Assembly: GCA_001899635.1 (NCBI GenBank)
Contig: MKVQ01000048.1
Location: 558,001-622,000, forward strand
Source of the DNA: Myxococcales bacterium 68-20
Lineage (GTDB): Bacteria > Myxococcota_A > Polyangia > Polyangiales > Polyangiaceae
DNA length: 64,000 nucleotides
Reading direction: 5' to 3'
Position 1 is the stretch's first letter, and each line of letters starts with the position of its first letter. A program made the translations under genes and the position numbers. Shown piece by piece: positions 1 through 64,000 of the stretch. The notes beneath the pieces are model-generated. The model saw nothing but the letters and a program-made list of their open reading frames with translations. It was not told the origin of the DNA and ran no database searches.

Positions 1-1
1 G

Positions 2-1315
2 CTCATCAACGGCCACGATCACACCGACTACGCGTCGGCATCTCCGATCGTCCACGGGACCACGCGGTGGAACCATCGCCACGGCTGGCGCACGGGCGCG
101 GGCGGCGAGAAGGAAGTGAGGTCGCCGAGGCGCTCGGAGGACACCAAGGTGATCGCCGCTGCCGAGCTTCGCTTCGTCCTCGGCGGCGCCACGAGCGTGA
201 ACGGCTCCGGCGGCGTCCCGGGTCTCCTGCGAAACCTCGCCAACTACCAGGACAAGAGCCAGCTCGAAGGCCTCACCGGCCCGACGGTCTTCTTCGACAC
301 GTTCCCGCTCGGCGACTCGAACGGAACGATGATCACGAACGGCTGCAGCTACCCGTCGACCCGCTCGGCAGGCAGCGCGTTCGCCTCCGGCGCGATCTAC
401 TCGCCGCACATCTCCGAGGGGCTCAACGACGCCGCGCAGAACGAGTTCACCTGCCTCAAGTCGACGTTGATCCGCGAGAAGACCGCGATCATCCACGCCG
501 TCGGCCTCGACGCGAACGACGTCGACGTCATCGCGAAGGCGAAGGCGAAGGTCGTGTGGTCGCCGCGGACGAACATCGACCTCTACGGCAACACGGCGCC
601 GGTGACGCTCCTTAAGACGATGGGCGTCACCATCGCGCTCGGAACGGACTGGCTCGCGTCGGGCTCGATGAACGTGCTTCGCGAGCTCGCCTGCGCCGAC
701 TCGCTCAACGAGAAGTATTTCGACAAGGCTTTCGACGACAAGGCGCTCTTCGAGATGGCGACGACGAACGCCGCCGTCGCGCTCGGTATCGAGTCGCAGG
801 TGGGTTCGCTCGCGCCGGGGCTCCTCGCCGACATCACGATCTTCTCGGCGGCGGCGGGCAAGGACTACCGCGCCGTGATCGGCGCAGGCGTCGAGGACGT
901 GCTCCTCGTCCTGCGCGGAGGCAAGCCGCTCTACGGCGAGGCTTCGCTCGTCGATGCGCTTGGGACGGGCACGACCTGCGCGGCGCTCGATGTGTGCAAG
1001 ACCGAGAAGAAGGTCTGCGTCGACACGCCAGGCGTGACGCTCGCCGACATCCAGACCGCCGCCGCCTCGATCTACCCGCTCTTCTACTGCAAGGGCGAGA
1101 CGCCGAAGGACGAGCCGAGCTGCGTCCCCTACCGCGACACGTACCCGAACGGGACGTCGGCCACCGATCGTGACGGCGACGGCATCCCCGACGCGGACGA
1201 CAACTGCCCGTCGATCTTCAACCCGACCCGCGCGCTCGACGGCGCGAACCAGTCGGACGTCGACGGCGACGGCGTGGGCGACGCTTGCGACGCGAAGCCG
1301 CTCGTCGCGAACTGA
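2..1315 (+). CDS. Amidohydrolase-family protein, 5' end outside window
   Basis: The frame is open from base 2, so the N-terminus lies outside the window. The visible start reads LINGHDHTDYA, which fits the HxH metal-binding strand of amidohydrolases. Later pieces (IIHAVG, GTDW, and SLAPGLLADITIF near the end of the barrel) match the same fold, so it is probably a metal-dependent C-N hydrolase. The last ~100 residues are Cys-rich and carry two Asp-rich calcium-type repeats (DRDGDGIPDADDNCP and DVDGDGVGDACD), like thrombospondin type 3 repeats. This suggests a secreted or surface enzyme. The substrate cannot be told from sequence. Confidence 0.8.
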   Translation, partial: LINGHDHTDYASASPIVHGTTRWNHRHGWRTGAGGEKEVRSPRRSEDTKVIAAAELRFVLGGATSVNGSGGVPGLLRNLANYQDKSQLEGLTGPTVFFDTFPLGDSNGTMITNGCSYPSTRSAGSAFASGAIYSPHISEGLNDAAQNEFTCLKSTLIREKTAIIHAVGLDANDVDVIAKAKAKVVWSPRTNIDLYGNTAPVTLLKTMGVTIALGTDWLASGSMNVLRELACADSLNEKYFDKAFDDKALFEMATTNAAVALGIESQVGSLAPGLLADITIFSAAAGKDYRAVIGAGVEDVLLVLRGGKPLYGEASLVDALGTGTTCAALDVCKTEKKVCVDTPGVTLADIQTAAASIYPLFYCKGETPKDEPSCVPYRDTYPNGTSATDRDGDGIPDADDNCPSIFNPTRALDGANQSDVDGDGVGDACDAKPLVAN

Positions 1316-1440
1316 GGATCGACGAAGACGCCGACGCGCCTCGCTCGCGGCACGGAGCGTGGCATAGCAGGCGGGGGCCCCTCAGCCGGCTCGGACGATG
1401 TGTGGTACGAACGGTCCGGGGCTGAAAATGGAGGCTCGTT

Positions 1441-3018
1441 TTGAAGTTGTTTCGAGTGAATCTGCGTTCGCTCCTCGTCTTGCTGGTCGCCTGCGGTGAT
1501 TCAACTCCTCTGCAGACGCCGGATGCCGGCGAGCCCCTGGCGGACTCCGGCATCGAAAAGCCCGACGCGGGTGGCGAGACTCCGGACGCGGGCGGCGAAA
1601 CTCCGGACGCAGGCACCGAAACTCCCGATGCAGGTACCGAAACTCCCGATGCAGGTACCGGAACGCCCGACGCGGGCACGCCTCCCTCGGTGAACGTCAT
1701 CGACAACTGGGGCTTCGAAACGTGGCCCGGTGCGCTTCCGGAGAAGTGGCTCGGGAGCACGTCGAACTTCACCTCGACCAGCGTGGAGAAGGTGACGGCG
1801 GGCGCCTTCGAGGGAGTGAACGCGGTCCGGCTGACCAATCCGTCGACCACGCACAAGCGCTTCACCACCCAGGCGAAGTCGATGCCCGCGGGCCGCTACT
1901 CCTGCACCTTCCAGGCGCGAGGAACAGGTGAGGTTCGCAACGCCTTCTTCGGCAGCGACTACTCCACGTATTCGGCCTACACCCCGGTCGACAGCACGCA
2001 GTGGACGAAGCTGGCGTACGGCTTCAACCTCGCCAGCGACGTCTTCGACACGTTCGAGCTCATCTTCAGCGTCCGCAATACGAGTGGCGATCATCTGCTC
2101 ATCGACGACGTGCACTGCGTGCGGGCCGACGAGCCGTGTGACCAGGTCAGTTGCGAGGCGTGGGAGCGTTGCGTGAACGCCACCGCGACCTGCGAGCCGC
2201 TCGCCGGCCGGTGCAACGTCGACATGAACTGCAGCGAGTGGCAGGTCTGTGATGGGACCCACACGTGTGTCGTCGCCCAGAATCGCTGCGCCCGTCACGC
2301 GGATTGCGCGAACGCCCCAGGGACGCCGGTCTGCGATATCGCCACCCATCAGTGCGTTCCGGGCAACCCGTGCGCGGGCGTCACGTGCGGCAACCCGGCC
2401 ACGAGTTGCAATCCGACCACCGGCGTGTGCGAGCTGGCCGCGGGGGGATGCTTCACCACCTACGACTGCCGCGGGGAGCTGCCCGCGTGCGACTCGGCCA
2501 CCCGGCGCTGCGTTGCCGCCGACCACCCAGCGAACATCATCCGCAATGGTGGCTTCGAGTCCTGGAATACCCATTACATCCCGTACCAGGGGAATCACCT
2601 CATTCCAGACTACTGGTACGGCATCGACAATGGGCTCACCGACCCGGGCACGGAGATCAAGCCCACGCGCCTGGTGCGCTACACAAAGGCGGCGCACGGA
2701 GGCTCGTCGGCGCTCCAGTTCGTCGTGCCGATTCAGGTCGCGGAGCGATTCTCGCTGGAGAAGTTCAACGTCCCGGCCGGCAACTACTCCTGCTCGTACC
2801 GGGTGCGCGGCCACGGCACCATCCGCCATCGGAGCTATTCGAGCGCCGGCTGGAGCGTGCAGTCCGACTTCCTCGCCGTCGACAGTGACGAGTGGCAGCC
2901 GGTCTTCTTCCGATTCGCCGGCAACGTGCGCGACTGGCGCCTGTTCTTCTACGCGAGCCGCAGCGAGGCCGACCGCGACCACCTCCAGGTCGACGACGTC
3001 GTCTGCACGAAGGACTGA
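1441..3018 (+). CDS. Surface lipoprotein with PDAG linker and two carbohydrate-binding-like domains
   Basis: The start is a TTG preceded by GGAGG 6 nt upstream. The N-terminus MKLFRVNLRSLLVLLVACGD is a lipoprotein signal with Cys at about residue 18. A low-complexity linker of repeated G-x-ETPDAG units follows. Two related domains (about residues 85-230 and 365-525) both begin NWGFE or NGGFE, contain P-A-G-x-Y-S-C and end in a (I/V)DDV strand, as in carbohydrate-binding-module-like jelly rolls. They are separated by a Cys-rich segment (residues ~235-360). It is probably exported and anchored to the outer membrane, binding an unknown ligand. The domain assignment is by pattern only. Confidence 0.75.
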   Translation: MKLFRVNLRSLLVLLVACGDSTPLQTPDAGEPLADSGIEKPDAGGETPDAGGETPDAGTETPDAGTETPDAGTGTPDAGTPPSVNVIDNWGFETWPGALPEKWLGSTSNFTSTSVEKVTAGAFEGVNAVRLTNPSTTHKRFTTQAKSMPAGRYSCTFQARGTGEVRNAFFGSDYSTYSAYTPVDSTQWTKLAYGFNLASDVFDTFELIFSVRNTSGDHLLIDDVHCVRADEPCDQVSCEAWERCVNATATCEPLAGRCNVDMNCSEWQVCDGTHTCVVAQNRCARHADCANAPGTPVCDIATHQCVPGNPCAGVTCGNPATSCNPTTGVCELAAGGCFTTYDCRGELPACDSATRRCVAADHPANIIRNGGFESWNTHYIPYQGNHLIPDYWYGIDNGLTDPGTEIKPTRLVRYTKAAHGGSSALQFVVPIQVAERFSLEKFNVPAGNYSCSYRVRGHGTIRHRSYSSAGWSVQSDFLAVDSDEWQPVFFRFAGNVRDWRLFFYASRSEADRDHLQVDDVVCTKD

Positions 3019-3028
3019 GGTTCGGAGA

Positions 3029-3062
3029 GGCTGCAGCCCTGTCGAGGATCAGGGCTGCAGCC
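3029..3062 (+). terminator. Hairpin after the lipoprotein gene
   Basis: A perfect 13-bp inverted repeat, GGCTGCAGCCCTG / CAGGGCTGCAGCC, with an 8-nt loop begins 10 nt after the stop codon. No T-run follows, so this is a 3' hairpin that may or may not terminate transcription alone. Confidence 0.45.
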
Positions 3063-3148
3063 AGAAGACTGAATCCTGGTCCGCGGTCACATCCCTCTGG
3101 CAAGCCATCGTCGAGCTGTTCGTGGCCGGCTCGTTCGGTGCTGATTGA

Positions 3149-3505
3149 CGTGAGCCCGTCGCAACATCGAGCACAAACCACCTTTCCATCAAACGTCTCG
3201 TCGTCGAGCAGGACCGCCCGGGCAAGGGCATGTGCCATGCGCCGGGCTGTCACTGGTTCTTGCGCCAGCTCGTCGAACGCCACGACCTCGCCGAGCACTG
3301 GAACGCGATGCTTCGCGACGCGGCGAAGGCCGACCCGCGGCTCCAGGTCGTCTCGATCGACTCCGTCTTCTGCAAGGATACGAAGGTGCCGTGCGACGAC
3401 TCGTTCGGGGACGGCCTCGCGAGGCCGGACGGCGCTCATTTCTCCGCGACGGCAGCCCCCGTCGTCGCGCGCGCGCTGCTCGATCTCGTCGCGCGCACGC
3501 GATGA
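3149..3505 (+). pseudogene. C-terminal fragment of an SGNH-type hydrolase/acyltransferase
   Basis: The frame is open from 3149 after an in-frame TGA. It reads IKRLVVEQDRPG then CHWFLRQLVERHDLAEHWN and ends ARPDGAHFSATAAP. The D-x-x-H in DGAH is the Asp-His block of SGNH hydrolases, as found in the C-terminal domain of OafA-type acyltransferases. The Ser/Gly/Asn blocks and any membrane domain are missing, so this is a decayed 3' remnant. An internal ATG at 3230 could initiate a 91-aa peptide, but no ribosome site is visible. Confidence 0.45.
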
Positions 3506-3624
3506 CTGCTCGGGCGCGTGCGCAGGCGGAGATCGTCGAGGTGGCCCCGCGGTTTCGGGTCGTCACGCACCCCGTGGAGTCGGAGCGGGCAGCGCGAACG
3601 AAGTAGTCTTCGCTCGCTCGAAGG

Positions 3625-5541
3625 CTACGGCGCGAAGCCGCCGACCCCGCCGCCAGGCGGCACGAAGATGGCGTCCGGGTCGATGTCGACGCGGACATCG
3701 TCGACGAGGTAGCTCGTGGTGAGGCCGCCGCTCGCGCCGAAGCTCAGTTTGCTGTCGGTCGACGGGGTATAGATCCGACCGAAGCAGTAGGACGCCCACG
3801 TCGTCGGGAGCGCGAAGCTGACGTTCAGCACCTGGCTTCCGCCGCTGGTCACCGTCGCGACGCCGCTGGCGGCCGTCGACCCGAGCGCGCGAGCCTTGAA
3901 GCAGAGTCGCTGGGCTCGGTTCGGCAGGAAGAGGAGCTTCTGGGTCGAGGCTGCAATCGCCGTGGCCTTGCTGGGCCGAACCTGGAGCGCGAAGTCCGGT
4001 GGTGCGTTGATGTTGGTCGAGGTCACGCCGCGGGGGACGAAGTTCGCGGGCCCGAACGTGGTCGTCCAGCCCTCGCGCTCGTCGATCAGATCGAAGCCCT
4101 GCGTCGAGCCGTCCTCGATCAGCTGCACCTCGCTGATCGCGCCATTGAACGCGGCCGTGGTGCGAATCGCGAAGAAGGGGGCGGGATTGGCGTCCGTCTT
4201 GATGACAGCCGTCCGGAGGACGGTCGAGCCCGGCGCAGTCGCGAGCGCGGCGACCGACCAAGCAGGTTGATTCGAGCGCTCGAAGCCGACGCTGAGCGCG
4301 TACGCGCTTCCGGCGCTGTTGGTCCGGACGCGCACGCCGACCCGGTACCAAGTGTTCGGCTTCAGGTTCAGACTCCGGTGCCGGAGGACGAGCCCGCCAG
4401 CGACGAACTCGACCCGGGTCTCCTTTGTCTCGTACTCGAGGAATACGAAGCCGCGCTCCCAGAGCACGTTGCGACGGCGGCTGTCGAACCCGAGCCAGTA
4501 GGAGCTCCGCTGGTTCTCGCCTCGCTGGCGCTCGATGTCTTCCTGGACGTCGAAGACGCCGTTCACGCTCTTGTCGACCGATCCGACGTACCCGCTGAAG
4601 TTGTAGCTTCCGGCGGGGAAGTTCGACTCCTTGATGTTCTCGAGGTAGCCCGCCCCGGAGTAGGTGCCGGGAGCGAGCAGGCCCGAGTCGAGGTAGGTCC
4701 GCATCGACCACGCCCAGCGCGCGGCGCTCTCGGTGGTGTTCGCGAGCGTCGTCGGGCCAACGAGGATCCGGTGCGTGTTCACGTCGACGTTGCTCGACCC
4801 GCTCGCGCCGGGCTGCGCCCAGGTATCCATCTTGATGCCGACCGGCGTACCGGCGGGGCCGCCGAGAACACCGCTCCACATGCTGGCGTTCGTCTGCACG
4901 ACCTTGCCCCTCGAGTAGAGCGGGACGCCGAGGTTGCCGGTGCTCCCATTGAGGACCGCGTTCCACCAGATGGAGTAGACGTCATCACCAACGGCCGGCG
5001 CTCGTGTCTCGAAGTCGAGGTAGCCGTACTTGTCGCCCGGGTTGACGCCCGTCGCGCTCGGGTCGCAGTAGAGCACCGCGAGGTCGTGACGGGGCCAGCC
5101 GTGAATCAGGCGACGGCACTGGAACGTCTCGATGTTCCGCTCCGTCTCGTTGGCACGGAAGGTCATGAACGTGAGCGTGCCGGTCTGAAACACCGCGGCC
5201 TCGGCGGGCCCGCAGTGCGCTGCGGTCAGCACGGTGTTCGGACCGATCATCGTTGCGGAGCAGCCGCCCCAAGCCGGGGAGGCAAACGCGACGCGGGCGA
5301 TCTTCGGATCGCCGTAGTAGCGAAACGCGTATTCGACCTTGCCCGGCAGCTCCGCTGCGACGGGCTGCGCGACGCGCCCAAGCTCCTCGCCCGGATCGGC
5401 TCGTTCCTCGGCGACCGTCGGCACGCTGCAGCCGGCGGCGATGGCTACGAGCGCGACGGCGCACCCGGCGGGAGCGACACGCCGGCTCCTCGGAGAGCGG
5501 TGGTCAGCGAGCGGCGTGGAGCGGCGTTCGTTGCGGTACAT
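3625..5541 (-). CDS. Secreted trypsin-like serine protease lipoprotein
   Basis: The start at 5541 is set by GGGAGGAA just upstream; longer in-frame starts lack this. The protein is 638 aa. Residues ~25-38 form a lipoprotein signal ending IAAGC. The S1-family triad is visible: His109 in LTAAHC, Asp153 in RHDLAVLYC and Ser247 in QPGASGSS. The ~350 residues after the protease domain hold two jelly-roll-like segments (EGWTTTFGPANF and VDDVRVDID near the end), resembling carbohydrate-binding modules. It probably acts outside the cell or on its surface. The substrate is unknown. The gene is single and runs opposite to the upstream lipoprotein gene. Confidence 0.8.
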   Translation of the reverse strand: MYRNERRSTPLADHRSPRSRRVAPAGCAVALVAIAAGCSVPTVAEERADPGEELGRVAQPVAAELPGKVEYAFRYYGDPKIARVAFASPAWGGCSATMIGPNTVLTAAHCGPAEAAVFQTGTLTFMTFRANETERNIETFQCRRLIHGWPRHDLAVLYCDPSATGVNPGDKYGYLDFETRAPAVGDDVYSIWWNAVLNGSTGNLGVPLYSRGKVVQTNASMWSGVLGGPAGTPVGIKMDTWAQPGASGSSNVDVNTHRILVGPTTLANTTESAARWAWSMRTYLDSGLLAPGTYSGAGYLENIKESNFPAGSYNFSGYVGSVDKSVNGVFDVQEDIERQRGENQRSSYWLGFDSRRRNVLWERGFVFLEYETKETRVEFVAGGLVLRHRSLNLKPNTWYRVGVRVRTNSAGSAYALSVGFERSNQPAWSVAALATAPGSTVLRTAVIKTDANPAPFFAIRTTAAFNGAISEVQLIEDGSTQGFDLIDEREGWTTTFGPANFVPRGVTSTNINAPPDFALQVRPSKATAIAASTQKLLFLPNRAQRLCFKARALGSTAASGVATVTSGGSQVLNVSFALPTTWASYCFGRIYTPSTDSKLSFGASGGLTTSYLVDDVRVDIDPDAIFVPPGGGVGGFAP

Positions 5542-5885
5542 GGAGTTCCTCCCAGATGGCTTCGCGGCGTCGACGTCGCACCCCCATGGCGCTGCGTCCT
5601 CTGTTGCGAGCCTCGACCCGAAGCAGGCCCGCTTGGCTGGACTCCGGGTCGGCCCACGTCGCGGCACGGCGCGAAGCGGCGCCGGCTGCGCACGAGTCGA
5701 ATCGAGGCGCTACAAACTCATCCATCAGCGGCGGGCTGGCAAGCCCACCCATCTGGTCAATTGGATGACGGAGCGTGTCTCTCGACGTGGCGCGGACACC
5801 ACGAAATACGCGCTACGCCGCTCGCCGCCTGCCCTGGCACGAGGTCAGCGCGCTCTCGGATCGTCTCGCCCGCTCCGCGTGCTCG
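5542..5885. other. Intergenic gap between two minus-strand genes
   Basis: This is 344 bp upstream of the trypsin-like protease and after the Prc stop. The only supported element is the strong ribosome site of the protease next to 5541. No conserved reading frame or repeat was recognised. Confidence 0.5.
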
Positions 5886-8129
5886 TCAGTGGACCTTCTT
5901 CATGTCCGCGAGGACTCGCGTGGCTTCGTCGACCCAGAGGTCGCGCGCGAGGGTGTCCTTCCACTTGTCGAGGCGCTTTTGCGTGCGCGCATCCGTTGCC
6001 GGCGCGCTCTGCGCCGAGAGCGCTGCGACCGCCATCACGGGCTTCGGCTCGTGCTTCTTCGGATCGAGCGCGTCGAGCTCCGCCTTCATGCGCTTGTACT
6101 CGGCCTGCCAGGCGTCGCGCGCGAGCGGCCTCTGCGATTGGTCTTTGCGCGCCTCCATCAGCTTGGCGAACTTCGTGACGGTGGCGAGATCGGCATTGGC
6201 GCTCGTGCGGGCAGAGCTCGCGGCTGCGAGGTCGGCCGTCTTCCAGGTGTGAGGCACCTTCGCGAACGGCACCGGCGCGATCGTCGACCATGGAATCGCG
6301 TGGAACAGCGTGCGCTCGCCGGACTCGACGAACGACGTCGGATCGGGCAGGAGGACATCGGGCACGACGCCTTTCAGCTGCGTGGAGCCGCCGCTCACGC
6401 GGAAGTATCCCTGGATCGTGATCTTGTAGAGACCGAGCGGATCGGCCTGCAGCCGCTGCTGCCGGACGTTGCGATCGAGATCGATCACGGCCTGCACGGT
6501 GCCTTTGCCGTGCGTCGCGCTCGACCCGACGATCACGGCGCGCTCGTAGTCCTGGAGCGCCCCCGCCACGATCTCCGCTGCCGACGCACAGAAGCGGTCG
6601 ACGAGAACGACGACCGGTCCGTCGAAGGCGACGGACGTGTCCGTGTCGTGCAGGACCTCGACGTTACCTTTGGCGTCCTTCGTCTGCACGACGGGCCCTT
6701 CCTTGATGAAGAGCCCGGTGATGTCACGCGCGTGCGTGAGAAGCCCGCCGCCATTGCCGCGGAGGTCGAAGACGAGCGACTTGACACCCTTCTTCGTGAG
6801 CTGCGTCAGGATCGTGCGCATGTCATCGGTCGCGTTCCGCTCGCCCGGCCTCTTCGCCTTGCCACCCTCGCCGTAAAAGGCTGGAAGATGCACGTAACCG
6901 ACATCACCGTTCGTCTTCGTCTTCAGGATCGCGCCCCGCGCGTAGGTCGCTTCGATGCGGATCACGTCGCGCGTGATGGAGATGGCCTTGATGCTCCCAT
7001 CCGGCTTCTTCACCGTGAGGACGACGACCGTCCCCTTCGGCCCCCGAATCATGCTCACGACCTGGTCGATCGGCATGTCCGTCACGTCGACCGGAGCTTT
7101 GCCGTCCTGCGTGACGGCCTGGATCAGGTCCCCGATCTCGAGCTTGCCTTGTTGCCACGCGGCGCCGCCGGGAACGAGGTCGTGCACGAGGACATAGTGG
7201 TCCTGCTCGCGCAGCGTGGCGCCGATTCCCTCGAGGCGGCCGGTCATCGCGATATCGAAGTTCGCTTCGTCGGCCGGAGGCAGATAGTTGGTATGCGGGT
7301 CGAAGGCGGCATTCATCGCGTTGATGAACGCCTGCGCCGGTTCGAGCTTGTCGACGGTGCCACGCCGCAGAAACTGCGTGGCGAACTGCTCGGCGACCTC
7401 CTTTTGCACCTTGTCGCGACGTCCCTCGAACGTCGCCGGGATTTCACCAAGCGCCTTCTCGGCCGCCGCATCGCGCTTCGCATCGTCGGGGTCGGCCGAC
7501 TTGTCCTCCGGCTTCGGATGGGCACGCCGCTCGAGCGTCTCCTCGAGCTGCTGGATTCGCTCCAGGGCCTGGAGCTTGAGCACACCGCGCCAGCGCGCCG
7601 CGAGCTCCTCCTCCGTCTTGCAGAACGCACGCTTCTTCGGATCGGTCTCGATCGACTCGTTCGCGGTGAAATCGAGCGGCGTCGCGAGCGTCCGCGCGAT
7701 GACATCCGCGACGACGCGGCGCCGATTCGCGAGAAGCGCGACGCCCTTCCGTCCGAGCACGAGATCGCCGGCGCGGAGCTGGTCGTCCATCTCCGTCTCG
7801 AAGCGTGCGAGCTTCTGCACGTCGCTCTCGAGCAGAAACAGCTTCCCGCTGTCGATCTGCTCGATGAAACGCTTGAACGCCTCCTTCGAGACCGCATCGT
7901 CGATCGACCGTGCGAGCACGTGCTCGAGCGAGAGAAGCGAGCCGGCGGCGCTGGCGATGAGAGGCTCGCGCGGATCACGCGGGGACTCAGGGAGCTCCCC
8001 ATCGGCGGCGGACGCGGAGGCGCTCGGCGAGGGGGCAGAGGGAGGGGAAGCCCTTCCGTCGACCTTGTCCGCGGTGCGTGGCGAGCTGCACGAGAGCACG
8101 AGCGCAAAGAGAAGGAACGACCGGCGCAT
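5886..8129 (-). CDS. prc: Tail-specific (C-terminal processing) protease, S41 family
   Basis: The protein is 747 aa, close to the size of E. coli Prc (about 680 aa). It has a lipoprotein-like signal (LFALVLSCSS) and a Ser/Ala/Pro linker. The middle reads as a PDZ domain (LEGIGATLREQDHYVLVHDL through GDLIQAV). The S41 core follows: the strand SLVFDLRGNGGG, the nucleophile Ser in DRFCASAAEIVAGALQDY and the general-base Lys in HGKGTVQ. These match the Ser/Lys dyad of Prc. It is expected to trim or degrade periplasmic substrates from the C-terminus, possibly acting on cell-envelope proteins. No adaptor gene lies beside it. Confidence 0.92.
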   Translation of the reverse strand: MRRSFLLFALVLSCSSPRTADKVDGRASPPSAPSPSASASAADGELPESPRDPREPLIASAAGSLLSLEHVLARSIDDAVSKEAFKRFIEQIDSGKLFLLESDVQKLARFETEMDDQLRAGDLVLGRKGVALLANRRRVVADVIARTLATPLDFTANESIETDPKKRAFCKTEEELAARWRGVLKLQALERIQQLEETLERRAHPKPEDKSADPDDAKRDAAAEKALGEIPATFEGRRDKVQKEVAEQFATQFLRRGTVDKLEPAQAFINAMNAAFDPHTNYLPPADEANFDIAMTGRLEGIGATLREQDHYVLVHDLVPGGAAWQQGKLEIGDLIQAVTQDGKAPVDVTDMPIDQVVSMIRGPKGTVVVLTVKKPDGSIKAISITRDVIRIEATYARGAILKTKTNGDVGYVHLPAFYGEGGKAKRPGERNATDDMRTILTQLTKKGVKSLVFDLRGNGGGLLTHARDITGLFIKEGPVVQTKDAKGNVEVLHDTDTSVAFDGPVVVLVDRFCASAAEIVAGALQDYERAVIVGSSATHGKGTVQAVIDLDRNVRQQRLQADPLGLYKITIQGYFRVSGGSTQLKGVVPDVLLPDPTSFVESGERTLFHAIPWSTIAPVPFAKVPHTWKTADLAAASSARTSANADLATVTKFAKLMEARKDQSQRPLARDAWQAEYKRMKAELDALDPKKHEPKPVMAVAALSAQSAPATDARTQKRLDKWKDTLARDLWVDEATRVLADMKKVH

Positions 8130-8486
8130 CCGCAGAAGGTATCACGCGTTCGCTGCGTGACCCCGCGTCGCTCGCTGTGAGCTTCTGCTGCTGCGACCAT
8201 GGTGCGAGCCCCATCCGGAGCTCGTGGGATCTACGAGAAGCTCGTCCTCTCCGAACACGGCAGAGCTCGATAGGACGCGACGACCGACGAGCGATGTGGG
8301 TTCGACGCGCCAGACGGCGAGTGGTTGAGCTCGTCGGGAGCGCTGCGCGTTCGGACCGCGCCAAATCCGGCTCGTCTTCAGCACGAGAGATGGGCGCGCG
8401 ATCCCGACGATGTTACGGAGAGGGCCGCGTACTCGCTCGCGTCGGCCATCGCGGCGGCGCCGATGCGTCGCCAAAGGAGTCGGACC
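8130..8486. other. Divergent intergenic region
   Basis: These 357 bp lie between the divergent prc-like gene and the small lipoprotein gene, so both promoters should be here. No clear -35/-10 pair or palindrome stood out. The only firm signal is AAAGGAG at 8473-8479, the ribosome site of the plus-strand gene. Confidence 0.4.
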
Positions 8487-9119
8487 ATGCGCAATCACCT
8501 CGTCGTCGTGCTGCTCTCTTCGCTGGGTCTCTTCGCCTGCGGGGGCGCGAAGCAGAACGCGAAGGACGAAGCGAACTCGTGGGGCAACTTCACAGGGAAG
8601 TACTCGTCGGCGCCTGCGCCACGCGAGAGGTCGGAGAGCGCCGAAGCTTCGAAGAAGGAGGCCGAGCCGAAGGCCGACGAAGAGGCGACCCCGACCGGGG
8701 AAGCGGCGACCCCGACCGGGGAAGCGGCGACCCCGACCGGGGCAGCGGCGACCGCGCCGAAGAAGGCTTCGCAGGCCATGGTGAACGGTAAGTCGGTCTC
8801 TTCGATCAGCGTCGAGGCGTTGACGGAGGCATCGACGAACGCGTTGAAGTCCGCGTTGGTCTCGAACGGCATCATCACCGGTCCGAAGTACGAGCTCGTG
8901 CAGGTGGAGCTCAAGACGGCGACGGTGCAGATCATCCGGCCAGCGCAGAAGCCCGCGCCCAGCGGTCTGGCGGTCCCGTCGCCGAAGGCGAAGTACGCGG
9001 AGCTCGAGCCGAACGACGCCGGCTGGTACGACGAAGAGGCCGACGTCCTCGTCATCGTCAACGGGGCGAAGAAGCCCGCCGCGCAGAAGGCGCTCAGCGC
9101 GATCGTCACAACCCCGTGA
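8487..9119 (+). CDS. Small lipoprotein with 7-residue tandem repeats
   Basis: The protein is 210 aa. ATG 8487 is chosen because AAAGGAG sits 7 nt upstream and the N-terminus from here is a clean lipoprotein signal (LLSSLGLFAC, Cys18). A longer in-frame ATG exists but would bury the signal. A charged linker holds three tandem TPTGEAA-type units, then a ~110-aa conserved-looking domain ends YDEEADVLVIVNGAKKPAAQ. No family was recognised. It is probably attached to the inner face of the outer membrane. Confidence 0.75.
   Translation: MRNHLVVVLLSSLGLFACGGAKQNAKDEANSWGNFTGKYSSAPAPRERSESAEASKKEAEPKADEEATPTGEAATPTGEAATPTGAAATAPKKASQAMVNGKSVSSISVEALTEASTNALKSALVSNGIITGPKYELVQVELKTATVQIIRPAQKPAPSGLAVPSPKAKYAELEPNDAGWYDEEADVLVIVNGAKKPAAQKALSAIVTTP
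8685..8747 (+). repeat. Three 21-bp in-frame tandem repeats
   Basis: The unit begins gcgaccccgaccgggg and starts at 8685, 8706 and 8727. Each contains CCCC-GACC-GGGG, a short self-complementary stem. The repeats are in frame and encode the Thr-Pro-rich linker of the lipoprotein, so copy number could vary by slippage without a frameshift. Confidence 0.85.
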
Positions 9120-9276
9120 CGAGGACGGCGCAGCCCTCCTGAAGGCCCCCGACATCGATCAGGCAGCCTCACTATCTAGATCTAGCCGAGTGAGCTGATT
9201 CAGCTCGGGCCGCGTCGCTCCGGCGTTGGCCCACGCTGCGGGGGGGGAACACGCCCCAGGAGCGGGGCGGCGGCCG

Positions 9277-9744
9277 TCAGTCGTCGGTGGCGCCGTCGAC
9301 GAACGTCTCGAACCGCTCGCCGCCGGTCAGCTCGAGGAGCGCGCGGGCCGCGGCGATCTCGAGGCGCGCGCCCGAGCCCCAGCGCATGTAGAGGCGCACG
9401 GCGGCGGCGCCGTCGAGCAGCGCGGCCGGCGGGATCTCTTCGCCCTCGGAGACTCCCTCGCCCTCGATCGCCGCCGAGGCCGGCGAGACGAAGGCGTAGT
9501 CGACTGCGTCACCCTGCGCCGCCAGTCGCCACGGCCCCTCGAACGCGACCGCCTCGACGCCGCTCAGCGTCAGCGTCGCGCCGTGGGACCAGACGCCGAA
9601 CAAGCCCGGTGACTCGGCGCGGTACGCGCAGAGATGCGAGAAGCGGAGGACCGCGGACGAGTCCTCGAGCACGGTGAACGACGCCACGACGGCGTCGTGG
9701 AGCTCGAGGAAGTCGGGGCGGTCTTTGGCGGTCGGGGTCGGCAT
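9277..9744 (-). CDS. Conserved hypothetical protein, 155 aa
   Basis: ATG 9744 is preceded by GGGGGAG 6 nt upstream, so it is preferred to the in-frame start at 9831. The protein begins MPTPTAKDRPDFLELHDAVV and reads as a compact soluble beta-rich domain (SFTVLEDSSAVLRFSHLCAY, GATLTLSGVEAVAFEG). There is no signal peptide or membrane segment. No family was recognised. It is convergent with the lipoprotein gene upstream and lies downstream of the delta-60 gene on the same strand, but 141 bp away, so probably not in one operon. Confidence 0.65.
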   Translation of the reverse strand: MPTPTAKDRPDFLELHDAVVASFTVLEDSSAVLRFSHLCAYRAESPGLFGVWSHGATLTLSGVEAVAFEGPWRLAAQGDAVDYAFVSPASAAIEGEGVSEGEEIPPAALLDGAAAVRLYMRWGSGARLEIAAARALLELTGGERFETFVDGATDD

Positions 9745-9885
9745 GACGGCTCCCCCTTCTACCCCAGGTCGATCGGCTTGGAGGCCGGCAAGATCGGCGC
9801 GTCCGCCGCCTGCGCTCTCGTCGCCGGGCAAGCGAGCGGCTTCGGCGCCTCAACGGGGCTTGGAATTGGAAGGGGAAAGCAGCCG

Positions 9886-11496
9886 TCAGAGCCAGATGCG
9901 GGCGATGCGCATGCGCCGCTGATCGTTGGCGTCGTTGACGCCGACGACGAGCAGTTGGCGCCCAGTGATCGCGGCGCCGTACGCCCGCCCGGTCGGCAGC
10001 CGTACGAGACCATTCGCGAGCGGTCCGAAGGAGGTGTCACGATCGCCGTTCGGCGTCAGCCGGAACACCTCGAAGGTCGTCACCGTGTATGCGCCGTTGA
10101 CGACATAGATGCGCGAAGAAGAGTCGATGGCCATGCTCGTCGCGAAGCCACCCGGCGGACCGGCGACGAGCGCCTTCCCGCTCGTTCCGAACGTTGCGTC
10201 GATGTCGTTCGTTACGCGGAAGGCGTGCATCGAGTAGTTGCCTCCCGGGTAGTCGAACGCGCCGACGACCGCCTTGCCCCCCTGAACCACGAGATCGGTC
10301 GCGGCTCCCTGGTACGTGCCCGAAACGTCGACGCCGTCGTCAGAGCCGCTCGACCGGAAGCGCCGTACAAAGGAACGTTCGTAGGGCGGCCCGGCGGGCG
10401 ACGAGTATTGCCCCGCCACCCAGTAGGTTCCGCTCGGCTCGACGGCGAGCGCTTCGATACGCGGCGACGTACCGGTCTGCGGCGGAAGCGAAAACGTCGC
10501 CGTTCCGCCGGTAGCGAACGACGTGTCGAGGCCCCCGTCGGGCAAGTAGCGTTTTACCGCCGCGCTGCTGCTCGACGTGCTTCCGCCCACGTAGAGGTCC
10601 GCGCCGAGTCGTCCGAGCGCGCCTCGCTGGAAGTTGCCGCTTCCTAGGTCGGTCCCGATACCGTTGGCGCCACCCCATGCCGGGTCTGGCACGCCGGAGG
10701 CGTCGACACGGAAGAGCTTCACCGAGTTGAAGGCGTTCGCGGCGATCGCAACGGCGCCGTCGGGCATCAGCTCGATACGCGGACCAAGGGCCTGCGCGAG
10801 CGTGACGAAGCCGCTGCCGTTCGGTCCGAATGACGGGTCGAGCGCACCTTCGGGCGTGAACCGCGCGACGAGGAGGGCGCCGGCCGAGCGCGCCGAGCCT
10901 GCAACGACGAAGCGTCCGTCCGGCTGGACCGCGACGGCGTTCGCGGCGCAGTCTCCGTCCGGCGCGATCTCGAAGTAGCCTTCACCGTCGCCGAAGAAGA
11001 GGTCGAGCTCCCCCGATTTGCCGGTGATACGTCCGAGTGCCTCGTGCGTGACGGATCCTGCCGTGGCGATGACGCGGAAGCGTTGCTGCGGCGCGTTCGC
11101 TGCGGCCTGCACGGAGATGGTGGCCTCACCGGTCGCGAGCGAGACGGAAGACGCCCCGAGCGTCACGGCGCTCGCGGGCACGCCGGCGTCCGGCAACGGT
11201 TCGACGGCGAGCGTGAGTGAAATGCTGGCAAGCTCCGACGAACCTCGCACGCGGAGTGTCGCCGTTTCGCCGGGCGCTAGATCGAACGTCGCGGGCTCGA
11301 ACGAGAAGTCGTACGCGCTGGGCGCGTCCTGGCTTCCGTTGGCTGCGTCGCTGCCGCCGTCGTTCGCGGCGTCACTTGCGCCTTGGAACGTCGGGTCGTC
11401 GCCCACGCACGCGTTGGTCCACGCGATCAACGCAAGCATGCCGCTCGATACCGCGATGACGGAGCGGTAGTGATGCCTTCCGTTTGCCGAAGCCAT
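9886..11496 (-). CDS. Delta-60 repeat lipoprotein
   Basis: The protein is 536 aa. The N-terminus (GMLALIAWTNAC) is a lipoprotein signal, followed by an Asp/Gly/Ala linker and a ~90-residue Ig-like segment. From about residue 165 the chain consists of repeats built on LD-x-SFG, as in GALDPSFGPNGSGFVTL, GGLDTSFATGGTATF and DRDTSFGPLANGLVRL, paired with VQPDGRFVVAG-like strands. This is the delta-60 (beta-propeller-like) repeat pattern common in myxobacteria. Role unknown; probably a surface-exposed structural or binding protein. Confidence 0.82.
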   Translation of the reverse strand: MASANGRHHYRSVIAVSSGMLALIAWTNACVGDDPTFQGASDAANDGGSDAANGSQDAPSAYDFSFEPATFDLAPGETATLRVRGSSELASISLTLAVEPLPDAGVPASAVTLGASSVSLATGEATISVQAAANAPQQRFRVIATAGSVTHEALGRITGKSGELDLFFGDGEGYFEIAPDGDCAANAVAVQPDGRFVVAGSARSAGALLVARFTPEGALDPSFGPNGSGFVTLAQALGPRIELMPDGAVAIAANAFNSVKLFRVDASGVPDPAWGGANGIGTDLGSGNFQRGALGRLGADLYVGGSTSSSSAAVKRYLPDGGLDTSFATGGTATFSLPPQTGTSPRIEALAVEPSGTYWVAGQYSSPAGPPYERSFVRRFRSSGSDDGVDVSGTYQGAATDLVVQGGKAVVGAFDYPGGNYSMHAFRVTNDIDATFGTSGKALVAGPPGGFATSMAIDSSSRIYVVNGAYTVTTFEVFRLTPNGDRDTSFGPLANGLVRLPTGRAYGAAITGRQLLVVGVNDANDQRRMRIARIWL

Positions 11497-11505
11497 GCGT
11501 TGACC

Positions 11506-12207
11506 CTACTCTCTTTTCGGCTCCGCGAGCGGCGCCATCCGTTCCCGGTCCTCGCCCCCGGGACCGACGCTGCGCTTCGGAGGTCGCGCCGCCGATCTCG
11601 CGCGAGTCACGTCAGCCGGCGTCGCCCGGCGCATCCTGACGGGGGCGGAGATGCCCTCGGGGCGGCACTCGCTCTCGCTCGACGCTGCATTGGACCCGCT
11701 CTGGCATTCGCCGGCAGAGACGCAGCTCCGGATGGCGCTCACGACGACTTCGAGCTCGTACACGCGGCGTGCGGCGAGACGCGTCTTCCTCACGCCGATC
11801 TCCGTGACGGAGTGCGCGAGGCGATTGAGGTTGGGGACCGAGAGCCGATCGAAGTCGGCAATCCGCACGTGACGTGGGCCACCGCCGAGCACCAGGTTGT
11901 GGAGGATCGAGAACCCGACACTGAGACCGCCCACCGCGACGGCGCCGTCGCGGAAGCAACGTTGCTCGTCATCGGTGACGAGCTGGCGGTTACGTGAGGT
12001 GCGAAGTCGGAAGTAGGTCTCCGGATCGGGCAGGTGGACCGCGCAACGCCGCCACGGAAAGACGGCGACGACGGAGCTGGCCAACAGCTCCGCGCGGCGC
12101 TCCACGACGACGCGCTCGCGAGCGCGCACGGAGCCGCGATCCGGGTGCTCGATCGCGAAGAACTCATGGCCGAGCTCCTCTCGCAACCGATGTACCGCGA
12201 AGCTCAA
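11506..12207 (-). pseudogene. Truncated ThiF/E1-like adenylyltransferase (Rv1355c-like)
   Basis: The open frame starts at TTG 12207. Residues ~65-155 resemble ThiF-type Rossmann domains: LRTSRNRQLVTDDEQ, the glycine loop VGGLSVGFSI, the acidic strand RIADFD and LSVPNLNRL. That order is known from ThiF-nitroreductase fusions such as Rv1355c. Homology stops at about YELE, and the last ~75 residues look like random Arg/Ser-rich sequence. The rest of the ThiF domain and any partner domain are therefore missing. The 5' end may be damaged too, as no ribosome site is seen. It is probably non-functional. Confidence 0.55.
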
Positions 12208-12475
12208 CCGCCATATTTCCGTACATCTCCAGAATTCGCGAGCAGAGGTCGCGAGAAGTTGCGCGCAGGTCCGCTGCGGCGCCGAGAACGATCGACACGA
12301 CGTCGCGGTGCTCGTCTACCGGCCCGCGAGCGCCGAGGCCAGGACGTGGCCTCGCCGCGGCGAGGTCGAGCCGTGGCGCAAACTCGCTCGCCGGCTCGCC
12401 GCGCTTCGCGAGAGTCGGAGTGAGCAAGTCCCCTCGAAGTACGGCCGCTGGCGTTCAGCAATTTGCGAATTGCGA

Positions 12476-13027
12476 ATGGCGCGCTATCGTCGTGAAGTTG
12501 CCGTGGACCTCCGCCTGAAGCCCCAGGATGTCGTCGTCGCGCTGAAGCTCGTGGCGCACGCGGGGGAGCCGTGGACGCAGCCCGAGCTCGCGAAGTCCCT
12601 CCACATGAGCGCGAGCGAGGTGAACCACGGGCTGAAGCGGCTCGAGGCCTGCCAGCTCTACAACCCGCGCGAGCGGCGAATCATCCGCAGGAGCTTGGAG
12701 GAGTTCCTCGTCTCGGGGCTTCGATACGTCTTTCCCGCCCAGCTCGGCGAGGCGGGCAAGGGCATCCCCACATCCATCAGCGGCTGCTCCGCCCTCTCTG
12801 CAAAGCTCCTCATCGGCGACGAAGACCATATCGTTTGGCCTGCGAAGGGTCGCGCTGCCCGCGTGCGCGGCCGCACCCTCGCGCCGCTCTATCGCACCGT
12901 ACCCCAGGCCGCGGCCGATGACCCTGTGCTCCACGAGTACCTCGCGCTGACGGACGCCCTCCGCATCGGCCGCGCGCGTGAACGAGCCCTCGCGAAAGAA
13001 GAGCTATCCAAGAGGCTCGCCGCGTGA
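12476..13027 (+). CDS. Winged-helix DNA-binding protein
   Basis: The protein is 183 aa. The core reads LKPQDVVVALKLVAHAG, PWTQPELAKSLHMSASEVNHGLKRL, the usual winged-helix layout with the recognition helix at about residues 45-60. The C-terminal half (FLVSGLRYVFPAQ, APLYRTVPQAAADDP) is not a standard ligand domain. ATG 12476 or GTG 12503 could be the start; neither has a clear ribosome site, and GTG gives VDLRLKPQDV directly. The stop overlaps a GTG (GTGA, 13024-13027), so a second gene was once translationally coupled. Soluble; probably a regulator of itself and that partner. Confidence 0.72.
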   Translation: MARYRREVAVDLRLKPQDVVVALKLVAHAGEPWTQPELAKSLHMSASEVNHGLKRLEACQLYNPRERRIIRRSLEEFLVSGLRYVFPAQLGEAGKGIPTSISGCSALSAKLLIGDEDHIVWPAKGRAARVRGRTLAPLYRTVPQAAADDPVLHEYLALTDALRIGRARERALAKEELSKRLAA

Positions 13028-13101
13028 CCACGCGTCGCGACAAAGCTCGCGCCGCCATCACCACCATCGCACGTGCGCTCGCGGGGCGTGGCTTGCCTGC
13101 C
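13024..13101 (+). pseudogene. Start of the lost partner of the winged-helix gene
   Basis: GTG 13024 overlaps the winged-helix stop as GTGA. It opens a frame reading MTTRRDKARAAITTIARALA, a plausible helical N-terminus. After about 25 residues the sequence turns into unrelated Ser/Pro-rich translation and then transposase and Uma2 debris. I read this as the stump of a coupled downstream gene destroyed by rearrangement. Confidence 0.3.
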
Positions 13102-13201
13102 TGCGCGGAGGCTGAGACCGGGTCCCATTCCCCACCTTCCTCCCCACCGGCCGAAACGGCGCGTAACGCATGGAACTTGATGGCCTTGTCCCCGCCGAGG
13201 T

Positions 13202-13288
13202 CGCAACAAGGCCGAACGGGTTCTCCTCGATGCGCTGCACGAGCCGCGTTTCGTCCGTTCCGAGCAGCGAGGTCATCGTGCGGGAAGA
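13202..13288 (+). pseudogene. Possible IS3-family transposase remnant
   Basis: One frame reads NKAERVLLDALHEPRFV, resembling the (E/K)AERxxVLxxLHxPRFVD block near the N-terminus of IS3-type transposases. Only about 25 codons are recognisable and no ends are visible. Identification is tentative. Confidence 0.3.
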
Positions 13289-13293
13289 CCGAT

Positions 13294-13446
13294 CAGCGCG
13301 CCCAGAGCTCGAGCTCGATCGCGTCGAACGGAACGGCCCGCACCTTCGCGTCGCCGGAGAACACCTCGAACACCCGGTAGCCGCGCTCGTCCTTCTCGAG
13401 GATCTCGAGCGTGCGCGCCTCCGGATCGACGAACCAGACGTGCGAG
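13294..13446 (-). pseudogene. 3' remnant of a Uma2-family gene
   Basis: On the minus strand this encodes VSHVWF-like then DPEARTLEILEKDERGYRVF and ends ELELWAR, almost identical to the C-terminus of the Uma2 gene at 17482-18046 in protein and DNA. The copy stops abruptly at 13446 and is joined to the tail of another gene. See 13451-13526. Confidence 0.85.
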
Positions 13447-13450
13447 GGTT

Positions 13451-13526
13451 CGTGCGGCGGCGCACTTCCTCTTCCGCGCGGAGCCGAACGTCGTCGACGA
13501 GCTCCCGACCCTCCGCGCCGCTGCGG
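13451..13526 (+). repeat. Copy 2 of the 3' tail of the 274-aa gene
   Basis: These 76 bp match 19081-19156 with very few differences and would encode RAAAHFLFRAEPNVVDELP. The Uma2 3' remnant lies 5 bp to the left, so the pair 13294-13526 looks like an internally deleted copy of the locus 17485-19156. Confidence 0.85.
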
Positions 13527-13672
13527 CTGCGCGAAGCGCGGTTGTCGCCCCTGAACGCGCGCCGGCACACGCTGGCACAGGGCGCGACCCGACGATCGGG
13601 CGATGGCCGCGTATCCCCCTGTTTTCTCGGGCCCGGTCGACGAGGGCACGGCTCGTGCTGCAGCGTCCGGCC

Positions 13673-14986
13673 ATGACGACGCTTGCTCGCTCACCGCTCC
13701 TTGCCGCGATGCTCGCCACCGCCGCTGCCCTCTCCGCTTGCAGCTCCGACGATGACGCCTCGTCCGGGGCCGCAGCGTCGGTGAAGGAGGCGCGCTCCGC
13801 GCTGAAGCACGACACCGCGCCGAACGTCGCGTCGGCGGAGATCGCCGAGGTCACTCGCGGCGACGCCGCGTTCGGGCTCGACGTCTACAAGCAGCTCGTG
13901 ACAGGCGGCTCGAAGGACACAAACCTCTTCTTCTCCGGGCACAGCGTCTCGCGCGCGTTCGCCATGCTGTGGGGCGGCGCACGCGGCACGACCGCCGCGG
14001 ACATCGCCAAGACGTTCCACTTCACACTCCCCCCCGAGAAGGTGCATGCGGCGATGAACCGGGTCGCCCTCGACCTCGCGAGCCGCAGCGCGGACGGCGG
14101 AGCCGGCTCCGACGGGAAGGGCTTCCGCCTGGCGCTGAACAACTCGTTCTGGGGCGAGCAGACGACCAAGTGGGAGAGCCCGTACCTCGATCTGCTCGCC
14201 GTCAACTACGACGCCGGGATCAAGCTCGTCGACTTCGCCGGCGCGGCGGAGTCGGCTCGCACGAAGATCAATCTCTGGACCGAGGAGAAGACCGAGAAGC
14301 GCATCAAGGACCTGCTCCCGACGGGCAGCCTCGACCAGAGCACGCGCTTCGTCCTGGTGAACACCGTCTACTTCAACGCCGCCTGGGCCTCCGAGTTCGT
14401 GCCGACGACGTCGCCGTTCGCCTCCCCCGGCGGCTCGTCGAACGTCCCCGCGATCCAGCAGACGAGCGACGAATTCCGGCATGCCGCGACCGACGACGCC
14501 GAGGCCGTCGCCATCCCGTACGAGGGTCACAAGCTCGAGATGATCGTCGTCGTGCCGAAGGAGCTCGAGGCGTTCGAGGCGAAGCTCGACGGCGCGCTGT
14601 TCGAGTCGATCACCGGCGCGCTCGCGCCAGCGAACGTCGACCTGACCATGCCGAAGCTGAAGATCGAGGGCGAGACCATCAGCCTGAAAGAGCAGCTCTC
14701 CGCGCTCGGCCTCTCGAACATCTTCGGCGGCGGCGACTTCACCGGGATGAGCACCTCGACGCCGCTGACGATCGACGACGTGTACCACCAGGCCTTCGTG
14801 AAGATCGACGAGAAGGGCACCGAGGCCGCAGCGGCGACGGCGATCGTCGGACGCGAGACGTCGGCGCCGGTCGATCCTCCGAAGAAGGTGGTCGTCGACA
14901 AGCCCTACCTCTTCTTCATCCGCGACGTCCCCACCGGGGCGGTCCTCTTCACGGGCCGCGTCGTGGCGCCGTCGTTCTCGCAGTGA
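13673..14986 (+). CDS. Serpin-family protease inhibitor, lipoprotein
   Basis: The protein is 437 aa. It opens with a signal (LLAAMLATAAALSAC, lipobox Cys) and a short linker, then a full-length serpin domain: DTNLFFSGHSVSRAFAML, FVLVNTVYFNAAWASEF, the hinge EKGTEAAAATAIVG and the closing block DKPYLFFIRDVPTGAVLFTGRV. Counting from the hinge as in alpha-1-antitrypsin puts P1-P1' near Thr-Ser in GRETSAP. The Ala-rich hinge suggests an inhibitory serpin; the target is unknown. The open frame extends 5' into the tail-fragment repeat, but the lipoprotein signal fixes the start at 13673. Confidence 0.9.
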   Translation: MTTLARSPLLAAMLATAAALSACSSDDDASSGAAASVKEARSALKHDTAPNVASAEIAEVTRGDAAFGLDVYKQLVTGGSKDTNLFFSGHSVSRAFAMLWGGARGTTAADIAKTFHFTLPPEKVHAAMNRVALDLASRSADGGAGSDGKGFRLALNNSFWGEQTTKWESPYLDLLAVNYDAGIKLVDFAGAAESARTKINLWTEEKTEKRIKDLLPTGSLDQSTRFVLVNTVYFNAAWASEFVPTTSPFASPGGSSNVPAIQQTSDEFRHAATDDAEAVAIPYEGHKLEMIVVVPKELEAFEAKLDGALFESITGALAPANVDLTMPKLKIEGETISLKEQLSALGLSNIFGGGDFTGMSTSTPLTIDDVYHQAFVKIDEKGTEAAAATAIVGRETSAPVDPPKKVVVDKPYLFFIRDVPTGAVLFTGRVVAPSFSQ

Positions 14987-15306
14987 GCAGAAAGCTGGTC
15001 GTCCTCATGACGACTCCATCGTGACGACTCCATCGAGCCGGGCAGCGCTCGCGAAGACGCTCGGCTCGTGCGGCGGCGCACTTCCGCTTCCGCACGAGGC
15101 CGATCGTCATCGACGAGCTCCCTCCGCGCCGCTGCCGTCGGGTGCGCCCCCCCCGCACGAAGAAGCCCGCCGAGAGCACGGGGCCCTTCACGCCCACGCT
15201 CTGGGGATGGGCGTTCGCGGCCAGCTATGCGTATCCGGCAGGTATGGCGCACCGGAAGCTCGTCACGACGCCGCTGGTCGCGTCCGGTGACGACTTCAGG
15301 CGCGTC
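14987..15306. other. Gap after the serpin gene, holding debris
   Basis: The gap contains a 14-bp tandem duplication (tgacgactccatcg, twice, near 15008-15035) and a third copy of the 274-aa gene tail (15067-15180). No intact gene was recognised. Confidence 0.5.
15067..15180 (+). repeat. Copy 3 of the 3' tail of the 274-aa gene
   Basis: It begins cgtgcggcggcgcacttccg and would encode RAAAHFRFRTRPIVIDELP, then after a more diverged stretch KKPAES, following the C-terminus of the gene at 18421-19245 (KKPADA). It is more diverged than copy 2, so probably an older fragment. Confidence 0.7.
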
Positions 15307-15672
15307 TCAGCCCCACTGAGCGGACGTCGCCTTCACCGCGTCGATCTCGTGATCGAGCTCCATCGCTGCTCGGGCAAGCTCCTCGCTCGATCCCGCGAGG
15401 TGGCGTCGGTACTCCACGTACGCCGCGTCGAGGACCTTGGTGGCCGCGCTCATGGCGTTCATGCACATGACGACCGGCGGAGATCCGAGGTACCGATCCG
15501 CTGCGAAGCGGTTCGCGCTGCCAAGGTGCTCGAGGAGCTTCGCAGCGCTGTTCTCGAGCGGCGCGGGAATCGCCTCTGGCCCGGGCCACCGAGCGACGCG
15601 GACCGTCGCGTCGAGCGACTCCACGAGTGAGGTGAGCACCTTGCGAAAGGCCGCCACACGCTGGTCATTCAT
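15307..15672 (-). CDS. Hypothetical helical protein, 121 aa
   Basis: It starts at ATG 15672, inside an 8-nt overlap with the upstream 64-aa gene. The sequence is predicted mostly helical (RVAAFRKVLTSLVESLDATV, SEELARAAMELDHEIDAV), with no signal or membrane segment. Overlap with its neighbour suggests translational coupling. No family recognised. Confidence 0.6.
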   Translation of the reverse strand: MNDQRVAAFRKVLTSLVESLDATVRVARWPGPEAIPAPLENSAAKLLEHLGSANRFAADRYLGSPPVVMCMNAMSAATKVLDAAYVEYRRHLAGSSEELARAAMELDHEIDAVKATSAQWG

Positions 15673-15859
15673 TGAATTGTTCCGGGAGCGGCTGAGGTCC
15701 CGGAATGATGCCGGCGATGTCCGGATCGACGCCCGGCTCGGCCGTCGCGCGCGCGCTGGGCTGCGCGCGCCGTAGTCTCATTTTCTCCGCCTTGTCTCGC
15801 TGCTTATCGAGCCGAGCGCGTTCTTTTTGACGTTTCTGAAATGTCGTACTGGATGCCAT
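15665..15859 (-). CDS. Small basic coiled-coil protein, 64 aa
   Basis: ATG 15859 has GAGGTGA 8 nt upstream, so it is preferred over the long open frame that extends to 16339. The first 35 residues (TTFQKRQKERARLDKQRDKA) are a highly charged coiled coil, and the tail is GVDPDIAGIIPGPQPLPEQF. It overlaps the next gene by 8 nt. Similar short basic proteins occur in many proteobacteria; the role is unknown. Confidence 0.65.
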   Translation of the reverse strand: MASSTTFQKRQKERARLDKQRDKAEKMRLRRAQPSARATAEPGVDPDIAGIIPGPQPLPEQFNE

Positions 15860-16011
15860 TCGCGGGTCACCTCGTAGGGGGCCTGACGTGGATCGCGCAT
15901 CGTGGCGGTTCGGGGACCACATTGCAAGCGCGAGCGCTCGAACATCTGGTGCTTGGCCGTTTGGCGTGTGCGCGTTGTACGCGCGAAAGACGTCGTACGA
16001 CGTCAGGTTAC

Positions 16012-16245
16012 TCACGACCCGCGCGCCGCCTTTGAACGCCGTGACTCGAGCGCGCGCTTCTTTGCCGCGCGTTCGACCTCGGCGCGACATCCGCGCTGGC
16101 ACGCCGCCACGAGCTCGGTCGCGGCCGCCATCGCGTTCCACCAAAGCCCTTTGCCTGCCTGGTTCGCGACCTTCACGCACAAACGTCGGATCTCGTCCGG
16201 CGCGTTCATCCCTTCGGCGTCGAACGCGTTCACGATCGTGCTCAT
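16012..16245 (-). CDS. Hypothetical protein, 77 aa
   Basis: It begins MSTIVNAFDAEGMNAPDEIR and is helical and basic towards the C-terminus (EVERAAKKRALESRRSKAAR). No clear ribosome site precedes the ATG. It runs in the same direction as the two small genes downstream, 152 bp from the 64-aa gene. Support is only coding-like composition. Confidence 0.4.
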   Translation of the reverse strand: MSTIVNAFDAEGMNAPDEIRRLCVKVANQAGKGLWWNAMAAATELVAACQRGCRAEVERAAKKRALESRRSKAARGS

Positions 16246-16793
16246 GTTGCGAGTCTGACGCCGGCATAAGCACGTCGGGGAGACCGTCGATGACGGTGCA
16301 CCCCGATGCGCCGTCGCTGGCGCGTCCCGTCTCCGTCACAACGCTCGCACGTCGCGCGGTCCGGAACGTTCGCGATTTGGAGATTGTTGGAATCCATCAA
16401 GCCTCGGTGGTCGCTTTTCTGGAGTCCGAAACCGCGCGCGGAGGAATCGAGTCGAAATCGCGAAGAAGAGGAAACACGCGTACATGGAGAGCGTAGTACG
16501 CGCGTCGAATCGCGCTCGCTGGCGCCGGTCGATGTCGCAGGTCGCTACTCGGGGTCAGGTTCAGGTCAGGTCACGTCTTGGTCACGACGACGCTCGGCCG
16601 CGAAGGAATGCTTGCGGGATCCGCGTCGACGCGTAGAGTCGACGGCTCACGACACTTTTCGTCGCTCACGACGCTCTCTCGTTATCCGGGATCGCGACAC
16701 GCGCTGCGAAGCTTCGTCTGATCCCACCCGGAACCGGCTGCGCTCACGTCGAGCGCGCCGCGGGCAAAACCGAGAAACAAGAGAGAGCAACAC
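16246..16793 (+). promoter_or_regulatory. Long region upstream of the RRM gene
   Basis: This 548-bp region has no recognised gene. It includes short GGTCAGG-type direct repeats around 16552-16572 and two copies of a cgtcgctcacgac-like motif near 16630-16675. The GAGAGAG at about 16780 is the ribosome site of the RRM gene. Such genes often have regulated leaders; that is inference only. Confidence 0.35.
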
Positions 16794-17096
16794 ATGAACA
16801 ATCGTCTTTACGTCGGCAATCTTTCGTACGACGTCACCACGGACGGGCTCCGCAGCCAGTTCGCCGAATGCGGTGAGGTCAGCGACCTTCACGTCATGAT
16901 GGATCGTGAGACTGGGCGCGCCCGAGGCTTCGCGTTCGTCACGATGAAGAACGAGGCGGACGCGTCCAACGCCATCTCGCAGCTCAACGGCGCCATGTAC
17001 GAAGGGCGCCCGATGCGCGTGAACGTCGCCGAGGAGCGTCCGCGTGGCGGTGGCGGCGGCGGCGGGGGAAACCGCGGCGGCCATCGCGGTTGGTGA
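16794..17096 (+). CDS. RRM-domain RNA-binding protein with Gly-rich tail
   Basis: The protein is 100 aa. RNP2 is RLYVGNLSY (residues 4-12) and RNP1 is RGFAFVTM (around residues 43-50). The tail RPRGGGGGGGGNRGGHRG is glycine/arginine-rich. This is the architecture of bacterial glycine-rich RNA-binding proteins (Rbp type), which are often cold-induced in cyanobacteria and myxobacteria. It is expected to bind single-stranded RNA in the cytoplasm. A good ribosome site precedes the ATG. Confidence 0.93.
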   Translation: MNNRLYVGNLSYDVTTDGLRSQFAECGEVSDLHVMMDRETGRARGFAFVTMKNEADASNAISQLNGAMYEGRPMRVNVAEERPRGGGGGGGGNRGGHRGW

Positions 17097-17481
17097 TACG
17101 CGCTCGTCCGCGGGCGCCGAACCGTCACTGACGGACTACGGTACCGTTCGCGCGCGCGACCCGCGATGGGTTCGCGCGCGCGACTGTTTTGTGACGCGCG
17201 TTGCTCGATGCGCGCTCTGGTCGCGCGACGCGTAGGCGAGTTGAACGCGGTTGGCGAGAGGCGAGGCGCATCGGGAACGGGGCCGAGGGCCTGGCGGCAG
17301 GAGGCCGGTGACGACCGCGCTCTTCGCGCTTCCCGATGGCATCGACGTGCGCCCACCGTCGACGTGGACGGCGTCCTCGATCTCGCCTCGACCGCGGACG
17401 ACTACGCGTTCGCGAACGTCTTCGCGCGCCGGGGTCCCACTGGGCCGAAACGGCGCGTACCGCAGGCGCGAACGAGTGGGT
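17097..17481. other. Gap between the RRM and Uma2 genes
   Basis: The gap holds two direct copies of gttcgcgcgcgcgac (17146-17160 and 17170-17184); the second is followed by TGTTTTGTG, possibly part of the RRM terminator. The stretch around 17445-17480 shares ggccgaaacggcgcgta with 13149-13165, so the duplicated Uma2 neighbourhood extends past the gene. No intact reading frame was recognised. Confidence 0.45.
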
Positions 17482-18046
17482 TCAGCGCGCCCAGAGCGCA
17501 CCGAGCTCGAGCTCGATCGCGTCAAACGGAACGGCCCGCACCTTCGCGTCGCCGGAGAACACCTCGAACACGCGGTAGCCGCGCTCGTCCTTCTCGAGGA
17601 TCTCGAGCGTGCGCGCCTCCGGATCGACGAACCAGACGTGCGAGACGTCGTTGGCGTGCCAGACCTTGGGCTTGTCCCCGCGGTCGAGCGACGCCGTGCT
17701 GGGCGAGAGGACCTCGCACACCCAGTCGGGGGCGAGCTCGAAATAGGCCTTGTCGACCGGCATCTCCGGCATGCGCTCGCGCCGCCACCCGGCGAGATCG
17801 GGTACGACGACGTCGCGGCCCAGGTGAATCTCCGGCTCGTCGAGGATGAGCCAACCGCCGGGGCCGCCGCGGCCCCGCTTGAATGGAGGCCCGAGCTCCT
17901 CGCCGAGCGTCGACGCAGCTTGCGCGTGCTTGGGCGCGCGGCGCGGGTGCGCGTGAAGGACGCCGAACAACGATCTGCCCGGTCACGTGCGGCGGGAGCG
18001 CGAGGATGTCCTGATAGGTGGCGTCCTGCTTGGCTGCCTCGGCCAT
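17482..18046 (-). pseudogene. Uma2-family (DUF820) endonuclease-like gene with one frameshift
   Basis: ATG 18046 opens MAEAAKQDATYQDILALPPH, then VTGQIV. About 26 codons in, near 17970, the frame breaks: removing one T restores GQIVFGVLHAHPRRAPKHAQ and the frame then runs to the stop at 17482. The remaining protein has the Uma2 layout: GGWLILDEPEIHLG, VVVPDLAGWRRERMP (PDxxxW), FELAPDWVCEVLSPSTASLDRGDK and VWFVDPEARTLEILE. These are the acidic and Lys positions of the PD-(D/E)XK-like fold. The frameshift is either real decay or a base error. Biological role of the family is unclear. Confidence 0.85.
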
Positions 18047-18420
18047 GCGTCCAAGTGTACTCCCAGGGTGGCTCGCTCGCGACCGGGTCGCCACAAACCG
18101 ATCTCGCGTACGCGACGTCGTCGAAGCCGAACGCCTCGCATCGGGGCGAACGAAGCCACGGCCCGTCGCAATCCAACGGCCGGCGGGTAGGCCACACCTG
18201 TGCGGTAAGAGAAAGCGCGACGCTTGCCAGCGCGCTGAGGTGGATGTGCCCGCGCACTTGCTGCTCGCTTCGGCCAAGACGCGGCGGTAGCCTCCGGCAA
18301 CGTCGCTCGCAGCATTGCGACGACGAACAACGAACCGGGGGGAAACGCGCGCGGGCGGGGCGTGCGCCAGCACAGCACCATGTCCGCGCGTCGCTTCTGC
18401 CTCGAGGAGGGGGATCTCCC
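18047..18420. promoter_or_regulatory. Divergent promoter region
   Basis: These 374 bp separate the divergent Uma2 gene and the 274-aa gene. The strong ribosome site GAGGAGGGGG lies at about 18402-18411, ahead of ATG 18421. No operator or other motif was recognised. Confidence 0.4.
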
Positions 18421-19245
18421 ATGGCAAAGAAGAACGAGCAGGACGCGGCGACGGGAAAGGCAAGCTTCGACCGCGTGCGGTCGACCCTGAGCGCGCTCCC
18501 GGCGAACGCGATCGCGCAACCGAACATGGACCTGCAGAGCGCGGCGATGGCGGCGCTGGTGCTGGTCGATCGCGCCAGGCACGGCGAGCGCCCGGCGCGC
18601 TTCGCGCTGCTGCCGGCGGCGCTCTTCGCCGCGAGCACCGTCGACGATCTCGAGCACATGGCGAACGCGGCGCTCCACGTCGACGTCGAGGCGCTCCGTG
18701 AGGGCGCGGCGAACACCAACGTGAAGGTCGACGTCGCGTTCGTGCAGCAGGCGACCGAGCTGCGCGAGCGCATGCTCAAGACGGCGGAGTACAACCTCGG
18801 GCACAAGGAGACGGTCGCCCGCGAGCTCGCCGACATCCGGACCGGGACCGGGTACCTCGATCTCGCGAACGACTGCGCGCGCCTTGCGGCGCTGTACGCG
18901 GCACACAAGAGCGACCTCGCGATCGACAAGCGCTTCTACGACGCCGCCGACGCGGATCTGGCGACCTCGCTCGCCGGCGCGATCCGCGGTGACTACCGCG
19001 CCGCAGCGACCCGCTCGGGCCAATACGCCGAGCTAAGGCCGCGCGTCCTCTCCGAGCTCCTTCGCCTCTACAACGAGGTCCGTGCGGCGGCGCACTTCCT
19101 CTTCCGCGCGGAGCCGAACGTCATCGACGAGTTCCCGGCCCTCCGCGCCGCTGCGGTCGGAAGCTCCACGCGCCGCGCGAAGAAGCCAGCCGACGCGCCG
19201 GAGGCGAACGGCGGCACCGCCACCCCGATCGACAGCCCCGTCTGA
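18421..19245 (+). CDS. Hypothetical all-helical protein, 274 aa
   Basis: The ATG has a strong GAGGAGGGGG site upstream. The chain looks all-helical and soluble (LQSAAMAALVLVDRARHGER, VAFVQQATELRERMLKTAEY, RPRVLSELLRLYNEV) with a flexible Ala/Pro C-terminal tail. The family was not recognised. It is divergent from the Uma2 gene, and its 3' tail exists in two further fragments in this window, each away from an intact gene. Confidence 0.7.
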   Translation: MAKKNEQDAATGKASFDRVRSTLSALPANAIAQPNMDLQSAAMAALVLVDRARHGERPARFALLPAALFAASTVDDLEHMANAALHVDVEALREGAANTNVKVDVAFVQQATELRERMLKTAEYNLGHKETVARELADIRTGTGYLDLANDCARLAALYAAHKSDLAIDKRFYDAADADLATSLAGAIRGDYRAAATRSGQYAELRPRVLSELLRLYNEVRAAAHFLFRAEPNVIDEFPALRAAAVGSSTRRAKKPADAPEANGGTATPIDSPV

Positions 19246-19256
19246 CGGCGTCGCGA

Positions 19257-19396
19257 GCATCTCGAGATGCCCGGAGCACGGGGGCGGGGGCCTTTCCGGC
19301 ATCTCGAGATGCGGGGTGCGCGCGGGGTTCGACCACTTGGAGCATCTCGAGATGCGGGGCGCGCGTGGATTCGATGATTTGGAGCATCTCGATATG
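19257..19396. repeat. Four palindromic 14-mers spaced 41-43 bp
   Basis: GCATCTCGAGATGC, a perfect palindrome, occurs at 19257-19270, 19299-19312 and 19342-19355; a one-mismatch copy (GCATCTCGATATGC) is at 19383-19396. Start-to-start spacings are 42, 43 and 41 bp, about four helical turns. The DNA between copies 2-3 and 3-4 is also related (ggggygcgcg then ttcga and ttgga). The array lies between the 274-aa gene and the CHAT gene, ending 223 bp before the CHAT start. It may be an operator array or a 3' structure of the upstream gene. Confidence 0.9.
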
Positions 19397-19619
19397 CCGC
19401 TCGAGATAGCACTCCGCCCCCTTGGAGCTTCGCGCTGACTCGGTCGTGCCGCAACGTGCGAGCCAGTGCTACGCAGGCGCCGAGCTCGCGCGGCGCTGAT
19501 ACCTCGTCCGCGAGGTTGGCCGGGCGACGAGGATGCAGAGGGCCAGACGGTACGGAACGCTAGCCTGCGCCCTCTCCCGTCACCTTGCCTCCGCTGTGGC
19601 ACTCGGAGACACTACGGCA

Positions 19620-21809
19620 ATGACGGTTGCCTTTGGGCCTGGCCGATGCCTCTACATGATCCTGCTGCCAGGGACGCGCGAGCGTGGAAACGGCATCGAT
19701 GAGGAGACGGCGTTCGCCCACCTGGACCGAAATCTCGTCAACGCGCAGGAACCACTCCGCGTCATCGCGTCACTTCCGATTGAGATCGAGCAACTCTTCG
19801 AGCCCGACCTAGGGCTCAAGGTGCCGCCGTCGCTCGTACCGCATCATGCCGTCATCTTCGCGTTCGAGGACAGCCCGGACAGCGCCGAGATGCTGGAACG
19901 CTTTCCTTTCGCAGCACTGTTCGACTTCCGCAACGGCGTGGGTTTGCCTCCCCAGCGTCCCGGACACGTACATGTCTCCGTTGGAGATAAGGACGCTGCT
20001 GCCTTCATTCTCGAGCGGTGGGCGCAGGAATCTCGCGCTGCGATCGATCGCGTTCGACCGTTCTGGCCTCCCGGTCTCCTGACAAGAATCGACGCTCACG
20101 TGAACGAGTTTGAGAATGGCCAGCTTCCGCCGGAGAAGGCCCCGATGCTCCCGCTGGATCAGCAGCTATGTCTGCATCCGAACGGCCACCTCCGAAATCT
20201 CTCCGCCGGACAATGGGGAAGCCGAGTTCGCGTAGGGGGCGGCGAGTTCGTCCCGCCCAGTGACACGAACGCCATCCGGGCGCGGCAAATCATGCTCGCC
20301 GACGAAGTCCTCTCCCTCGCACGCCCACGAGTTGGAAAGCCGACCGCGAACCTCGTCGTGCCCGCCGTCAATCCGTCCTACACGAAGGGCATGGCCGCGG
20401 CCCTAGCCGCGGGCGGCTTGCCGAGAGAGTTCGTCTCATTGATCGTCCAGGCAGAGGGCTACCACTACCCCTTCGAGCCGGCGCCGGGCCTACGCGGCGA
20501 ACAGCTCCAGGGCCTTGCCGCTCTCCTGAGCGAACGTCAGCAGGAGCTGAACGTGGTCGATGCCGTAGCGACGCTGATGGCGGCGCATCGCGGCGACGTC
20601 GTGTTCCGCACGCCCCATGTCCCCGGTCGATCGTTCGACGACATGCACGACCTTGCTGCGATGAACTGGGACCACGGAAAGATCCCGAAGACCGTCGAGC
20701 GCTGGACGCGCTACGGCGCTTCCCTTGCCCGCCAGCTCGGTGAACCGCTACTGGAGTGGCTCATTTCGAATGCCGGTGCCGTACGTGCTTTCTCCGACCT
20801 TCCCGTTGAATGGGCGATGGTGAAGGGGGCGCCGCTTCACTTTCACATCCCAGTGCACCGTATCCCGCTAGCCCCTGGAAATACCCCGGTCCGAGCACTC
20901 GCCGACCTCCGACCCCCGGTTGTATGGAGCACCGCTTCGGACGTACGCGTCCTCATCGCGCTCGCACATAAGGCCGAGGACCCCATCATGGCTGTGTGGA
21001 CTCCCGTCGAGCAGATGGCTCGCGAACTCGGGTTCCCGGTGGTCGTGGTCACGGTTCACGACGAACAACAACTCGTCGACGCGGTGAATACTCACAAACC
21101 ACGGCTCCTTCTTCTGAGCTCCCATGGCAACGTCGACAAGACCGGCGCCCACCTCGCGCTCCCAGGCGGAAATTCTAGCGTCCGCCTCAAGCTGTCTCAC
21201 GCCCCAGATGCTGCACTCGTAAGCGCTTGCCGCTCAGATCCCGTCACGCGTACCTACGGCAGCCCTGCTTCGAACCTGTTCTTTGCCGGGACGCGCGCCA
21301 TTCTGGCTTCATACCTCATTCTGACGGAACCTCACGCGGCAACCGTCGCAGTCCGATTGTTGGCAAACCTCAGTGCGGCGCTTTCGGGGGAGCTCAATAC
21401 TTCCACCTGGCGCGATCTCGTGTGGTGGACGCTAAGGTCATCCCGACCTGTCGATGTACTCAGCGCTGCGGAGCGCTATGCGAGGAGTCAACGGACTGCA
21501 CCGGGCAACGTCATGGAGCTCTTCGTACGGTTCACTCACGAGCACCGGAGCAATCCTGAGCTGCTGGATTGGACGCGCACGCCGGAGAGGCTGCTTGAGA
21601 TGGCGCGAGGAACCCCCTTCGCGAATGCGGTGACGTCGGTTGTGGCGCGCTGCCTGTTTCGCCCCGAGTCGATGTTCTACACGCAGCTCGGGGAACCGGA
21701 ACGCATTCTGCTTGGACCGAGATGGGACCGGCTGATCGTCAGGAGCGGCCCGTCATCTGCCGACGGTGACTTGGAGCGAGAGCGAGACTCAGAGGCCGCT
21801 GTGGCGTAG
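19620..21809 (+). CDS. CHAT-domain (caspase-like) protease
   Basis: The protein is 729 aa from ATG 19620; an in-frame ATG at 19533 adds a non-conserved-looking stretch. The N-terminal ~450 residues have no recognised domain. The C-terminal part reads as a CHAT peptidase: His502 in LLLLSSHGNVDK and Cys537 in ALVSACRSDP form the expected dyad, followed by SNLFFAGTRAILASYLIL, which matches the region after the catalytic Cys in CHAT proteins. CHAT proteases cleave partner proteins in several bacterial conflict and cell-death systems. No gasdermin, TPR or other known partner is adjacent, so its trigger and target are unknown. Confidence 0.8.
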   Translation: MTVAFGPGRCLYMILLPGTRERGNGIDEETAFAHLDRNLVNAQEPLRVIASLPIEIEQLFEPDLGLKVPPSLVPHHAVIFAFEDSPDSAEMLERFPFAALFDFRNGVGLPPQRPGHVHVSVGDKDAAAFILERWAQESRAAIDRVRPFWPPGLLTRIDAHVNEFENGQLPPEKAPMLPLDQQLCLHPNGHLRNLSAGQWGSRVRVGGGEFVPPSDTNAIRARQIMLADEVLSLARPRVGKPTANLVVPAVNPSYTKGMAAALAAGGLPREFVSLIVQAEGYHYPFEPAPGLRGEQLQGLAALLSERQQELNVVDAVATLMAAHRGDVVFRTPHVPGRSFDDMHDLAAMNWDHGKIPKTVERWTRYGASLARQLGEPLLEWLISNAGAVRAFSDLPVEWAMVKGAPLHFHIPVHRIPLAPGNTPVRALADLRPPVVWSTASDVRVLIALAHKAEDPIMAVWTPVEQMARELGFPVVVVTVHDEQQLVDAVNTHKPRLLLLSSHGNVDKTGAHLALPGGNSSVRLKLSHAPDAALVSACRSDPVTRTYGSPASNLFFAGTRAILASYLILTEPHAATVAVRLLANLSAALSGELNTSTWRDLVWWTLRSSRPVDVLSAAERYARSQRTAPGNVMELFVRFTHEHRSNPELLDWTRTPERLLEMARGTPFANAVTSVVARCLFRPESMFYTQLGEPERILLGPRWDRLIVRSGPSSADGDLERERDSEAAVA

Positions 21810-21988
21810 CAAGGTTGTGCAGTCGTTTCGGTTCGGGTCGAGGTGTCTCTTCGGATGAAGAGCATCTGCGAAATGCGATCGTCTTCGCTCTCACGCAGGG
21901 CGTTTGGGCAGCGGCCTCGAATCCCCGAAACACGAGGCAGCTCGCTCCGCAGGCTCGACGCTCACCGCGTGGAGTTGGTGGCGCGCGT

Positions 21989-23260
21989 TCACGCGCGCCA
22001 CTCGTGCTCCTGATCGACGACCGTTGCGAGGAGATTCCCGAGCCGCTGGGGCTCCAAGTCCGAGTTCGGGCCGTTGACGGTGCGGAGGAAGTTGCAGCGA
22101 ACGACTCGGATGGCTTCCCCGTTCGCCGCCACGTGGACACCACGTTCGACGGGACACGAATGCTCGCTCTGGTCGGGTCGCACCGTCTCCCCACACGACG
22201 TCCACGCGATGTCCGAAAGCATGCAGCGATTGGGCTTGTCTTCGACTTCGGCGCGCGCGGCTCTCTCGGCGGCGATCCCCTCGCGCGCCATCGTGAGCTG
22301 CTCGATGAAGAAGGCCTCGATCCCGAGATGGCGCGCGTCATCTTCGTAGAGCCACTCGACGAGCTCCATTCGACCGTCGGCCTGACGCGTTCGGCGGTCG
22401 AAGAAGAGCATGCCGGCATTGTTCTCCGAGCGACCGATCACGAGCGCGGCCTTGGCCACCTCTACGTCGGTATCGCAGTCTTCGAACGTCGAGGTCGCGT
22501 CCTCTTGCGCCTCGGCGAGCGCGTCGGTGCCGAGGAGCTCCCAGCCGGGCCTGACGCCGCGCCAGCCGTTCGCGTGGGCGAGGAAAGCGACGTAGTCCGG
22601 CGGCAGTTCGAGCTCCCTCGCCAAGGGCGCGAGAGCATCGGGATCGGCGGGCGGATTCGGCTTCTCGACGAAGTCGTATTCCCGAAGCGCCTCGTGCTCA
22701 CGAATCGCGCCATGGAGCGCATCGACGATCCCCGCGGCACCAGGATTGTCCGCGCGCACATCGCAAAGCAGAGCCCAACGCTCTTCATTGAGCTCGTAGA
22801 AGCGAGCAAGGTCGAGCATCGCGTCCTCCTCGGGCAACGACGGCCCCTGTCGCGTCGGCTGTGCGCTCATGATCTCGGCGATTGCCTGCTTCAAGAGCTC
22901 CTCCGACAGTTGCAGCGGCGCAGCGGCGGCGCGGGCGGGAGGCTCTGGCGGCCTCTGCACATACTCTTGGAGTCCCTCGGCACCGCCGAGCCCATAGGCT
23001 CGCAGTTGGTCGACGAGCGGCTCGACCGCAGACATGACCGCATCGCGCGTCGGTCCGTCGAGCGCATCGAAGAATTCGAGGAGGGTGGCCTCCTCACCCG
23101 TCGTCAGGAGCGAAGCGTACGGCATGAGATCGTGAAAGACCTCGGGGATGACCTCGGGATGGAGCGGTTGTCCGCTGTCGTCGAAGAGCCTTCTTCGGAT
23201 CGCGCGCACGCGATCCCAGGTGGGGCCCTGCAGCTCGTCGGCGAACAGCGTTGTCGGCAT
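21989..23260 (-). CDS. SUKH (SMI1/KNR4)-domain protein
   Basis: The start ATG 23260 (MPTTLFADELQGPTWDRVRA) is preferred to 23365, whose extra residues are Gly-rich. The N-terminal ~180 residues are helical. From about residue 205 the SUKH pattern appears: LARELELPPDYVAFLAHANGW, GWELLGTDALAEA and later NNAGMLFFDRRT. The C-terminal ~100 residues are Cys-containing and unassigned. SUKH proteins are often immunity proteins for contact-dependent or polymorphic toxins. No toxin partner was found beside it. The gene is convergent with the CHAT gene. Confidence 0.7.
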   Translation of the reverse strand: MPTTLFADELQGPTWDRVRAIRRRLFDDSGQPLHPEVIPEVFHDLMPYASLLTTGEEATLLEFFDALDGPTRDAVMSAVEPLVDQLRAYGLGGAEGLQEYVQRPPEPPARAAAAPLQLSEELLKQAIAEIMSAQPTRQGPSLPEEDAMLDLARFYELNEERWALLCDVRADNPGAAGIVDALHGAIREHEALREYDFVEKPNPPADPDALAPLARELELPPDYVAFLAHANGWRGVRPGWELLGTDALAEAQEDATSTFEDCDTDVEVAKAALVIGRSENNAGMLFFDRRTRQADGRMELVEWLYEDDARHLGIEAFFIEQLTMAREGIAAERAARAEVEDKPNRCMLSDIAWTSCGETVRPDQSEHSCPVERGVHVAANGEAIRVVRCNFLRTVNGPNSDLEPQRLGNLLATVVDQEHEWRA

Positions 23261-23470
23261 CGCCCGCGACTCTCGCACGAAAGTGCCCCCACCGCGGAGC
23301 TCGGGTCCGCCACCACCTTCGATTCCCGCCGACATCGGGAGCCCGCGAGTTGCCACTCCACACAATCAGCACAATCAGCGCCACGAGGCGGAGACGCCCT
23401 GAACAGCGGGAGCAGCACAGAACGTCAACTCGGAAAGTCCGCATGGCGAGCTCGGCCCACGGCCACCTTC

Positions 23471-23744
23471 GCCGCCGCAACGGCGCAGAGGTGACTATGC
23501 GCACCCCGCGCAATGAGGGGTGCACACGCTGGGCATTGCGCAGCGGCCCGCGTCCCGAAGGCCAGCAAACATCCGGCAAAGGACACCGGCACATGCGTTG
23601 CCATTCGTACAGCCGACCCGATGAAATGGACGACCAACACGTTTGCCGGCGGTCATCTGTCGACCGTCATGGCCCAGACGATGCTGACCGGCAGAGCCCG
23701 GGAGCGATTCCTCGCGCGGGACGGAGAGCCGGGCGCGCGGGACG
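23471..23744 (+). repeat. Left 274-bp direct repeat
   Basis: It matches 33438-33711 in the same orientation at a constant offset of 9967 bp with scattered mismatches. It includes the ~150 bp before and the first ~120 bp of the 1084-aa gene at 33588. The two copies bound the SNF2/SWIM and DUF262-HipA block. Confidence 0.95.
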
Positions 23745-23797
23745 GTGAGGACGCGACCTTCTCGCCCCGCTTCGAGGTCAAGTGCCCCGTCGTCTAG
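23621..23797 (+). pseudogene. Chimeric gene remnant: 5' of the 1084-aa gene fused to 3' of the 369-aa gene
   Basis: It starts MKWTTNTFAGGHLSTVMAQT, as in the gene at 33588, and after residue ~41 switches to ARDGEDATFSPRFE, which matches the C-terminal region of the gene at 32197 (ARDGEDANFSTRFE, 33194-33235). The crossover sits in the shared string gcgcgggacg. It stops at 23797, overlapping the end of the SWIM gene. It is a clear recombination product, probably not functional. Confidence 0.85.
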
Positions 23798-24758
23798 CAG
23801 CGCTCGGGCGCGATCGATTCGGCGCCTTCTTCACCGGCGTCGAGGCCTCGTCGCTGACCTCGGTCGGCTCCGCCAGCGCGATCCGCCGCGCGATCTCGGC
23901 AGCGGCGCGCACCATCGGCGCGAGGACGTCGGCCGGGCTCGCATCGCTCGCCCACGCGGCAGGCGTCCCGAGCTGGCGCAGCACCGCGCCATGCGTGGCG
24001 GGCTCGTCGAACGTGAAGTGCAACGCAGGCAGAGCCTCGCGCGGGCGGTCGTAGTCCGCCGCCGCGAGCTTGCGGAGCTTCACCGTCGGAACCTCCGGCG
24101 CGGCGGCCGCGGCGGCCTTCGCCTTGCTCCCCTTCTTTGGCGCAGCCTCACTTGCTCCACCGCGAGCAGCGCGCAGAGCATCGAGCACTTGCTCCTTGGT
24201 CTTGCCGCGCAGCTCGAAGAGCAGGAACGGATCGCGGTCGAGGGCTTCGCCGAGCACGTAGTGGGTCGCCGCGACGTGCTTGCACGGGTCGCCCCAGTCG
24301 GGGCACGAGCAGCACGTCTCGAGGTCGGCGCGCTGCTTCGGGAAGAGGCTCACGCCCGCCTCGACGAAGGCCTCGTCGATCGCTTGAGGCATCTGCCCAG
24401 CGAGCAGCTCGGCCGAGAACTGCGCCTTGCTCGCCATCGCCGCGATCGCCTTCTTCCACGCAGGCTCACCGAGCTGCGTGAGCGTGATGCTGATCTTGTA
24501 CGGCAAGGACCGAGAGCCCGTGACCTTGGCCGTGACGGCTCCGCCCTTCACGACGAGCTCGTGCGTCCGGCCGGCGCGCGCGTAGGTCCGGCCGCGCGCG
24601 AGACGACCGGAGTCCCCGCGCAGCACGTTCTCGAGCGCCTCGATCCAGCGCTGGCCCCACCAGGTGGCTCCAGCCTTCTTCATCCGAATGCCGCGCTCGG
24701 GCGGTGGCTTCTTCTTCGGCGCGGGCATGTACCAGCCGTAGCGGCTCCACCGACTCAT
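23778..24758 (-). CDS. SWIM zinc-finger protein
   Basis: The protein is 326 aa. The SWIM motif CCSCPDWGDPCKHVAATHYVL (around residues 146-166) has the CxCxnCxH zinc ligands. The N-terminal half (RTYARAGRTHELVVKGGAVT, SLPYKISITL) has the short beta strands seen before the SWIM motif in this family; the tail is Ala/Lys-rich and basic. It overlaps the SNF2 gene by 4 nt (24755-24758) and is expected to be translated with it. SWIM-SNF2 pairs are common in bacteria and probably form a DNA-remodelling complex. Confidence 0.9.
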   Translation of the reverse strand: MSRWSRYGWYMPAPKKKPPPERGIRMKKAGATWWGQRWIEALENVLRGDSGRLARGRTYARAGRTHELVVKGGAVTAKVTGSRSLPYKISITLTQLGEPAWKKAIAAMASKAQFSAELLAGQMPQAIDEAFVEAGVSLFPKQRADLETCCSCPDWGDPCKHVAATHYVLGEALDRDPFLLFELRGKTKEQVLDALRAARGGASEAAPKKGSKAKAAAAAAPEVPTVKLRKLAAADYDRPREALPALHFTFDEPATHGAVLRQLGTPAAWASDASPADVLAPMVRAAAEIARRIALAEPTEVSDEASTPVKKAPNRSRPSAARRRGT

Positions 24759-27700
24759 CGGCGCACCTCGGTCCGAGCCTTGGCAGCTCGCCGTTTGCGT
24801 GGCCTCGATGCCTCCACGACACCGGCGTCGTAATCATCGGAGGCCGTGACCGCCCCCTCCGAGAGCGCGAACAGCTCGCGCAGCTCGCGGCCATCGAGCT
24901 CGGTGATCCACTGCTCGCCCGCGCCGACGATCTTCGAGGCCAGCTCGCGCTTCTGCTCGAGCAGCCGATCGGTCTTCTCCTCCACCGTGCCCGCGCACAG
25001 CAGTTTATGGACCTGCACCGCGCGCTTCTGTCCGATGCGATAGGCGCGGTCGGTGGCTTGGTCCTCGACGGCCGGGTTCCACCAGCGGTCGTAGTGGAAC
25101 ACGTGGCTCGCCGCCGTGAGGTTGAGGCCGGTGCCGCCCGCCTTCACCGACAAGACGAAGACGCGCGGCCCACGCGGCTCTTCCTGGAAGCGGCGCACCA
25201 TCTCGTCGCGCGTCTTCTTCGGCGTCCCGCCGTGCAGGAAGATCACCTCGACGCCGAGGGCCGCGGCGAAGTGTAGGGCGAGCTTGTCTCCCATCTCGCG
25301 GAACTGCGTGAATACCAGCGCCTTGTCTCCAGCGGCCAGCGCCTCTTCGAGCATCTCGGTCGTGCGCGCGAGCTTGCCTGAGCGCCTCGGCAAGGGGCCG
25401 CTCTCGCCGAGGTACTGCGCCGGGTGGTTGCAGATTTGCTTGGTGAACGAGAGCAGCGCCAGCACACGCCCGCGCCGCTCGATCCCGTCGGCCGCTTGGA
25501 TGCGCCGCAGCTCCTGGTCGACGACGGCCTTGTAGAGCGTTGCCTGCTCGCGCGTCAGCGTGCAGACCACCTTCATCTCGTTCTTCGGCGGCAGGTCCTG
25601 GATGATGGTCGGGTCACTCTTGAGGCGGCGGAGGATGAACGGGCTGACGATGCGCTTGAGCCGTTCGGCGGCCTGCTCGTTGCCATAGCGCTCGATCGGC
25701 AGCGCATAGGAGCGGCGAAAGGTTTCGAGCGGACCAAGCAGCCCGGGGTTGGCAAACTCCAGGATCGACCACAGCTCCGCGAGGCGGTTCTCGACGGGCG
25801 TACCGGTGAGCGCGAAGCGATGGCTCCCGCGCAGACCGCGCGCGGCGCGCGCCGTGGCCGAAGAAGCGTTCTTGATGTTTTGTGCCTCGTCGAGCGCGAC
25901 GACGGACCAGTCCACGCCCGCGAGCAGCTCGGCGTCGCGACGGAGCACGCCGTACGTCGTCACGACGAGCGTGCCCGGCTTCTTCGGGAAGTCCTTCACC
26001 GACCGTGCGCGCCCTTCGCCGTAGTGCCGCACGATGTTCAGCGACGGCGCGAAGCGAAGGGCCTCGCGCTCCCAGTTGCCGACCACCGAGGTCGGTGCGA
26101 CGAGCAGCGCGGGCCGTCCATCGCGCGGGCTTTCATCGAGGCGCCGCAGGAGGAACGCGAGGAGCTGCATCGTCTTGCCGAGGCCCATGTCATCGGCGAG
26201 GCACGCCCCGAGGCCGAGCGAGCCCATCGTGACGAGCCAATTCAGGCCGCGCTCCTGATACGGGCGCAGCGTCGCCTGGAGCGAGGTTGGCGCGCGGAGC
26301 TCCTTGCTGCCGCCGCTCTTCAGGCGCGCCACCAGATCGGCGACGACCCCCGACGCAGTGACCGCGACCGACAGCTCGCCTTGCCGCGCCTCGCCCGCGA
26401 GCACGGCCTGGATCGCCTCGCGCGTGCTCATCCTCGACGAGCCGCCCGCGAGGCGCCTCTGGATGTCGCCGAGCTCGCGCGGATCGACCGCCACCCACGC
26501 GCCACGGAATTGCACGATCGGCGCCTTCTGCTTGGCGAGCGCGGTCAGCTCCTTCGCGGTGAGCGGCTCATCGCCGATGACTGCCTCCCAGTCGACCTGG
26601 AGCAGCTCGTCGAGGCCGAGCCCGGCCGCGCCCGCGACGACGCCTGCCACCTTCTTGCCGTTGCCGCCGACGCGCATTCTGAGCCGCAGTCGGCGCTGGC
26701 CTGCGGCGGTCAGCTCGCCGGGTACGATGACGCCGAAGCCGGCGTCGGCGAGCGTCGCTGCGCCCTCGCCGAGGAACGTCCACGCCGCCTTTGGGTCGAG
26801 CGCGATCGACTGGGGTCGTGCGTCGGCGAGCGAACCTGCGAGCGGTGGGTAAAGCCGCGCCGCACGCCCGAGCGCCTCGAGCAGCGACTCTTGGGGATCG
26901 CGGAACGCGCGCCCGAGCTTCTCGAGGCTGCGCCCCTTCGTCTTCCATACCTCGGAGGCGGGGACGAGGAGACTCGGGTCGTCGGGCGACTGCAGCAGGA
27001 ACCGCAGCGTGAACGGCTCGCGGTCGCCTGATGGCAGCTCTAGCCGGAAGCACGCACGTAAGCGATCGCGCGCGCCGAGCGCGGGCTCGCTCCAGCGGGT
27101 AAGATCATCGACGACGGAACGTTCGGCGAAGCCGTCGGTCTCGAAGCTCCGCTGCGATGTGCCGAGCGCCGTACGCCACCGCTCGTCCCACGAGGCGTTG
27201 CCCCTCGATGAAGCTCTCGCCTTCGTCGCGGGCAGGCCTGGCCCGCCCTGGGCGGCGCGCACGAGCGCGTCGACGAGCGCATCGAGATAGGCCCGTAGAA
27301 GCGCGTCGGGCGCCCACACCGCGTCGGTACCAGCAGGCACCGCATGTGCAGCGGGCGGCATGCTCTTGGCGATGGCGGTGACCTTCGCGGCGTCGTCACC
27401 AGCCGCGAGCGCCGCTGCCCAGCGGGCTTCGATGCGACCGGCTCGGCGCGTGATGGTGGGGACGACGCGCTCGCGTGCGACGAGGTCCATCGCGAGCTTG
27501 CTCGCGACCACCCACGTTGCGAAGGAGCCCGGCAGCGCCTCGACCTCAGCGGCCGGGACCACCGCGAGCTTTGCCATCGTCGCGAACAGCGAGAGCTTCG
27601 TCCCGCCCACTTCGCGAACGCCGTCCGCCGTCGCCAGCGACGTCGACCACGGCTGGCCCTCGACGGCGAGCGCGGGAAAAACGCGCGGCGCTGGCTCATC

Positions 27701-27814
27701 GCCCCAAAGGAAGAGAGCCTCCACGTCGGGCAGGAACACGAGGGGCATCAGCTTCCGTACATGCCACGCGAGGTCATCGCGCGGGAAGGCCGATCTTCTC
27801 GTGTTCCCATTCAC
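24755..27814 (-). CDS. SNF2-family helicase/ATPase
   Basis: The protein is 1019 aa with a GTG start at 27814. The first ~480 residues form the bacterial SNF2-associated region. The motor follows: motif I ADDMGLGKTMQLL (near residue 540), motif II LDEAQNIKN, motif III FALTGTPVENRL, and in lobe 2 VKAGGTGLNLTAAS with DRWWNPAVEDQATDRAYRIG. All helicase motifs look intact. It is expected to translocate on double-stranded DNA and displace proteins, with the SWIM partner encoded in the same operon. A short copy of its motif I coding DNA is found at 33316-33400. Confidence 0.93.
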   Translation of the reverse strand: MNGNTRRSAFPRDDLAWHVRKLMPLVFLPDVEALFLWGDEPAPRVFPALAVEGQPWSTSLATADGVREVGGTKLSLFATMAKLAVVPAAEVEALPGSFATWVVASKLAMDLVARERVVPTITRRAGRIEARWAAALAAGDDAAKVTAIAKSMPPAAHAVPAGTDAVWAPDALLRAYLDALVDALVRAAQGGPGLPATKARASSRGNASWDERWRTALGTSQRSFETDGFAERSVVDDLTRWSEPALGARDRLRACFRLELPSGDREPFTLRFLLQSPDDPSLLVPASEVWKTKGRSLEKLGRAFRDPQESLLEALGRAARLYPPLAGSLADARPQSIALDPKAAWTFLGEGAATLADAGFGVIVPGELTAAGQRRLRLRMRVGGNGKKVAGVVAGAAGLGLDELLQVDWEAVIGDEPLTAKELTALAKQKAPIVQFRGAWVAVDPRELGDIQRRLAGGSSRMSTREAIQAVLAGEARQGELSVAVTASGVVADLVARLKSGGSKELRAPTSLQATLRPYQERGLNWLVTMGSLGLGACLADDMGLGKTMQLLAFLLRRLDESPRDGRPALLVAPTSVVGNWEREALRFAPSLNIVRHYGEGRARSVKDFPKKPGTLVVTTYGVLRRDAELLAGVDWSVVALDEAQNIKNASSATARAARGLRGSHRFALTGTPVENRLAELWSILEFANPGLLGPLETFRRSYALPIERYGNEQAAERLKRIVSPFILRRLKSDPTIIQDLPPKNEMKVVCTLTREQATLYKAVVDQELRRIQAADGIERRGRVLALLSFTKQICNHPAQYLGESGPLPRRSGKLARTTEMLEEALAAGDKALVFTQFREMGDKLALHFAAALGVEVIFLHGGTPKKTRDEMVRRFQEEPRGPRVFVLSVKAGGTGLNLTAASHVFHYDRWWNPAVEDQATDRAYRIGQKRAVQVHKLLCAGTVEEKTDRLLEQKRELASKIVGAGEQWITELDGRELRELFALSEGAVTASDDYDAGVVEASRPRKRRAAKARTEVRR

Positions 27815-27820
27815 ACCGAC

Positions 27821-28089
27821 GTCGACGTGCCGGTCTCCGAGCTCGCCGTCGGCTTCCGCTCACGCGCACTCTACCGCGAGCGCTTCGTCTGCCTCGTGTG
27901 CAGGGGGAATCCGCTGGTCGAGGTGACGCATCGACCTCGCCACGTGGACGTCGATGCACCACGTCTTCATCGCCCCGCGCGGCACGCCCGTCGGGTGTCG
28001 TCGAAGCGACGCTGGCGCAGCTCGGAGGGCGCCGTCGCGTGGCGCTGGCGGCACCGCACTTTCTCCTCACGTCCCACGTGGTCGCCCGT
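27821..28089 (+). pseudogene. LysR substrate-binding-domain remnant with two frameshifts
   Basis: Three successive frames read VDVPVSELAVGFRSRALY then RERFVCLVCRGNPL; next RIDLATWTSMHHVFIAPRGT; next GVVEATLAQLGGRRRVALAA then PHFLLTSHVVA. Joined, they follow the effector domain of LysR regulators. The breaks are near 27928 and 27994. The helix-turn-helix part is gone; its place is taken by the 5' end of the SNF2 gene. This is a dead gene lying in the promoter region of both SNF2 and DUF262. Confidence 0.7.
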
Positions 28090-28209
28090 CCGACTCGACC
28101 GTCGCCGTCGGCGCATTCCTACTCCGGTTGGGCTGAAGCAGCCTCTCCCGTAGCGGCAGCGACGTCAGCCGCGACACGTCAGGGTTCAGCGGGCTAAGCT
28201 TGATGACCG

Positions 28210-29868
28210 ATGGCGGAGGAAACGAAGGCTGGAAACGGTGGCGCCGCGATGCCGCGCATGCGGACGTCCGCGCGCGCCGAGTCGATCACCGTGGAGCGGC
28301 TGATGGAGCTCGTGTCCGCGGGCCGCATCCGGATGCCCAAGTTCCAGCGGGAGTTCAAGTGGGGAGCTTCCGACCAGCGAGACCTCTTGGACAGCATCTA
28401 CCGCGGCTACCCCGTCGGTACGCTTCTGCTGTGGAAGAACCCGCCCAGCGGCTCCGAAGCCACCCGTGGGCTGCGCGGAGCAGCACCGACACCGCACGGC
28501 GAGCTGTTCCTCGTCGTCGATGGTCAACAGCGGATCACGACGCTCTGGAACGCCCTCGGCCGCAAGCCCGAGCCGAAGGAAAGCGCGCTGGTCTTCGAGA
28601 TGCAGTCCGAGACCTTCCGGAGCAGGCCGCTCACCCGCGACGAGCTGGAAGGACTGCCCCCGAGCGGCTGCTCGGAGGATCAGCTCCCAGCGGTCCCCGT
28701 GTACCTCCTGCTCGACGCGGCCTTGCTCTCCGAGTGGGTTCCGCAAGAGCTCTCTCGCGAGACGAGACGTCGATACTTCGAACTGGGCAAGCAGCTTCGC
28801 GAGTACCAGCTCGCCACCTACACCGTCGAGAACGCGGACATGGAGGTGCTTCGCCACGTGTTCGGCCGAGTGAACACCTCGGGAAAGCCGATGACGCGCG
28901 ACGAGGTGTTCGACGCCATCGTCGGCTCCCGCGTCGTGGAGGGCGATGACGCTGGGCTCCAGCTGATCAATGCCTCCATCCAGGACGTCGGCTTCGGCGA
29001 GATCGATCGCTCGACGCTCCTCAACGCGCTCGAGGCCATCCGAGGGACGAAGCTCGGCGGGCTCGATCCGCGCCATCTCGCAGCGGAGCAAGCGGAGATC
29101 GAGCTCGATCGCGCGCGCAACGTGCTCGGTATCGTCGTCGGGTTCCTGCAATCGCGCGTGGGGGTGCCTCACTATCTCGTGTGCCCGTACGCGCTTCCCG
29201 TCGTCGTGCTCGCACGGTTCTTCGCGCTCTTCCCCCAGCCGCGCGAGCGAAACCTGATCTTGCTCAGGAGGTGGTTCTGGAGGGGCTCGATCGCGCAGCG
29301 CCTCGGCGGAGCGTCGAGCACGCTGCAACAGCACGTCGACGATATCCGCGAACGTGACGAGGACGGCTCGGTCCAACGCCTGCTGAAGCGCACGGGCAGC
29401 CCCGAGGGGGTCGTGGTGGATCCAAGGGTCACCGAGAAGTTCTCGGCGGCGACCGCCCGCGGGAAGGCCCAGCTATGCGCGCTCCTCGCTCAGTCGCCAC
29501 GCAATCTCGTCACGGGCAAGGTCCTCGAGATCACCGAGCTGTTTGCAGGCGGTAGTGCGGACGTCCTCCGCCGCATCCTCCCCGGCAGCGACGCCCGAGG
29601 GAGCTCGCTCGCCGGCAAGCTGCTTCATCCGGCGGTCCCTTCCAACGTGAGGCGCCTCATTCTCGCGTGCGAGGACGAGGGCGCGCTGATGTCCCACGGC
29701 ATCGATGCGACGGCCATGGCGGCCCTCCGCACTGATGACGCCAAGGGCTTCCTCGAAGCCCGCGCGGCGATCCTCGACCGCTGGATCCGAACGTTCTTCG
29801 ACGGCCGCGCGGAGTGCGAGCGATCCGATGACCCGCCGCTGCCCTCGTTCGCGCGCCGAACCGCATGA
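28210..29868 (+). CDS. DUF262-family protein (ParB/Srx-like fold)
   Basis: The protein is 552 aa. The N-terminal DUF262 core is clear: RIRMPKFQREFKW, DSIYRGYPVGTLLLW and VDGQQRITTLWNAL (Asp104-Gly-Gln-Gln-Arg108). The middle has HVFGRVNTSGKPMTRDEVFD, also typical. No HNH (DUF1524) nuclease motif is seen; the C-terminus ends with an LMSHGID-containing helical region. In GmrSD the DUF262 part binds or hydrolyses nucleotide and restricts modified phage DNA; here that role is only a possibility. It overlaps hipA by ATGA (29865-29868), so the two are translationally coupled. Confidence 0.88.
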   Translation: MAEETKAGNGGAAMPRMRTSARAESITVERLMELVSAGRIRMPKFQREFKWGASDQRDLLDSIYRGYPVGTLLLWKNPPSGSEATRGLRGAAPTPHGELFLVVDGQQRITTLWNALGRKPEPKESALVFEMQSETFRSRPLTRDELEGLPPSGCSEDQLPAVPVYLLLDAALLSEWVPQELSRETRRRYFELGKQLREYQLATYTVENADMEVLRHVFGRVNTSGKPMTRDEVFDAIVGSRVVEGDDAGLQLINASIQDVGFGEIDRSTLLNALEAIRGTKLGGLDPRHLAAEQAEIELDRARNVLGIVVGFLQSRVGVPHYLVCPYALPVVVLARFFALFPQPRERNLILLRRWFWRGSIAQRLGGASSTLQQHVDDIRERDEDGSVQRLLKRTGSPEGVVVDPRVTEKFSAATARGKAQLCALLAQSPRNLVTGKVLEITELFAGGSADVLRRILPGSDARGSSLAGKLLHPAVPSNVRRLILACEDEGALMSHGIDATAMAALRTDDAKGFLEARAAILDRWIRTFFDGRAECERSDDPPLPSFARRTA

Positions 29869-31097
29869 GCGCTCGTGTCTTCCTCGACGAGACATTCGTC
29901 GGACAGCTCACGCCGAACGTCGCCACGCAGACGACGGAATTCGAATTCGACGCGAGCTATGCGGTCCAGGGGGCACGTCCCGTCCTGGGGCGCTGGTTCG
30001 AGGACCATGACATCTCTCCGCCACGTCGCTTCGACGGCTCGCCGCTCCCCAACTACTTCCGCAACCTGCTGCCCGAAGGCGCGCTGCGAAAGTTGATCGC
30101 GAGTCGACTCGGCGCCTCGTCGCTTCCCGAGTACTCGATGCTCCTCCGTCTCGGAGGGGATCTGCCCGGCGCCATTCGAGTACTCAGCGACGAGCTCGAC
30201 GAGAGCCCATTGGACGAGCAGGAACGCGCGGCCCGTCCTCCCCACGATCCATTTCGCTTTGCGCTCACCGGCGTGCAACCAAAGCTCTCCCTCTACGAGG
30301 CGGCCGACAGGCTCAGCGTCCCCGTCGAGGGTGAGCAGGGATTCTGGATCGCCAAGTTCGGGACTCCCGCATATCGAGAGCTCGTGCAGAACGAGCACAC
30401 GATGCTCCGTTGGGCGACGCGCTGCGGGCTGAACGTGCCGGAGCATCGGGTCATCCGCGCGCGGGACATCGAACGCCTACCGGAGCACTTCGATTCCGAA
30501 CAGCCCGCGCTCCTCGTCCGCCGCTTCGATCGCGAGGACGGCGGACGTCGCATCCACCAGGAGGACTTCGCACAGGTCTTCGATATCGCACCGGACGACA
30601 AGTACGTCTCGGAGCACGTGGACCTCGACTGGGTGCACTACGGCTCGATCGGCGCGGTCGTCTTCCAGCTCTGCGGGTTCGATGATTTCGTCGAGTACAT
30701 GAAGCGCCTCGCCTTCTTGGTGCTCTCCGGCAACGGCGACGCGCACGTGAAGAATTGGGCGCTGGTTTACCCGGATACGCTCCGTGCCCGGCTCGCGCCG
30801 GTGTACGACTTCGTCGCGACCGTCCCCTACAGGGATCGCCCGGAGTCCCCCGCGATGCGATGGGTCCAGCCCGATGCGCCGACCCTGGATCCCGGCAAAC
30901 CGCTCGTCGATGTGACGCTCGACGACCTGCTTGCGGCCGCTTCGTATGCCGAAGGGGCGGATACCGCAGAAGTCATGGAGGAGCTGGAGCGCTTCATCGG
31001 AGTCGTGCGTGGCGAATGGTCCGCCGTCGAGCCCGACGCCCCGCCCTTCACCAAGAAAGTCGTGGCGGCGCACCTCACCTCCACGAAGCTGCACTGA
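29865..31097 (+). CDS. hipA: HipA-family serine/threonine kinase
   Basis: The protein is 410 aa, near the usual ~440. The N-terminal subdomain shows LPNYFRNLLPEGALR. The phosphate-loop region TGVQPKLSL is near residue 135; LLVRRFDRED and HQEDFAQVF follow. The catalytic loop LSGNGDAHVKNWALVY places Asp292 and Asn297 at the positions of E. coli HipA Asp309 and Asn314, and LAPVYDFVAT supplies the metal-binding Asp. It therefore looks like an active kinase toxin. No hipB-like HTH gene is next to it; the coupled upstream gene is DUF262. E. coli HipA phosphorylates GltX; the target here is unknown. Confidence 0.93.
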   Translation: MSARVFLDETFVGQLTPNVATQTTEFEFDASYAVQGARPVLGRWFEDHDISPPRRFDGSPLPNYFRNLLPEGALRKLIASRLGASSLPEYSMLLRLGGDLPGAIRVLSDELDESPLDEQERAARPPHDPFRFALTGVQPKLSLYEAADRLSVPVEGEQGFWIAKFGTPAYRELVQNEHTMLRWATRCGLNVPEHRVIRARDIERLPEHFDSEQPALLVRRFDREDGGRRIHQEDFAQVFDIAPDDKYVSEHVDLDWVHYGSIGAVVFQLCGFDDFVEYMKRLAFLVLSGNGDAHVKNWALVYPDTLRARLAPVYDFVATVPYRDRPESPAMRWVQPDAPTLDPGKPLVDVTLDDLLAAASYAEGADTAEVMEELERFIGVVRGEWSAVEPDAPPFTKKVVAAHLTSTKLH

Positions 31098-31320
31098 CCA
31101 GCCATCGAGGCCAGGGCCGACGCGTTCCTGAGCGGCGACGCCGGCCTCGCGAAGTGCCCCAACGTGAAGGTCGAGGTCATCGCGCCGAAGCGGGTTCGGG
31201 TTTGCGCGACTCTTGCCCACCGCGCCTCGTGGACATGGAAGACATCGGGACGCGACGTCGACCGCCGAGATTCGCTTGCGGGATCGGCGGCTCTCCCGGA
31301 GCCTGTGCATCACCGACAGC

Positions 31321-31446
31321 ATGCCGAAGAAGCCCTCCACGAAGACCACGCAGCCGAAGGCGATCCCCCGCAAGGCGGCGACGCCCTCCGGCTCGCGCAC
31401 GACGAAGGGCATCGTACCGGGGACCGGCGACGAGGGCCCCAGATGA
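31321..31446 (+). CDS. Small basic protein, 41 aa, coupled to the next gene
   Basis: It reads MPKKPSTKTTQPKAIPRKAA and ends TTKGIVPGTGDEGPR. It is very basic and likely disordered. Its stop overlaps the start of the 31443 gene as ATGA. No ribosome site is visible before ATG 31321, and a longer in-frame start lies at 31213. The coupling and distinct composition are the reasons for listing it. It could be a leader, antitoxin or DNA-binding peptide; nothing shows which. Confidence 0.4.
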   Translation: MPKKPSTKTTQPKAIPRKAATPSGSRTTKGIVPGTGDEGPR

Positions 31447-32204
31447 CTCGACGCCGCGATCCACACTCGTACACCCGAGTACTCCTGCCCGAGGCGGACC
31501 TCGCGGAGCTGGTCCTCGAGCTCGCCACCCCGCTGCTCGCCGATCTTGGCGCGAGCCCCCGGATCGAAGCGGCACGGCGGACGCTCGATCTCGTGATCAC
31601 GTTCTGGAACGCGCACGTGTTGGCATCGAAGCTCTGGGAACGCCCGCGGCTGAAGGAGCTGAACGAGCTCAAGAAGCGGATGCGCGGACGAAACGCGTCC
31701 CGTGAGGACGCGATCACGTTCGACCTGCTCACGTCGCGCTGGCGCAAGCATGCCGCCGAACCGCGACTCGTCGAGAGCTGGGTCTATGAGCACGACGACT
31801 CCGGTACCCCGCGCCTCACGTGCACCATGTGCCTGCCGGAGGGCGTGAAGGAATGGCGGCCTCCGCCGATCGAGGCGCGAATCGCGATCGGGGGCAGGTT
31901 GCTCGACGAAGTACGGATCGCACTCGGCGTAAACCAGTTCCTGACCTTCCCCGTGAGCCGGCATCACGGAGAAATCGGTCCGGACGGTACGGCCACCATC
32001 TACGCGACGATGCCCACCGCTCTCCAGCTCTTTGCAGAGGGCGTGCTTCCCCGCCTTCGCTCGAACGACGCCGTCGAGGTCATGGTCAGCGGCCGCCAGC
32101 TCGGACCAATGGTTCTCGCCGAGATGCGTTGCAGCAGCAGCAGCCCCAACTTGAACGATCTCGCGGTCCTCGTATTCAAGCCCCGCGCGGACAGTCATGA
32201 GTGA
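31443..32204 (+). CDS. Hypothetical protein, 253 aa
   Basis: ATG 31443 has GAGGG about 7 nt upstream and overlaps the 41-aa ORF. The N-terminal half is helical (LAELVLELATPLLADLG, RTLDLVITFWNAHVLASKLW, LKELNELKKRMRGRN). The C-terminal half is mixed alpha/beta (IEARIAIGGRLLDEVRIALG, TIYATMPTALQLFAEGVLPR). There is no signal or membrane segment. The family was not recognised. It overlaps the next gene by 8 nt, so three ORFs are coupled in a row. Confidence 0.7.
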   Translation: MTRRRDPHSYTRVLLPEADLAELVLELATPLLADLGASPRIEAARRTLDLVITFWNAHVLASKLWERPRLKELNELKKRMRGRNASREDAITFDLLTSRWRKHAAEPRLVESWVYEHDDSGTPRLTCTMCLPEGVKEWRPPPIEARIAIGGRLLDEVRIALGVNQFLTFPVSRHHGEIGPDGTATIYATMPTALQLFAEGVLPRLRSNDAVEVMVSGRQLGPMVLAEMRCSSSSPNLNDLAVLVFKPRADSHE

Positions 32205-33306
32205 GTACCAGTGCTACGAGTTCGCTGCGCTCGAGCGACCGCTGTCCGCCAAGGAGCTCGCCGAGCTGCGCGAGATCTCGACCCGAGCAGACATCTCGCC
32301 GACGCGCTTCTGGAATGAGTACCAGTGGGGTGACCTCAAGGCCGATCCCGCCAAGCTGCTCGAGCGCTACTTCGACGCCCACCTCTACTTCGCGAATTGG
32401 GGCACGCGCCGCCTCATGCTTCGCCTTCCGCGCGCACGCTTCGAGCCGAAGATGCTCGCGCCATACTTCCCGCGTTCCCATGCGGCGCGCCTCGTGACCG
32501 CAACGGGTCACCTCGTGCTCGATCTGTCCAGCGAGGAGGAGGACTTCGACTACGTTGAGAGTCCCGGCTCGCTCTCGACGCTCGGGCAACTCCGCGCCGA
32601 GCTGCTCCGCGGCGACTTGCGTCCTGCGTACCTCGCATGGCTGCTGGCCGTACAAAACGACGAGGTCGACGACGCGAGCCGCGAGCCTCCCGTGCCGGAG
32701 GGGCTCTCGCAGCTCACCGCGGCACAGGACGCGATGGTCGAGTTCCTTCGCATCGACATCGACCTGCTGGGTGCAGCCGCAACGGGGAGCAAGCCCGAGG
32801 CGGATGACGGCCCCCAACTTCGCCAGTGGGTGGCAGAGTTGCCCGCCAAGGAGACGACGGCCTGGTTGAACCGTGCGGTCGAGCAGCCGGATCTCGCGCT
32901 CGGCAACGAGCTGCTCCGGGCCTTCCGCGCCATGAGGCAAACCAAAGCGTCGCTGCCCATCCGCTCGGTGGCAGAGCTTCGCGCCCAGGCGGACGCTTTG
33001 CGCGCCGCGCGCGAGCAGGCGGCGGTAGCACGCGCGCGGAAGGCAAAGGCCGCCGCTGAAGCCGCGCGGCAGCGACACCTCTCGAAACTTGCGAACGACG
33101 TCGATGGAGCGTGGACTCGACTCGCCACGCTGGTGGCCGAGAGCCGCTACGACGAAGCGTTGCGCGTAGCGATCGAGCTACGCGATCTCGCGGCGCGGGA
33201 CGGTGAGGATGCGAACTTCTCGACTCGCTTCGAGGCGTTCCGCAAGATCCACATGCGTCGACGCGGCTTCTTCGACCGCTGGAAACGGGCGGCTCGATCC
33301 ACATGA
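32197..33306 (+). CDS. Hypothetical protein, 369 aa, conserved MSEYQ...YEF family
   Basis: It starts MSEYQCYEFAALERPLSAKE and continues RADISPTRFWNEYQWGDLKA and YFANWGTRRLMLRLPR. I recall this pattern from uncharacterised proteins in other bacteria, sometimes near SWIM zinc-finger genes, but I cannot name a function. The C-terminal third is a long charged helix (LRAAREQAAVARARKAKAAA) ending KIHMRRRGFFDRWKR. Soluble. It overlaps the preceding gene by 8 nt. A 42-bp piece near its 3' end (33194-33235) is copied into the chimera at 23736-23777. Confidence 0.75.
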   Translation: MSEYQCYEFAALERPLSAKELAELREISTRADISPTRFWNEYQWGDLKADPAKLLERYFDAHLYFANWGTRRLMLRLPRARFEPKMLAPYFPRSHAARLVTATGHLVLDLSSEEEDFDYVESPGSLSTLGQLRAELLRGDLRPAYLAWLLAVQNDEVDDASREPPVPEGLSQLTAAQDAMVEFLRIDIDLLGAAATGSKPEADDGPQLRQWVAELPAKETTAWLNRAVEQPDLALGNELLRAFRAMRQTKASLPIRSVAELRAQADALRAAREQAAVARARKAKAAAEAARQRHLSKLANDVDGAWTRLATLVAESRYDEALRVAIELRDLAARDGEDANFSTRFEAFRKIHMRRRGFFDRWKRAARST

Positions 33307-33315
33307 TGTGAACCA

Positions 33316-33400
33316 CCATCGCGCGGGCTCTCATCAAGCCGCCGCAGGAGGAGCGCGAGGAGCTGCATCGTCTTGTCGAGGCCCATGTCATCGGCGAGGC
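33316..33400 (-). pseudogene. 85-bp fragment of SNF2 helicase motif I
   Basis: It matches 26118-26202 inside the SNF2 gene, same orientation, with a few mismatches. On the minus strand it encodes MGLDKTMQLLALLLRRLDES, the Walker A region with Gly changed to Asp in GLGKT. Too short to function; it is a stray copy in the gap before the right direct repeat. Confidence 0.9.
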
Positions 33401-33437
33401 CGCACTCCTGTCGAACGCTGAAGCATCGACCTGGAGC

Positions 33438-33711
33438 GCCGCCGCGACGGCGCAGAGGTGACGATGCGCGGCCCGCGCAAGGAGGGGTGCACACGCTGCG
33501 CATCGCGCAGCGCCCCACGTCCCGAAGGCCAGCAAACATCCGGCAAAGGACACCGGCACATGCGTTGCAAATCGCGCAGTCGACCCGATGAAATGGACGA
33601 CCAACACGTTTGCCGGCGGTCATCTGTCGACCGTCATGTCCCAGACGATGCTGACCGGCAAAGCCCGGGAGCGATTCCTCGCGCGGGCCGGAGAGCCGGG
33701 CGCGCGGGACG
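33438..33711 (+). repeat. Right 274-bp direct repeat
   Basis: Partner of 23471-23744. This copy runs into the intact 1084-aa gene, so it is the original context. At 33711 the two copies diverge. Confidence 0.95.
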
Positions 33712-36700
33712 ACTCGACGCGGAAGGCGTTCGCGAAGATCTACGGCTGGTCCCCGCCGGCCGAGCTCGGCGAATGGCAAGCGGTCGCGAAGGCCTACGCC
33801 AAGAGCTTCGAGGAGATCTCCGACGTCTGGATGCTTCGTGACCCGATCTCGTATGCGCTCGGGCTCGAGAAGTCGTTCAAGCTCGACAAGCGGATCAACA
33901 CCGGAGACTTCTGGATCACCGCGCTGACGGGGCTCGAGCTGTTCGGGTCGGACCCGTCCGGGGACAGCTGCTTCGTCAGTACGCTCACGACCGGCCGGGG
34001 CGACGGCGCCGAGGTCCACATCTTCAACCACGAGAACGGTGAGCTCGACGTAGGCCGCTTTGGCTCGATCGCCAACTTCATCGCTTCGTACTTCTCACCC
34101 CATTCGAGCGACGACGACGGCGACTCCGAGGAACATCCGTGGTCGGCGGCGGCCACGAAGTTCGACGACGCGTTCGAGAAGAGCCTGCCGAGGCAGCCGG
34201 CCTGGGCCTCCGCCGATCAGCTCTTCTCGCGCAGCCACTGGCTGATGGACCTGCCGACCGGCGAGAAAGGCTTCGAGCTGGCCCGCAAGGTCGCCAGCGC
34301 GCCGCCGTTCGCGGTCTGGCTGGAAGAGCGTCCGCGGCTCATCGAGCACCCGGTCCTGATCCACTACTGGACCATGGCCCACTACTTCCTCGGGAACGTC
34401 GAGGCGTGCCGCGAGGCGATCGCGATCGGCAAGAAGGCGCCCGGACGGCTCGCCTCCGCGCTGGCCGGCCTCGTCGAAGGCCTGCTCGACGAGCCAGAGG
34501 CGGCGCCGCTCGGAAAACTCTCGGCGAAGACGCTCGCGAAGCTGCGCGAGGCCGTGCGCAAGAACGCAGCGCCGGAGCTGCTCGATCCCGCCAGCGCCCC
34601 GGCGACCACGAAGACGAAGCGCACGGGCAAGGAAGCGGCGGCGAGCCCACGGCAGATCCAGGCGCGCCTCGCGGCGGGTGAAGATCCGTGGGCGCTGATC
34701 GCCGAGCTCCCGGAGGACGTCGCGGTGCATGACCTCGCGCTCCAGTCGATCGTCTCGTCGAAGACGGACGAGGAGCTCGCCGGACGGATCAAGCAGTACT
34801 TCAGAGAGCGCACCTGCGACGCCTACAACACCTGGCCGTACGATCCGACCGAGTATGACCGTCGGCTCAATCCGGTCATCGCGGCGGCGTTCCGCTCCGG
34901 GCTGCGCTACGACGCCGACCACCCGAAGGCGTATGCAGGGATCACGAAGACGCTCGCCATCGCCGACGACGACTTCGCGATGGCCGCCTTCGAACAGGCC
35001 ATCGACGAGCTCGCGGTCGAGGACGCTCGCGTCGAATACGTGATCGAAGGACTGGCGAGCAGCGCTCACGCGCGTGCAGGAGCCCTCCTCGAGCGCGCCG
35101 CGCTCCGCTTCTTCGCGACGCTGGAAGAGGCCAAGGAGCGTAGCGCCAAGAAGGCGAAAGAGGGCCCGACGCTCGACAACATGTTCCGCGTCGATTCGCA
35201 CTTCGCCGAGGCGCTCCGCGTCGCGCTCCGCCGCGACGACGACATCGCCGTGCGGCTCGCCGAGAAGACCCTGTCCTTCCATTCGAACCTGCAGCTCTTC
35301 GGGACGGCATTGGGGCTCGCGGTGCGCGTCCTGACCCGCCGCGAACGAGAGAGCGCTCTCGAGTGGGCACACGCCTATGCGGCGATGGTCATCGACCGCC
35401 GCTCCGGCTCCGAATGGATCGAGGACATCGCCCAGGCCAACGTGGCCGAATGCGCGATCGCGATCGCGAAGCTCGCCGAGCGCGATTACGCGATGGCCTT
35501 TCTGCAGGAGAGGTTCACGGCCGAGCGCGAACATCTCCAGGCCGATCTCGCGCTCCGCGGCGCGCTGCTCGCCGGGCTTCTGATCCTCGACCCGACCAAT
35601 CACGAGTATCGCGGCTGGGTCGAGCGGCTGCTCGGCAACCGCACCGGCGCGTTCTCGGTCTTCAGCGTGCTCCGCGGGATCGAGGAGAGCCGCGCGGACA
35701 TCCCCGCTTCCTGGGTGCTCCCGCACGTCTATGCGGATCGGACCTCGCTGTCACCGTCGCAGACGGGAGAGGGAGTCGTCCAGGCAGCAGCCCGGCGGGC
35801 GCTTGCGGTCCTCGGCGCACCGCCGCCGCCGCCGTTCGACGACAGCGACGAGTTCGCATCCCAGCTCCCGGACGACGGGCTGGCCGCGGCGATCGTTCGG
35901 CCTGAGCGCCACCGGCTCTCGAACGTCTTCGAGCGCATTCGCGTGAAGAACATCGTCCACCCCGACATCGTCTCGAACGGCGGCGCCGTCCTGCGCGACC
36001 TCTACGCATGGTCGGCCGACGATGGGGACCGAAGCGACAACCGTGCGCGGGTGGAGGGGCTGCGCGCCCTGCGCCTCCAGGGACCGGCCGCGGCTCCCGC
36101 GCTCGCGGCGTTGCTCGAGCTGCCGCACATGTCCCTGGAGGATCGCGGCTGGGCGCGGATCACCCTCCGCTACTGCGGGCAAGAGGCCGACGTCCGCCGC
36201 TGGCTGCAGTCCGCAACCAACGAAGAGGTGCTGGCCGAGTTGACGCGGCCCTCGCCGCGCTTCGTCGCCTTCCCCGACCTGCTCGCCGCGCACCTCGCCG
36301 CCCGCATCGGCGAACGGGCCAAGGAAGCGTGCCTCGCCGCCGTCGAGCGCAGGCTGGCCGACGTTCCGCGGACGTCCGACTATGCCGGCCCGGGAGATCC
36401 GGCGCTCATGCTCCTGCCCTTCGTCGCAGCACCCCTGGGAGCCGACGCCCGAGCGCGCCTCCGCTCGTGGGCGAAAGGCTTCGATTCGCACTACTCGCCC
36501 CGCGCGGTCCTCGAGCAGGCGGGCAAGTTCGAGCCTGAGCCGCTGTCCCACGATTGGAAGGGACCGCTCGTCGTCGAGGCCACCTGCGTCGGCGAGTCCG
36601 TCCGGTATCGCGTCGAGCTCCTCCTCGAGCGCGACAAGCTCGTGTGGAAGAGCTCTACGGATGGCTTCACGATGAACCATCTCATCGACGAATCCCATTC

Positions 36701-36842
36701 CGAGCGCGGCTCGCTCGACTTCGAGAGCGCCGACGCTGCGCGCGCCTTCGCCGACCTCGAGCTCCGCGCGCTCTCGCTCCGTGGCTTCCGCCGCCCCGCG
36801 CCCGCGCCCGCGAAGAAGACGAAGACCACGAAGCGACGTTGA
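33588..36842 (+). CDS. Large hypothetical protein, 1084 aa, SUKH-like N-terminus and helical repeats
   Basis: It opens MKWTTNTFAGGHLSTVMSQT. Residues ~70-185 resemble a SUKH fold (PISYALGLEKSFKL, GDSCFVSTLTTG, EVHIFNHENGELDVGRFGSI). The rest is a long array of amphipathic helices (LFGTALGLAVRVLTRRERES, GLRALRLQGPAAAPALAALL), HEAT-like in places, and the tail KKTKTTKRR is basic. No enzyme motif was seen. Cytoplasmic by lack of signal. It follows the SWIM/SNF2-DUF262-HipA block on the plus strand, with debris in between, and its 5' end is duplicated at 23.5 kb. The SUKH match is tentative. Confidence 0.72.
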   Translation: MKWTTNTFAGGHLSTVMSQTMLTGKARERFLARAGEPGARDDSTRKAFAKIYGWSPPAELGEWQAVAKAYAKSFEEISDVWMLRDPISYALGLEKSFKLDKRINTGDFWITALTGLELFGSDPSGDSCFVSTLTTGRGDGAEVHIFNHENGELDVGRFGSIANFIASYFSPHSSDDDGDSEEHPWSAAATKFDDAFEKSLPRQPAWASADQLFSRSHWLMDLPTGEKGFELARKVASAPPFAVWLEERPRLIEHPVLIHYWTMAHYFLGNVEACREAIAIGKKAPGRLASALAGLVEGLLDEPEAAPLGKLSAKTLAKLREAVRKNAAPELLDPASAPATTKTKRTGKEAAASPRQIQARLAAGEDPWALIAELPEDVAVHDLALQSIVSSKTDEELAGRIKQYFRERTCDAYNTWPYDPTEYDRRLNPVIAAAFRSGLRYDADHPKAYAGITKTLAIADDDFAMAAFEQAIDELAVEDARVEYVIEGLASSAHARAGALLERAALRFFATLEEAKERSAKKAKEGPTLDNMFRVDSHFAEALRVALRRDDDIAVRLAEKTLSFHSNLQLFGTALGLAVRVLTRRERESALEWAHAYAAMVIDRRSGSEWIEDIAQANVAECAIAIAKLAERDYAMAFLQERFTAEREHLQADLALRGALLAGLLILDPTNHEYRGWVERLLGNRTGAFSVFSVLRGIEESRADIPASWVLPHVYADRTSLSPSQTGEGVVQAAARRALAVLGAPPPPPFDDSDEFASQLPDDGLAAAIVRPERHRLSNVFERIRVKNIVHPDIVSNGGAVLRDLYAWSADDGDRSDNRARVEGLRALRLQGPAAAPALAALLELPHMSLEDRGWARITLRYCGQEADVRRWLQSATNEEVLAELTRPSPRFVAFPDLLAAHLAARIGERAKEACLAAVERRLADVPRTSDYAGPGDPALMLLPFVAAPLGADARARLRSWAKGFDSHYSPRAVLEQAGKFEPEPLSHDWKGPLVVEATCVGESVRYRVELLLERDKLVWKSSTDGFTMNHLIDESHSERGSLDFESADAARAFADLELRALSLRGFRRPAPAPAKKTKTTKRR

Positions 36843-36862
36843 CGCCCCTCTCGACCGGGCGC

Positions 36863-37618
36863 TCAGAAGGCGATGCGCGGGTCCGTGATCGTCGCGGAGC
36901 CGCGATAGTGCTTTCGCAAGATGAGGAAACCGCCGCGTGCATCGAACGTGAAGCTCGAAGGCGCGCGGCCGAGCGGTGTCCGAAGATCGAAGCGCATCGT
37001 CACGTCGACGTGATCCACGAACGTCGGGTTCTTGCTCGGAGAGAACCCGATCGTGAGGACCTCGCCGGTTCCCTCGTCGACCCATGCCGATCCTTTGAGC
37101 GCATTCTCGGCGGCGACGAGTGGCTTGAAGGCCACCCGCACGTGCGACGTGTGCCGGAGATCCCGCTCCGCGAGCGTGAACGTGTAGCGAGGCTGCTCGG
37201 ATGCGAGGAACGGCAGGTGGAGATCGCGCGCCTTCTCGCCCTTGCCAGCTTTCCTCTCGGCGCGGCGCTTCTCCGCCTTCTTGCGAGCCTCGGCGGTCTT
37301 GTCCGCGCCGTCCTCGAGGTAGCGTAGGACCTCGGTGAAGCGCTCGGCGGGCGTCGCGATGGAGCGAACGACCATCTCCTTCGTCCCGTCGACCTGGCCG
37401 CTTCGATCGAGCTCCTCCATCTTGCCGCTCAGGGTGAACGAGCCTCGTCGCTTCATCTCCTCGAACTGTTGCGCGTGCCGCGCGAGGCGTGAGAGCAACG
37501 GAGAGAGCGCGTCCGTCGTGGCAGGAGCGGCAGGTGCATCGCCGGCCCGGCCGACCTGCGGCGAGGCGACGAGAGCGAGCGCGACGACCGAAGCGAAGGC
37601 GAGACGTGAGGCGCGCAT
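36863..37618 (-). CDS. Exported hypothetical protein, 251 aa
   Basis: ATG 37618 gives a classical signal peptide (RLAFASVVALALVASPQVGRA), whereas the longer open frame to 38149 has none, so 37618 is preferred. The mature part has a Lys/Arg-rich loop (EARKKAEKRRAERKAGKGEK) and beta strands (RYTFTLAERDLRHTSHVRVA, HVDVTMRFDL). Probably periplasmic. No family recognised. It is divergent from the ECF sigma operon. Confidence 0.65.
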   Translation of the reverse strand: MRASRLAFASVVALALVASPQVGRAGDAPAAPATTDALSPLLSRLARHAQQFEEMKRRGSFTLSGKMEELDRSGQVDGTKEMVVRSIATPAERFTEVLRYLEDGADKTAEARKKAEKRRAERKAGKGEKARDLHLPFLASEQPRYTFTLAERDLRHTSHVRVAFKPLVAAENALKGSAWVDEGTGEVLTIGFSPSKNPTFVDHVDVTMRFDLRTPLGRAPSSFTFDARGGFLILRKHYRGSATITDPRIAF

Positions 37619-37914
37619 CGCCTGGAAGCTTGAGCCTCGGTCCAGTACCGAGCAAGCCGGGCGACTCGACGCCTGCAGACAATCGATGCGCCGCCCCTCG
37701 ATCGCAGCGCCTCGCATCGGGGGCTCGCGCGATGCCAGCAACGCCCTCGCCTCCCCGAAGGTCTGACGCTGGCGTCGGGTGCGCTTACATCGGCCCCTTC
37801 GGCTGAGCTCCACTGCCTGAACGTCGATGCATTTTTCGGGATCGGATCGCGCCTGGAGATCGATTCCTCGATGTGACAGCCGCGGCGGCACTAGCCTCGA
37901 CGACGGGACCGAGC

Positions 37915-38454
37915 ATGGCCGAATCGTCGTCTTCGACCTTCCGTGACCGCGCCGAGGCGGTGAGCGGATCGGTCTGGCGATGTCTACGCCGGTTCGGCGT
38001 CCCCGCGTCCGATGTGGACGACTGCTTCCAGGCCATCCTCCTGCAGCTCCACGCGCGCTGGGATCGCCTCGGCCTCCTGCCCGTTCAGGAGCTCCGGAGC
38101 TATGCGTGCTGCATCGCCATCGGCGTCGCGCGCGATGCGGCCCGCGCACGCCGGCGCACGGAGCAGGTGTCGACGCCGCTCGCCGAGGAGCTGCCCGCCG
38201 AAGGCACGCCCGAGACAGTGGCCGAGAGACAGCAAGACCTTGCTCGCCTCGACACGATCCTCGCGACGCTCACCGACGAGCGACGCGAGGTGTTCGTCCT
38301 CTTCGAGCTCGAAGGCCTCACCGGCCCCGAGATCGCCGAGCACCTTGGGCTTCCTGCCGGGACAGTCGCCTCCCGGCTCCGTCGCGCACGCGACGACTTC
38401 GAGGCCGCGGTCTCGCGAATGCGCGCCGTCGATTCACGGAGAAACCGTTCATGA
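37915..38454 (+). CDS. ECF-type RNA polymerase sigma factor
   Basis: The protein is 179 aa. Sigma region 2 spans about residues 20-75 (VWRCLRRFGVPASDVDDCFQ, RSYACCIAIGVARDAARARR). Region 4 spans 115-165 (LATLTDERREVFVLFELEGL, EIAEHLGLPAGTVASRLRRA), with a canonical helix-turn-helix. No C-terminal extension is present. It is first in a run of seven genes and overlaps the next by ATGA, so it probably controls, directly or by autoregulation, the surface-protein genes that follow. Its promoter should lie in the 296-bp gap 37619-37914. Confidence 0.9.
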   Translation: MAESSSSTFRDRAEAVSGSVWRCLRRFGVPASDVDDCFQAILLQLHARWDRLGLLPVQELRSYACCIAIGVARDAARARRRTEQVSTPLAEELPAEGTPETVAERQQDLARLDTILATLTDERREVFVLFELEGLTGPEIAEHLGLPAGTVASRLRRARDDFEAAVSRMRAVDSRRNRS

Positions 38455-39281
38455 GCCAGTTCCCCAAGAGATGGATCGACGAGCTCGGCGAGGGCGACGC
38501 GCGACGTCTCCTCGAGAGCGCCCGCTCCGACGTGCCGCCCGCCAGGATGGTCGCTGCCGCGATCCTGACGGCCGACAAGAGCACGAGTGCTGCGGAGTCC
38601 GCGCCCGAGTCGACCGTTCGCATGTCCGGCCGGAGCCGTCGCGTGCGGAACACCGCGCTCGTCACCGGCGCGCTCGTCATCGGCGCTGCCGCGCTGATGG
38701 CAGTAACGCGCGAGGAGTCGCGGACGAGCACGAGCACGAACACGACGGAAGTGCCGCGCCGCGCACCGGCGAACACGAACGTGAACGTCGACGTCGACGA
38801 GCCGGCGACGACGCCACTGGCCGAAGGCACCTCGATCGCCGAGCTCCCCGACGCTCCCGTCGCGCCGCGGCCAGCCGCTCCCCCCGCCAAGAGCACCGAG
38901 CGGACCGCCGATCTCCTCCGTGAGGCGAACCTCCTTCGAGCGCGCGGGCAGTGGGCCGAGGCCGCGACGACGTACCGGAAGGTGATCGATCTCGGGCCCG
39001 ACTCGGCCGAGGCCTATCCCGCCGACGTCGCGCTCGGCAACCTCGAGCTCCAGCAGAACCGCCCGCTCCCTGCCCTCGCCCGCTACGAGCATGCGCTCGC
39101 GAAACATCCCAGCGGCGCGCTGTCGGAGGAAGCTCGCTGGGGAAAGGCTCGTGCGCTTCGCGCCGCCGGCCGCACCGCCGAGGAGCGCGCCGCGCTCGAA
39201 GACTTCCGCAAGCACCATCCCGACAGCCCGCTCGCGTCCGTCGCCGCGCAACGTCTCGCCGAGATCGGAGACTCGAGATGA
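38451..39281 (+). CDS. Membrane protein with TPR-like C-terminus, likely anti-sigma partner
   Basis: The protein is 276 aa. The N-terminal ~60 residues (RWIDELGEGDARRLLESARS) face a single membrane segment ALVTGALVIGAAALMAV at about residues 68-84. A Thr/Pro-rich linker follows. Residues ~150-270 hold tetratricopeptide-like helices (EANLLRARGQWAEAATTYRK, PALARYEHALAKHPSGALSE). One membrane span directly after an ECF gene is the arrangement of anti-sigma factors, with a periplasmic sensing part. No zinc-finger ASD motif is seen, so the assignment is inferred from context. Confidence 0.75.
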   Translation: MSQFPKRWIDELGEGDARRLLESARSDVPPARMVAAAILTADKSTSAAESAPESTVRMSGRSRRVRNTALVTGALVIGAAALMAVTREESRTSTSTNTTEVPRRAPANTNVNVDVDEPATTPLAEGTSIAELPDAPVAPRPAAPPAKSTERTADLLREANLLRARGQWAEAATTYRKVIDLGPDSAEAYPADVALGNLELQQNRPLPALARYEHALAKHPSGALSEEARWGKARALRAAGRTAEERAALEDFRKHHPDSPLASVAAQRLAEIGDSR

Positions 39282-40498
39282 GCCTGCGCTCTTCCCTCTT
39301 CCAGCCATTGCGACGGTCGCCGCTCGCTGGGCTCTTGGCCGGCGGAAGTGTCCTCCTCGTCACGTGGGCGGCCGGCTGCTCGACGTACGACGACCGCATC
39401 GGGTACGTGGCGGCGCCGCCGGTGCAGCAGCCGCCGCTCTCACCGTCGACCGCCGACGCCTCGGTCGATGGCAGCGCCGACGCGGTGTACTGCGCGACCT
39501 CGGAGTGCCCGGCACCGTACGCGACGTGTGGCAACTCGCAGTATCGCTGCGACAAGAACCTCGACAGCGACAACTACAACTGCGGGGCGTGCGGAGTCGA
39601 ATGTCCCGGCGCCAACGACACGACGGTCGAAAAAGTGCTCCACGCCGACTGGCGCTGCAGCTCCGGCGCCTGCGCGATGTCGTGCATGCAGGGGTTCAGC
39701 AACTGCAACGGCTCGCCCGGCGACGGCTGCGAGGTCAACACGCAATGCGACCCTGACAACTGCGGGGGCTGCGGGATCAAGTGTGGCGACGGCGTCGAGT
39801 GCATCCTCGGCACGTGCGGATGCAAGCCCGGTCTCACCCAGTGCCAGCCCTCGACGTGCACCAACTACGACATGCGCGCGTGCAGCGCGCTCGACGTCGA
39901 CGACGAGAACTGCGGGGCTTGCGGTCACGCGTGCCCGACAGGTGACGACAACCCACCGCACACGTATCGAGGCTGCGCGAACAGCGAGTGTGATCACTAC
40001 AAGTGCGAGCGGTCCTGGGAGGACTGCAACAACGACCTCCAGAAGGACGGGTGCGAGGTCGATGTCGACAACGACCCGAACAACTGCGGCGCGTGCGGCT
40101 TCAAGTGCGCCGCCGGCCAGAAATGCTCCGAAGGCCAGTGCCTCTGCGAGCCCGGCGCGCAGCTCTGCGAGTTCATGCAGGGCGACCCGCCCGCGCTGAA
40201 GTCGTACTGCTTCCACGTCGACGTCGATCCGAGGAACTGCGGCGCGTGCGGGCGCGCTTGCCCCATCCCGCCCGACGAGAACGCGACGCGTGCCTGCCGC
40301 GACGGCCGCTGCATGGTCGAGTGCAAACCCGGCCGCGCGGACTGCGACGCCGACACGAACAACGGCTGCGAGACGTCGACCGACTCCGACCCGAACAACT
40401 GCGGCGGCTGCGGGATCAAATGTGACATCGCCGCGGGCCAGCCCTGCATCCGCGGACAGTGCGCGCTCGCACCTTGCCCGGAGCGTCCGGTCCAATGA
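39278..40498 (+). CDS. Cys-rich lipoprotein with six NCG(A/G)CG repeats
   Basis: The protein is 406 aa. The signal ends VLLVTWAAGCS (lipobox Cys). Six copies of N-C-G-(A/G)-C-G-x-x-C are spaced along the chain (YNCGACGVEC, DNCGGCGIKC, ENCGACGHAC, NNCGACGFKC, RNCGACGRAC, NNCGGCGIKC), each following an Asp-rich loop. This is a disulfide-rich surface repeat that is frequent in myxobacterial lipoproteins. It overlaps both neighbours by 4 nt. Probably an outer-membrane anchored adhesive or structural protein. Confidence 0.82.
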   Translation: MSLRSSLFQPLRRSPLAGLLAGGSVLLVTWAAGCSTYDDRIGYVAAPPVQQPPLSPSTADASVDGSADAVYCATSECPAPYATCGNSQYRCDKNLDSDNYNCGACGVECPGANDTTVEKVLHADWRCSSGACAMSCMQGFSNCNGSPGDGCEVNTQCDPDNCGGCGIKCGDGVECILGTCGCKPGLTQCQPSTCTNYDMRACSALDVDDENCGACGHACPTGDDNPPHTYRGCANSECDHYKCERSWEDCNNDLQKDGCEVDVDNDPNNCGACGFKCAAGQKCSEGQCLCEPGAQLCEFMQGDPPALKSYCFHVDVDPRNCGACGRACPIPPDENATRACRDGRCMVECKPGRADCDADTNNGCETSTDSDPNNCGGCGIKCDIAAGQPCIRGQCALAPCPERPVQ

Positions 40499-41670
40499 GT
40501 ACCACCAAGCTCGCTCTCCTCCTCTCCTTGCCCGTGGCGCTCCTTGCCGGCGCCTCCTGCGCGGAGAGCTCCGAGAGCGCTCCGCCGGGGGACGACGCCG
40601 GCACCACGGACTCGAGCATCCCGCAGGCCGATACCGGAACGTCCGATGCGAGCCCGGACGCGGGGACGGATGAATGTGTCGGTGACTGGTGCTCGATCGC
40701 GCTCGAAGGCCTGAAGGACGTCGGGCTCAACGCCATCTGGGGCACTGGACCGGACAACGTCTGGGTCGTCGGCTCACGCGGGTTCGCCGCGCGGTTCGAC
40801 GGGACCAAGTGGGAGGTCCGGCGCGCGAACACGCTGCTGGCTCTCTTCTCGGTCTGGGGCAGCGGCCCGAACGACGTCTGGGCCGGCAACAGCGGCGAGG
40901 CGATCTTTCACTGGGACGGCTCGAGCTGGAAGACGTCGAGCCTCGGCTTCGCGACCGACGATCCGCGCGCCGTCCTCCGCATCGCGGGCGCGGGCCCCGA
41001 GGACGTCTTCGCCCTCGTGGAGCCGAGCTGGAACTTCACCAGCTCGTGTCCGAGCGCGTGGGGCTTCGATGTCCAGGTCGCCTGTCCGAAGATCTACCGA
41101 CGCTCGCGGATCGAGGGTGAGCTCGCGTGGCGGGAGGCTTCGAGCTCGTCCTACTCCTGCGAGAACGTCCTGATCGATCGGACGTTCTGCGTCGACCTGA
41201 ACGGGCTGTGGGTCGATCCGAGCGGCCAGCCCTGGGCGGTCGGTCAGAGCGGCCGCGCCATCCGCCCGCGCGGACCGGCGGCGCCTCCTCTCGTCAGCGG
41301 CGGCCTCGACGAGACGCATGCGATCATCCCCCTCGAGGGGATCCACGGCACCTCGACGGACGACGTGTGGACCGTGGGCGGAGGCGGAACGATCCGGCGC
41401 TTCGCCGGCGGCAAATGGCAGGTCGTCCGCTCACCGACGACCGCCCATCTCCGTGCCGTGTGGGCTCGTTCGGCGAACGACGCTTGGGCGGTCGGCGACG
41501 AAGGTACGATCCTCCACTGGGACGGAGCGACATGGCAGCCGTCGCCATCTCCGCTCACCGAGCGTCCGCGTGCGCTCTACGGAGTGTGGGGCGACGCGAG
41601 CGGCAACACCTGGATCGCCGGCGAGCACGCGCTGCTCCGTCACCGGCCAGAGACGACGGGCCGGCCATGA
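40495..41670 (+). CDS. Lipoprotein with WG-x-x-P-(D/N)-(D/N)-VW propeller-like repeats
   Basis: The protein is 391 aa with a lipobox (LLAGASC) and an Asp/Thr linker. Repeated units include WGTGPDNVWVVGS, WGSGPNDVWAGNSG, GTSTDDVWTVGGGG and ARSANDAWAVGDEG, each followed by a strand such as FDGTKWEV or WDGATWQP. This resembles the beta-propeller-like repeats of secreted proteins from myxobacteria. It shares 4-nt overlaps with the genes on both sides. Binding partner unknown. Confidence 0.8.
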   Translation: MSTTKLALLLSLPVALLAGASCAESSESAPPGDDAGTTDSSIPQADTGTSDASPDAGTDECVGDWCSIALEGLKDVGLNAIWGTGPDNVWVVGSRGFAARFDGTKWEVRRANTLLALFSVWGSGPNDVWAGNSGEAIFHWDGSSWKTSSLGFATDDPRAVLRIAGAGPEDVFALVEPSWNFTSSCPSAWGFDVQVACPKIYRRSRIEGELAWREASSSSYSCENVLIDRTFCVDLNGLWVDPSGQPWAVGQSGRAIRPRGPAAPPLVSGGLDETHAIIPLEGIHGTSTDDVWTVGGGGTIRRFAGGKWQVVRSPTTAHLRAVWARSANDAWAVGDEGTILHWDGATWQPSPSPLTERPRALYGVWGDASGNTWIAGEHALLRHRPETTGRP

Positions 41671-42938
41671 AACGAGCTCTTCCCATCAGCGTCTTGTGCA
41701 TGATCGCCGCCGCAGCGGCGTGCGCCGATTCGAACGACGATCCCCGCCCGCCGATCGACGACACCGACGGCAGCGTCACGCCCCCTTCCGAAGGCGGCCT
41801 CGGCCCGGAGACGAGCGTCGAGGCCGGCACCGACACAGGGACGGAGGCCGGGGTCCGATCGCGTTGCAACGAAGAGGGCTGGTGCCTCGTCCCGCTCCCG
41901 GATCCGCAGGCCCTCGGGGTCAAGAACTTCCGCGTCGTCGGCCTCGCGATGGACGCCCCCGGCAAGGTGTGGGCAGCGACGAACTCGTTCTCGCTCGGCG
42001 ATGGGAACGACACGTCCCATCTCCTCCGCTACGAGAACGGAGCGTGGACGCCCGCGTACGGCGTCGGGCCGCTTCAACCCGGTCCCTTCGAGTACACCCT
42101 GAAGGCGCTCGCCGGTAACGGGACCGGCGCCTTCATGGCGGTCGGCGAGAGCTCCTCGTGGGCCGTGTGGCCGAAGCCGGCGATGGTGCTCCGGATCGAG
42201 GACGGCAAGATCATCGAAGAGCACCCCGAAGGGCTCGTCGGCCTCGCCGCGGTCACCTTCACGAACGAAACGGACGCGTACGCGCTCGACAACGACGGCA
42301 GGGTCTACAAGACGACGATCGGGGGCGCCGGTCCCCTCGTGTGGACCGAGCAAACGGTGCCGCATCCCGCAGGTCCAGGCGGATGGCCGCGGGGGCCGAA
42401 GGCGCTGTTCGCCTCGACCGACGGCAAGCTGATCCTCGGCGGCGAGGACGACTCGTCGTTCGAATTCCCGCGGCCCAAGTACCTCGATCGGCAGACGGAC
42501 GACGGCTCGTGGGTGACGACGTTCTTGCCCCCCTCCTACTTCGATCTGATGGCCGGGGTCTCCGTCGCTCCCGACGCGGTCTGGCTCGCTGGCCCCCACT
42601 TCATCGGCGGAAAGCAGCTGCCGACGGAGGCGCCGTCCCCGGACGCGCCCGACGCGGATGCCGGGGAGCCCGTCTGGAGCACCGTCGCCGCCCCCTACCC
42701 CGAGTTCATCATGCGGTCCCTCTGGGCCCGGAACGCGAACGACATCTGGGCCGCGGGCTACGTCGGCCGCGTCTTCCACTTCGACGGCACGACGTGGAGC
42801 GACGCGAAGCCCGCGCTCCATGGGATGCCGATGACCATCGAGTGGCTCTCCGCCATCACGGGCTGGCCTGCCACCGGGGAGGTGTGGGCCGGCGGCGATA
42901 GCGTCGTCATGCACTACATCCCGAAGGGAACTCCATGA
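41667..42938 (+). CDS. Lipoprotein, propeller-like, related to the preceding gene
   Basis: The protein is 423 aa with signal and lipobox (CMIAAAAAC). After a Gly/Thr/Glu linker it has propeller-like strands, including ARNANDIWAAGYVGRVFHFD with FDGTTWSDAK near the end, the same repeat as in the gene before it. This suggests duplication within the operon followed by divergence. It overlaps by 4 nt at both ends. Surface exposed by inference. Confidence 0.78.
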   Translation: MKRALPISVLCMIAAAAACADSNDDPRPPIDDTDGSVTPPSEGGLGPETSVEAGTDTGTEAGVRSRCNEEGWCLVPLPDPQALGVKNFRVVGLAMDAPGKVWAATNSFSLGDGNDTSHLLRYENGAWTPAYGVGPLQPGPFEYTLKALAGNGTGAFMAVGESSSWAVWPKPAMVLRIEDGKIIEEHPEGLVGLAAVTFTNETDAYALDNDGRVYKTTIGGAGPLVWTEQTVPHPAGPGGWPRGPKALFASTDGKLILGGEDDSSFEFPRPKYLDRQTDDGSWVTTFLPPSYFDLMAGVSVAPDAVWLAGPHFIGGKQLPTEAPSPDAPDADAGEPVWSTVAAPYPEFIMRSLWARNANDIWAAGYVGRVFHFDGTTWSDAKPALHGMPMTIEWLSAITGWPATGEVWAGGDSVVMHYIPKGTP

Positions 42939-44248
42939 GGCTTCATCGAGTAGCTCTCGGCGCGCTGACCTCGATCGCCGCGATCCTGCCGGCGACTCTG
43001 TCCGCGTGCAGCGACGACCCCCAACGCGTCCTCGTCGAGGACGCAGGCGACGAAGCATTTATCGACGCGGCGGTCCCCGAGACTGGACCAACAGGCGAAG
43101 CCGGCCCACGCGATGCGGACGTGGTCGATCTCCCGCCGCGGAAGATCGAGTGCGCGGTCTCGCCGTGTGTCATCGAGATCGCGACCGCCGAGCGCTCGAC
43201 CTGCGCCCTCCTCTCCGACGGCACGGTCCGTTGCTGGGGCTCGAACGACTACGGTCAGCTCGGCCGTGGCCCGATCGACGCCGACGTCGACGACGCCCCG
43301 GCGCCGGTGGCGAACCTCTCGAAGGTGACGCAGCTCTCCAGTGGAGCGAACGGATACTGCGCGCGGGCCGAGGACGGCGTGGTCGCGTGCTGGGGCGACA
43401 ACCAAGCCGGTCAGCTCGGACCGGACGACACGGGCGCGACGTCCTCCGACGTCCCCCGCGCGATCACGGGGCTGCCGAAGGCGCGCGCCGCGTTCATGGG
43501 CGAGGGGATCGCCTGCGCAGCGCTCGAGGCCGGCGACGTGATGTGCTGGGGCCGCAGCAGCTCGGGGAGGATCCCTGCGCTGCACGACGCCGGCGAAGAC
43601 GTCGTACCTCCGACGAAGATCGACCTCGGCGGTCACAAGATCGTCTCGATCGCGCCGGGGCGAACGGCGATCGTCGCCTTGAGCGAGGACGGCACGCTCC
43701 TCTCGTGGGGGCGCCGCAGCCGACCGCAGACCGAGAAGGTCAACACGCTCGGACGCGAGGTCGCGCTCGACTACGCTGCGCCGGGTCCGCTCCTCTCCCC
43801 GGAGCGAGCGACGCTCCTCGGTGGATGGGGTGAAGCAGCGACGGCCGCGGGCGGAGGTGCCGCCTTCCGGTGGGGCGTGCTCGTGGACCAGCGAGGCCCG
43901 GTGCTGCCGGAGCCGGTGCCCTTCGCGACGAGCGCCAAGGCGCAGTGGATCTCGATCGGGCCGAGCGCACAGTTCTGCGCCGTGCTCTCGGACGAGAGCG
44001 TCCGCTGCATCGGCTTCAACAACTACGGCCAGCTCGGCACCGGAGACTTCGACGCCGTCCAGGTGGTCCCCGCGAAGGTCGCGGAGCTCCCCGGCGTGCC
44101 TGCGCGCGTCGCCACGAGCGGCTATCACGCGTGCGCCGTGCTCGTCACCGGCGCGGCCTACTGCTGGGGGCTCAACTCGCGAGGTCAGCTCGGCACCGGC
44201 GATTTCTCTCTCCGCACCACCCCCACCCCCGTGAGGTTCACGCCGTGA
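42935..44248 (+). CDS. RCC1-repeat lipoprotein
   Basis: The protein is 437 aa with a lipobox (ATLSACSDD). RCC1-type repeats are evident: GTVRCWGSNDYGQLG, GVVACWGDNQAGQLG, DVMCWGRSS, ESVRCIGFNNYGQLG and AAYCWGLNSRGQLG. Together they would close a seven-bladed propeller. RCC1-like proteins are abundant in myxobacterial exoproteomes; the ligand is unknown. 4-nt overlaps on both sides keep it in the ECF operon. Confidence 0.88.
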   Translation: MRLHRVALGALTSIAAILPATLSACSDDPQRVLVEDAGDEAFIDAAVPETGPTGEAGPRDADVVDLPPRKIECAVSPCVIEIATAERSTCALLSDGTVRCWGSNDYGQLGRGPIDADVDDAPAPVANLSKVTQLSSGANGYCARAEDGVVACWGDNQAGQLGPDDTGATSSDVPRAITGLPKARAAFMGEGIACAALEAGDVMCWGRSSSGRIPALHDAGEDVVPPTKIDLGGHKIVSIAPGRTAIVALSEDGTLLSWGRRSRPQTEKVNTLGREVALDYAAPGPLLSPERATLLGGWGEAATAAGGGAAFRWGVLVDQRGPVLPEPVPFATSAKAQWISIGPSAQFCAVLSDESVRCIGFNNYGQLGTGDFDAVQVVPAKVAELPGVPARVATSGYHACAVLVTGAAYCWGLNSRGQLGTGDFSLRTTPTPVRFTP

Positions 44249-46026
44249 TCCGGCCCCGCGTCCTCTTCTTCGTTGCTCCGCTCGCGCTCGTGCCCGCGCT
44301 CGCGATCGGGTGCAGCACCAGCAGCCAGGCCCGCGATCCCTTCTCCCCCGACGCGGCGCCCGCGCCCACGACGTTCGAGCCGACCACGTGCTCCGAGCCG
44401 CCGACGTGCTCGACCGATCTCCTCTCGGTGGTCGCCTGCGAGAAGGCGACGCCGTGCGGGCCCGGCCTCGGCTGCCTGAAGGGCGCCTGCGTCCCCGCGT
44501 GCGAGGCTGCGCTCGCGCAACAGAGCACCATCGGCTGCGAGTACTTCGCGACGATCCCGAGCGACGTCATCATCTCGCAGGGCTCCTGTTACGCGGTGAT
44601 GATCGCGAACGTTTGGAACACGCCGGTCGACCTCGCGCTTTCGTGGGGCGACCGCAAGCTCTCGACGAGCTACATCCGGCGGCCGCGAGGAGCCGGCTCG
44701 AACATCACCTACGAGCTACTCCCCGACGGCAAGCTCCCGCCGAACGAGATCGCGATCGCGTTCCTCTCCTCGCGCAAGCCGGCCTCTGGAAGGGACTGGA
44801 CCGGCACCCCGTGTCCCGCCGAGGTGGGCGCCGCGATCACCGAGGAAGCGTGGGTCCCGAACGGCGGACGCGGAAAGGCGTTCCACCTCGAGACCACCGC
44901 GCCCGTCATCACCTACGACATCTATCCGTACGGCGGCGCTCCCACCTACTTCCCGAGCGCCTCGCTCCTCTTGCCCGTCTCGGCGTGGGGAAAGAACTAC
45001 ATCGCGATCGACGGCTATGGGGCGAGCCCGGAGATGCTCAACGGGACCTTCTTCCCGTACATGCAGATCGTCGCGGCCGAGGACGACACGACGGTGAGCC
45101 TCCTCCCGCCGGTGACCCTCCGCGGTGGTCCGAACCTCCCGGACGCCCCGCCCGGCGTGGTCTACACGACGAAGCTCGCGCGCGGCGAGTTCCTCCAGTT
45201 CTCGCAACGTGACGAGGTGAACGGGACGCTGATCGAGTCGGATCGTCCCGTCGCGGTCGTCGGCGGCAACTCGTGCGCCGACATCCCATTCGGCAAGGAC
45301 GCGTGTGATTCGCTCCACCAGGCGCTCCCACCGATCAGCCTCATGGGCGACGCCTACGTGGCGACCCGCTACCGCGATCGCCGGTCGACGAACGACACGA
45401 ACCTGGAGATCGTCCCGTGGCGCATCGTCGGTGTCGTCGATGGGACGGAGCTCCGCTACGATCCCGAGATCCCGGACGCGCCGAAGACCGTCGGGCGCGG
45501 CGAGACCGTCGAGTTCCGGGCGCCGGGCCCGTTCATCGTCCGCACGCAGGACAAGGCGCATCCGATCTACGTCGGGAGCTACATGACCGCGGGCGACCTG
45601 GCGCCCTACCACCCGAGCGCGAGCGACTTCACGAGTGGACACGGCGATCCCGAGTGGGTCAACGTCCCGCCGCTCGATCAGTTCATCTCGAACTACGTCT
45701 TCCTCACCGATCCCACGTTCGGGAACACGAACCTCGTCTTCGTCCGCTCCACCGCGAACGGCGGTGGTAAGGACGTCACGCTCGACTGCCTCGGCCCCGT
45801 CACCGGCTGGCAGAAGGTCGGCTCGAGCGACTACGAGATGGCCCGCGTCGACCTCATGTTCCGGGGCCAGCCCGTCGGTGAGTGCGCGAACGGCGCCCAC
45901 CGCGCGTGGAGCGACGCTCCGTTCGGCCTGACGGTCTGGGGCTTCGACGACTATGCGAGCTACGGGTACGTCGCCGGCATGTCGGCGAAGCCGCTGAACG
46001 AGGTACGCGTCCCGGTGATCAGGTGA
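44245..46026 (+). CDS. IgGFc-binding-like lipoprotein
   Basis: The protein is 593 aa with a GTG start that overlaps the preceding stop as GTGA. Signal ALVPALAIGC. After a short Cys-rich segment (GPGLGCLKGACVPACEAA) the main domain reads like the IgGFc-binding N-terminal family: PVITYDIYPYGG, LLPVSAWGKNYIAIDGYG, VAAEDDTTVSLLPPVTL, FSQRDEVNGTLIESDRPVAV, GGNSCADIPFGKDACDSLHQ and AFGLTVWGFDDYASYGYVAG-like end. Such proteins are probably large surface adhesins. It is the last gene of the overlapping series. Confidence 0.85.
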   Translation: MIRPRVLFFVAPLALVPALAIGCSTSSQARDPFSPDAAPAPTTFEPTTCSEPPTCSTDLLSVVACEKATPCGPGLGCLKGACVPACEAALAQQSTIGCEYFATIPSDVIISQGSCYAVMIANVWNTPVDLALSWGDRKLSTSYIRRPRGAGSNITYELLPDGKLPPNEIAIAFLSSRKPASGRDWTGTPCPAEVGAAITEEAWVPNGGRGKAFHLETTAPVITYDIYPYGGAPTYFPSASLLLPVSAWGKNYIAIDGYGASPEMLNGTFFPYMQIVAAEDDTTVSLLPPVTLRGGPNLPDAPPGVVYTTKLARGEFLQFSQRDEVNGTLIESDRPVAVVGGNSCADIPFGKDACDSLHQALPPISLMGDAYVATRYRDRRSTNDTNLEIVPWRIVGVVDGTELRYDPEIPDAPKTVGRGETVEFRAPGPFIVRTQDKAHPIYVGSYMTAGDLAPYHPSASDFTSGHGDPEWVNVPPLDQFISNYVFLTDPTFGNTNLVFVRSTANGGGKDVTLDCLGPVTGWQKVGSSDYEMARVDLMFRGQPVGECANGAHRAWSDAPFGLTVWGFDDYASYGYVAGMSAKPLNEVRVPVIR

Positions 46027-46130
46027 CGGCTCAGACCTTCGCAGTCTGAACACCTTCCGGCACGGGACGGAACGCTGCCGAAGCGGTCGGGTTGCACGCT
46101 CGAAGGCGCGCGTGAGATGATCGCGGCCCG

Positions 46131-47285
46131 ATGAGAGGAGCGCGCGAAGCACGGCCGCGCCTGTTCGCGGTGGTGGTCGCGTTGTTGCTCCCTCTCGCAA
46201 CGCATGGAACGGCTCGCGCGGAAGAGACGCCGGTCCGGATCCTCATCCGCACGATCGTCCCGCTCGACGAGGCGCTGCACGAGCGTACCGTCGGCCAGGT
46301 GAGCGATCTGCGGGCGAAGGTCGAACGCGCGACCGACGCCACGCTCGAGCCGTCGCTGACCGCACGCCTCGCGCAGGCGCGCTCCCTCGCCACGCGCCGG
46401 GAGGCAGCGATGGTCGTCTGGTTCGAGCATCCGCCGGACGCGGGGCCAATCGTCTTCATCGCCCTTCCATCGCGGGAGCGCGTGCTCGTCCGCCCGGTCG
46501 CCGCCAGGCCGAACGACGTGATGGCCCGGTCCACCTCGGCCATGCTCGAGGCTGCCTCGCTCGTCGTGCGGAGCGCGCTTCTCGCCTTCGAGGCGGGCGC
46601 CCCGCTCGGCGTTCCGAACGAGGAGCTCACGCGCGACGAGACTCCAGCAGCGCCCCAAGAGCCGGCGCGGGAAGCGCCCGCCCCGGCTCCTTCACCGTCG
46701 CGTCCAACGCGACCGCGCCAAGCGCGACCGAGCGTCCCCGCCGAACAGCCCGTGACGTGGCGGCCCTTCGTCGGAGCCGGCTGGCAGGTGACGATCGACG
46801 GCCGGAGCCCGGCAGGCGCGCGCGCCGGTGTGCTCGAAGGCGGCGTTCGCTACGGACGGTGGGCCGCGCTCACACGCGGGTCGCTCGGTCTGCCAAGCCA
46901 CACGCGCGGCGAGCTCGCGTCCCTCGACGTGAGCAGGCACAGCGCCAGCATCCTGTTCGGGTACACGTTCGCGCGCACGAGCTCCGTCGAGCTCGAGGGG
47001 CTCGCCGGGACCGGGGCGGTCATCGTCCGCCGCACGGCGTTCGCGCGCGACGCGAGCTTCTCGCCGACACCGCCGACCACTCTCACGACGCCAGCCGGCG
47101 TCGCCGAGGTGCGCGTCTCGTGGACGGCGTCGCGTTCTCTCCCGGTGCGCCTCGGCCTCGCGGCGGGCGCCGACGTCCTCGTCCAGCCGCCATCGTTCTC
47201 GTACGAGTCAGCACGTGGCGTGGTTCGGCATCCGGCGTGGTTCGTGGAACCGCGCCTCGGATTCGTCGCTGTGCTCCAGCCCTGA
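46131..47285 (+). CDS. Exported protein with C-terminal beta-barrel-like domain
   Basis: The protein is 384 aa. Residues 1-30 form a signal peptide (LFAVVVALLLPLATHGTARA). An N-terminal alpha/beta domain (~30-165) is followed by a Pro/Ala/Arg linker (APAPAPSPSRPTRPRQARPS). The C-terminal ~170 residues alternate short strands (VTWRPFVGAGWQVTIDG, HSASILFGYTFARTSSVELE), as in small outer-membrane barrels. It lies 104 bp after the IgGFc-like gene, so it may be a trailing member of the same transcript. No family named. Confidence 0.68.
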   Translation: MRGAREARPRLFAVVVALLLPLATHGTARAEETPVRILIRTIVPLDEALHERTVGQVSDLRAKVERATDATLEPSLTARLAQARSLATRREAAMVVWFEHPPDAGPIVFIALPSRERVLVRPVAARPNDVMARSTSAMLEAASLVVRSALLAFEAGAPLGVPNEELTRDETPAAPQEPAREAPAPAPSPSRPTRPRQARPSVPAEQPVTWRPFVGAGWQVTIDGRSPAGARAGVLEGGVRYGRWAALTRGSLGLPSHTRGELASLDVSRHSASILFGYTFARTSSVELEGLAGTGAVIVRRTAFARDASFSPTPPTTLTTPAGVAEVRVSWTASRSLPVRLGLAAGADVLVQPPSFSYESARGVVRHPAWFVEPRLGFVAVLQP

Positions 47286-47501
47286 CGAGGCTAGATACGA
47301 GCATCGACGACACACTGCAGCGCGCACGCCGTGCTCAGGCGCGTCCAGACCTGGTGCACTACGCGTGAGGCTCGAACGCCCACGCGAGGAGCTCGAAGGA
47401 CTCGGTGAGCGGTGTCAGAAGCGGAAGGCGGGTGCCGATCGCGGCCCTGCACGATGCTCAAAACCTTCAGGGAGCCGCGACGCGAAATAGCCCGCGAGTC
47501 C

Positions 47502-48845
47502 TCATCGCGCGACCCTCTCTCCAAACGACCTTCCGGTAAACCCGGCCTCGCCGTCGACCTTTAGGCGGTAATACCGCCCTTCGGCGACCGGCAGCGTCGT
47601 ATCGAACCAGAGCGCTTCCGTCGCGCCAGGAAGATCCACATAGCTCGAATCGGCATCGGCGGCCGAACGTTGCCACTGATAGGTAAAGACAGCCCCCGCG
47701 CCAGGATGCCCTTGCTCCGCTGTGGTGGAAACGGAGGGACCACCTCGGTAGACGAGGGTCACCTGATAGAAGTGAACCGTGCTCGGATTGGCAAAGAACT
47801 CCGGCGGCTCAGACGGTTCGAGGCGTACGCGACCCGCGACCGGGTCCCATGTGGCGGAGGACGTCACGAACAGGCCCCCGCTGGGTTGGATCGCGTCCAG
47901 GAACGAGACGGTTCCCGCGCTCATGTTGGCGAAGTCCGCCTGATCGCGCTTGATGACGCAGTGATTGAGGATCGGCTTCCCGCGGGCGCCCGTGTCGGTG
48001 TCCGAGGCTCTGCGCTCGTCGTTCTCGTACGTGGCGACCACGTCGTAAGTGTGAACCGCACCAGACTTCGTGTCGGGCGTAGTCCACGCGAGAAGCACGC
48101 CGTCGGTACGCGTTTGGGTGACGGAAAGGGCGGGCGTCGTCACGGTCCCCTGGGTCGCGCCCGTGTCCGAGTGGAATCTGACGGCGTCGGGGGCGACCGT
48201 CGCAATATCGCTTCCGTCTCGACGAACGACGTATCCGGTTAGGCGCGGCGCAACGCGATGGCCGCTGCTCGGGCTGGACCATGGGCTGAGTCGATCGCCG
48301 TAAGCCGCAGCTACCGTGTATTGATGGCTCGTTCCCTTGCCCCCGAGGGGTGGGCCCCAAGTGATTTCGACCACGGCAGGCTGAGTCTCGTCACTTGCCG
48401 CAACGGAGGTCGGCTTCCCCAAGTCGGACTCCGAAGCGCCGTCGTCGTCGAACGTCGTTTCGGTTGCCGGGACGCGGGCCACCTCCTTGCCGTCGCGTCG
48501 AATGACATACTCCGTAATCGCAGCGCTCGTCGTCGGGGCGCTCCACGTCAGATGAACGTGGGAGACGATGTCCTGGCTTGCAGTGAGCCCCCACGGAGCC
48601 ACGACCGTCGGATCTTCCGGGCCGCTGTCCGGGTCTCTCGTCTCCCCATCGGGCGCGCCACCGTCTGCAGCTTCGGAGTCGAGGTTCTCGTTGGCGTCGA
48701 AGCTTCCGCCGTCGGAGGTTCCACCATCGAGCGAAGCGCCGGTCGATGCGCCGGCGCACGCTCCGAGGTACGAAGAGGAGAGAAGGGTGAACGCGACGCA
48801 AAGAGTGATATGCGTCGACGCGCCAGAACGACGTACGTTGTGCAT
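47502..48845 (-). CDS. Lipoprotein with fibronectin type III-like domains
   Basis: The protein is 447 aa. The signal ends SSSYLGACAG, and an Asp/Gly/Ser linker follows. Two to three FN3-like domains are visible: APWGLTASQDIVSHVHLTWS, TTSAAITEYVIRRDGKEVAR, and TGYVVRRDGSDIATVAPDAV. The final ~100 residues (FTYQWQRSAADADSSYVDL) look Ig-like. Probably a surface adhesin or scaffold. It is convergent with the 46131 gene. Confidence 0.75.
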   Translation of the reverse strand: MHNVRRSGASTHITLCVAFTLLSSSYLGACAGASTGASLDGGTSDGGSFDANENLDSEAADGGAPDGETRDPDSGPEDPTVVAPWGLTASQDIVSHVHLTWSAPTTSAAITEYVIRRDGKEVARVPATETTFDDDGASESDLGKPTSVAASDETQPAVVEITWGPPLGGKGTSHQYTVAAAYGDRLSPWSSPSSGHRVAPRLTGYVVRRDGSDIATVAPDAVRFHSDTGATQGTVTTPALSVTQTRTDGVLLAWTTPDTKSGAVHTYDVVATYENDERRASDTDTGARGKPILNHCVIKRDQADFANMSAGTVSFLDAIQPSGGLFVTSSATWDPVAGRVRLEPSEPPEFFANPSTVHFYQVTLVYRGGPSVSTTAEQGHPGAGAVFTYQWQRSAADADSSYVDLPGATEALWFDTTLPVAEGRYYRLKVDGEAGFTGRSFGERVAR

Positions 48846-48968
48846 GAAGCTCTCGCAGAAGGGCTACGCCTGAGGCAACAGCAGTCGAAGCATGCCACAA
48901 GAGGACGCGCGCGCCACTGCCGACGTTCCTCTCTAAAAGGCATTTCGGGAGCCGCACTCGATTCAGTC
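48846..48968. other. Start of a 560-bp gap without intact genes
   Basis: The gap runs from 48846 to 49405. It holds tandem repeats (48969-49022) and a likely transposase remnant (49030-49140). Nothing else was recognised. Confidence 0.45.
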
Positions 48969-49022
48969 GCATCGTGCGCAGCCTGCGCATCGTGCGCAGC
49001 CTGCGCATCGCGCGCAGCGTGC
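48969..49022. repeat. Three 18-bp tandem repeats
   Basis: Unit gcatcgtgcgcagcctgc at 48969 and 48987, a variant at 49005, and a partial unit after. No spacers, so not a CRISPR. It leads straight into the transposase-like remnant. Confidence 0.85.
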
Positions 49023-49029
49023 GCATCGC

Positions 49030-49140
49030 GCTGAAGAAGCGCTTCTCCGACGGGACGTTCGCGGTGGTTCTCGATCCGCTCTCGCTCCTGACGCGACGGT
49101 GCCCGACGCCCAGGCAGGTTCCATACTGCGGGCGTCCTTG
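49030..49140 (+). pseudogene. Possible IS91-like transposase remnant
   Basis: One frame reads ALKKRFSDGTFAVVLDPLSL, close to the L-K-R-x-(W/F)-S-D-G-T-x-x-V-x-x-(D/E)-P-(L)-x-L block of IS91/IS801-type transposases. A second frame continues RRPGRFHTAGVLASAS, like the PPPRxHxxRYxGVLAP block after it. Two frames imply a frameshift. No ends were found. Confidence 0.4.
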
Positions 49141-49405
49141 CGTCGGCTAGCACGCCTTCATCTCGCTCTCCGCATCGGGGGCCATTCCGTGCGCCCCGTT
49201 TCGCGACGACATAGCGACTCCCATCAGCAGGCTTTCAAAGGCGAAGAAGCGAGAAACCGTGCTTGCGCGCGCCCCCGCGTTACCTCGGGAGAAGTCGCGT
49301 GCGCGAGATCGCGGGCAACGAGCGCAGCCACGGTCGCTACACGGGCAGAGGTCGACGTGCGCGCGTGTTGACCAGCGGACCACGCGGGGCGACGATCCGC
49401 CGACG

Positions 49406-49792
49406 ATGCCCGGATGGAAGCCCGAAGGCTACTGCTCTGTCAGTCCGTACCTCCTCTGCGCGGAGCCACAGCGGACGATCGACTTCTTGGTGGCCGTGTT
49501 CGCAGGGCAGATTCTCCGCAGGTATGAGCACGCAGACGGGACCTTGATGCACGCAGAGGTCAAGGTCGATGACAGCGTCATCATGCTGGGCGGCGCCCGG
49601 GCGGGGGCACCTTCGGAGCAGCCGCACTTGCACGTATACGTACCCGACGTCGACGACGCATACCAACGGGCGTTGGAGTATGGCGCTCACCCGGTTCAGG
49701 CCCCGATCCGCAAGGGCGACGAGGACAAGCGAGGTGGAGTCCGCGACGCGAACGGCGTCACCTGGTGGCTCGCGACGCAAGGAACTCGGTGA
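49406..49792 (+). CDS. VOC-family (glyoxalase/PhnB-like) protein
   Basis: The protein is 128 aa. It shows the paired beta-alpha-beta-beta-beta modules of the vicinal-oxygen-chelate fold: SVSPYLLCAEPQRTIDFLVA, LMHAEVKVDDSVIMLGG, LHVYVPDVDDAYQRALEYGA and GVRDANGVTWWLATQ. It belongs to the PhnB/YdeA-like subgroup often annotated as glyoxalase or bleomycin-resistance-like. The substrate is not known and metal ligands cannot be fixed by eye. ATG 49406 is chosen because upstream translation is Arg-rich noise. Confidence 0.85.
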   Translation: MPGWKPEGYCSVSPYLLCAEPQRTIDFLVAVFAGQILRRYEHADGTLMHAEVKVDDSVIMLGGARAGAPSEQPHLHVYVPDVDDAYQRALEYGAHPVQAPIRKGDEDKRGGVRDANGVTWWLATQGTR

Positions 49793-49960
49793 CGATGCGG
49801 GCGTGCGCGAGGGTCACGCGCTCGCGCCCCCTTATCGTGCATGTCCTCGAGCGCGCCGAGTGCGGCCTCGACCTTCGGCACGCCGTCTGCGTGCGGCCCA
49901 TCTCCGCGACCTCCGACCGCGTGGGTAAAGCGAACGGTGAGCCTCGGCGCCGAGGTCGCT

Positions 49961-50788
49961 TCAACGCGTGGCAGGCGCCTCGTAGGAGCGCGCGCGTTCG
50001 AGCACGTCGTGGCGGAGCAAGGTCATGTCCTCGCGGCGCTTCGGCTTGACGGCGATCGACACGCCGCCCGGGATCTCCGAGACGGTCAACGTCGCGTCGG
50101 TGGAGTTGATCGGGCAACGCTCGTCGCGTACGGGATGGGCCGCGAGCTCCTTCGCCCGCTCGCGAATCGCGCGCACGCCCGCCGGCGTGCCCTCGGTCAC
50201 CTTGACGTCGACGCCGTAGGCGGCGTTCGTGACGGTCGTCTCGGCGTTGGGCACGGCGCTCGGGCACGTCTTCATCAAGCCCGGTCCGAAGAGCTTGGGC
50301 GACGCGAGCTGCGCGCTGCGCGCCTCGACCTCGCGGCGAAGCCACGCGAGCTCGGTGGGATGCGACGGCTTGAGCACGATCGCCGCCCCGTTCGGGATCT
50401 CGCGCACGTCGATCCTGGTGTTCCGCATGACGACCGGACAGCGACCGAAGCGTCCGTTCCCGGCGCCTGATCCCTGATGCTCGCCTCGCGTCTCCTCGGC
50501 GGCCGCCCTGAGGAGCCCCCCTCGTCTACGGATCTCGTTCGTCGTCGCATCGCCGGTGCCCGTGATCTTGAGCTCGACGCCCTCGGGCACCTCGCTGACG
50601 AGCGTCGTCGCCCCCGGGACGACGCTCGGACAGCTCAGGAGGCGGTCGCCCGCTGCCGCAACCGGGCCGCTCGGGATCGAACGTTCTGCCGCGGTGAGCC
50701 TGCTCTCGCTCGTCGGCTCCTTCGGATGCGCGTGACACGCGGCGATGACGATCGGAATCACAAGACACATCCGGCGTGCGTGAGACAT
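49961..50788 (-). CDS. Lipoprotein with an A-B-A-B internal repeat
   Basis: ATG 50788 has AAGGAGGG just upstream. The protein is 275 aa with lipobox IVIAAC. Four ~48-residue units each begin with Cys-Pro: SCPSVVPGATTLVSEVPEGV, RCPVVMRNTRIDVREIPNGA, TCPSAVPNAETTVTNAAYGV and RCPINSTDATLTVSEIPGGV. Units 1 and 3 share the ending G-V-x-(V/L)-K-(V/I)-T, and units 2 and 4 share I-x-(V/L)-K-P then an L-R-x-x-V helix. The pattern suggests a two-domain unit duplicated once. Function unknown; periplasmic face by signal. Confidence 0.78.
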   Translation of the reverse strand: MSHARRMCLVIPIVIAACHAHPKEPTSESRLTAAERSIPSGPVAAAGDRLLSCPSVVPGATTLVSEVPEGVELKITGTGDATTNEIRRRGGLLRAAAEETRGEHQGSGAGNGRFGRCPVVMRNTRIDVREIPNGAAIVLKPSHPTELAWLRREVEARSAQLASPKLFGPGLMKTCPSAVPNAETTVTNAAYGVDVKVTEGTPAGVRAIRERAKELAAHPVRDERCPINSTDATLTVSEIPGGVSIAVKPKRREDMTLLRHDVLERARSYEAPATR

Positions 50789-50940
50789 GACGTCGCCCTC
50801 CTTCGGTCTCGAGACGATCCGCGCGTGCACGTGCTGCGCCGCTCCTCCGGCACCGAGCGCCTCGCAGGAAGACCGTACCGAGCCTATGGAGATCGCAGCG
50901 AACACGAGCGTTCGCTCATGATGTGAACGTCGGCGCCCGG

Positions 50941-53361
50941 TCACGCCGCACGTGCAGGCTCACCCCAGTGCAGTCGCGAGGCGAGGCGGCGAAGCCGGAG
51001 GGAGTTCGCGATGACCGACACCGAGCTGAGGCTCATCGCTGCCGCGGCGATCATCGGGCTCAGCGTGACGTGGAAGAACGGGTAGAGCACGCCCGCGGCG
51101 ACCGGGATCGCAAGGACGTTGTAGCCGAACGCGAGCATGAGGTTCTCGCGGATGTTCCTCATCGTCGCTCGACCGAGCTGGATGGCTCGCACGACACCGC
51201 CGGCGTCGCCCTTCACGATGGTCACGCTCGCGCTCTCGATCGCGACGTCGGTTCCGGTGCCCATCGCGATGCCGACGTCGGCGGTCGCCAGCGCAGGGGC
51301 ATCGTTGATCCCGTCGCCCGCCATCGCCACCACGCCGCCGTCCGTCTTCAGGGCTCGGACCTTCTGCGCCTTCTGCTCGGGGAGCACCTCCGCGACGACG
51401 TCTCCTTCGTCGATGCCGAGCTCCCGGCCGATCGCGAGCGCGCTCGTCCGGGCGTCCCCGGTCAGCATCACGACGCGAAGCCCCATCATGCGCAGCGACG
51501 CGAGCGCCTCGCGCGCCGTCGACTTGATCGTGTCCCCGATGACCCACATGCCTGCGAAGCGATCATCGACGGCCGCGAACGACACCGTCGCTCCGTGCTT
51601 GCGATACCGCTCCGCTCGTTCGAGCGCGCGGTCCGACACGGTGAGACCGTGCTCTTCGAGCAGCGCCTGCGTACCGAAGAGGACGTGAGAGCCACCGACG
51701 GTGGCGTCGATCCCCTTCCCGCGCACCGCACGTGTGGTGACCTCACCCGCAGCCAGCACGATGCTGTCCTCGCGCGCTTGCTGGACCACGGCGCGCGCGA
51801 GCGGATGCTCGCTCGCCGCCTCGGCAGCGGCAACCACGCCGATCGTCTTGTAGGGCTCGATCTCCGGCTCGAGGTCGACGTTGAGGACGCGAGGCCTTCC
51901 TTCGGTGAGGGTGCCGGTCTTGTCGAGACCGACCACCGTGACGCGTCCGAGCGTCTCGAGCGCGTCCGCGTCCTTCACGAGCACGCCGCCGCGGGCGCCG
52001 GTGCCCGTCGCGACCATGATCGTCATCGGGGTCGCAAGTCCGAGCGCACAGGGACAGGCAATGATGAGCACCGCCACGGCGCTGATGAGCGCCTTCGCGA
52101 AGGTCGGCTCCGGGCCCAGCAGGCTCCATCCTGCAAACGTCAGCACGGCGACGGCGATCACGCTCGGCACGAACCGAGCGCTCACGTGATCGACGAGGCG
52201 CTGCACGCGCGCCCTCGATCGGGCCGCCTCTCCGACCATCGCGACGATCTTCGAGAGGAGCGTATCGCGACCGACACGCTCGACGCGCACGATGAGCGCA
52301 CCGTCCCCGTTGAGCGTTCCACCGGTGACGGCGTCGTCCTCGCCCTTCTCGACCGGAAGCGGCTCGCCCGTGATCATCGACTCGTCCACGAAGGAGTGAC
52401 CCGCGACGACGGAGCCATCCGTCGGGATGCGCTCGCCTGGTCTCACGCGCAGGAGATCCCCGACCACGATCTTCGACACCGGCACTTCCTCTTCTTCGCC
52501 CCGCTCGTCGATCCTCCACGCGGTCTCGGGAGCGAGCTGGAGCAGCGCGCGGATCGCGCTCGAGGTGCGGCCTCGCGCCCGGAGCTCCATGACCTGGCCG
52601 AGCAGCACGAGAGTGGTGATGACCGCCGCCGCCTCGAAGTAGACAGGCAAGCGCCCGCCCGACCACATCGACGGCGGGAACGCATCCGGCACGAGGGTCA
52701 CGATCACACTGAAGACAAACGCCGCGCTCGTGCCCATCGCGACGAGCGTGAACATGTTGGGCGAGCGGGCCTCGATCGACTTTGCCGCGCGCTCGAAGAA
52801 CGGCCATCCGCCCCAGAGGACGACCGGGGTCGCAAGGGCGAGCTGGATCCACGCGAGCGGGCGCGCGCCGATCACGCGCAGCACCGGGTCGCCGGGAATG
52901 AGGTCGGACATCGCCAGAAGGAAGAGCGGGAGCGTCATCGCCGCGGAGGCGAAGAAGCGGCCCTCCATCTCGGTGAGCTCGGCCTTCGCGGCCGGATCTT
53001 CGCCGCCGCTCACGACCTTCCGCTCGAGCGCCATCCCGCACTTGGGGCAGGTGCCGGGCCCGAGCTGCACCACCTCCGGGTGCATCGGGCACGTGTACTC
53101 GACGTCGCCCTCGCCAGGCGTAGCCGGCGACTCGCGCGTGGCAGGCTTGGGCTCGAGGTAGGCCTGAGGATCCTCTCGGAACTTCTCGAGGCAGCCCGGA
53201 CGGCAGAAGTAGAACGTCTTCCCTTCGTGCTCGAAGCTGTGCTCCGCGGTCCGCGGCTCGACGAGCATCCCGCAGACGGGGTCCTTCACGCGCTCGCGCT
53301 CGGGCATGATCTCAGGGGCACTTGCGGAGCCGTTGCTGCCGGGTTCGTGGGGCGTGGCCAT
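50941..53361 (-). CDS. copA: Copper-type P1B ATPase with YHS and heavy-metal-binding domains
   Basis: The protein is 806 aa. The N-terminus has a YHS domain ([31 protein letters not shown]) and then a heavy-metal-binding domain ([20 protein letters not shown]). The pump follows: actuator [13 protein letters not shown], CPx motif [10 protein letters not shown] (residue ~434), phosphorylation site DKTGTLTEG (Asp at ~480), HP motif [10 protein letters not shown] and hinge [20 protein letters not shown]. The CPC motif points to Cu(I)/Ag(I) export. An alternative ATG at 53307 would reduce the overlap with the desaturase gene from 76 to 22 nt. No regulator gene is adjacent. Confidence 0.93.
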
Positions 53362-54065
53362 CGGTCTTCAGCGCTTGCAGAACGAGCACCAACCACCCTC
53401 GCGCGCGGCCTCTCCGCCAGGTCGAAACACGACAGGTCCGCCCGACGATGGTGCAGCTCGTGAAACGCGAACGAGAGGAGGAGCGGCGAGCGCGTCCACG
53501 TGAATGCCTTCGCCAGCTCGACGAGCGCTGCAGGCGCGCGATGAGGCAGGTGAGAACCCCAGACCTGGATCGTCAGCTGCGCGCCGAGACACACGAACGC
53601 GTAGGTTCGTGAAGCTCCGCCGCTCGCGATGCACACGCCGAAGAAGAGGAGGACGAGGAACCACTCGGCGATCTGACGCCGACGCTTGCCCGCCGGCGCG
53701 CGCCGCGCCGCGATGAGCGGCGCTTCGAGATACGCGAGCGGCGCGATGAGCAGCGCCTGTCCGATCCCGAGTCGGCTCCCCTGCCCCTCGAAGTCATCCG
53801 CCGCGCCGGGCCGAGCGTGATGGACCATGTGAAGCGCTCGCGCAGCCGCTCCGCTCACGCCCATCACCACCCCACCGAGCGAGAGCGCGATCTCGTTCGC
53901 CCACCGAGGCAGCCCCAGCGCCCGATGCATCGCATCGTGGGAGAACGCAAAGACGGATACGAACAAGAGCGCCGCCATCACCACACGTCCGAACGGCGAG
54001 TCGAGCGCGAGGAGCCCGAACAGCGGACCGATCGCGAAGGCGAGATGAAGGAGGAACGTGCGCAT
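53286..54065 (-). CDS. Fatty-acid desaturase-family membrane enzyme
   Basis: The protein is 259 aa from ATG 54065; an in-frame start at 54152 is possible. Membrane segments include [17 protein letters not shown] and [17 protein letters not shown]. Three His clusters for the di-iron site are present: [10 protein letters not shown] (HxxxH), LHMVHHARP (HxxHH) and [10 protein letters not shown] (HxxHH). This is the histidine layout of acyl desaturases and carotene-hydroxylase-like enzymes; the substrate is not fixed. The C-terminal ~25 residues overlap the copA start by up to 76 nt and are Arg/Pro/Ser-rich, so the true end may be functionally earlier. Confidence 0.85.
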
Positions 54066-54132
54066 GCAGCGCCGAGTGCGCGGCCCGTGCCATCGTGAAA
54101 GCCCCTCGAATCGAGCCTGAACGGCGCCCACC

Positions 54133-54178
54133 GTCCACGCCGTGGACACCACGCCAGCGGGAGGTGTCCACGCCGTGG
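54133..54178. promoter_or_regulatory. Two palindromes in a divergent promoter region
   Basis: GTCCACGCCGTGGAC is at 54133-54147 and GTCCACGCCGTGG at 54166-54178, 33 bp apart. They lie between the divergent desaturase (start 54065) and the membrane/SRPBCC gene (start 54273). Paired dyads about three helical turns apart look like a dimeric repressor or activator site. Regulator unknown. Confidence 0.55.
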
Positions 54179-54272
54179 GCAGCAGCTCTCGCCATCATCA
54201 TCGTCGGCGAGCCCGCCCTACGCTCTACACGGCGTCAGGCACGCGCGGCATCGACCTTGCGACAGGGCGGGC

Positions 54273-55364
54273 ATGCTCGTCCCCTCGGTCCTCTTGCTCG
54301 TCATCGGCTCGCTCGGTGCGTTCGACATCGCCTGGTTCCACACGTACAAGGGACGTCTCGTCGAGAAGGCCGAATGCCGGAGCGAGGTCGTCCTCCACGT
54401 GATCCGCGGCGTCGTCTACGCGGTGCAGTTCGTCGTGGTGCCGAACGTCGAGATGCGAGGCCGCTGGCTCGCGCTGCTCGCCCTACTCTTCGCGATCGAC
54501 ATCGTCGTCGGAGTCGCCGACATCCTGGTCGAACCGAAGAGCCGAGCTCCTCGAGGCGGTTTGTCCGGCGGCGAGTACCTCGTCCACATGGTCCTCAGCG
54601 TTCTCGTCGGCGCCGAGCTCTGCTCCGTCGCCGCGCACGCGTTCCCGCTCGCGCACGAGCCGACGGCGATCGCGATCGTGTCGAGCGTACCGACGTGGCT
54701 CCGCGCCCTGCTCGGCGCGATGGCCGTCGGGTCGCTCTCCTGCGCAGTCGTCGAGGGGCTGATGCTCGGCGAGTCCCGGCGCAGCGCTGCTGCTCCGATC
54801 CACGTGCGCGTCCGCCTGCGTGCGCCGCTCGAGCGCGTCTGGAACGTAACGCAGGACCATCGCCTTCACCCGAGCTGGGACCACCGCTTCGATCGCATCG
54901 TCATGGGCCATGCATCCGACGACGACGCCCTCCCCGTCGGGAGCCCCGATCCGCGCATCGGGACCGGCACCACGATGCGCTACGAGAAGCGCGTGCTCGG
55001 CGTGACCATCGGCGGCTGGGGTCGCTACGACCTCCACAAGCCGATGCGCCAGTCGACGTTCGCCTTCGGCTCCGACGATCCGCGTTCGCTCATCGCACGC
55101 GGCGCCGGCCTCTGGCTCTACTCCGACGTCGGTGATGGTCGCGTCGAGATGTCGACGTCGTACACCTACGAGGTCCGGTGGGGCGTCTTCGGACGTCTCT
55201 TCGACCGCCTCGTCTTCCGCCCGCTGTTTCAGCTCTACACCGAGGCGAGCTTCCGCCGGCTCGCCCGCGACTACTTCGGCGAGCGAAGGCCGCTCGTGCT
55301 CGGCCGCGACGGTCGCCGGCCGAAGCGCTTCGCCGTGCCTGCCCGCGTCGCGGCCGTGTCGTGA
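54273..55364 (+). CDS. Membrane protein with C-terminal SRPBCC (START-like) domain
   Basis: The protein is 363 aa. The N-terminal half has several hydrophobic segments (PSVLLLVIGSLGAFDIAWFH, WLALLALLFAIDIVVGV, ALLGAMAVGSLSCAVVEGLM). From about residue 175 a soluble lipid-binding-like domain begins: IHVRVRLRAPLERVWNVTQD, HPSWDHRFDRIV and VEMSTSYTYEVRWGVFGRLF, the SRPBCC pattern. It overlaps the histidine kinase by GTGA (55361-55364), so it may be a sensory input for that system. Confidence 0.78.
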   Translation: MLVPSVLLLVIGSLGAFDIAWFHTYKGRLVEKAECRSEVVLHVIRGVVYAVQFVVVPNVEMRGRWLALLALLFAIDIVVGVADILVEPKSRAPRGGLSGGEYLVHMVLSVLVGAELCSVAAHAFPLAHEPTAIAIVSSVPTWLRALLGAMAVGSLSCAVVEGLMLGESRRSAAAPIHVRVRLRAPLERVWNVTQDHRLHPSWDHRFDRIVMGHASDDDALPVGSPDPRIGTGTTMRYEKRVLGVTIGGWGRYDLHKPMRQSTFAFGSDDPRSLIARGAGLWLYSDVGDGRVEMSTSYTYEVRWGVFGRLFDRLVFRPLFQLYTEASFRRLARDYFGERRPLVLGRDGRRPKRFAVPARVAAVS

Positions 55365-56947
55365 TACCCAAGGAGTTGGTGTCGCTCTCGACCTACGCGC
55401 TCCTGTCGCTCTGGGCGGCGACGCTCGCCGTGGGGTTCTCGGCGCTCCGCATGGGCCGCGCGAGAGCACGCCCCATGGCCCTGCCGTCCCTCTTTCTCGG
55501 AGGATGGGTGGCCGGCCTCGTCCTGCTCGAGACCCGCGCGGACGCTCTCGCGGAGCGCGTGTTGCCGCTCGGTGTCCTCCTTGCCGGCGCGTATGCGCAG
55601 GCGACGTCGGCCCTCGCCGGATCGACGCGCACCGTCGTCCGCGTCGTCTGGATCGGAGCGATCGCGGTCGCGCTCCTCGGGCTCGCCGCGCCGCATCTGC
55701 TCTACGGCCCGGGCGCGCGCGGACCAGGTCCGCTCTTCTGGCCGCTCGGCATCGTGATGGCGACCGGCTCGCTCACGATGCAGGCGCGGATCTTCCTCCT
55801 CGCGCGTGAGGCTCCTCCCGGAGAGCGCATGCTGCGCGGAGCGCTCGCCGTCTCGAACACCTTCGCGGCGATGGGAGGGGCGGGCGCGATCGCGCTCCAT
55901 GTGACCGGTCTCGCGCCCGTCGGGCTCGCATCGGTCCCGCTCTTCGTCTCCGTCATCGCCTCCGCGGTCGCAGTGCATCAAGCCGAGCCGCCTCGGGTGC
56001 GCGCGATGATCCTGCAGTCGTTCATCCTCGGAGCGGTCACCGCATGCGTCACCGCGTTCGCGCTCGCCGGGCTCTATGCGCTCGTGCCGCGAATCGCGCC
56101 CGGCGTGGCGCTCGACTCTCCCGTCGGACTCCTGTTGCTCTTCTTCCTCGCGCTGCCGCTCGATCCGCTGCGGCAGGCAGCGATCGATCGCGTCTCGGTG
56201 GCGTGGTTCGCACGACCGATCGCGGCGCGCGAGCTCTCCGTCGCGGTGGAGGCCGAAGAGGCACGCGCCGATCAAGCCGAACGTCTCGCCGAGCTCGGAC
56301 GGATGGCGAGCGCCGTGGCCCACGAGCTGCGCAATCCGCTCGGCGTCGTCCTCGCCGAGGCGAAGCTGCTCGAGCGCGAGGGCGCGAGCACCGAGTCGAT
56401 CGCCGCGATCAGACACGAGGTCGATCGCGCGCGCCGCTTCATGGATGATCTCCTCCGCTACGCGCGGCCGCGACCGCTGGAGGCGACCGAGATCGACGTC
56501 GCCGAGGCGGCACGGCGCGGCGCCTCGCGGGCTCGACTCGCGCTCGGCTTCGAGGAGGGTCGCGTCGTGTTCGCGCCCCCGGACGTCCGCACCACGATCG
56601 AAGCCGATCCGGATGCGGTCGCCGACGTCGTCGCGAACCTCGTCGGGAACGCGCTGATCGCGACCAAGGACACGAACGGCTCGGTGCACATCGCGATCGA
56701 GCCGGACGCGAAGCACGTCGCCCTAGTAGTGACCGACGATGGCCCCGGTGTCCCCGCCGAGATCGATGCTCGCCTCTTCACCGCCTTCACGACGGGAAGA
56801 GGGCGCGACGCTGCGCATCCGGGAACCGGCCTCGGCCTCGCGATCTGCGCGCGCCTCGTCGAGCGTCACGGCGGTTCGATCCGTCACGAGCGTCCCGAGC
56901 GCGGCGCGCGCTTCATCGCGACCTTCCCACGCACCATCGTGCGCTAA
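55361..56947 (+). CDS. Membrane histidine kinase
   Basis: The protein is 528 aa with a GTG start inside a GTGA overlap. Seven or eight hydrophobic segments fill residues ~1-270. The dimerisation box is SAVAHELRNPLGVVLAEAK with the phospho-acceptor His321. The ATPase part shows DVVANLVGNALIAT (N box), VTDDGPGVPAEI (G1) and HPGTGLGLAICARLVERHGG (G2). All core motifs are intact. The matching regulator gene (59090) would normally follow, but a LysR/AKR cassette now separates them; a stump of the regulator remains directly after the kinase. Confidence 0.92.
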   Translation: MIPKELVSLSTYALLSLWAATLAVGFSALRMGRARARPMALPSLFLGGWVAGLVLLETRADALAERVLPLGVLLAGAYAQATSALAGSTRTVVRVVWIGAIAVALLGLAAPHLLYGPGARGPGPLFWPLGIVMATGSLTMQARIFLLAREAPPGERMLRGALAVSNTFAAMGGAGAIALHVTGLAPVGLASVPLFVSVIASAVAVHQAEPPRVRAMILQSFILGAVTACVTAFALAGLYALVPRIAPGVALDSPVGLLLLFFLALPLDPLRQAAIDRVSVAWFARPIAARELSVAVEAEEARADQAERLAELGRMASAVAHELRNPLGVVLAEAKLLEREGASTESIAAIRHEVDRARRFMDDLLRYARPRPLEATEIDVAEAARRGASRARLALGFEEGRVVFAPPDVRTTIEADPDAVADVVANLVGNALIATKDTNGSVHIAIEPDAKHVALVVTDDGPGVPAEIDARLFTAFTTGRGRDAAHPGTGLGLAICARLVERHGGSIRHERPERGARFIATFPRTIVR

Positions 56948-57019
56948 CCTGACGGCGATGGCGCGCGAGAAGGTCCTCCTCGTCGACGACGATCCCGGCT
57001 TCCGCCGCGCGTGGACGCG
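56908..57019 (+). repeat. Left 112-bp direct repeat around the LysR/AKR cassette
   Basis: It matches 59040-59151 with three mismatches seen by eye, same orientation, offset 2132. It spans the kinase 3' end, the 10-bp spacer and the first ~21 codons of the regulator gene. Confidence 0.95.
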
Positions 57020-57146
57020 TGCGCCACAAGCTCGCCGCCGAGCATCACTTCCTGCCGTCCGCGCGGATGAAATCGACGAAGGCGCGAAGCGCGGCCGACA
57101 TGTGACGACGGCTCGGGTAGTAGAGAAAGGGGCCGGGGAAGCGTAG
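56958..57146 (+). pseudogene. 5' stump of the response-regulator gene
   Basis: The ATG opens MAREKVLLVDDDPGFRRAWT, identical to the first 20 residues of the regulator at 59090. After residue ~21 the match ends and the frame runs 40 codons of unrelated sequence to a stop. It has the Asp triad start but no phosphorylation Asp or ATPase. A leftover of the cassette insertion; it overlaps the 3' end of the LysR gene on the other strand. Confidence 0.9.
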
Positions 57147-57950
57147 CCACCAACGCTCCAGAATCGGCTTCAAGGCGCCGCTCTCGAGGTGCGGCTGTAG
57201 CCAGTCCTCGAAGAAGTAGAGGATACCGGTGCCCGCGATGGCGGCAGCGACCAGGAGGTCCGATGCATTCCCGAGGTTGCCGACGAGCGGGCCGGGCGGA
57301 TCGATCTTCAGGACCTCTCCGTCGCGCTCGAACTGCCACGCAATGGGTGCCCCGCCCGGGAAGCGAACGCGCAGACACGCGTGCTCGAGCAGCTTGCGCG
57401 GGTGGCTCGGGCGTCCGCGTCGTTCGAGGTAGGCGGCCGACGCCGCCAGCGCGAAGCGCTGCTCGCGCGGACCAATGGGGACCGCGATCATGTCCTTCTC
57501 GAGCGTCTCTGCGTAACGAATGCCCGCGTCGCAGCCCGCCGCGAGAATGTCGACCAGCTCGTCGTCCGCCGTCACTTCGACGCGGATATCGGGATAGGCG
57601 GCGAGGAATGGCGGCAAGATCCGAGGGAGCACGACCCGCGCCGCAACGGTGGGAACGTTCAATCGCAGCGTACCGGCCGGCTGATCGCGAGAGCTCTTCA
57701 CGACGTCGAGCGCCGACGCAATTTCAGCGAGCGCGGGGCCGAGCCGATCGAGGAGGCGTGCCCCCGCCTCCGTCGGCGCGACGCTGCGGGTCGTGCGATG
57801 GAGAAGGCGAACGCCGACCTCGGTCTCCAGCCTTCGCACTGCCTCGCTCGCGCTCGACGCGCTCGTGCCGCTCGCGCGACTCGCCTCGCGGAAGCCGCCG
57901 GCGCGCGCCACCGCGGCGAAGACTCGGACGTCGTCGAGATTGACTGCCAC
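57045..57950 (-). CDS. LysR-family transcriptional regulator
   Basis: The protein is about 301 aa from GTG 57950 (VAVNLDDVRVFAAVARAGGF), with GGAAGG near position -8; a start at 57989 is less likely. The winged helix-turn-helix spans residues ~5-60 (TSASSASEAVRRLETEVGVR). The effector domain (AGTLRLNVPTVAARVVLPRI, DAGIRYAETLEKDMIAVPIG) is complete, of the type found in regulators of oxidoreductases. It is divergent from the aldo-keto reductase gene, 75 bp away, and probably regulates it. It lies inside the cassette bounded by 112-bp repeats. Confidence 0.92.
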   Translation of the reverse strand: MAVNLDDVRVFAAVARAGGFREASRASGTSASSASEAVRRLETEVGVRLLHRTTRSVAPTEAGARLLDRLGPALAEIASALDVVKSSRDQPAGTLRLNVPTVAARVVLPRILPPFLAAYPDIRVEVTADDELVDILAAGCDAGIRYAETLEKDMIAVPIGPREQRFALAASAAYLERRGRPSHPRKLLEHACLRVRFPGGAPIAWQFERDGEVLKIDPPGPLVGNLGNASDLLVAAAIAGTGILYFFEDWLQPHLESGALKPILERWWLRFPGPFLYYPSRRHMSAALRAFVDFIRADGRK

Positions 57951-57962
57951 TGTTCGCCCTTC

Positions 57963-58004
57963 CGTACAGGCCGTGCCGATTCGAGCCACTTATCGTACAG
58001 GCCG
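57963..58004. promoter_or_regulatory. Two CGTACAGGCCG direct repeats between LysR and AKR
   Basis: The 11-mer is at 57963-57973 and 57994-58004, 31 bp apart (about three turns). They occupy the shared promoter of the divergent LysR and AKR genes, so they may be the LysR recognition and activation sites. Confidence 0.5.
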
Positions 58005-58025
58005 CCCCGGCCTACCGTCTACGTC

Positions 58026-58907
58026 ATGACGAATCTCGCCAAGGTCGGAACCTTCAAGATGGGCAGTCGCACGGTGAATCGTTTCGGATACGGCGCCATG
58101 CAGCTCGCCGGCCCGGGCGTGTTCGGGCCGCCGAAGGACCGCAACGCCGCGCTCGCCGTGCTGCGCGAGGCGGTGAGGCACGGCGTCGACCACATCGACA
58201 CGAGCGACGTGTACGGACCGCACGTCACCAATCAGATCCTTCGCGAGGCGCTGCATCCGTATCCGAAGGATCTGGTGATCGCCACGAAGGTCGGAGCGAA
58301 ACGCGGTCCGCAGGGGTCCTGGGACCCGGCGTTCTCCGCCGAGGACATCACGAGCGCGGTCGAGGACAACCTCCGGAATCTCGGCGTCGACGTGCTCGAG
58401 GTCGTGAACCTGCGCGTCATGTTCAACGCGCAGGGCCCCGCGGAGGGCTCGATCGCGGCGCCGCTCTCCGCGCTCGTGAAGCTGCAGCGCGAGGGCAAGG
58501 TCCGTCACATCGGTCTCAGCAACGTGACCGCGAAGCAGGTCGAAGAGGGGCGCGCGATGACCGAGATCGTGTGCGTGCAGAACCTGTACAACCTCGCGCA
58601 CCGGCACGACGACGCGCTGATCGACACCCTCGCCGAGGCCGGCATCGCGTACGTGCCGTTCTTCCCGCTCGGAGGCTTCTCACCGCTGCAGTCCTCGACG
58701 CTGTCCGACGTCGCGCACCAGCTCCGCGCGACGCCGATGCAGGTCGCGCTCGCGTGGCTCCTCCGGCGCTCGCCGAACATCCTTCTCATCCCCGGGACGT
58801 CGAGCGTCGAGCACCTGCGCGAGAACCTCGCCGCGGCCGATCTCGAGCTGCCCGACGACGCGATGAAGGCGCTCGATCGTATCTACAGCGACGCTCGCTT
58901 GCGTTGA
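58026..58907 (+). CDS. Aldo/keto reductase
   Basis: The protein is 293 aa. The AKR barrel signatures are present: FGYGAMQLAGPGVFG, VDHIDTSDVYGPHVTN (catalytic Asp and Tyr), DLVIATKVGAK (Lys), KVRHIGLSNVTAKQVEE and LLIPGTSSVEHLRENLAAAD (cofactor loop). In place of the common catalytic His strand it has VVNLRVM, a substitution that as far as I recall is shared by a subset of AKRs. It should use NAD(P)H to reduce a carbonyl. It is divergent from, and probably controlled by, the LysR gene. Confidence 0.92.
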   Translation: MTNLAKVGTFKMGSRTVNRFGYGAMQLAGPGVFGPPKDRNAALAVLREAVRHGVDHIDTSDVYGPHVTNQILREALHPYPKDLVIATKVGAKRGPQGSWDPAFSAEDITSAVEDNLRNLGVDVLEVVNLRVMFNAQGPAEGSIAAPLSALVKLQREGKVRHIGLSNVTAKQVEEGRAMTEIVCVQNLYNLAHRHDDALIDTLAEAGIAYVPFFPLGGFSPLQSSTLSDVAHQLRATPMQVALAWLLRRSPNILLIPGTSSVEHLRENLAAADLELPDDAMKALDRIYSDARLR

Positions 58908-59039
58908 CCGCCCCCGCAGTAGTGTTGATGCCCTTGCCCAATCCGCTCTCGGGCGTTGCGCGAGGCGGCTGAGGCACGCCTTCACGAAGGACCTTCAAGG
59001 GCGCACGGCCCCGCCGGCGCCGCGATGACGCGGCATAGC

Positions 59040-59151
59040 GCGCTTCGTCGCCACCTTCCCACGCACCATCGTGCGGTAACCTGACGGCGATGGCGCGCGA
59101 GAAGGTCCTCCTCGTCGACGACGATCCCGGCTTCCGCCGCGCGTGGACGCG
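59040..59151 (+). repeat. Right 112-bp direct repeat
   Basis: Partner of 56908-57019. This copy leads into the intact regulator gene. It also encodes the kinase C-terminus (VATFPRTIVR then stop) out of context. Confidence 0.95.
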
Positions 59152-60463
59152 CATCCTCGCAGCGGACGGCTTCGACGTGATCGAAGCCGCGTCCGCGCCC
59201 GATGCGCTCGCCGCCTTCGAGCGCGCGAAGCCGCGGCTCGTCGTCCTCGACCTCATGCTGCCTCCTTCGGGAACGCCCGAAGCCGGTGCGGAGCTCCTCG
59301 AGCGGATGCTCGGCCTCTCCGCCGACGCGAAGCTGATCGTCGTCTCGGGCACGGGGGAGACCGCGCTCTCGCTCGCGCTGGTCCGCCGAGGCGCCTACGA
59401 CTTCCTCGCGAAGCCGGTCGACCCCGACGTGCTATCGGCCGTCCTCGCGCGCGCACACGCGCGGCTCGCGCTCGAAGATCGCGTGCGCGATCTCGAGACC
59501 GCGCTGCCGCCGCGTGCAGGCGGGCCGCTTGGTAGCGCACCGGCGTTCCTCGAAGCGAAGACGCTCGCGACCCGCGCCGCGGCGAGCGACGTCCCCGTCC
59601 TCCTCACCGGCGAGTCCGGCACGGGAAAGGAGGTCTTCGCGCGCCTGATCCACGAGCAGAGCCGGCGCGTGAAGGCGCCGTTCGTCGCGGTGAACTGCGG
59701 CGCGATCACGCCGACGCTCCTCGAGTCGACGCTGTTCGGTCACAAGCGGGGCGCGTTCACGGGGGCGACATCGGACGCGAAGGGCTTGTTCATCGAGGCC
59801 GACGGCGGCACCCTCTTCCTCGACGAGATCGGGGACCTCGCCGGCGATCTCCAGGTGAAGCTCCTCCGCGCGCTCGAAGCACGCGAGGTCCTCCCCGTCG
59901 GCGCGAGCAAGCCGGTGCAGATCGACGTGCGCTTCGTCTCGGCGACCCATCGCCCGCTCGCGGAGCTCGTCGCAGCAAAGACGTTCCGTGACGATCTCTA
60001 CTGGCGCGTCCGCGGGATCGAGGTAGGGCTCCCGAGGCTGGTCGACCGCCCCGGCGACGTCCTCTTGCTCGCGCAACACTTCCTCAACCAGGCGCGCGCC
60101 CTCGTCCCCGGATCGCGCGAGCCGCGGTTGTCGGCCGATGCGCAGCGCTGCCTCGAACGTCATGCGTGGCCGGGCAACCTGCGCGAGCTCCGAAACGAGA
60201 TGCAGCGCGCGCTCGTCCTCTCCGGCGGCCGTTCGGAGATCCTGCCGGAGGATCTCTCCCCCGAGGTGCGCGGCGTGACCGCGTCTCCCGAGGAAGGCGA
60301 GCTCGAAGGGGCGACGCTCGAGGAGAAGGTCGCCGCGCTCGAGCGCCGCGAGATCCTCCGCGCCCTCGGCGAGACGAAGGGCAACAAGAGCCAGACCGCC
60401 GAGCGCCTCGGCCTCTCGCGCCAAGGCCTCCTCAACAAGATGGCGCGCTTCGGGATCCGCTAG
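59090..60463 (+). CDS. NtrC-family sigma-54 response regulator
   Basis: The protein is 457 aa. The receiver domain has the acidic pair Asp10-Asp12, phospho-acceptor Asp54 (VVLDLML) and Lys108 (LAKP). The AAA+ domain carries Walker A GESGTGK (174-180), the sigma-54-contacting loop GAFTGA (221-226), Walker B DEIGD (245-249) and the sensor and arginine blocks (WPGNLRELRNEMQRALVL). The Fis-type helix-turn-helix closes the chain (NKSQTAERLGLSRQGLLNKM). It should activate sigma-54 promoters when phosphorylated by the kinase encoded 2.1 kb upstream. No ribosome site change results from the insertion, because the repeat recreated its 5' end. Confidence 0.95.
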   Translation: MAREKVLLVDDDPGFRRAWTRILAADGFDVIEAASAPDALAAFERAKPRLVVLDLMLPPSGTPEAGAELLERMLGLSADAKLIVVSGTGETALSLALVRRGAYDFLAKPVDPDVLSAVLARAHARLALEDRVRDLETALPPRAGGPLGSAPAFLEAKTLATRAAASDVPVLLTGESGTGKEVFARLIHEQSRRVKAPFVAVNCGAITPTLLESTLFGHKRGAFTGATSDAKGLFIEADGGTLFLDEIGDLAGDLQVKLLRALEAREVLPVGASKPVQIDVRFVSATHRPLAELVAAKTFRDDLYWRVRGIEVGLPRLVDRPGDVLLLAQHFLNQARALVPGSREPRLSADAQRCLERHAWPGNLRELRNEMQRALVLSGGRSEILPEDLSPEVRGVTASPEEGELEGATLEEKVAALERREILRALGETKGNKSQTAERLGLSRQGLLNKMARFGIR

Positions 60464-60510
60464 GCGCCCGAACACGCTGTCTGGAGAGCGCCCTGGCGCG
60501 GCAGGGTCGG

Positions 60511-60621
60511 ATGATCTTCGCGTTCGTCGTGGCAGCGCTTCTCACACTGCCGTGCGTCGTCGGGCTTGCCGGGATCGTCGCGCGGCCGTCCGTCGCCCGA
60601 CAATCTCAGGGCGCGCCCTGA
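60511..60621 (+). CDS. Possible small membrane peptide, 36 aa
   Basis: MIFAFVVAALLTLPCVVGLA followed by GIVARPSVARQSQGAP would be a single hydrophobic helix with a short tail. No strong ribosome site is seen. It sits between the response regulator and the cyclophilin. Weakly supported. Confidence 0.25.
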   Translation: MIFAFVVAALLTLPCVVGLAGIVARPSVARQSQGAP

Positions 60622-60679
60622 GCGCCGAAGGCACGAGCATCGCCGCGAGCCGTCAGCGCTCGGTGGAGCCGCTCCGCGA

Positions 60680-61450
60680 TCAGCGCGAGATCTCGATCCG
60701 GTCGATCGTGACCGGACTGATCGGGCGATCGTCGCTGCTCTTCGGCACCCTCGCGATGTCACTCACGACCGAGATGGGCGAGCACTCGCCGAAGATCGTG
60801 TAGTTGCCGTCGAGCTGCCGCGTGGCCGCGTCGGTGATGAAGAACTGCGAGCCGTTCGTGTTCTTTCCTCGGTTGGCCATGCAGAGGAGGCCCGCTCGAT
60901 CGTGCGTCGCGCCCGGCCAGATCTCGTCGACGAGCTCGTAGCCCGGGCCGCCGGCGCCGGTGCCGAGCGGATCTCCGCCCTGGATCATGAAGCCCTTGAT
61001 GATCCGGTGGAACGTGGTCCCGTCGTAGAAGGGCCTCTTCACCCAGCGGCCATCCTGGTTCTGGAACGGTCGCGTTCCGCGTGCCAGTCCCACGAAGCTG
61101 GCGACCGTCACTGGCGCCTTGTCGTCGTAGAGCCGGCAGCGCAGCGTGCCGTGGTTCGTCGTGATCGTCGCCGTCAGCGGCCCGCTCCCTTCGAGCCCGG
61201 CGGTCGCATCGGCGAGGGAGAATTTGCCGCCCGTCGGATCGCTTCCGTCGGGCGAGTCGACTGCGATCTCGGCGACCGGCTCCGAGGGCGCAAGTCGCTC
61301 TCGAGGGGCGGGAGACGCCGGCTCCTCCGGCGCCTCCGGCGCAATCGGCACCAGCTCGTACCGCGGCGGCGGAGCGCCGGGCGGCTTGTCGAGACACGCG
61401 ACCAGGAGGGTCGAGGCAAGCGCGAGCGATGTGAAGCGGATCGAGAGCAT
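60680..61450 (-). CDS. Cyclophilin-type peptidyl-prolyl isomerase lipoprotein
   Basis: The protein is 256 aa. Signal ALASTLLVACLDKP (lipobox Cys), then a Pro/Glu-rich linker. The cyclophilin core starts near residue 95: TATITTNHGTLRCRLYDDKA, the catalytic block TFHRIIKGFMIQGGDP and LLCMANRGKNTNGSQFFITD. The family's usual Trp is not apparent; it reads DGNYTIFGEC. It should catalyse proline isomerisation outside the cytoplasm, probably helping fold exported proteins. Confidence 0.92.
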   Translation of the reverse strand: MLSIRFTSLALASTLLVACLDKPPGAPPPRYELVPIAPEAPEEPASPAPRERLAPSEPVAEIAVDSPDGSDPTGGKFSLADATAGLEGSGPLTATITTNHGTLRCRLYDDKAPVTVASFVGLARGTRPFQNQDGRWVKRPFYDGTTFHRIIKGFMIQGGDPLGTGAGGPGYELVDEIWPGATHDRAGLLCMANRGKNTNGSQFFITDAATRQLDGNYTIFGECSPISVVSDIARVPKSSDDRPISPVTIDRIEISR

Positions 61451-61612
61451 GGCGCCATCCTACTCGGATCGGGCGCCAGTAGTTTGCGCGATGCCTGCGT
61501 GTGCCCGGCGGCGGAGCTCATGCGATGCTGCAGGTTCGAGGGAGGCACGGCCGGTCTCGACACGGTGCTATGCGCGCGCACTCGACGACGGCGAGCGCTA
61601 CACTCGTAGGCC

Positions 61613-62410
61613 GTGGAACGTGTCTTTGCCAGCACCGAGCCTCTCGATGCGAAGGGGCATCGCGTCCTCGTCTGCTCCGATCGGTATGTCGAGCCGACGG
61701 CCGAGCGCGTTCTTCCCGACGGCGCGGTGCACCTGATCTTCAACTTCGGAGACCGACAGGCGGGCGAGCGCGGCGCCGAGCTCGCGTGCTTGGCGATGGG
61801 CGCAACGTGCACGCCGACCCGGATCGTGCTCACCGGCGCGGTCGAACAGTTGTGCGTGCGCCTACGCGTTGGCGCTGCCTCGGCGGTCCTCGGCGTTCCG
61901 GCTGGCGAGCTGGCCGATCAGGGCGTCGCGCTCGACGCGATCTGGGGTGCGGATGCCACCGAGATGCTCGAACGCCTCCACGCCTTGCCACACGGCACTG
62001 CGCGCGCGGCCCTCCTCACGGAGCTTCTGCGCGCGCGCGCCCGTCGCGCCGACGCGCCGTCTCGCCCGACGCTCGAAGCGGTGCGCCGAATCGCGGCGTC
62101 CGGCGGTCGAATCCGGGTGCGGGAGCTCGCCAACGACCTCGGCCTCGGCGAGCGACGTTTGCAGCAGCTGTTCCACCAGCACGTGGGCTTGTCACCGCGG
62201 GCGATATGTCGACTGGCTCGCTTTCGCGACGTGCTCGGTCGATGCAGCCGGCGGAAGCAAGCCTGGGCGGAGCTCGCGCTCGACGGCGGCTTCTACGGTC
62301 AGGCTCACTTCTCGAACGAGATCCGGGCGTTCACCGGCCTCACCCCCGGCGACCTCGCGCGCTCCGGAGATTTCGGGTTCCTCCAAGAAGACTGCCTCGC
62401 GCGCAGCTAG
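61613..62410 (+). CDS. AraC-family transcriptional regulator
   Basis: The protein is 265 aa with a GTG start. The N-terminal part (YVEPTAERVLPDGAVHLIFN) matches the DUF6597-like sensor common in AraC-family regulators. The C-terminal helix-turn-helix pair is RVRELANDLGLGERRLQQLF and DGGFYGQAHFSNEIRAFTGL, ending with the conserved TPGDL. It ends 10 nt before the SDR gene, so it is probably co-transcribed with it and may regulate it. Confidence 0.88.
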   Translation: MERVFASTEPLDAKGHRVLVCSDRYVEPTAERVLPDGAVHLIFNFGDRQAGERGAELACLAMGATCTPTRIVLTGAVEQLCVRLRVGAASAVLGVPAGELADQGVALDAIWGADATEMLERLHALPHGTARAALLTELLRARARRADAPSRPTLEAVRRIAASGGRIRVRELANDLGLGERRLQQLFHQHVGLSPRAICRLARFRDVLGRCSRRKQAWAELALDGGFYGQAHFSNEIRAFTGLTPGDLARSGDFGFLQEDCLARS

Positions 62411-62420
62411 GGTCTGTCGC

Positions 62421-63302
62421 ATGCAAACCCTCCGAGATCGAATCGCCATCGTCACGGGTGCGAGCCGCGGCGCTGGCCGCGGGATCGCCGTCGAGCTCGG
62501 CGCTGCCGGCGCCACCGTTTACGTCACCGGACGGAGCACCCACAGCGCTCCCGCCTCCGGCTATGGGAGCTTTCTCGAGAGCACCGGGATGAGCGTGATG
62601 CCCGGCTCGATCGACGACGCGGCCGATGAGGTGACCGCCGCCGGCGGCCGCGGCATCCCCGTCCGCTGCGACCACACCGATTCAACTCAGGTCCAAGCGC
62701 TCTTCGAACGGGTGGAGCGCGAGCAAGGCAAGCTCGACATCCTCGTCAACAACGCGTGGGGCGGGCACGAGACGTTTTCACTCGCAGCTTTGAACGCTCC
62801 CTTCTGGGAGCAACCGCTCGCGCACTGGCAATCGATGTTCGAGCACGGCGTGCGCAACCATGTTCTCGCATGCCAACTCGCCGCTCCGACCTTCCTCCGC
62901 CAGAAACGTGGACTGATCGTCACGACGACGTTCTGGGATCGCGATCGCTACCTAAAGGGCAACCTCTTCTACGACCTCGCCAAGGCGGCGATGAATCGCC
63001 TCGCCTTCGCCGTTGCCGAGGAAATGCGCCCGCATGGCGTCACCTCGCTCGCGGTCTCTCCGGGCTGGATGCGGACCGAGCTCGTGCTCGCCGGCCACGA
63101 GGCCGACGAGAGCAGCTGGCACACGCGCGCTGCTCTCGCCCGAACCGAGTCGCCGCGCTATCTCGGCCGCGCGGTCGCTGCCCTCGCCGCCGACCCCGAC
63201 GTCCGGAAGAAGAGCGGCACCGTCCAGCTCGTCGGCGAGCTCGCACGCGAGTACGGCTTCACCGACGTCGACGGCCGCGTGATCCCGCCGTTCGAGATCT
63301 GA
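62421..63302 (+). CDS. Short-chain dehydrogenase/reductase
   Basis: The protein is 293 aa. The cofactor glycine motif is TGASRGAGRG (residues 12-21), the structural motif is VNNAWGGH (replacing NNAG), and the catalytic YxxxK is FYDLAKAAMNRLAFAVAEEM with Tyr near residue 183. VSPGWMRTELVLAG closes the Rossmann fold. NNAW in place of NNAG is a known variant in some SDRs. Substrate unknown. Its start lies 10 nt after the AraC stop. Confidence 0.93.
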   Translation: MQTLRDRIAIVTGASRGAGRGIAVELGAAGATVYVTGRSTHSAPASGYGSFLESTGMSVMPGSIDDAADEVTAAGGRGIPVRCDHTDSTQVQALFERVEREQGKLDILVNNAWGGHETFSLAALNAPFWEQPLAHWQSMFEHGVRNHVLACQLAAPTFLRQKRGLIVTTTFWDRDRYLKGNLFYDLAKAAMNRLAFAVAEEMRPHGVTSLAVSPGWMRTELVLAGHEADESSWHTRAALARTESPRYLGRAVAALAADPDVRKKSGTVQLVGELAREYGFTDVDGRVIPPFEI

Positions 63303-63509
63303 CGTGCGTGTACGCAAGGAAGGCACGTCCGCTTCCCCGCGGGTGACACCCGCGCGCGAGAACACGTAGCTCAGCAGATCGACTCGGAGCCCCTTAAGAA
63401 GGTGGCCACCTCGCCGTTGGGGAGCGAACCGGATCCCTGTCCGCCGGTACGCGCGTGCCCGAAGAACCGGCGACGTGCGACCGGCTCCCTTCCTCGAATA
63501 CGAGAGTCG

Positions 63510-64000
63510 ATGAAAAAGCCGTCTTCACGCCGCCGTGTTGCAGCGCTGGGCCTCCTCGTTCCGTGTCTCGCCGCCCTCGTGGCGTGCTCGTCGGACGTCG
63601 GCGACACGCCCCGGTCGGAGCCCACTCCTCCCGACAACACGACGCCGGACCCGACGCCCCCTCCGCCGACGACGCCCGACGGCCAGGAAGATCTCGCGAG
63701 CCTCGTGTGGAAGCCCCAGTTCGCGCCCGACTACAACAACCTCACCGCTCACCCGTGGGTGGAGCCCGTCAGCAAGGCCCAGCAGGACACGGTGGTCGTT
63801 CGCGCGGACGAGCTCGAGTTCCTCGCGGCCGAGAGCCCCGAGGTCCGTGATTGGGCCGTCGGACGCGTCATCGTCTCCGCTCCCGGTGAAGGCGCGGGCA
63901 AAAACCCGCTCGGCTTTGCGCGGCGGGTCGTTTCGATCCGAGACGAGGGCGAGAAGATCATCGTCACGACCGAGAGCGTCGGTCTCGAGGACATCGTCAC
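63510..64000 (+). CDS. Lipoprotein, 3' end outside window
   Basis: ATG 63510 opens MKKPSSRRRVAALGLLVPCL then AALVACSSDVGD, a clear lipoprotein signal with lipobox AALVAC. A Pro/Thr/Asp linker follows, then a folded segment (LASLVWKPQFAPDYNNLTAH, QDTVVVRADELEFLA, RVVSIRDEGEKIIVTTESVG). The frame is still open at base 64000. The VVVRADELEF strand resembles the start of some secreted bacterial beta-rich domains; no family is named. Confidence 0.78.
   Translation, partial: MKKPSSRRRVAALGLLVPCLAALVACSSDVGDTPRSEPTPPDNTTPDPTPPPPTTPDGQEDLASLVWKPQFAPDYNNLTAHPWVEPVSKAQQDTVVVRADELEFLAAESPEVRDWAVGRVIVSAPGEGAGKNPLGFARRVVSIRDEGEKIIVTTESVGLEDIV

Follow-up and report, generated by a model that had tools for sequence, protein, structure and literature searches.

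The operon at positions 37915–46026 of the window (the whole 64,000-nt stretch of Myxococcales bacterium 68-20 DNA analyzed here) is, judging by sequence comparison, one of about 130 dispersed paralogous cassettes, complete or partial, with the gene order B-E-T-C-P-P-R-G. We consider it likely that these cassettes consist of B-E-T switches and C-P-P-R-G payloads that have been re-paired by recombination over evolution. The best reading is of about 120 trans-envelope ECF switches, each of which would drive a set of five lipoproteins, with switches and sets reassorting. The DNA itself shows the copy number, the gene order, the division into two nearly independent blocks, the payload-only matches within the genome, and a conserved promoter-like motif, on all of which this reading draws; recombination would be the mechanism.

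Gene content and junctions of the window operon

Seven frames without internal stops run through the operon as originally predicted, and all six 4-nt overlaps are present (ATGA at five junctions, GTGA at the RCC1/IgGFc junction). The features are as follows.

37830–37870, + strand: candidate ECF-type promoter, TTTTTCGGGATC ... GATTCCTCG (aligns with a paralogue; tentative)
37915–38454, + strand: E, ECF sigma factor, 179 aa (HMM families, paralogue)
38451–39281, + strand: T, single-span membrane protein with a C-terminal TPR domain, predicted anti-sigma factor/sensor (Pfam, AlphaFold, Foldseek)
39278–40498, + strand: C, Cys-repeat lipoprotein, payload gene 1 (frame, HMM families)
40495–41670, + strand: P1, propeller-like lipoprotein (Tectonin below cut-off; family membership)
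41667–42938, + strand: P2, P1-related lipoprotein (family membership; without a Pfam family)
42935–44248, + strand: R, RCC1 lipoprotein (Pfam)
44245–46026, + strand: G, IgGFc_binding lipoprotein, final payload gene (Pfam)
46131–47285, + strand: B-like gene behind the operon, from an outlying sub-family of the barrel genes (HMM match)

The 4-nt overlaps were rejected as the main signal, since they are frequent in background gene pairs and not maintained among copies. For background, the fetched stretches were examined beyond the cassettes: of 189 neighboring same-strand gene pairs, 31 overlapped by 4 nt, as did 31 of the 75 such pairs closer than 60 nt. Our own gene calls gave all six overlaps in just 3 of the 92 complete copies; these fractions are rough because our codon-usage caller gave a bonus to 4-nt and 1-nt overlaps, and when the bonus was removed, no copy, the window copy included, was called with all six. 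Six overlaps in a row are uncommon, but not special; the recurrence of the whole gene order, unlike the overlaps, is far beyond chance. In most copies the T/C junction, which lies near the proposed recombination site, is open (31 of 106 have the 4-nt overlap), and B-E-T faces away from C-P-P-R-G at a few loci, which argues against the original prediction of a sigma factor and lipoproteins forming one fixed, fully coupled unit. Its proposal of one surface structure survives in part: the inheritance of the five lipoproteins as a block fits a joint structure, but the sigma factor seems not to be fixed to that block.

Copy number and gene order

C occurs at no fewer than 138 places in the genome (146 matches minus eight second pieces of the same gene, with contig-end fragments included), a lower bound because 150 of 197 candidates were scored. 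An ECF gene lies upstream on the same strand at 125 of the 138 (sigma search limited to 150 matches), and the gene string anchored on C reads exactly E-T-C-P-P-R-G at 81 of them, with family labels taken from HMMs built on the same data. We counted 92 complete seven-gene copies (E-T-C-P-P-R-G) and 77 complete eight-gene copies (B included), a table that undercounts because canonical B and gene labels were required. Among the relatives, all eight genes were found in 20 of 33 cassettes in G003, 7 of 10 in G006, 1 of 3 in G009, and 0 of 1 in G011; G004 and G007, each represented by a single region, had no labeled C. The gene order proposed for comparison with relatives is thus conserved, in the 92 complete copies here and in the relatives' cassettes. 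In the published literature, searched by title and opening part of the abstract and including PMC8999054 and PMC8103513, nothing was found on these cassettes.

Switch proteins

The window E protein matched TIGR02937 (80.2 bits; cut-off 42.9) and, above cut-off, the sigma-70 region families PF04542 and PF08281. ECF sigma factors have sigma-70 regions 2 and 4 and lack region 3, and on its family matches E is an ECF sigma factor, as predicted. Its closest paralogue among the matches listed shares 73% identity (C48:341592–342122).

The description of T as a single-span TPR protein was likewise confirmed, with TPR repeats detected by Pfam and one membrane helix modeled. In the AlphaFold model, this helix spans residues 69–86 and the TPR domain residues 147–274 (mostly pLDDT > 90); the best Foldseek match was the YbgF TPR structure 2xev, followed by BamD. 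Three short helices precede the membrane helix in a low-confidence part of the model. Class I anti-sigma factors carry a recognized anti-sigma domain in their cytoplasmic N-terminal portion. Only TPR families reached the Pfam cut-offs in the window T, no anti-sigma family was matched in Pfam or NCBIfam, and FecR gave no match among 24 T proteins at E-values up to 0.1.

In most copies, an eighth gene, B, stands in front of E; neither this gene nor the paralogous loci featured in the original prediction. Its product is predicted to be an OmpW-like barrel with a TolB-N-like domain: the model has about eight strands in the barrel (best match OmpW, Z 17.7) and a TolB-N-like domain with a modest Z of 9.0, a structure comparison that informs on these two parts and little else and leaves room for unlisted families. 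No TonB-receptor family was found in B (27 members scanned). The B-like gene behind the window operon matched the family B HMM at an E-value of 1.1e-7, using the protein from a start 39 nt downstream. Four of the five T proteins most like the window T have a gene of this B-like sub-family nearby, and the fifth has another outlying B; for this comparison, the outlying B C42_55937 was added by hand to six sub-family members. We infer that T is an anti-sigma factor and B its sensor.

Payload lipoproteins

C matched Stig1 (29.2 bits; cut-off 24.1), in agreement with its description as a Cys-repeat lipoprotein, and scored 81.3 bits against MXAN_6577-like (NF041328), below the cut-off of 100. The RCC1 and IgGFc-like assignments were upheld by matches of R to RCC1 and of G to IgGFc_binding (PF17517; E 1.1e-91, 307.6 bits, cut-off 25.6). 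The propeller-like label given to two of the proteins is weak, with Tectonin below cut-off in P1 and no family in P2, although P2 is related to P1.

All five payload proteins of the window have, by eye, a lipobox-like Cys at about residue 19–34. Across the family, a pattern rule found a lipobox in 88 of 138 C, 111 of 133 P1, 112 of 126 P2, 72 of 129 R, and 106 of 127 G proteins, misses including wrong start calls and cut genes, and in 2 of 119 E, 2 of 106 T, and 13 of 105 B proteins. The payload proteins are therefore predicted lipoproteins by this rule. They may face outwards, and the five probably form one surface complex.

Two blocks with nearly independent histories

When the similarity between copies was compared gene by gene, rank correlations were 0.41–0.58 within B-E-T (E-T 0.58, B-E 0.42, B-T 0.42) and 0.69–0.83 within C-P-P-R-G (C-P1 0.72, C-G 0.69, P1-G 0.83), values reached for the named pairs by 0 of 1,000 Mantel-type permutations, uncorrected for the copies' relatedness. 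Across the two blocks, the correlations were 0.00–0.08 (E-G 0.01, B-G 0.03), pointing to nearly independent histories. The same pattern was seen again in G003 and for the relatives pooled. The independence appears not to be perfect: a residual cross-block signal was seen for T-C (0.068; 36 of 1,000 permutations) and E-C (0.082; 18 of 1,000), and an exception in G003 for T-G (0.18; 35 of 1,000). Furthermore, E and G share their best cassette in this genome (G000) in 13 of 32 of the relatives' cassettes, and T and C in 18 of 38, suggesting that between genomes the switch and payload halves often stay together.

Payload exchange at the DNA level

We obtained 58 cassette pairs whose payload DNA was 78% identical or more, and classified them where each side had 2.4 kb or more upstream, with B-E-T searched at a threshold of 1e-50. 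All 27 same-genome pairs (payload identity 78–88%; from 22 cassettes of G000, and not independent) were payload-only, with zero B-E-T matches at this threshold. The 28 cross-genome pairs comprised 16 whole cassettes, in which the B-E-T match extended across most of the compared stretch or all of it (payload identity 79–92%), and 12 payload-only pairs; three further cross-genome pairs, cut by contig ends, are uninformative.

Two cassettes of G003 are direct between-species swaps. G003_L251 matches C6_136309 (70%) up to nt +105 of C and, from +129 through the end of G, C16_410123 (92%), and G003_L269 matches C40_524740 (84%) up to +238 and the payload type of C17_72052 (82%) from +162. Across the family, the upstream limit of exchange falls around the C signal peptide/linker. 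Matches end sharply at the stop of G, which does not prove a downstream breakpoint because whole-cassette pairs end there too. L271 and L283, taken for swaps on a best-hit impression, were rejected, as their DNA matches one cassette throughout.

Flank-synteny matches between the relatives' loci and G000 were few. Genes just behind G at five loci match genes just behind a G000 cassette, which differs from the best payload match in L300, L301, L314, and L327 and is the same in L355. The downstream flank matches of L307 and L337 fall upstream of a cassette, and the upstream flank match of L314 falls behind another cassette. These matches suggest cassette turnover or rearrangement, and are too few to build on.

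A promoter-like motif between B and E

The original prediction proposed looking for a sigma promoter motif upstream of 37915; a promoter-like family motif does precede E, but the window copy fits it poorly. The window candidate lies about 45 nt before the E ATG and aligns with the same region before E of the closest paralogue (C48_339530), and the family motif occupies the same position in other copies. The window promoter is tentative because the final motif fits this copy poorly, with a probability of 0.36 and in a different place.

The final motif run covered the stretch from the B stop codon to just before the conserved part of E, and gave a log-likelihood ratio of 278 (30 restarts), against values of 98 and 94 for simulated sets with 12 restarts apiece, with a probability above 0.9 in 91 of 117 copies. 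Other searches were discarded: they had picked a conserved N-terminal coding stretch of E or partly the 3′ end of B, a run starting 25 nt before the B stop again picked the B 3′ end, and dyad and k-mer counts returned mostly general GC-rich words. Similarity of the −10 side followed that of E (rho 0.14; 0 of 1,000 permutations), whereas that of the spacer did not (rho 0.00; 478 of 1,000); for the −10 side versus C, the value was 0.081 (15 of 1,000). The promoter boxes thus appear to co-vary with E, and the spacer does not. Among 12 payloads without E and T, only 2 had a strong E-type motif in front; their mean motif score was 4.6, versus 2.1 before C in ordinary cassettes, and equals the scores before P1 and G.

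Proposed mechanism and alternative explanations

In the proposed mechanism, B would sit in the outer membrane as a barrel carrying a periplasmic domain and would signal to T, which would span the membrane with its N-terminus in the cytoplasm and its TPR domain in the periplasm. Signaled T would release E; E would then transcribe the operon to which it belongs, starting at the promoter between B and E, and the five lipoproteins would be made and inherited as one set. Recombination starting around the C signal peptide/linker would move payloads between switches; switches and surface sets would therefore be re-paired over evolution.

The cassettes might instead be a surface-variation repertoire against grazers or phages, with one coat per switch, the copies serving as a library and the sensors secondary to diversity. 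The very many related, divergent payloads (median pairwise identity 31–40% per gene between copies) and the observed payload exchange agree with this. However, unlike silent donors, the copies have retained a sigma factor, a T, and a promoter-like motif of their own, and no whole-gene dN/dS above 0.62 was found in the close pairs tested; gene-wide diversifying selection is therefore not indicated, and gene-wide positive selection on payload genes was not seen in these pairs. We regard this explanation as rather unlikely.

It is unlikely that the cassettes are glycan- or polymer-binding modules induced by their ligand, as are the polysaccharide-utilization loci of Bacteroidota. An ECF factor and a membrane regulator do adjoin an outer-membrane protein and lipoproteins, and Tectonin-like and RCC1 repeats may be compatible with ligand binding. 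Yet no SusC, SusD, hydrolase, or transporter family was found among the eight window genes, and in the clustering of neighbors no gene family besides B often recurs next to the cassettes; the largest family of unlabeled neighbors, B aside, has 9 members and is kinase-like by sequence.

Selfish or neutral spread, in which payload blocks would copy themselves by gene conversion without benefit, appears very unlikely. Payload does replace payload, and the cassettes occupy 9.9% of the genome, but in close pairs all eight genes show purifying selection (median dN/dS 0.23–0.45), the promoter boxes seem to co-vary with E, and no recombinase or mobile element was recognized beside the cassettes among the twelve largest neighbor families, inspected by sequence. 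Tandem or dispersed duplication and divergence without reassortment, with the missing correlation due to saturation or unequal rates, is already disfavored and highly improbable: most copies are old (nearest-neighbor identity 63% for E and 43% for T), but the same data give clear correlations inside each half, B-E-T matches occur in the 16 whole-cassette cross-genome pairs and in 0 of 27 same-genome pairs, and two swap junctions were read directly.

Comparison with known systems and significance

In the FecA-FecR-FecI system, an outer-membrane protein, a membrane-spanning regulator, and an ECF sigma factor that acts on a neighboring operon are encoded together; FecA is a TonB-dependent transporter with a signaling domain, and FecR has a FecR-domain. 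The cassettes also encode a predicted outer-membrane protein, a putative membrane regulator, and an ECF factor, which would likewise act on the neighboring operon, but B is predicted to be a small barrel of OmpW/OmpA-like type that carries a TolB-N-like domain rather than a TonB-dependent transporter, T contains TPR repeats and gave no match to FecR, and the output is five lipoproteins. The SusC/SusD loci of Bacteroidota are many paralogous ECF-controlled surface-lipoprotein loci per genome, with ECF/anti-sigma pairs. The cassettes resemble them in being many paralogous, putatively ECF-controlled lipoprotein loci in one genome; in contrast, the window genes include no SusC/SusD pair or carbohydrate-active enzymes, and the regulator and payload halves seem to have nearly independent histories. 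The vls antigenic-variation cassettes of Borrelia comprise silent promoterless donors and one expression site. Both are large surface-protein cassette families exchanging segments, but here 92 complete copies have their own sigma gene, the promoter-like motif is predicted in 91 of 117, and the exchange unit is the five-gene payload. TraA self-recognition in Myxococcales is described as a surface polymorphism (PMC6372800); the cassettes would be another myxobacterial surface polymorphism, with TraA a single polymorphic receptor locus and the cassettes a switch/payload repertoire.

It is conceivable, though we hold this only tentatively, that about 120 sensor-switch and about 120 surface-protein modules are interchangeable at one boundary, pairing signals and surface phenotypes combinatorially, with sigma-tuned promoter boxes that would insulate many of the switches from each other. 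If the proposed re-pairing of switches and payloads is true, a tenth of the genome would be a repertoire built from modules, with regulators and surface outputs exchanged as parts. The cassettes would then provide about 120 ECF/promoter pairs, a natural library for studies of specificity and insulation, and regulatory rewiring by recombination could be watched between close species. They would also be a candidate system for recognizing prey, kin, or surfaces in uncultured Polyangia.

Cassette copies and their distribution

All seven genes of the operon in the window (37915–46026) and their six 4-nt overlaps were present as originally predicted. In order, the gene families were ECF sigma factor (E), TPR membrane protein (T), Cys-rich/Stig1 lipoprotein (C), weak Tectonin and no family for the two propeller-like lipoproteins (P1 and P2), RCC1 (R), and IgGFc_binding (G). 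When the genome to which the window belongs (G000; 11.89 Mb, 52 contigs) was searched, 146 C matches were obtained at E-values up to 1e-3, corresponding to at least 138 places after second pieces were dropped. At least 150 sigma-factor matches were found, of which 125 have a C partner, and an ECF gene lay 0.7–2.6 kb upstream on the same strand at 125 of the 138 C places. Genes were called at all 138 places and labelled by HMMs grown from the window proteins, giving 127 ECF, 110 T, 138 C, about 262 P, 139 R, and 130 G labels. The exact order E-T-C-P-P-R-G occurred in 81 of the 138 C-anchored gene strings; in a second table of cassettes (copies of the whole gene order), 92 had all seven genes, 77 also had the canonical form of an eighth gene, B, and 121 had a complete payload (C-P-P-R-G). 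The summed cassette span was 1,175,692 bases (9.9% of the genome), and because the cassettes were spread over 38 contigs, with up to 14 on a single 694-kb contig, the copy number is no binning effect. Three cassettes of this genome (C36_141613, C42_251331, and C49_146816) and three loci of relatives (L314, L318, and L321) carry an additional RCC1-type gene (about 420 aa) behind G. A literature search, with subscription papers mostly outside its scope, returned no account of these cassettes.

The unbroken run of 4-nt overlaps in the window operon was not a family trait. With our own gene caller, which gives a bonus to overlaps, 4-nt overlaps were called among paralogues at E-T in 76/103, T-C in 31/106, C-P1 in 110/133, P1-P2 in 110/126, P2-R in 32/123, and R-G in 79/124, and all six occurred together in 3 of the 92 complete copies. 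Without the bonus, the counts were 71, 22, 82, 69, 24, and 58, respectively, and no copy had all six.

The same gene order was found in relatives, where the original prediction had proposed to look for it. C matches at E-values up to 1e-25 occurred in 9 of 183 genomes of the order, eight in the genus of the window and one, partial, in another genus, and a scan of 58 relatives agreed with this result for C. In another genus of the family, a C-like repeat stretch lies within an 869-aa open frame (G108:C78:3956-4732). Cassette numbers vary strongly inside the genus: G matches at E-values up to 1e-20, weak ones counted, numbered 40 and 14 in the relatives G003 and G006, and 8, 6, 3, 1, 0, 0, and 0 in seven others. 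Among 70 named loci, in a scan steered by G and close patterns that may miss distant cassettes, cassettes occurred in Labilithrix MAGs and one more Myxococcales MAG (L336). Other loci, e.g., in Minicystis and Polyangium, had an IgGFc gene that was not preceded by C, P, and R; partial exceptions were L341, with B and E divergent from G, and L349, with a C-like gene on the opposite strand.

Separate histories of the two cassette halves

Pairwise similarities were compared between genes over the 92 complete copies, or 77 where B was involved. Rank correlations were 0.41–0.58 within the putative switch half (B-E-T) and 0.69–0.83 within the payload, but −0.00 to 0.08 between halves, and nearest neighbours agreed in 41–48%, 53–68%, and 2–6% of copies, respectively. 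The same split appeared in 30 pooled copies of relatives. In G003, where 21 copies were complete and 20 of these had B, correlations within halves were 0.57 (E-T), 0.30 (B-E), 0.72 (C-P1), and 0.84 (P1-G), and those across halves were 0.11 (T-C), 0.12 (E-G), and 0.18 (T-G); such small leftover correlations argue against complete independence. For cassettes of relatives, the best G000 cassette was the same for B and E in 28/34, R and G in 33/41, T and C in 18/38, and E and G in 13/32; between genomes, the halves remain joined more often.

Payload DNA was at least 78% identical in 58 cassette pairs, and pairs with at least 2.4 kb upstream on both sides were considered informative, three further cross-genome pairs being cut by contig ends. 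All 27 same-genome pairs (all G000, 22 cassettes, 78–88% identity) matched in the payload only, while the 28 cross-genome pairs comprised 16 whole-cassette and 12 payload-only matches. Short-read mis-assembly is an unlikely source of the payload-only pairs, since their identity was mostly 78–92%, far from approximately 100%, and the same-genome pairs came from a 52-contig assembly. Of the 39 payload-only pairs that were informative, one had its left match edge at +77 nt from the C start and 38 had it at +112 to +234, which places the exchange boundary between T and the start of the mature part of C. When C proteins were split at the lipobox (recognised in 50 of 77, the others cut at residue 30), the signal peptide correlated weakly with T (0.09, reached by 12/1000 permutations) and B (0.07, 35/1000) and not with P1, R, or G, whereas the mature part correlated with G at 0.58. 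At G003_L251 and G003_L269, swaps between species could be read directly from the DNA. At four loci of relatives (L300, L301, L314, and L327), the genes behind the cassette match those behind a different G000 cassette, hinting that cassettes act as rearrangement sites or are replaced in place.

Components of the putative switch

The upstream neighbour of E was on the same strand in 111 of the 120 cassettes with a called neighbour, and 101 of these 111 neighbours belonged to family B. The predicted structure of one B protein (Labilithrix sp. ACE_MYX5, L322:2400-3458) has a signal helix followed by an alpha/beta domain (25–121), which a linker connects to a barrel of about eight strands. In model comparisons, the barrel resembled OmpW (Z 17.7, 165 residues, rmsd 3.0) and the N-domain, more modestly, TolB (Z 9.0, 99 residues, rmsd 2.8). 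No fitting Pfam family was found among 27 members scanned, the single stray match having an E-value of 0.04 in one member. In the window, the gene upstream of E was not labelled B, and a distant B was found elsewhere:

46131–47285, distant B behind the window operon (HMM E-value 1.1e-7), one of a six-member sub-family

Among the five T proteins closest to that of the window, four had one of these six genes no more than 8 kb away and the fifth had another outlying B nearby (C42_55937, assigned by hand besides the six); the next seven had none. Because the position and orientation of these outlying genes vary between loci near similar T proteins, B appears to be associated with T and not with a fixed location.

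In the T model, a short low-confidence N-terminal part precedes a single membrane helix (69–86), and a Pro-rich linker leads on to the TPR domain (147–274, mostly pLDDT >90), whose closest solved structures were the TPR of YbgF and BamD, both periplasmic. If the N-terminus is inside, the modelled TPR domain would lie in the periplasm, where the N-domain of B is also predicted. T matched no anti-sigma family; we infer that it is an anti-sigma factor.

Ahead of the sigma gene, where a promoter motif had been sought, a promoter-like family motif was recovered, gTGAt.aaa..gg..gg..cCgggcAt, between the B stop and the conserved part of E, at a variable distance from the B stop. Its probability exceeded 0.9 in 91 of 117 copies, and its log-likelihood ratio was 278, compared with 98 and 94 for two simulated sets run with fewer restarts. 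The −10 side co-varied with E (0.14, 0/1000), T (0.11, 6/1000), and B (0.08, 6/1000), and with C (0.08, 15/1000) as well; for the −35 side, co-variation was seen with B (0.18, 0/1000), T (0.12, 1/1000), and E (0.09, 15/1000). The intervening spacer, which served as the linkage control, co-varied with none of the genes (−0.02 to 0.01), and no motif part co-varied with G or R (all <0.04). A TAGACT-like word, different from the E motif, precedes B in about two-thirds of G000 copies (motif fraction 0.67) and fits a housekeeping, sigma-70-like −10; given this word, B may be made constitutively and E-T-payload switched.

E and T (and B where called) are divergent from the payload at L309 and L320 in relatives and at C23_241928 and C44_197264 in G000, so that the payload there needs its own promoter or one between the divergent blocks. 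Among the 12 payloads that are not preceded by E and T, two had a strong E-type motif before C (scores 11.3 and 11.6, where the upper tenth starts at 10.7 before E, 5.05 before C in ordinary cassettes, and 8.0 before G); one of these was C44_197264, whose E and T point the opposite way.

Close pairs showed purifying selection on all eight genes (median dN/dS 0.23–0.45), which argues against decay. In the best-supported picture, the cassettes would form one large family of trans-envelope ECF switches, and recombination has probably re-paired the switches and their lipoprotein outputs.
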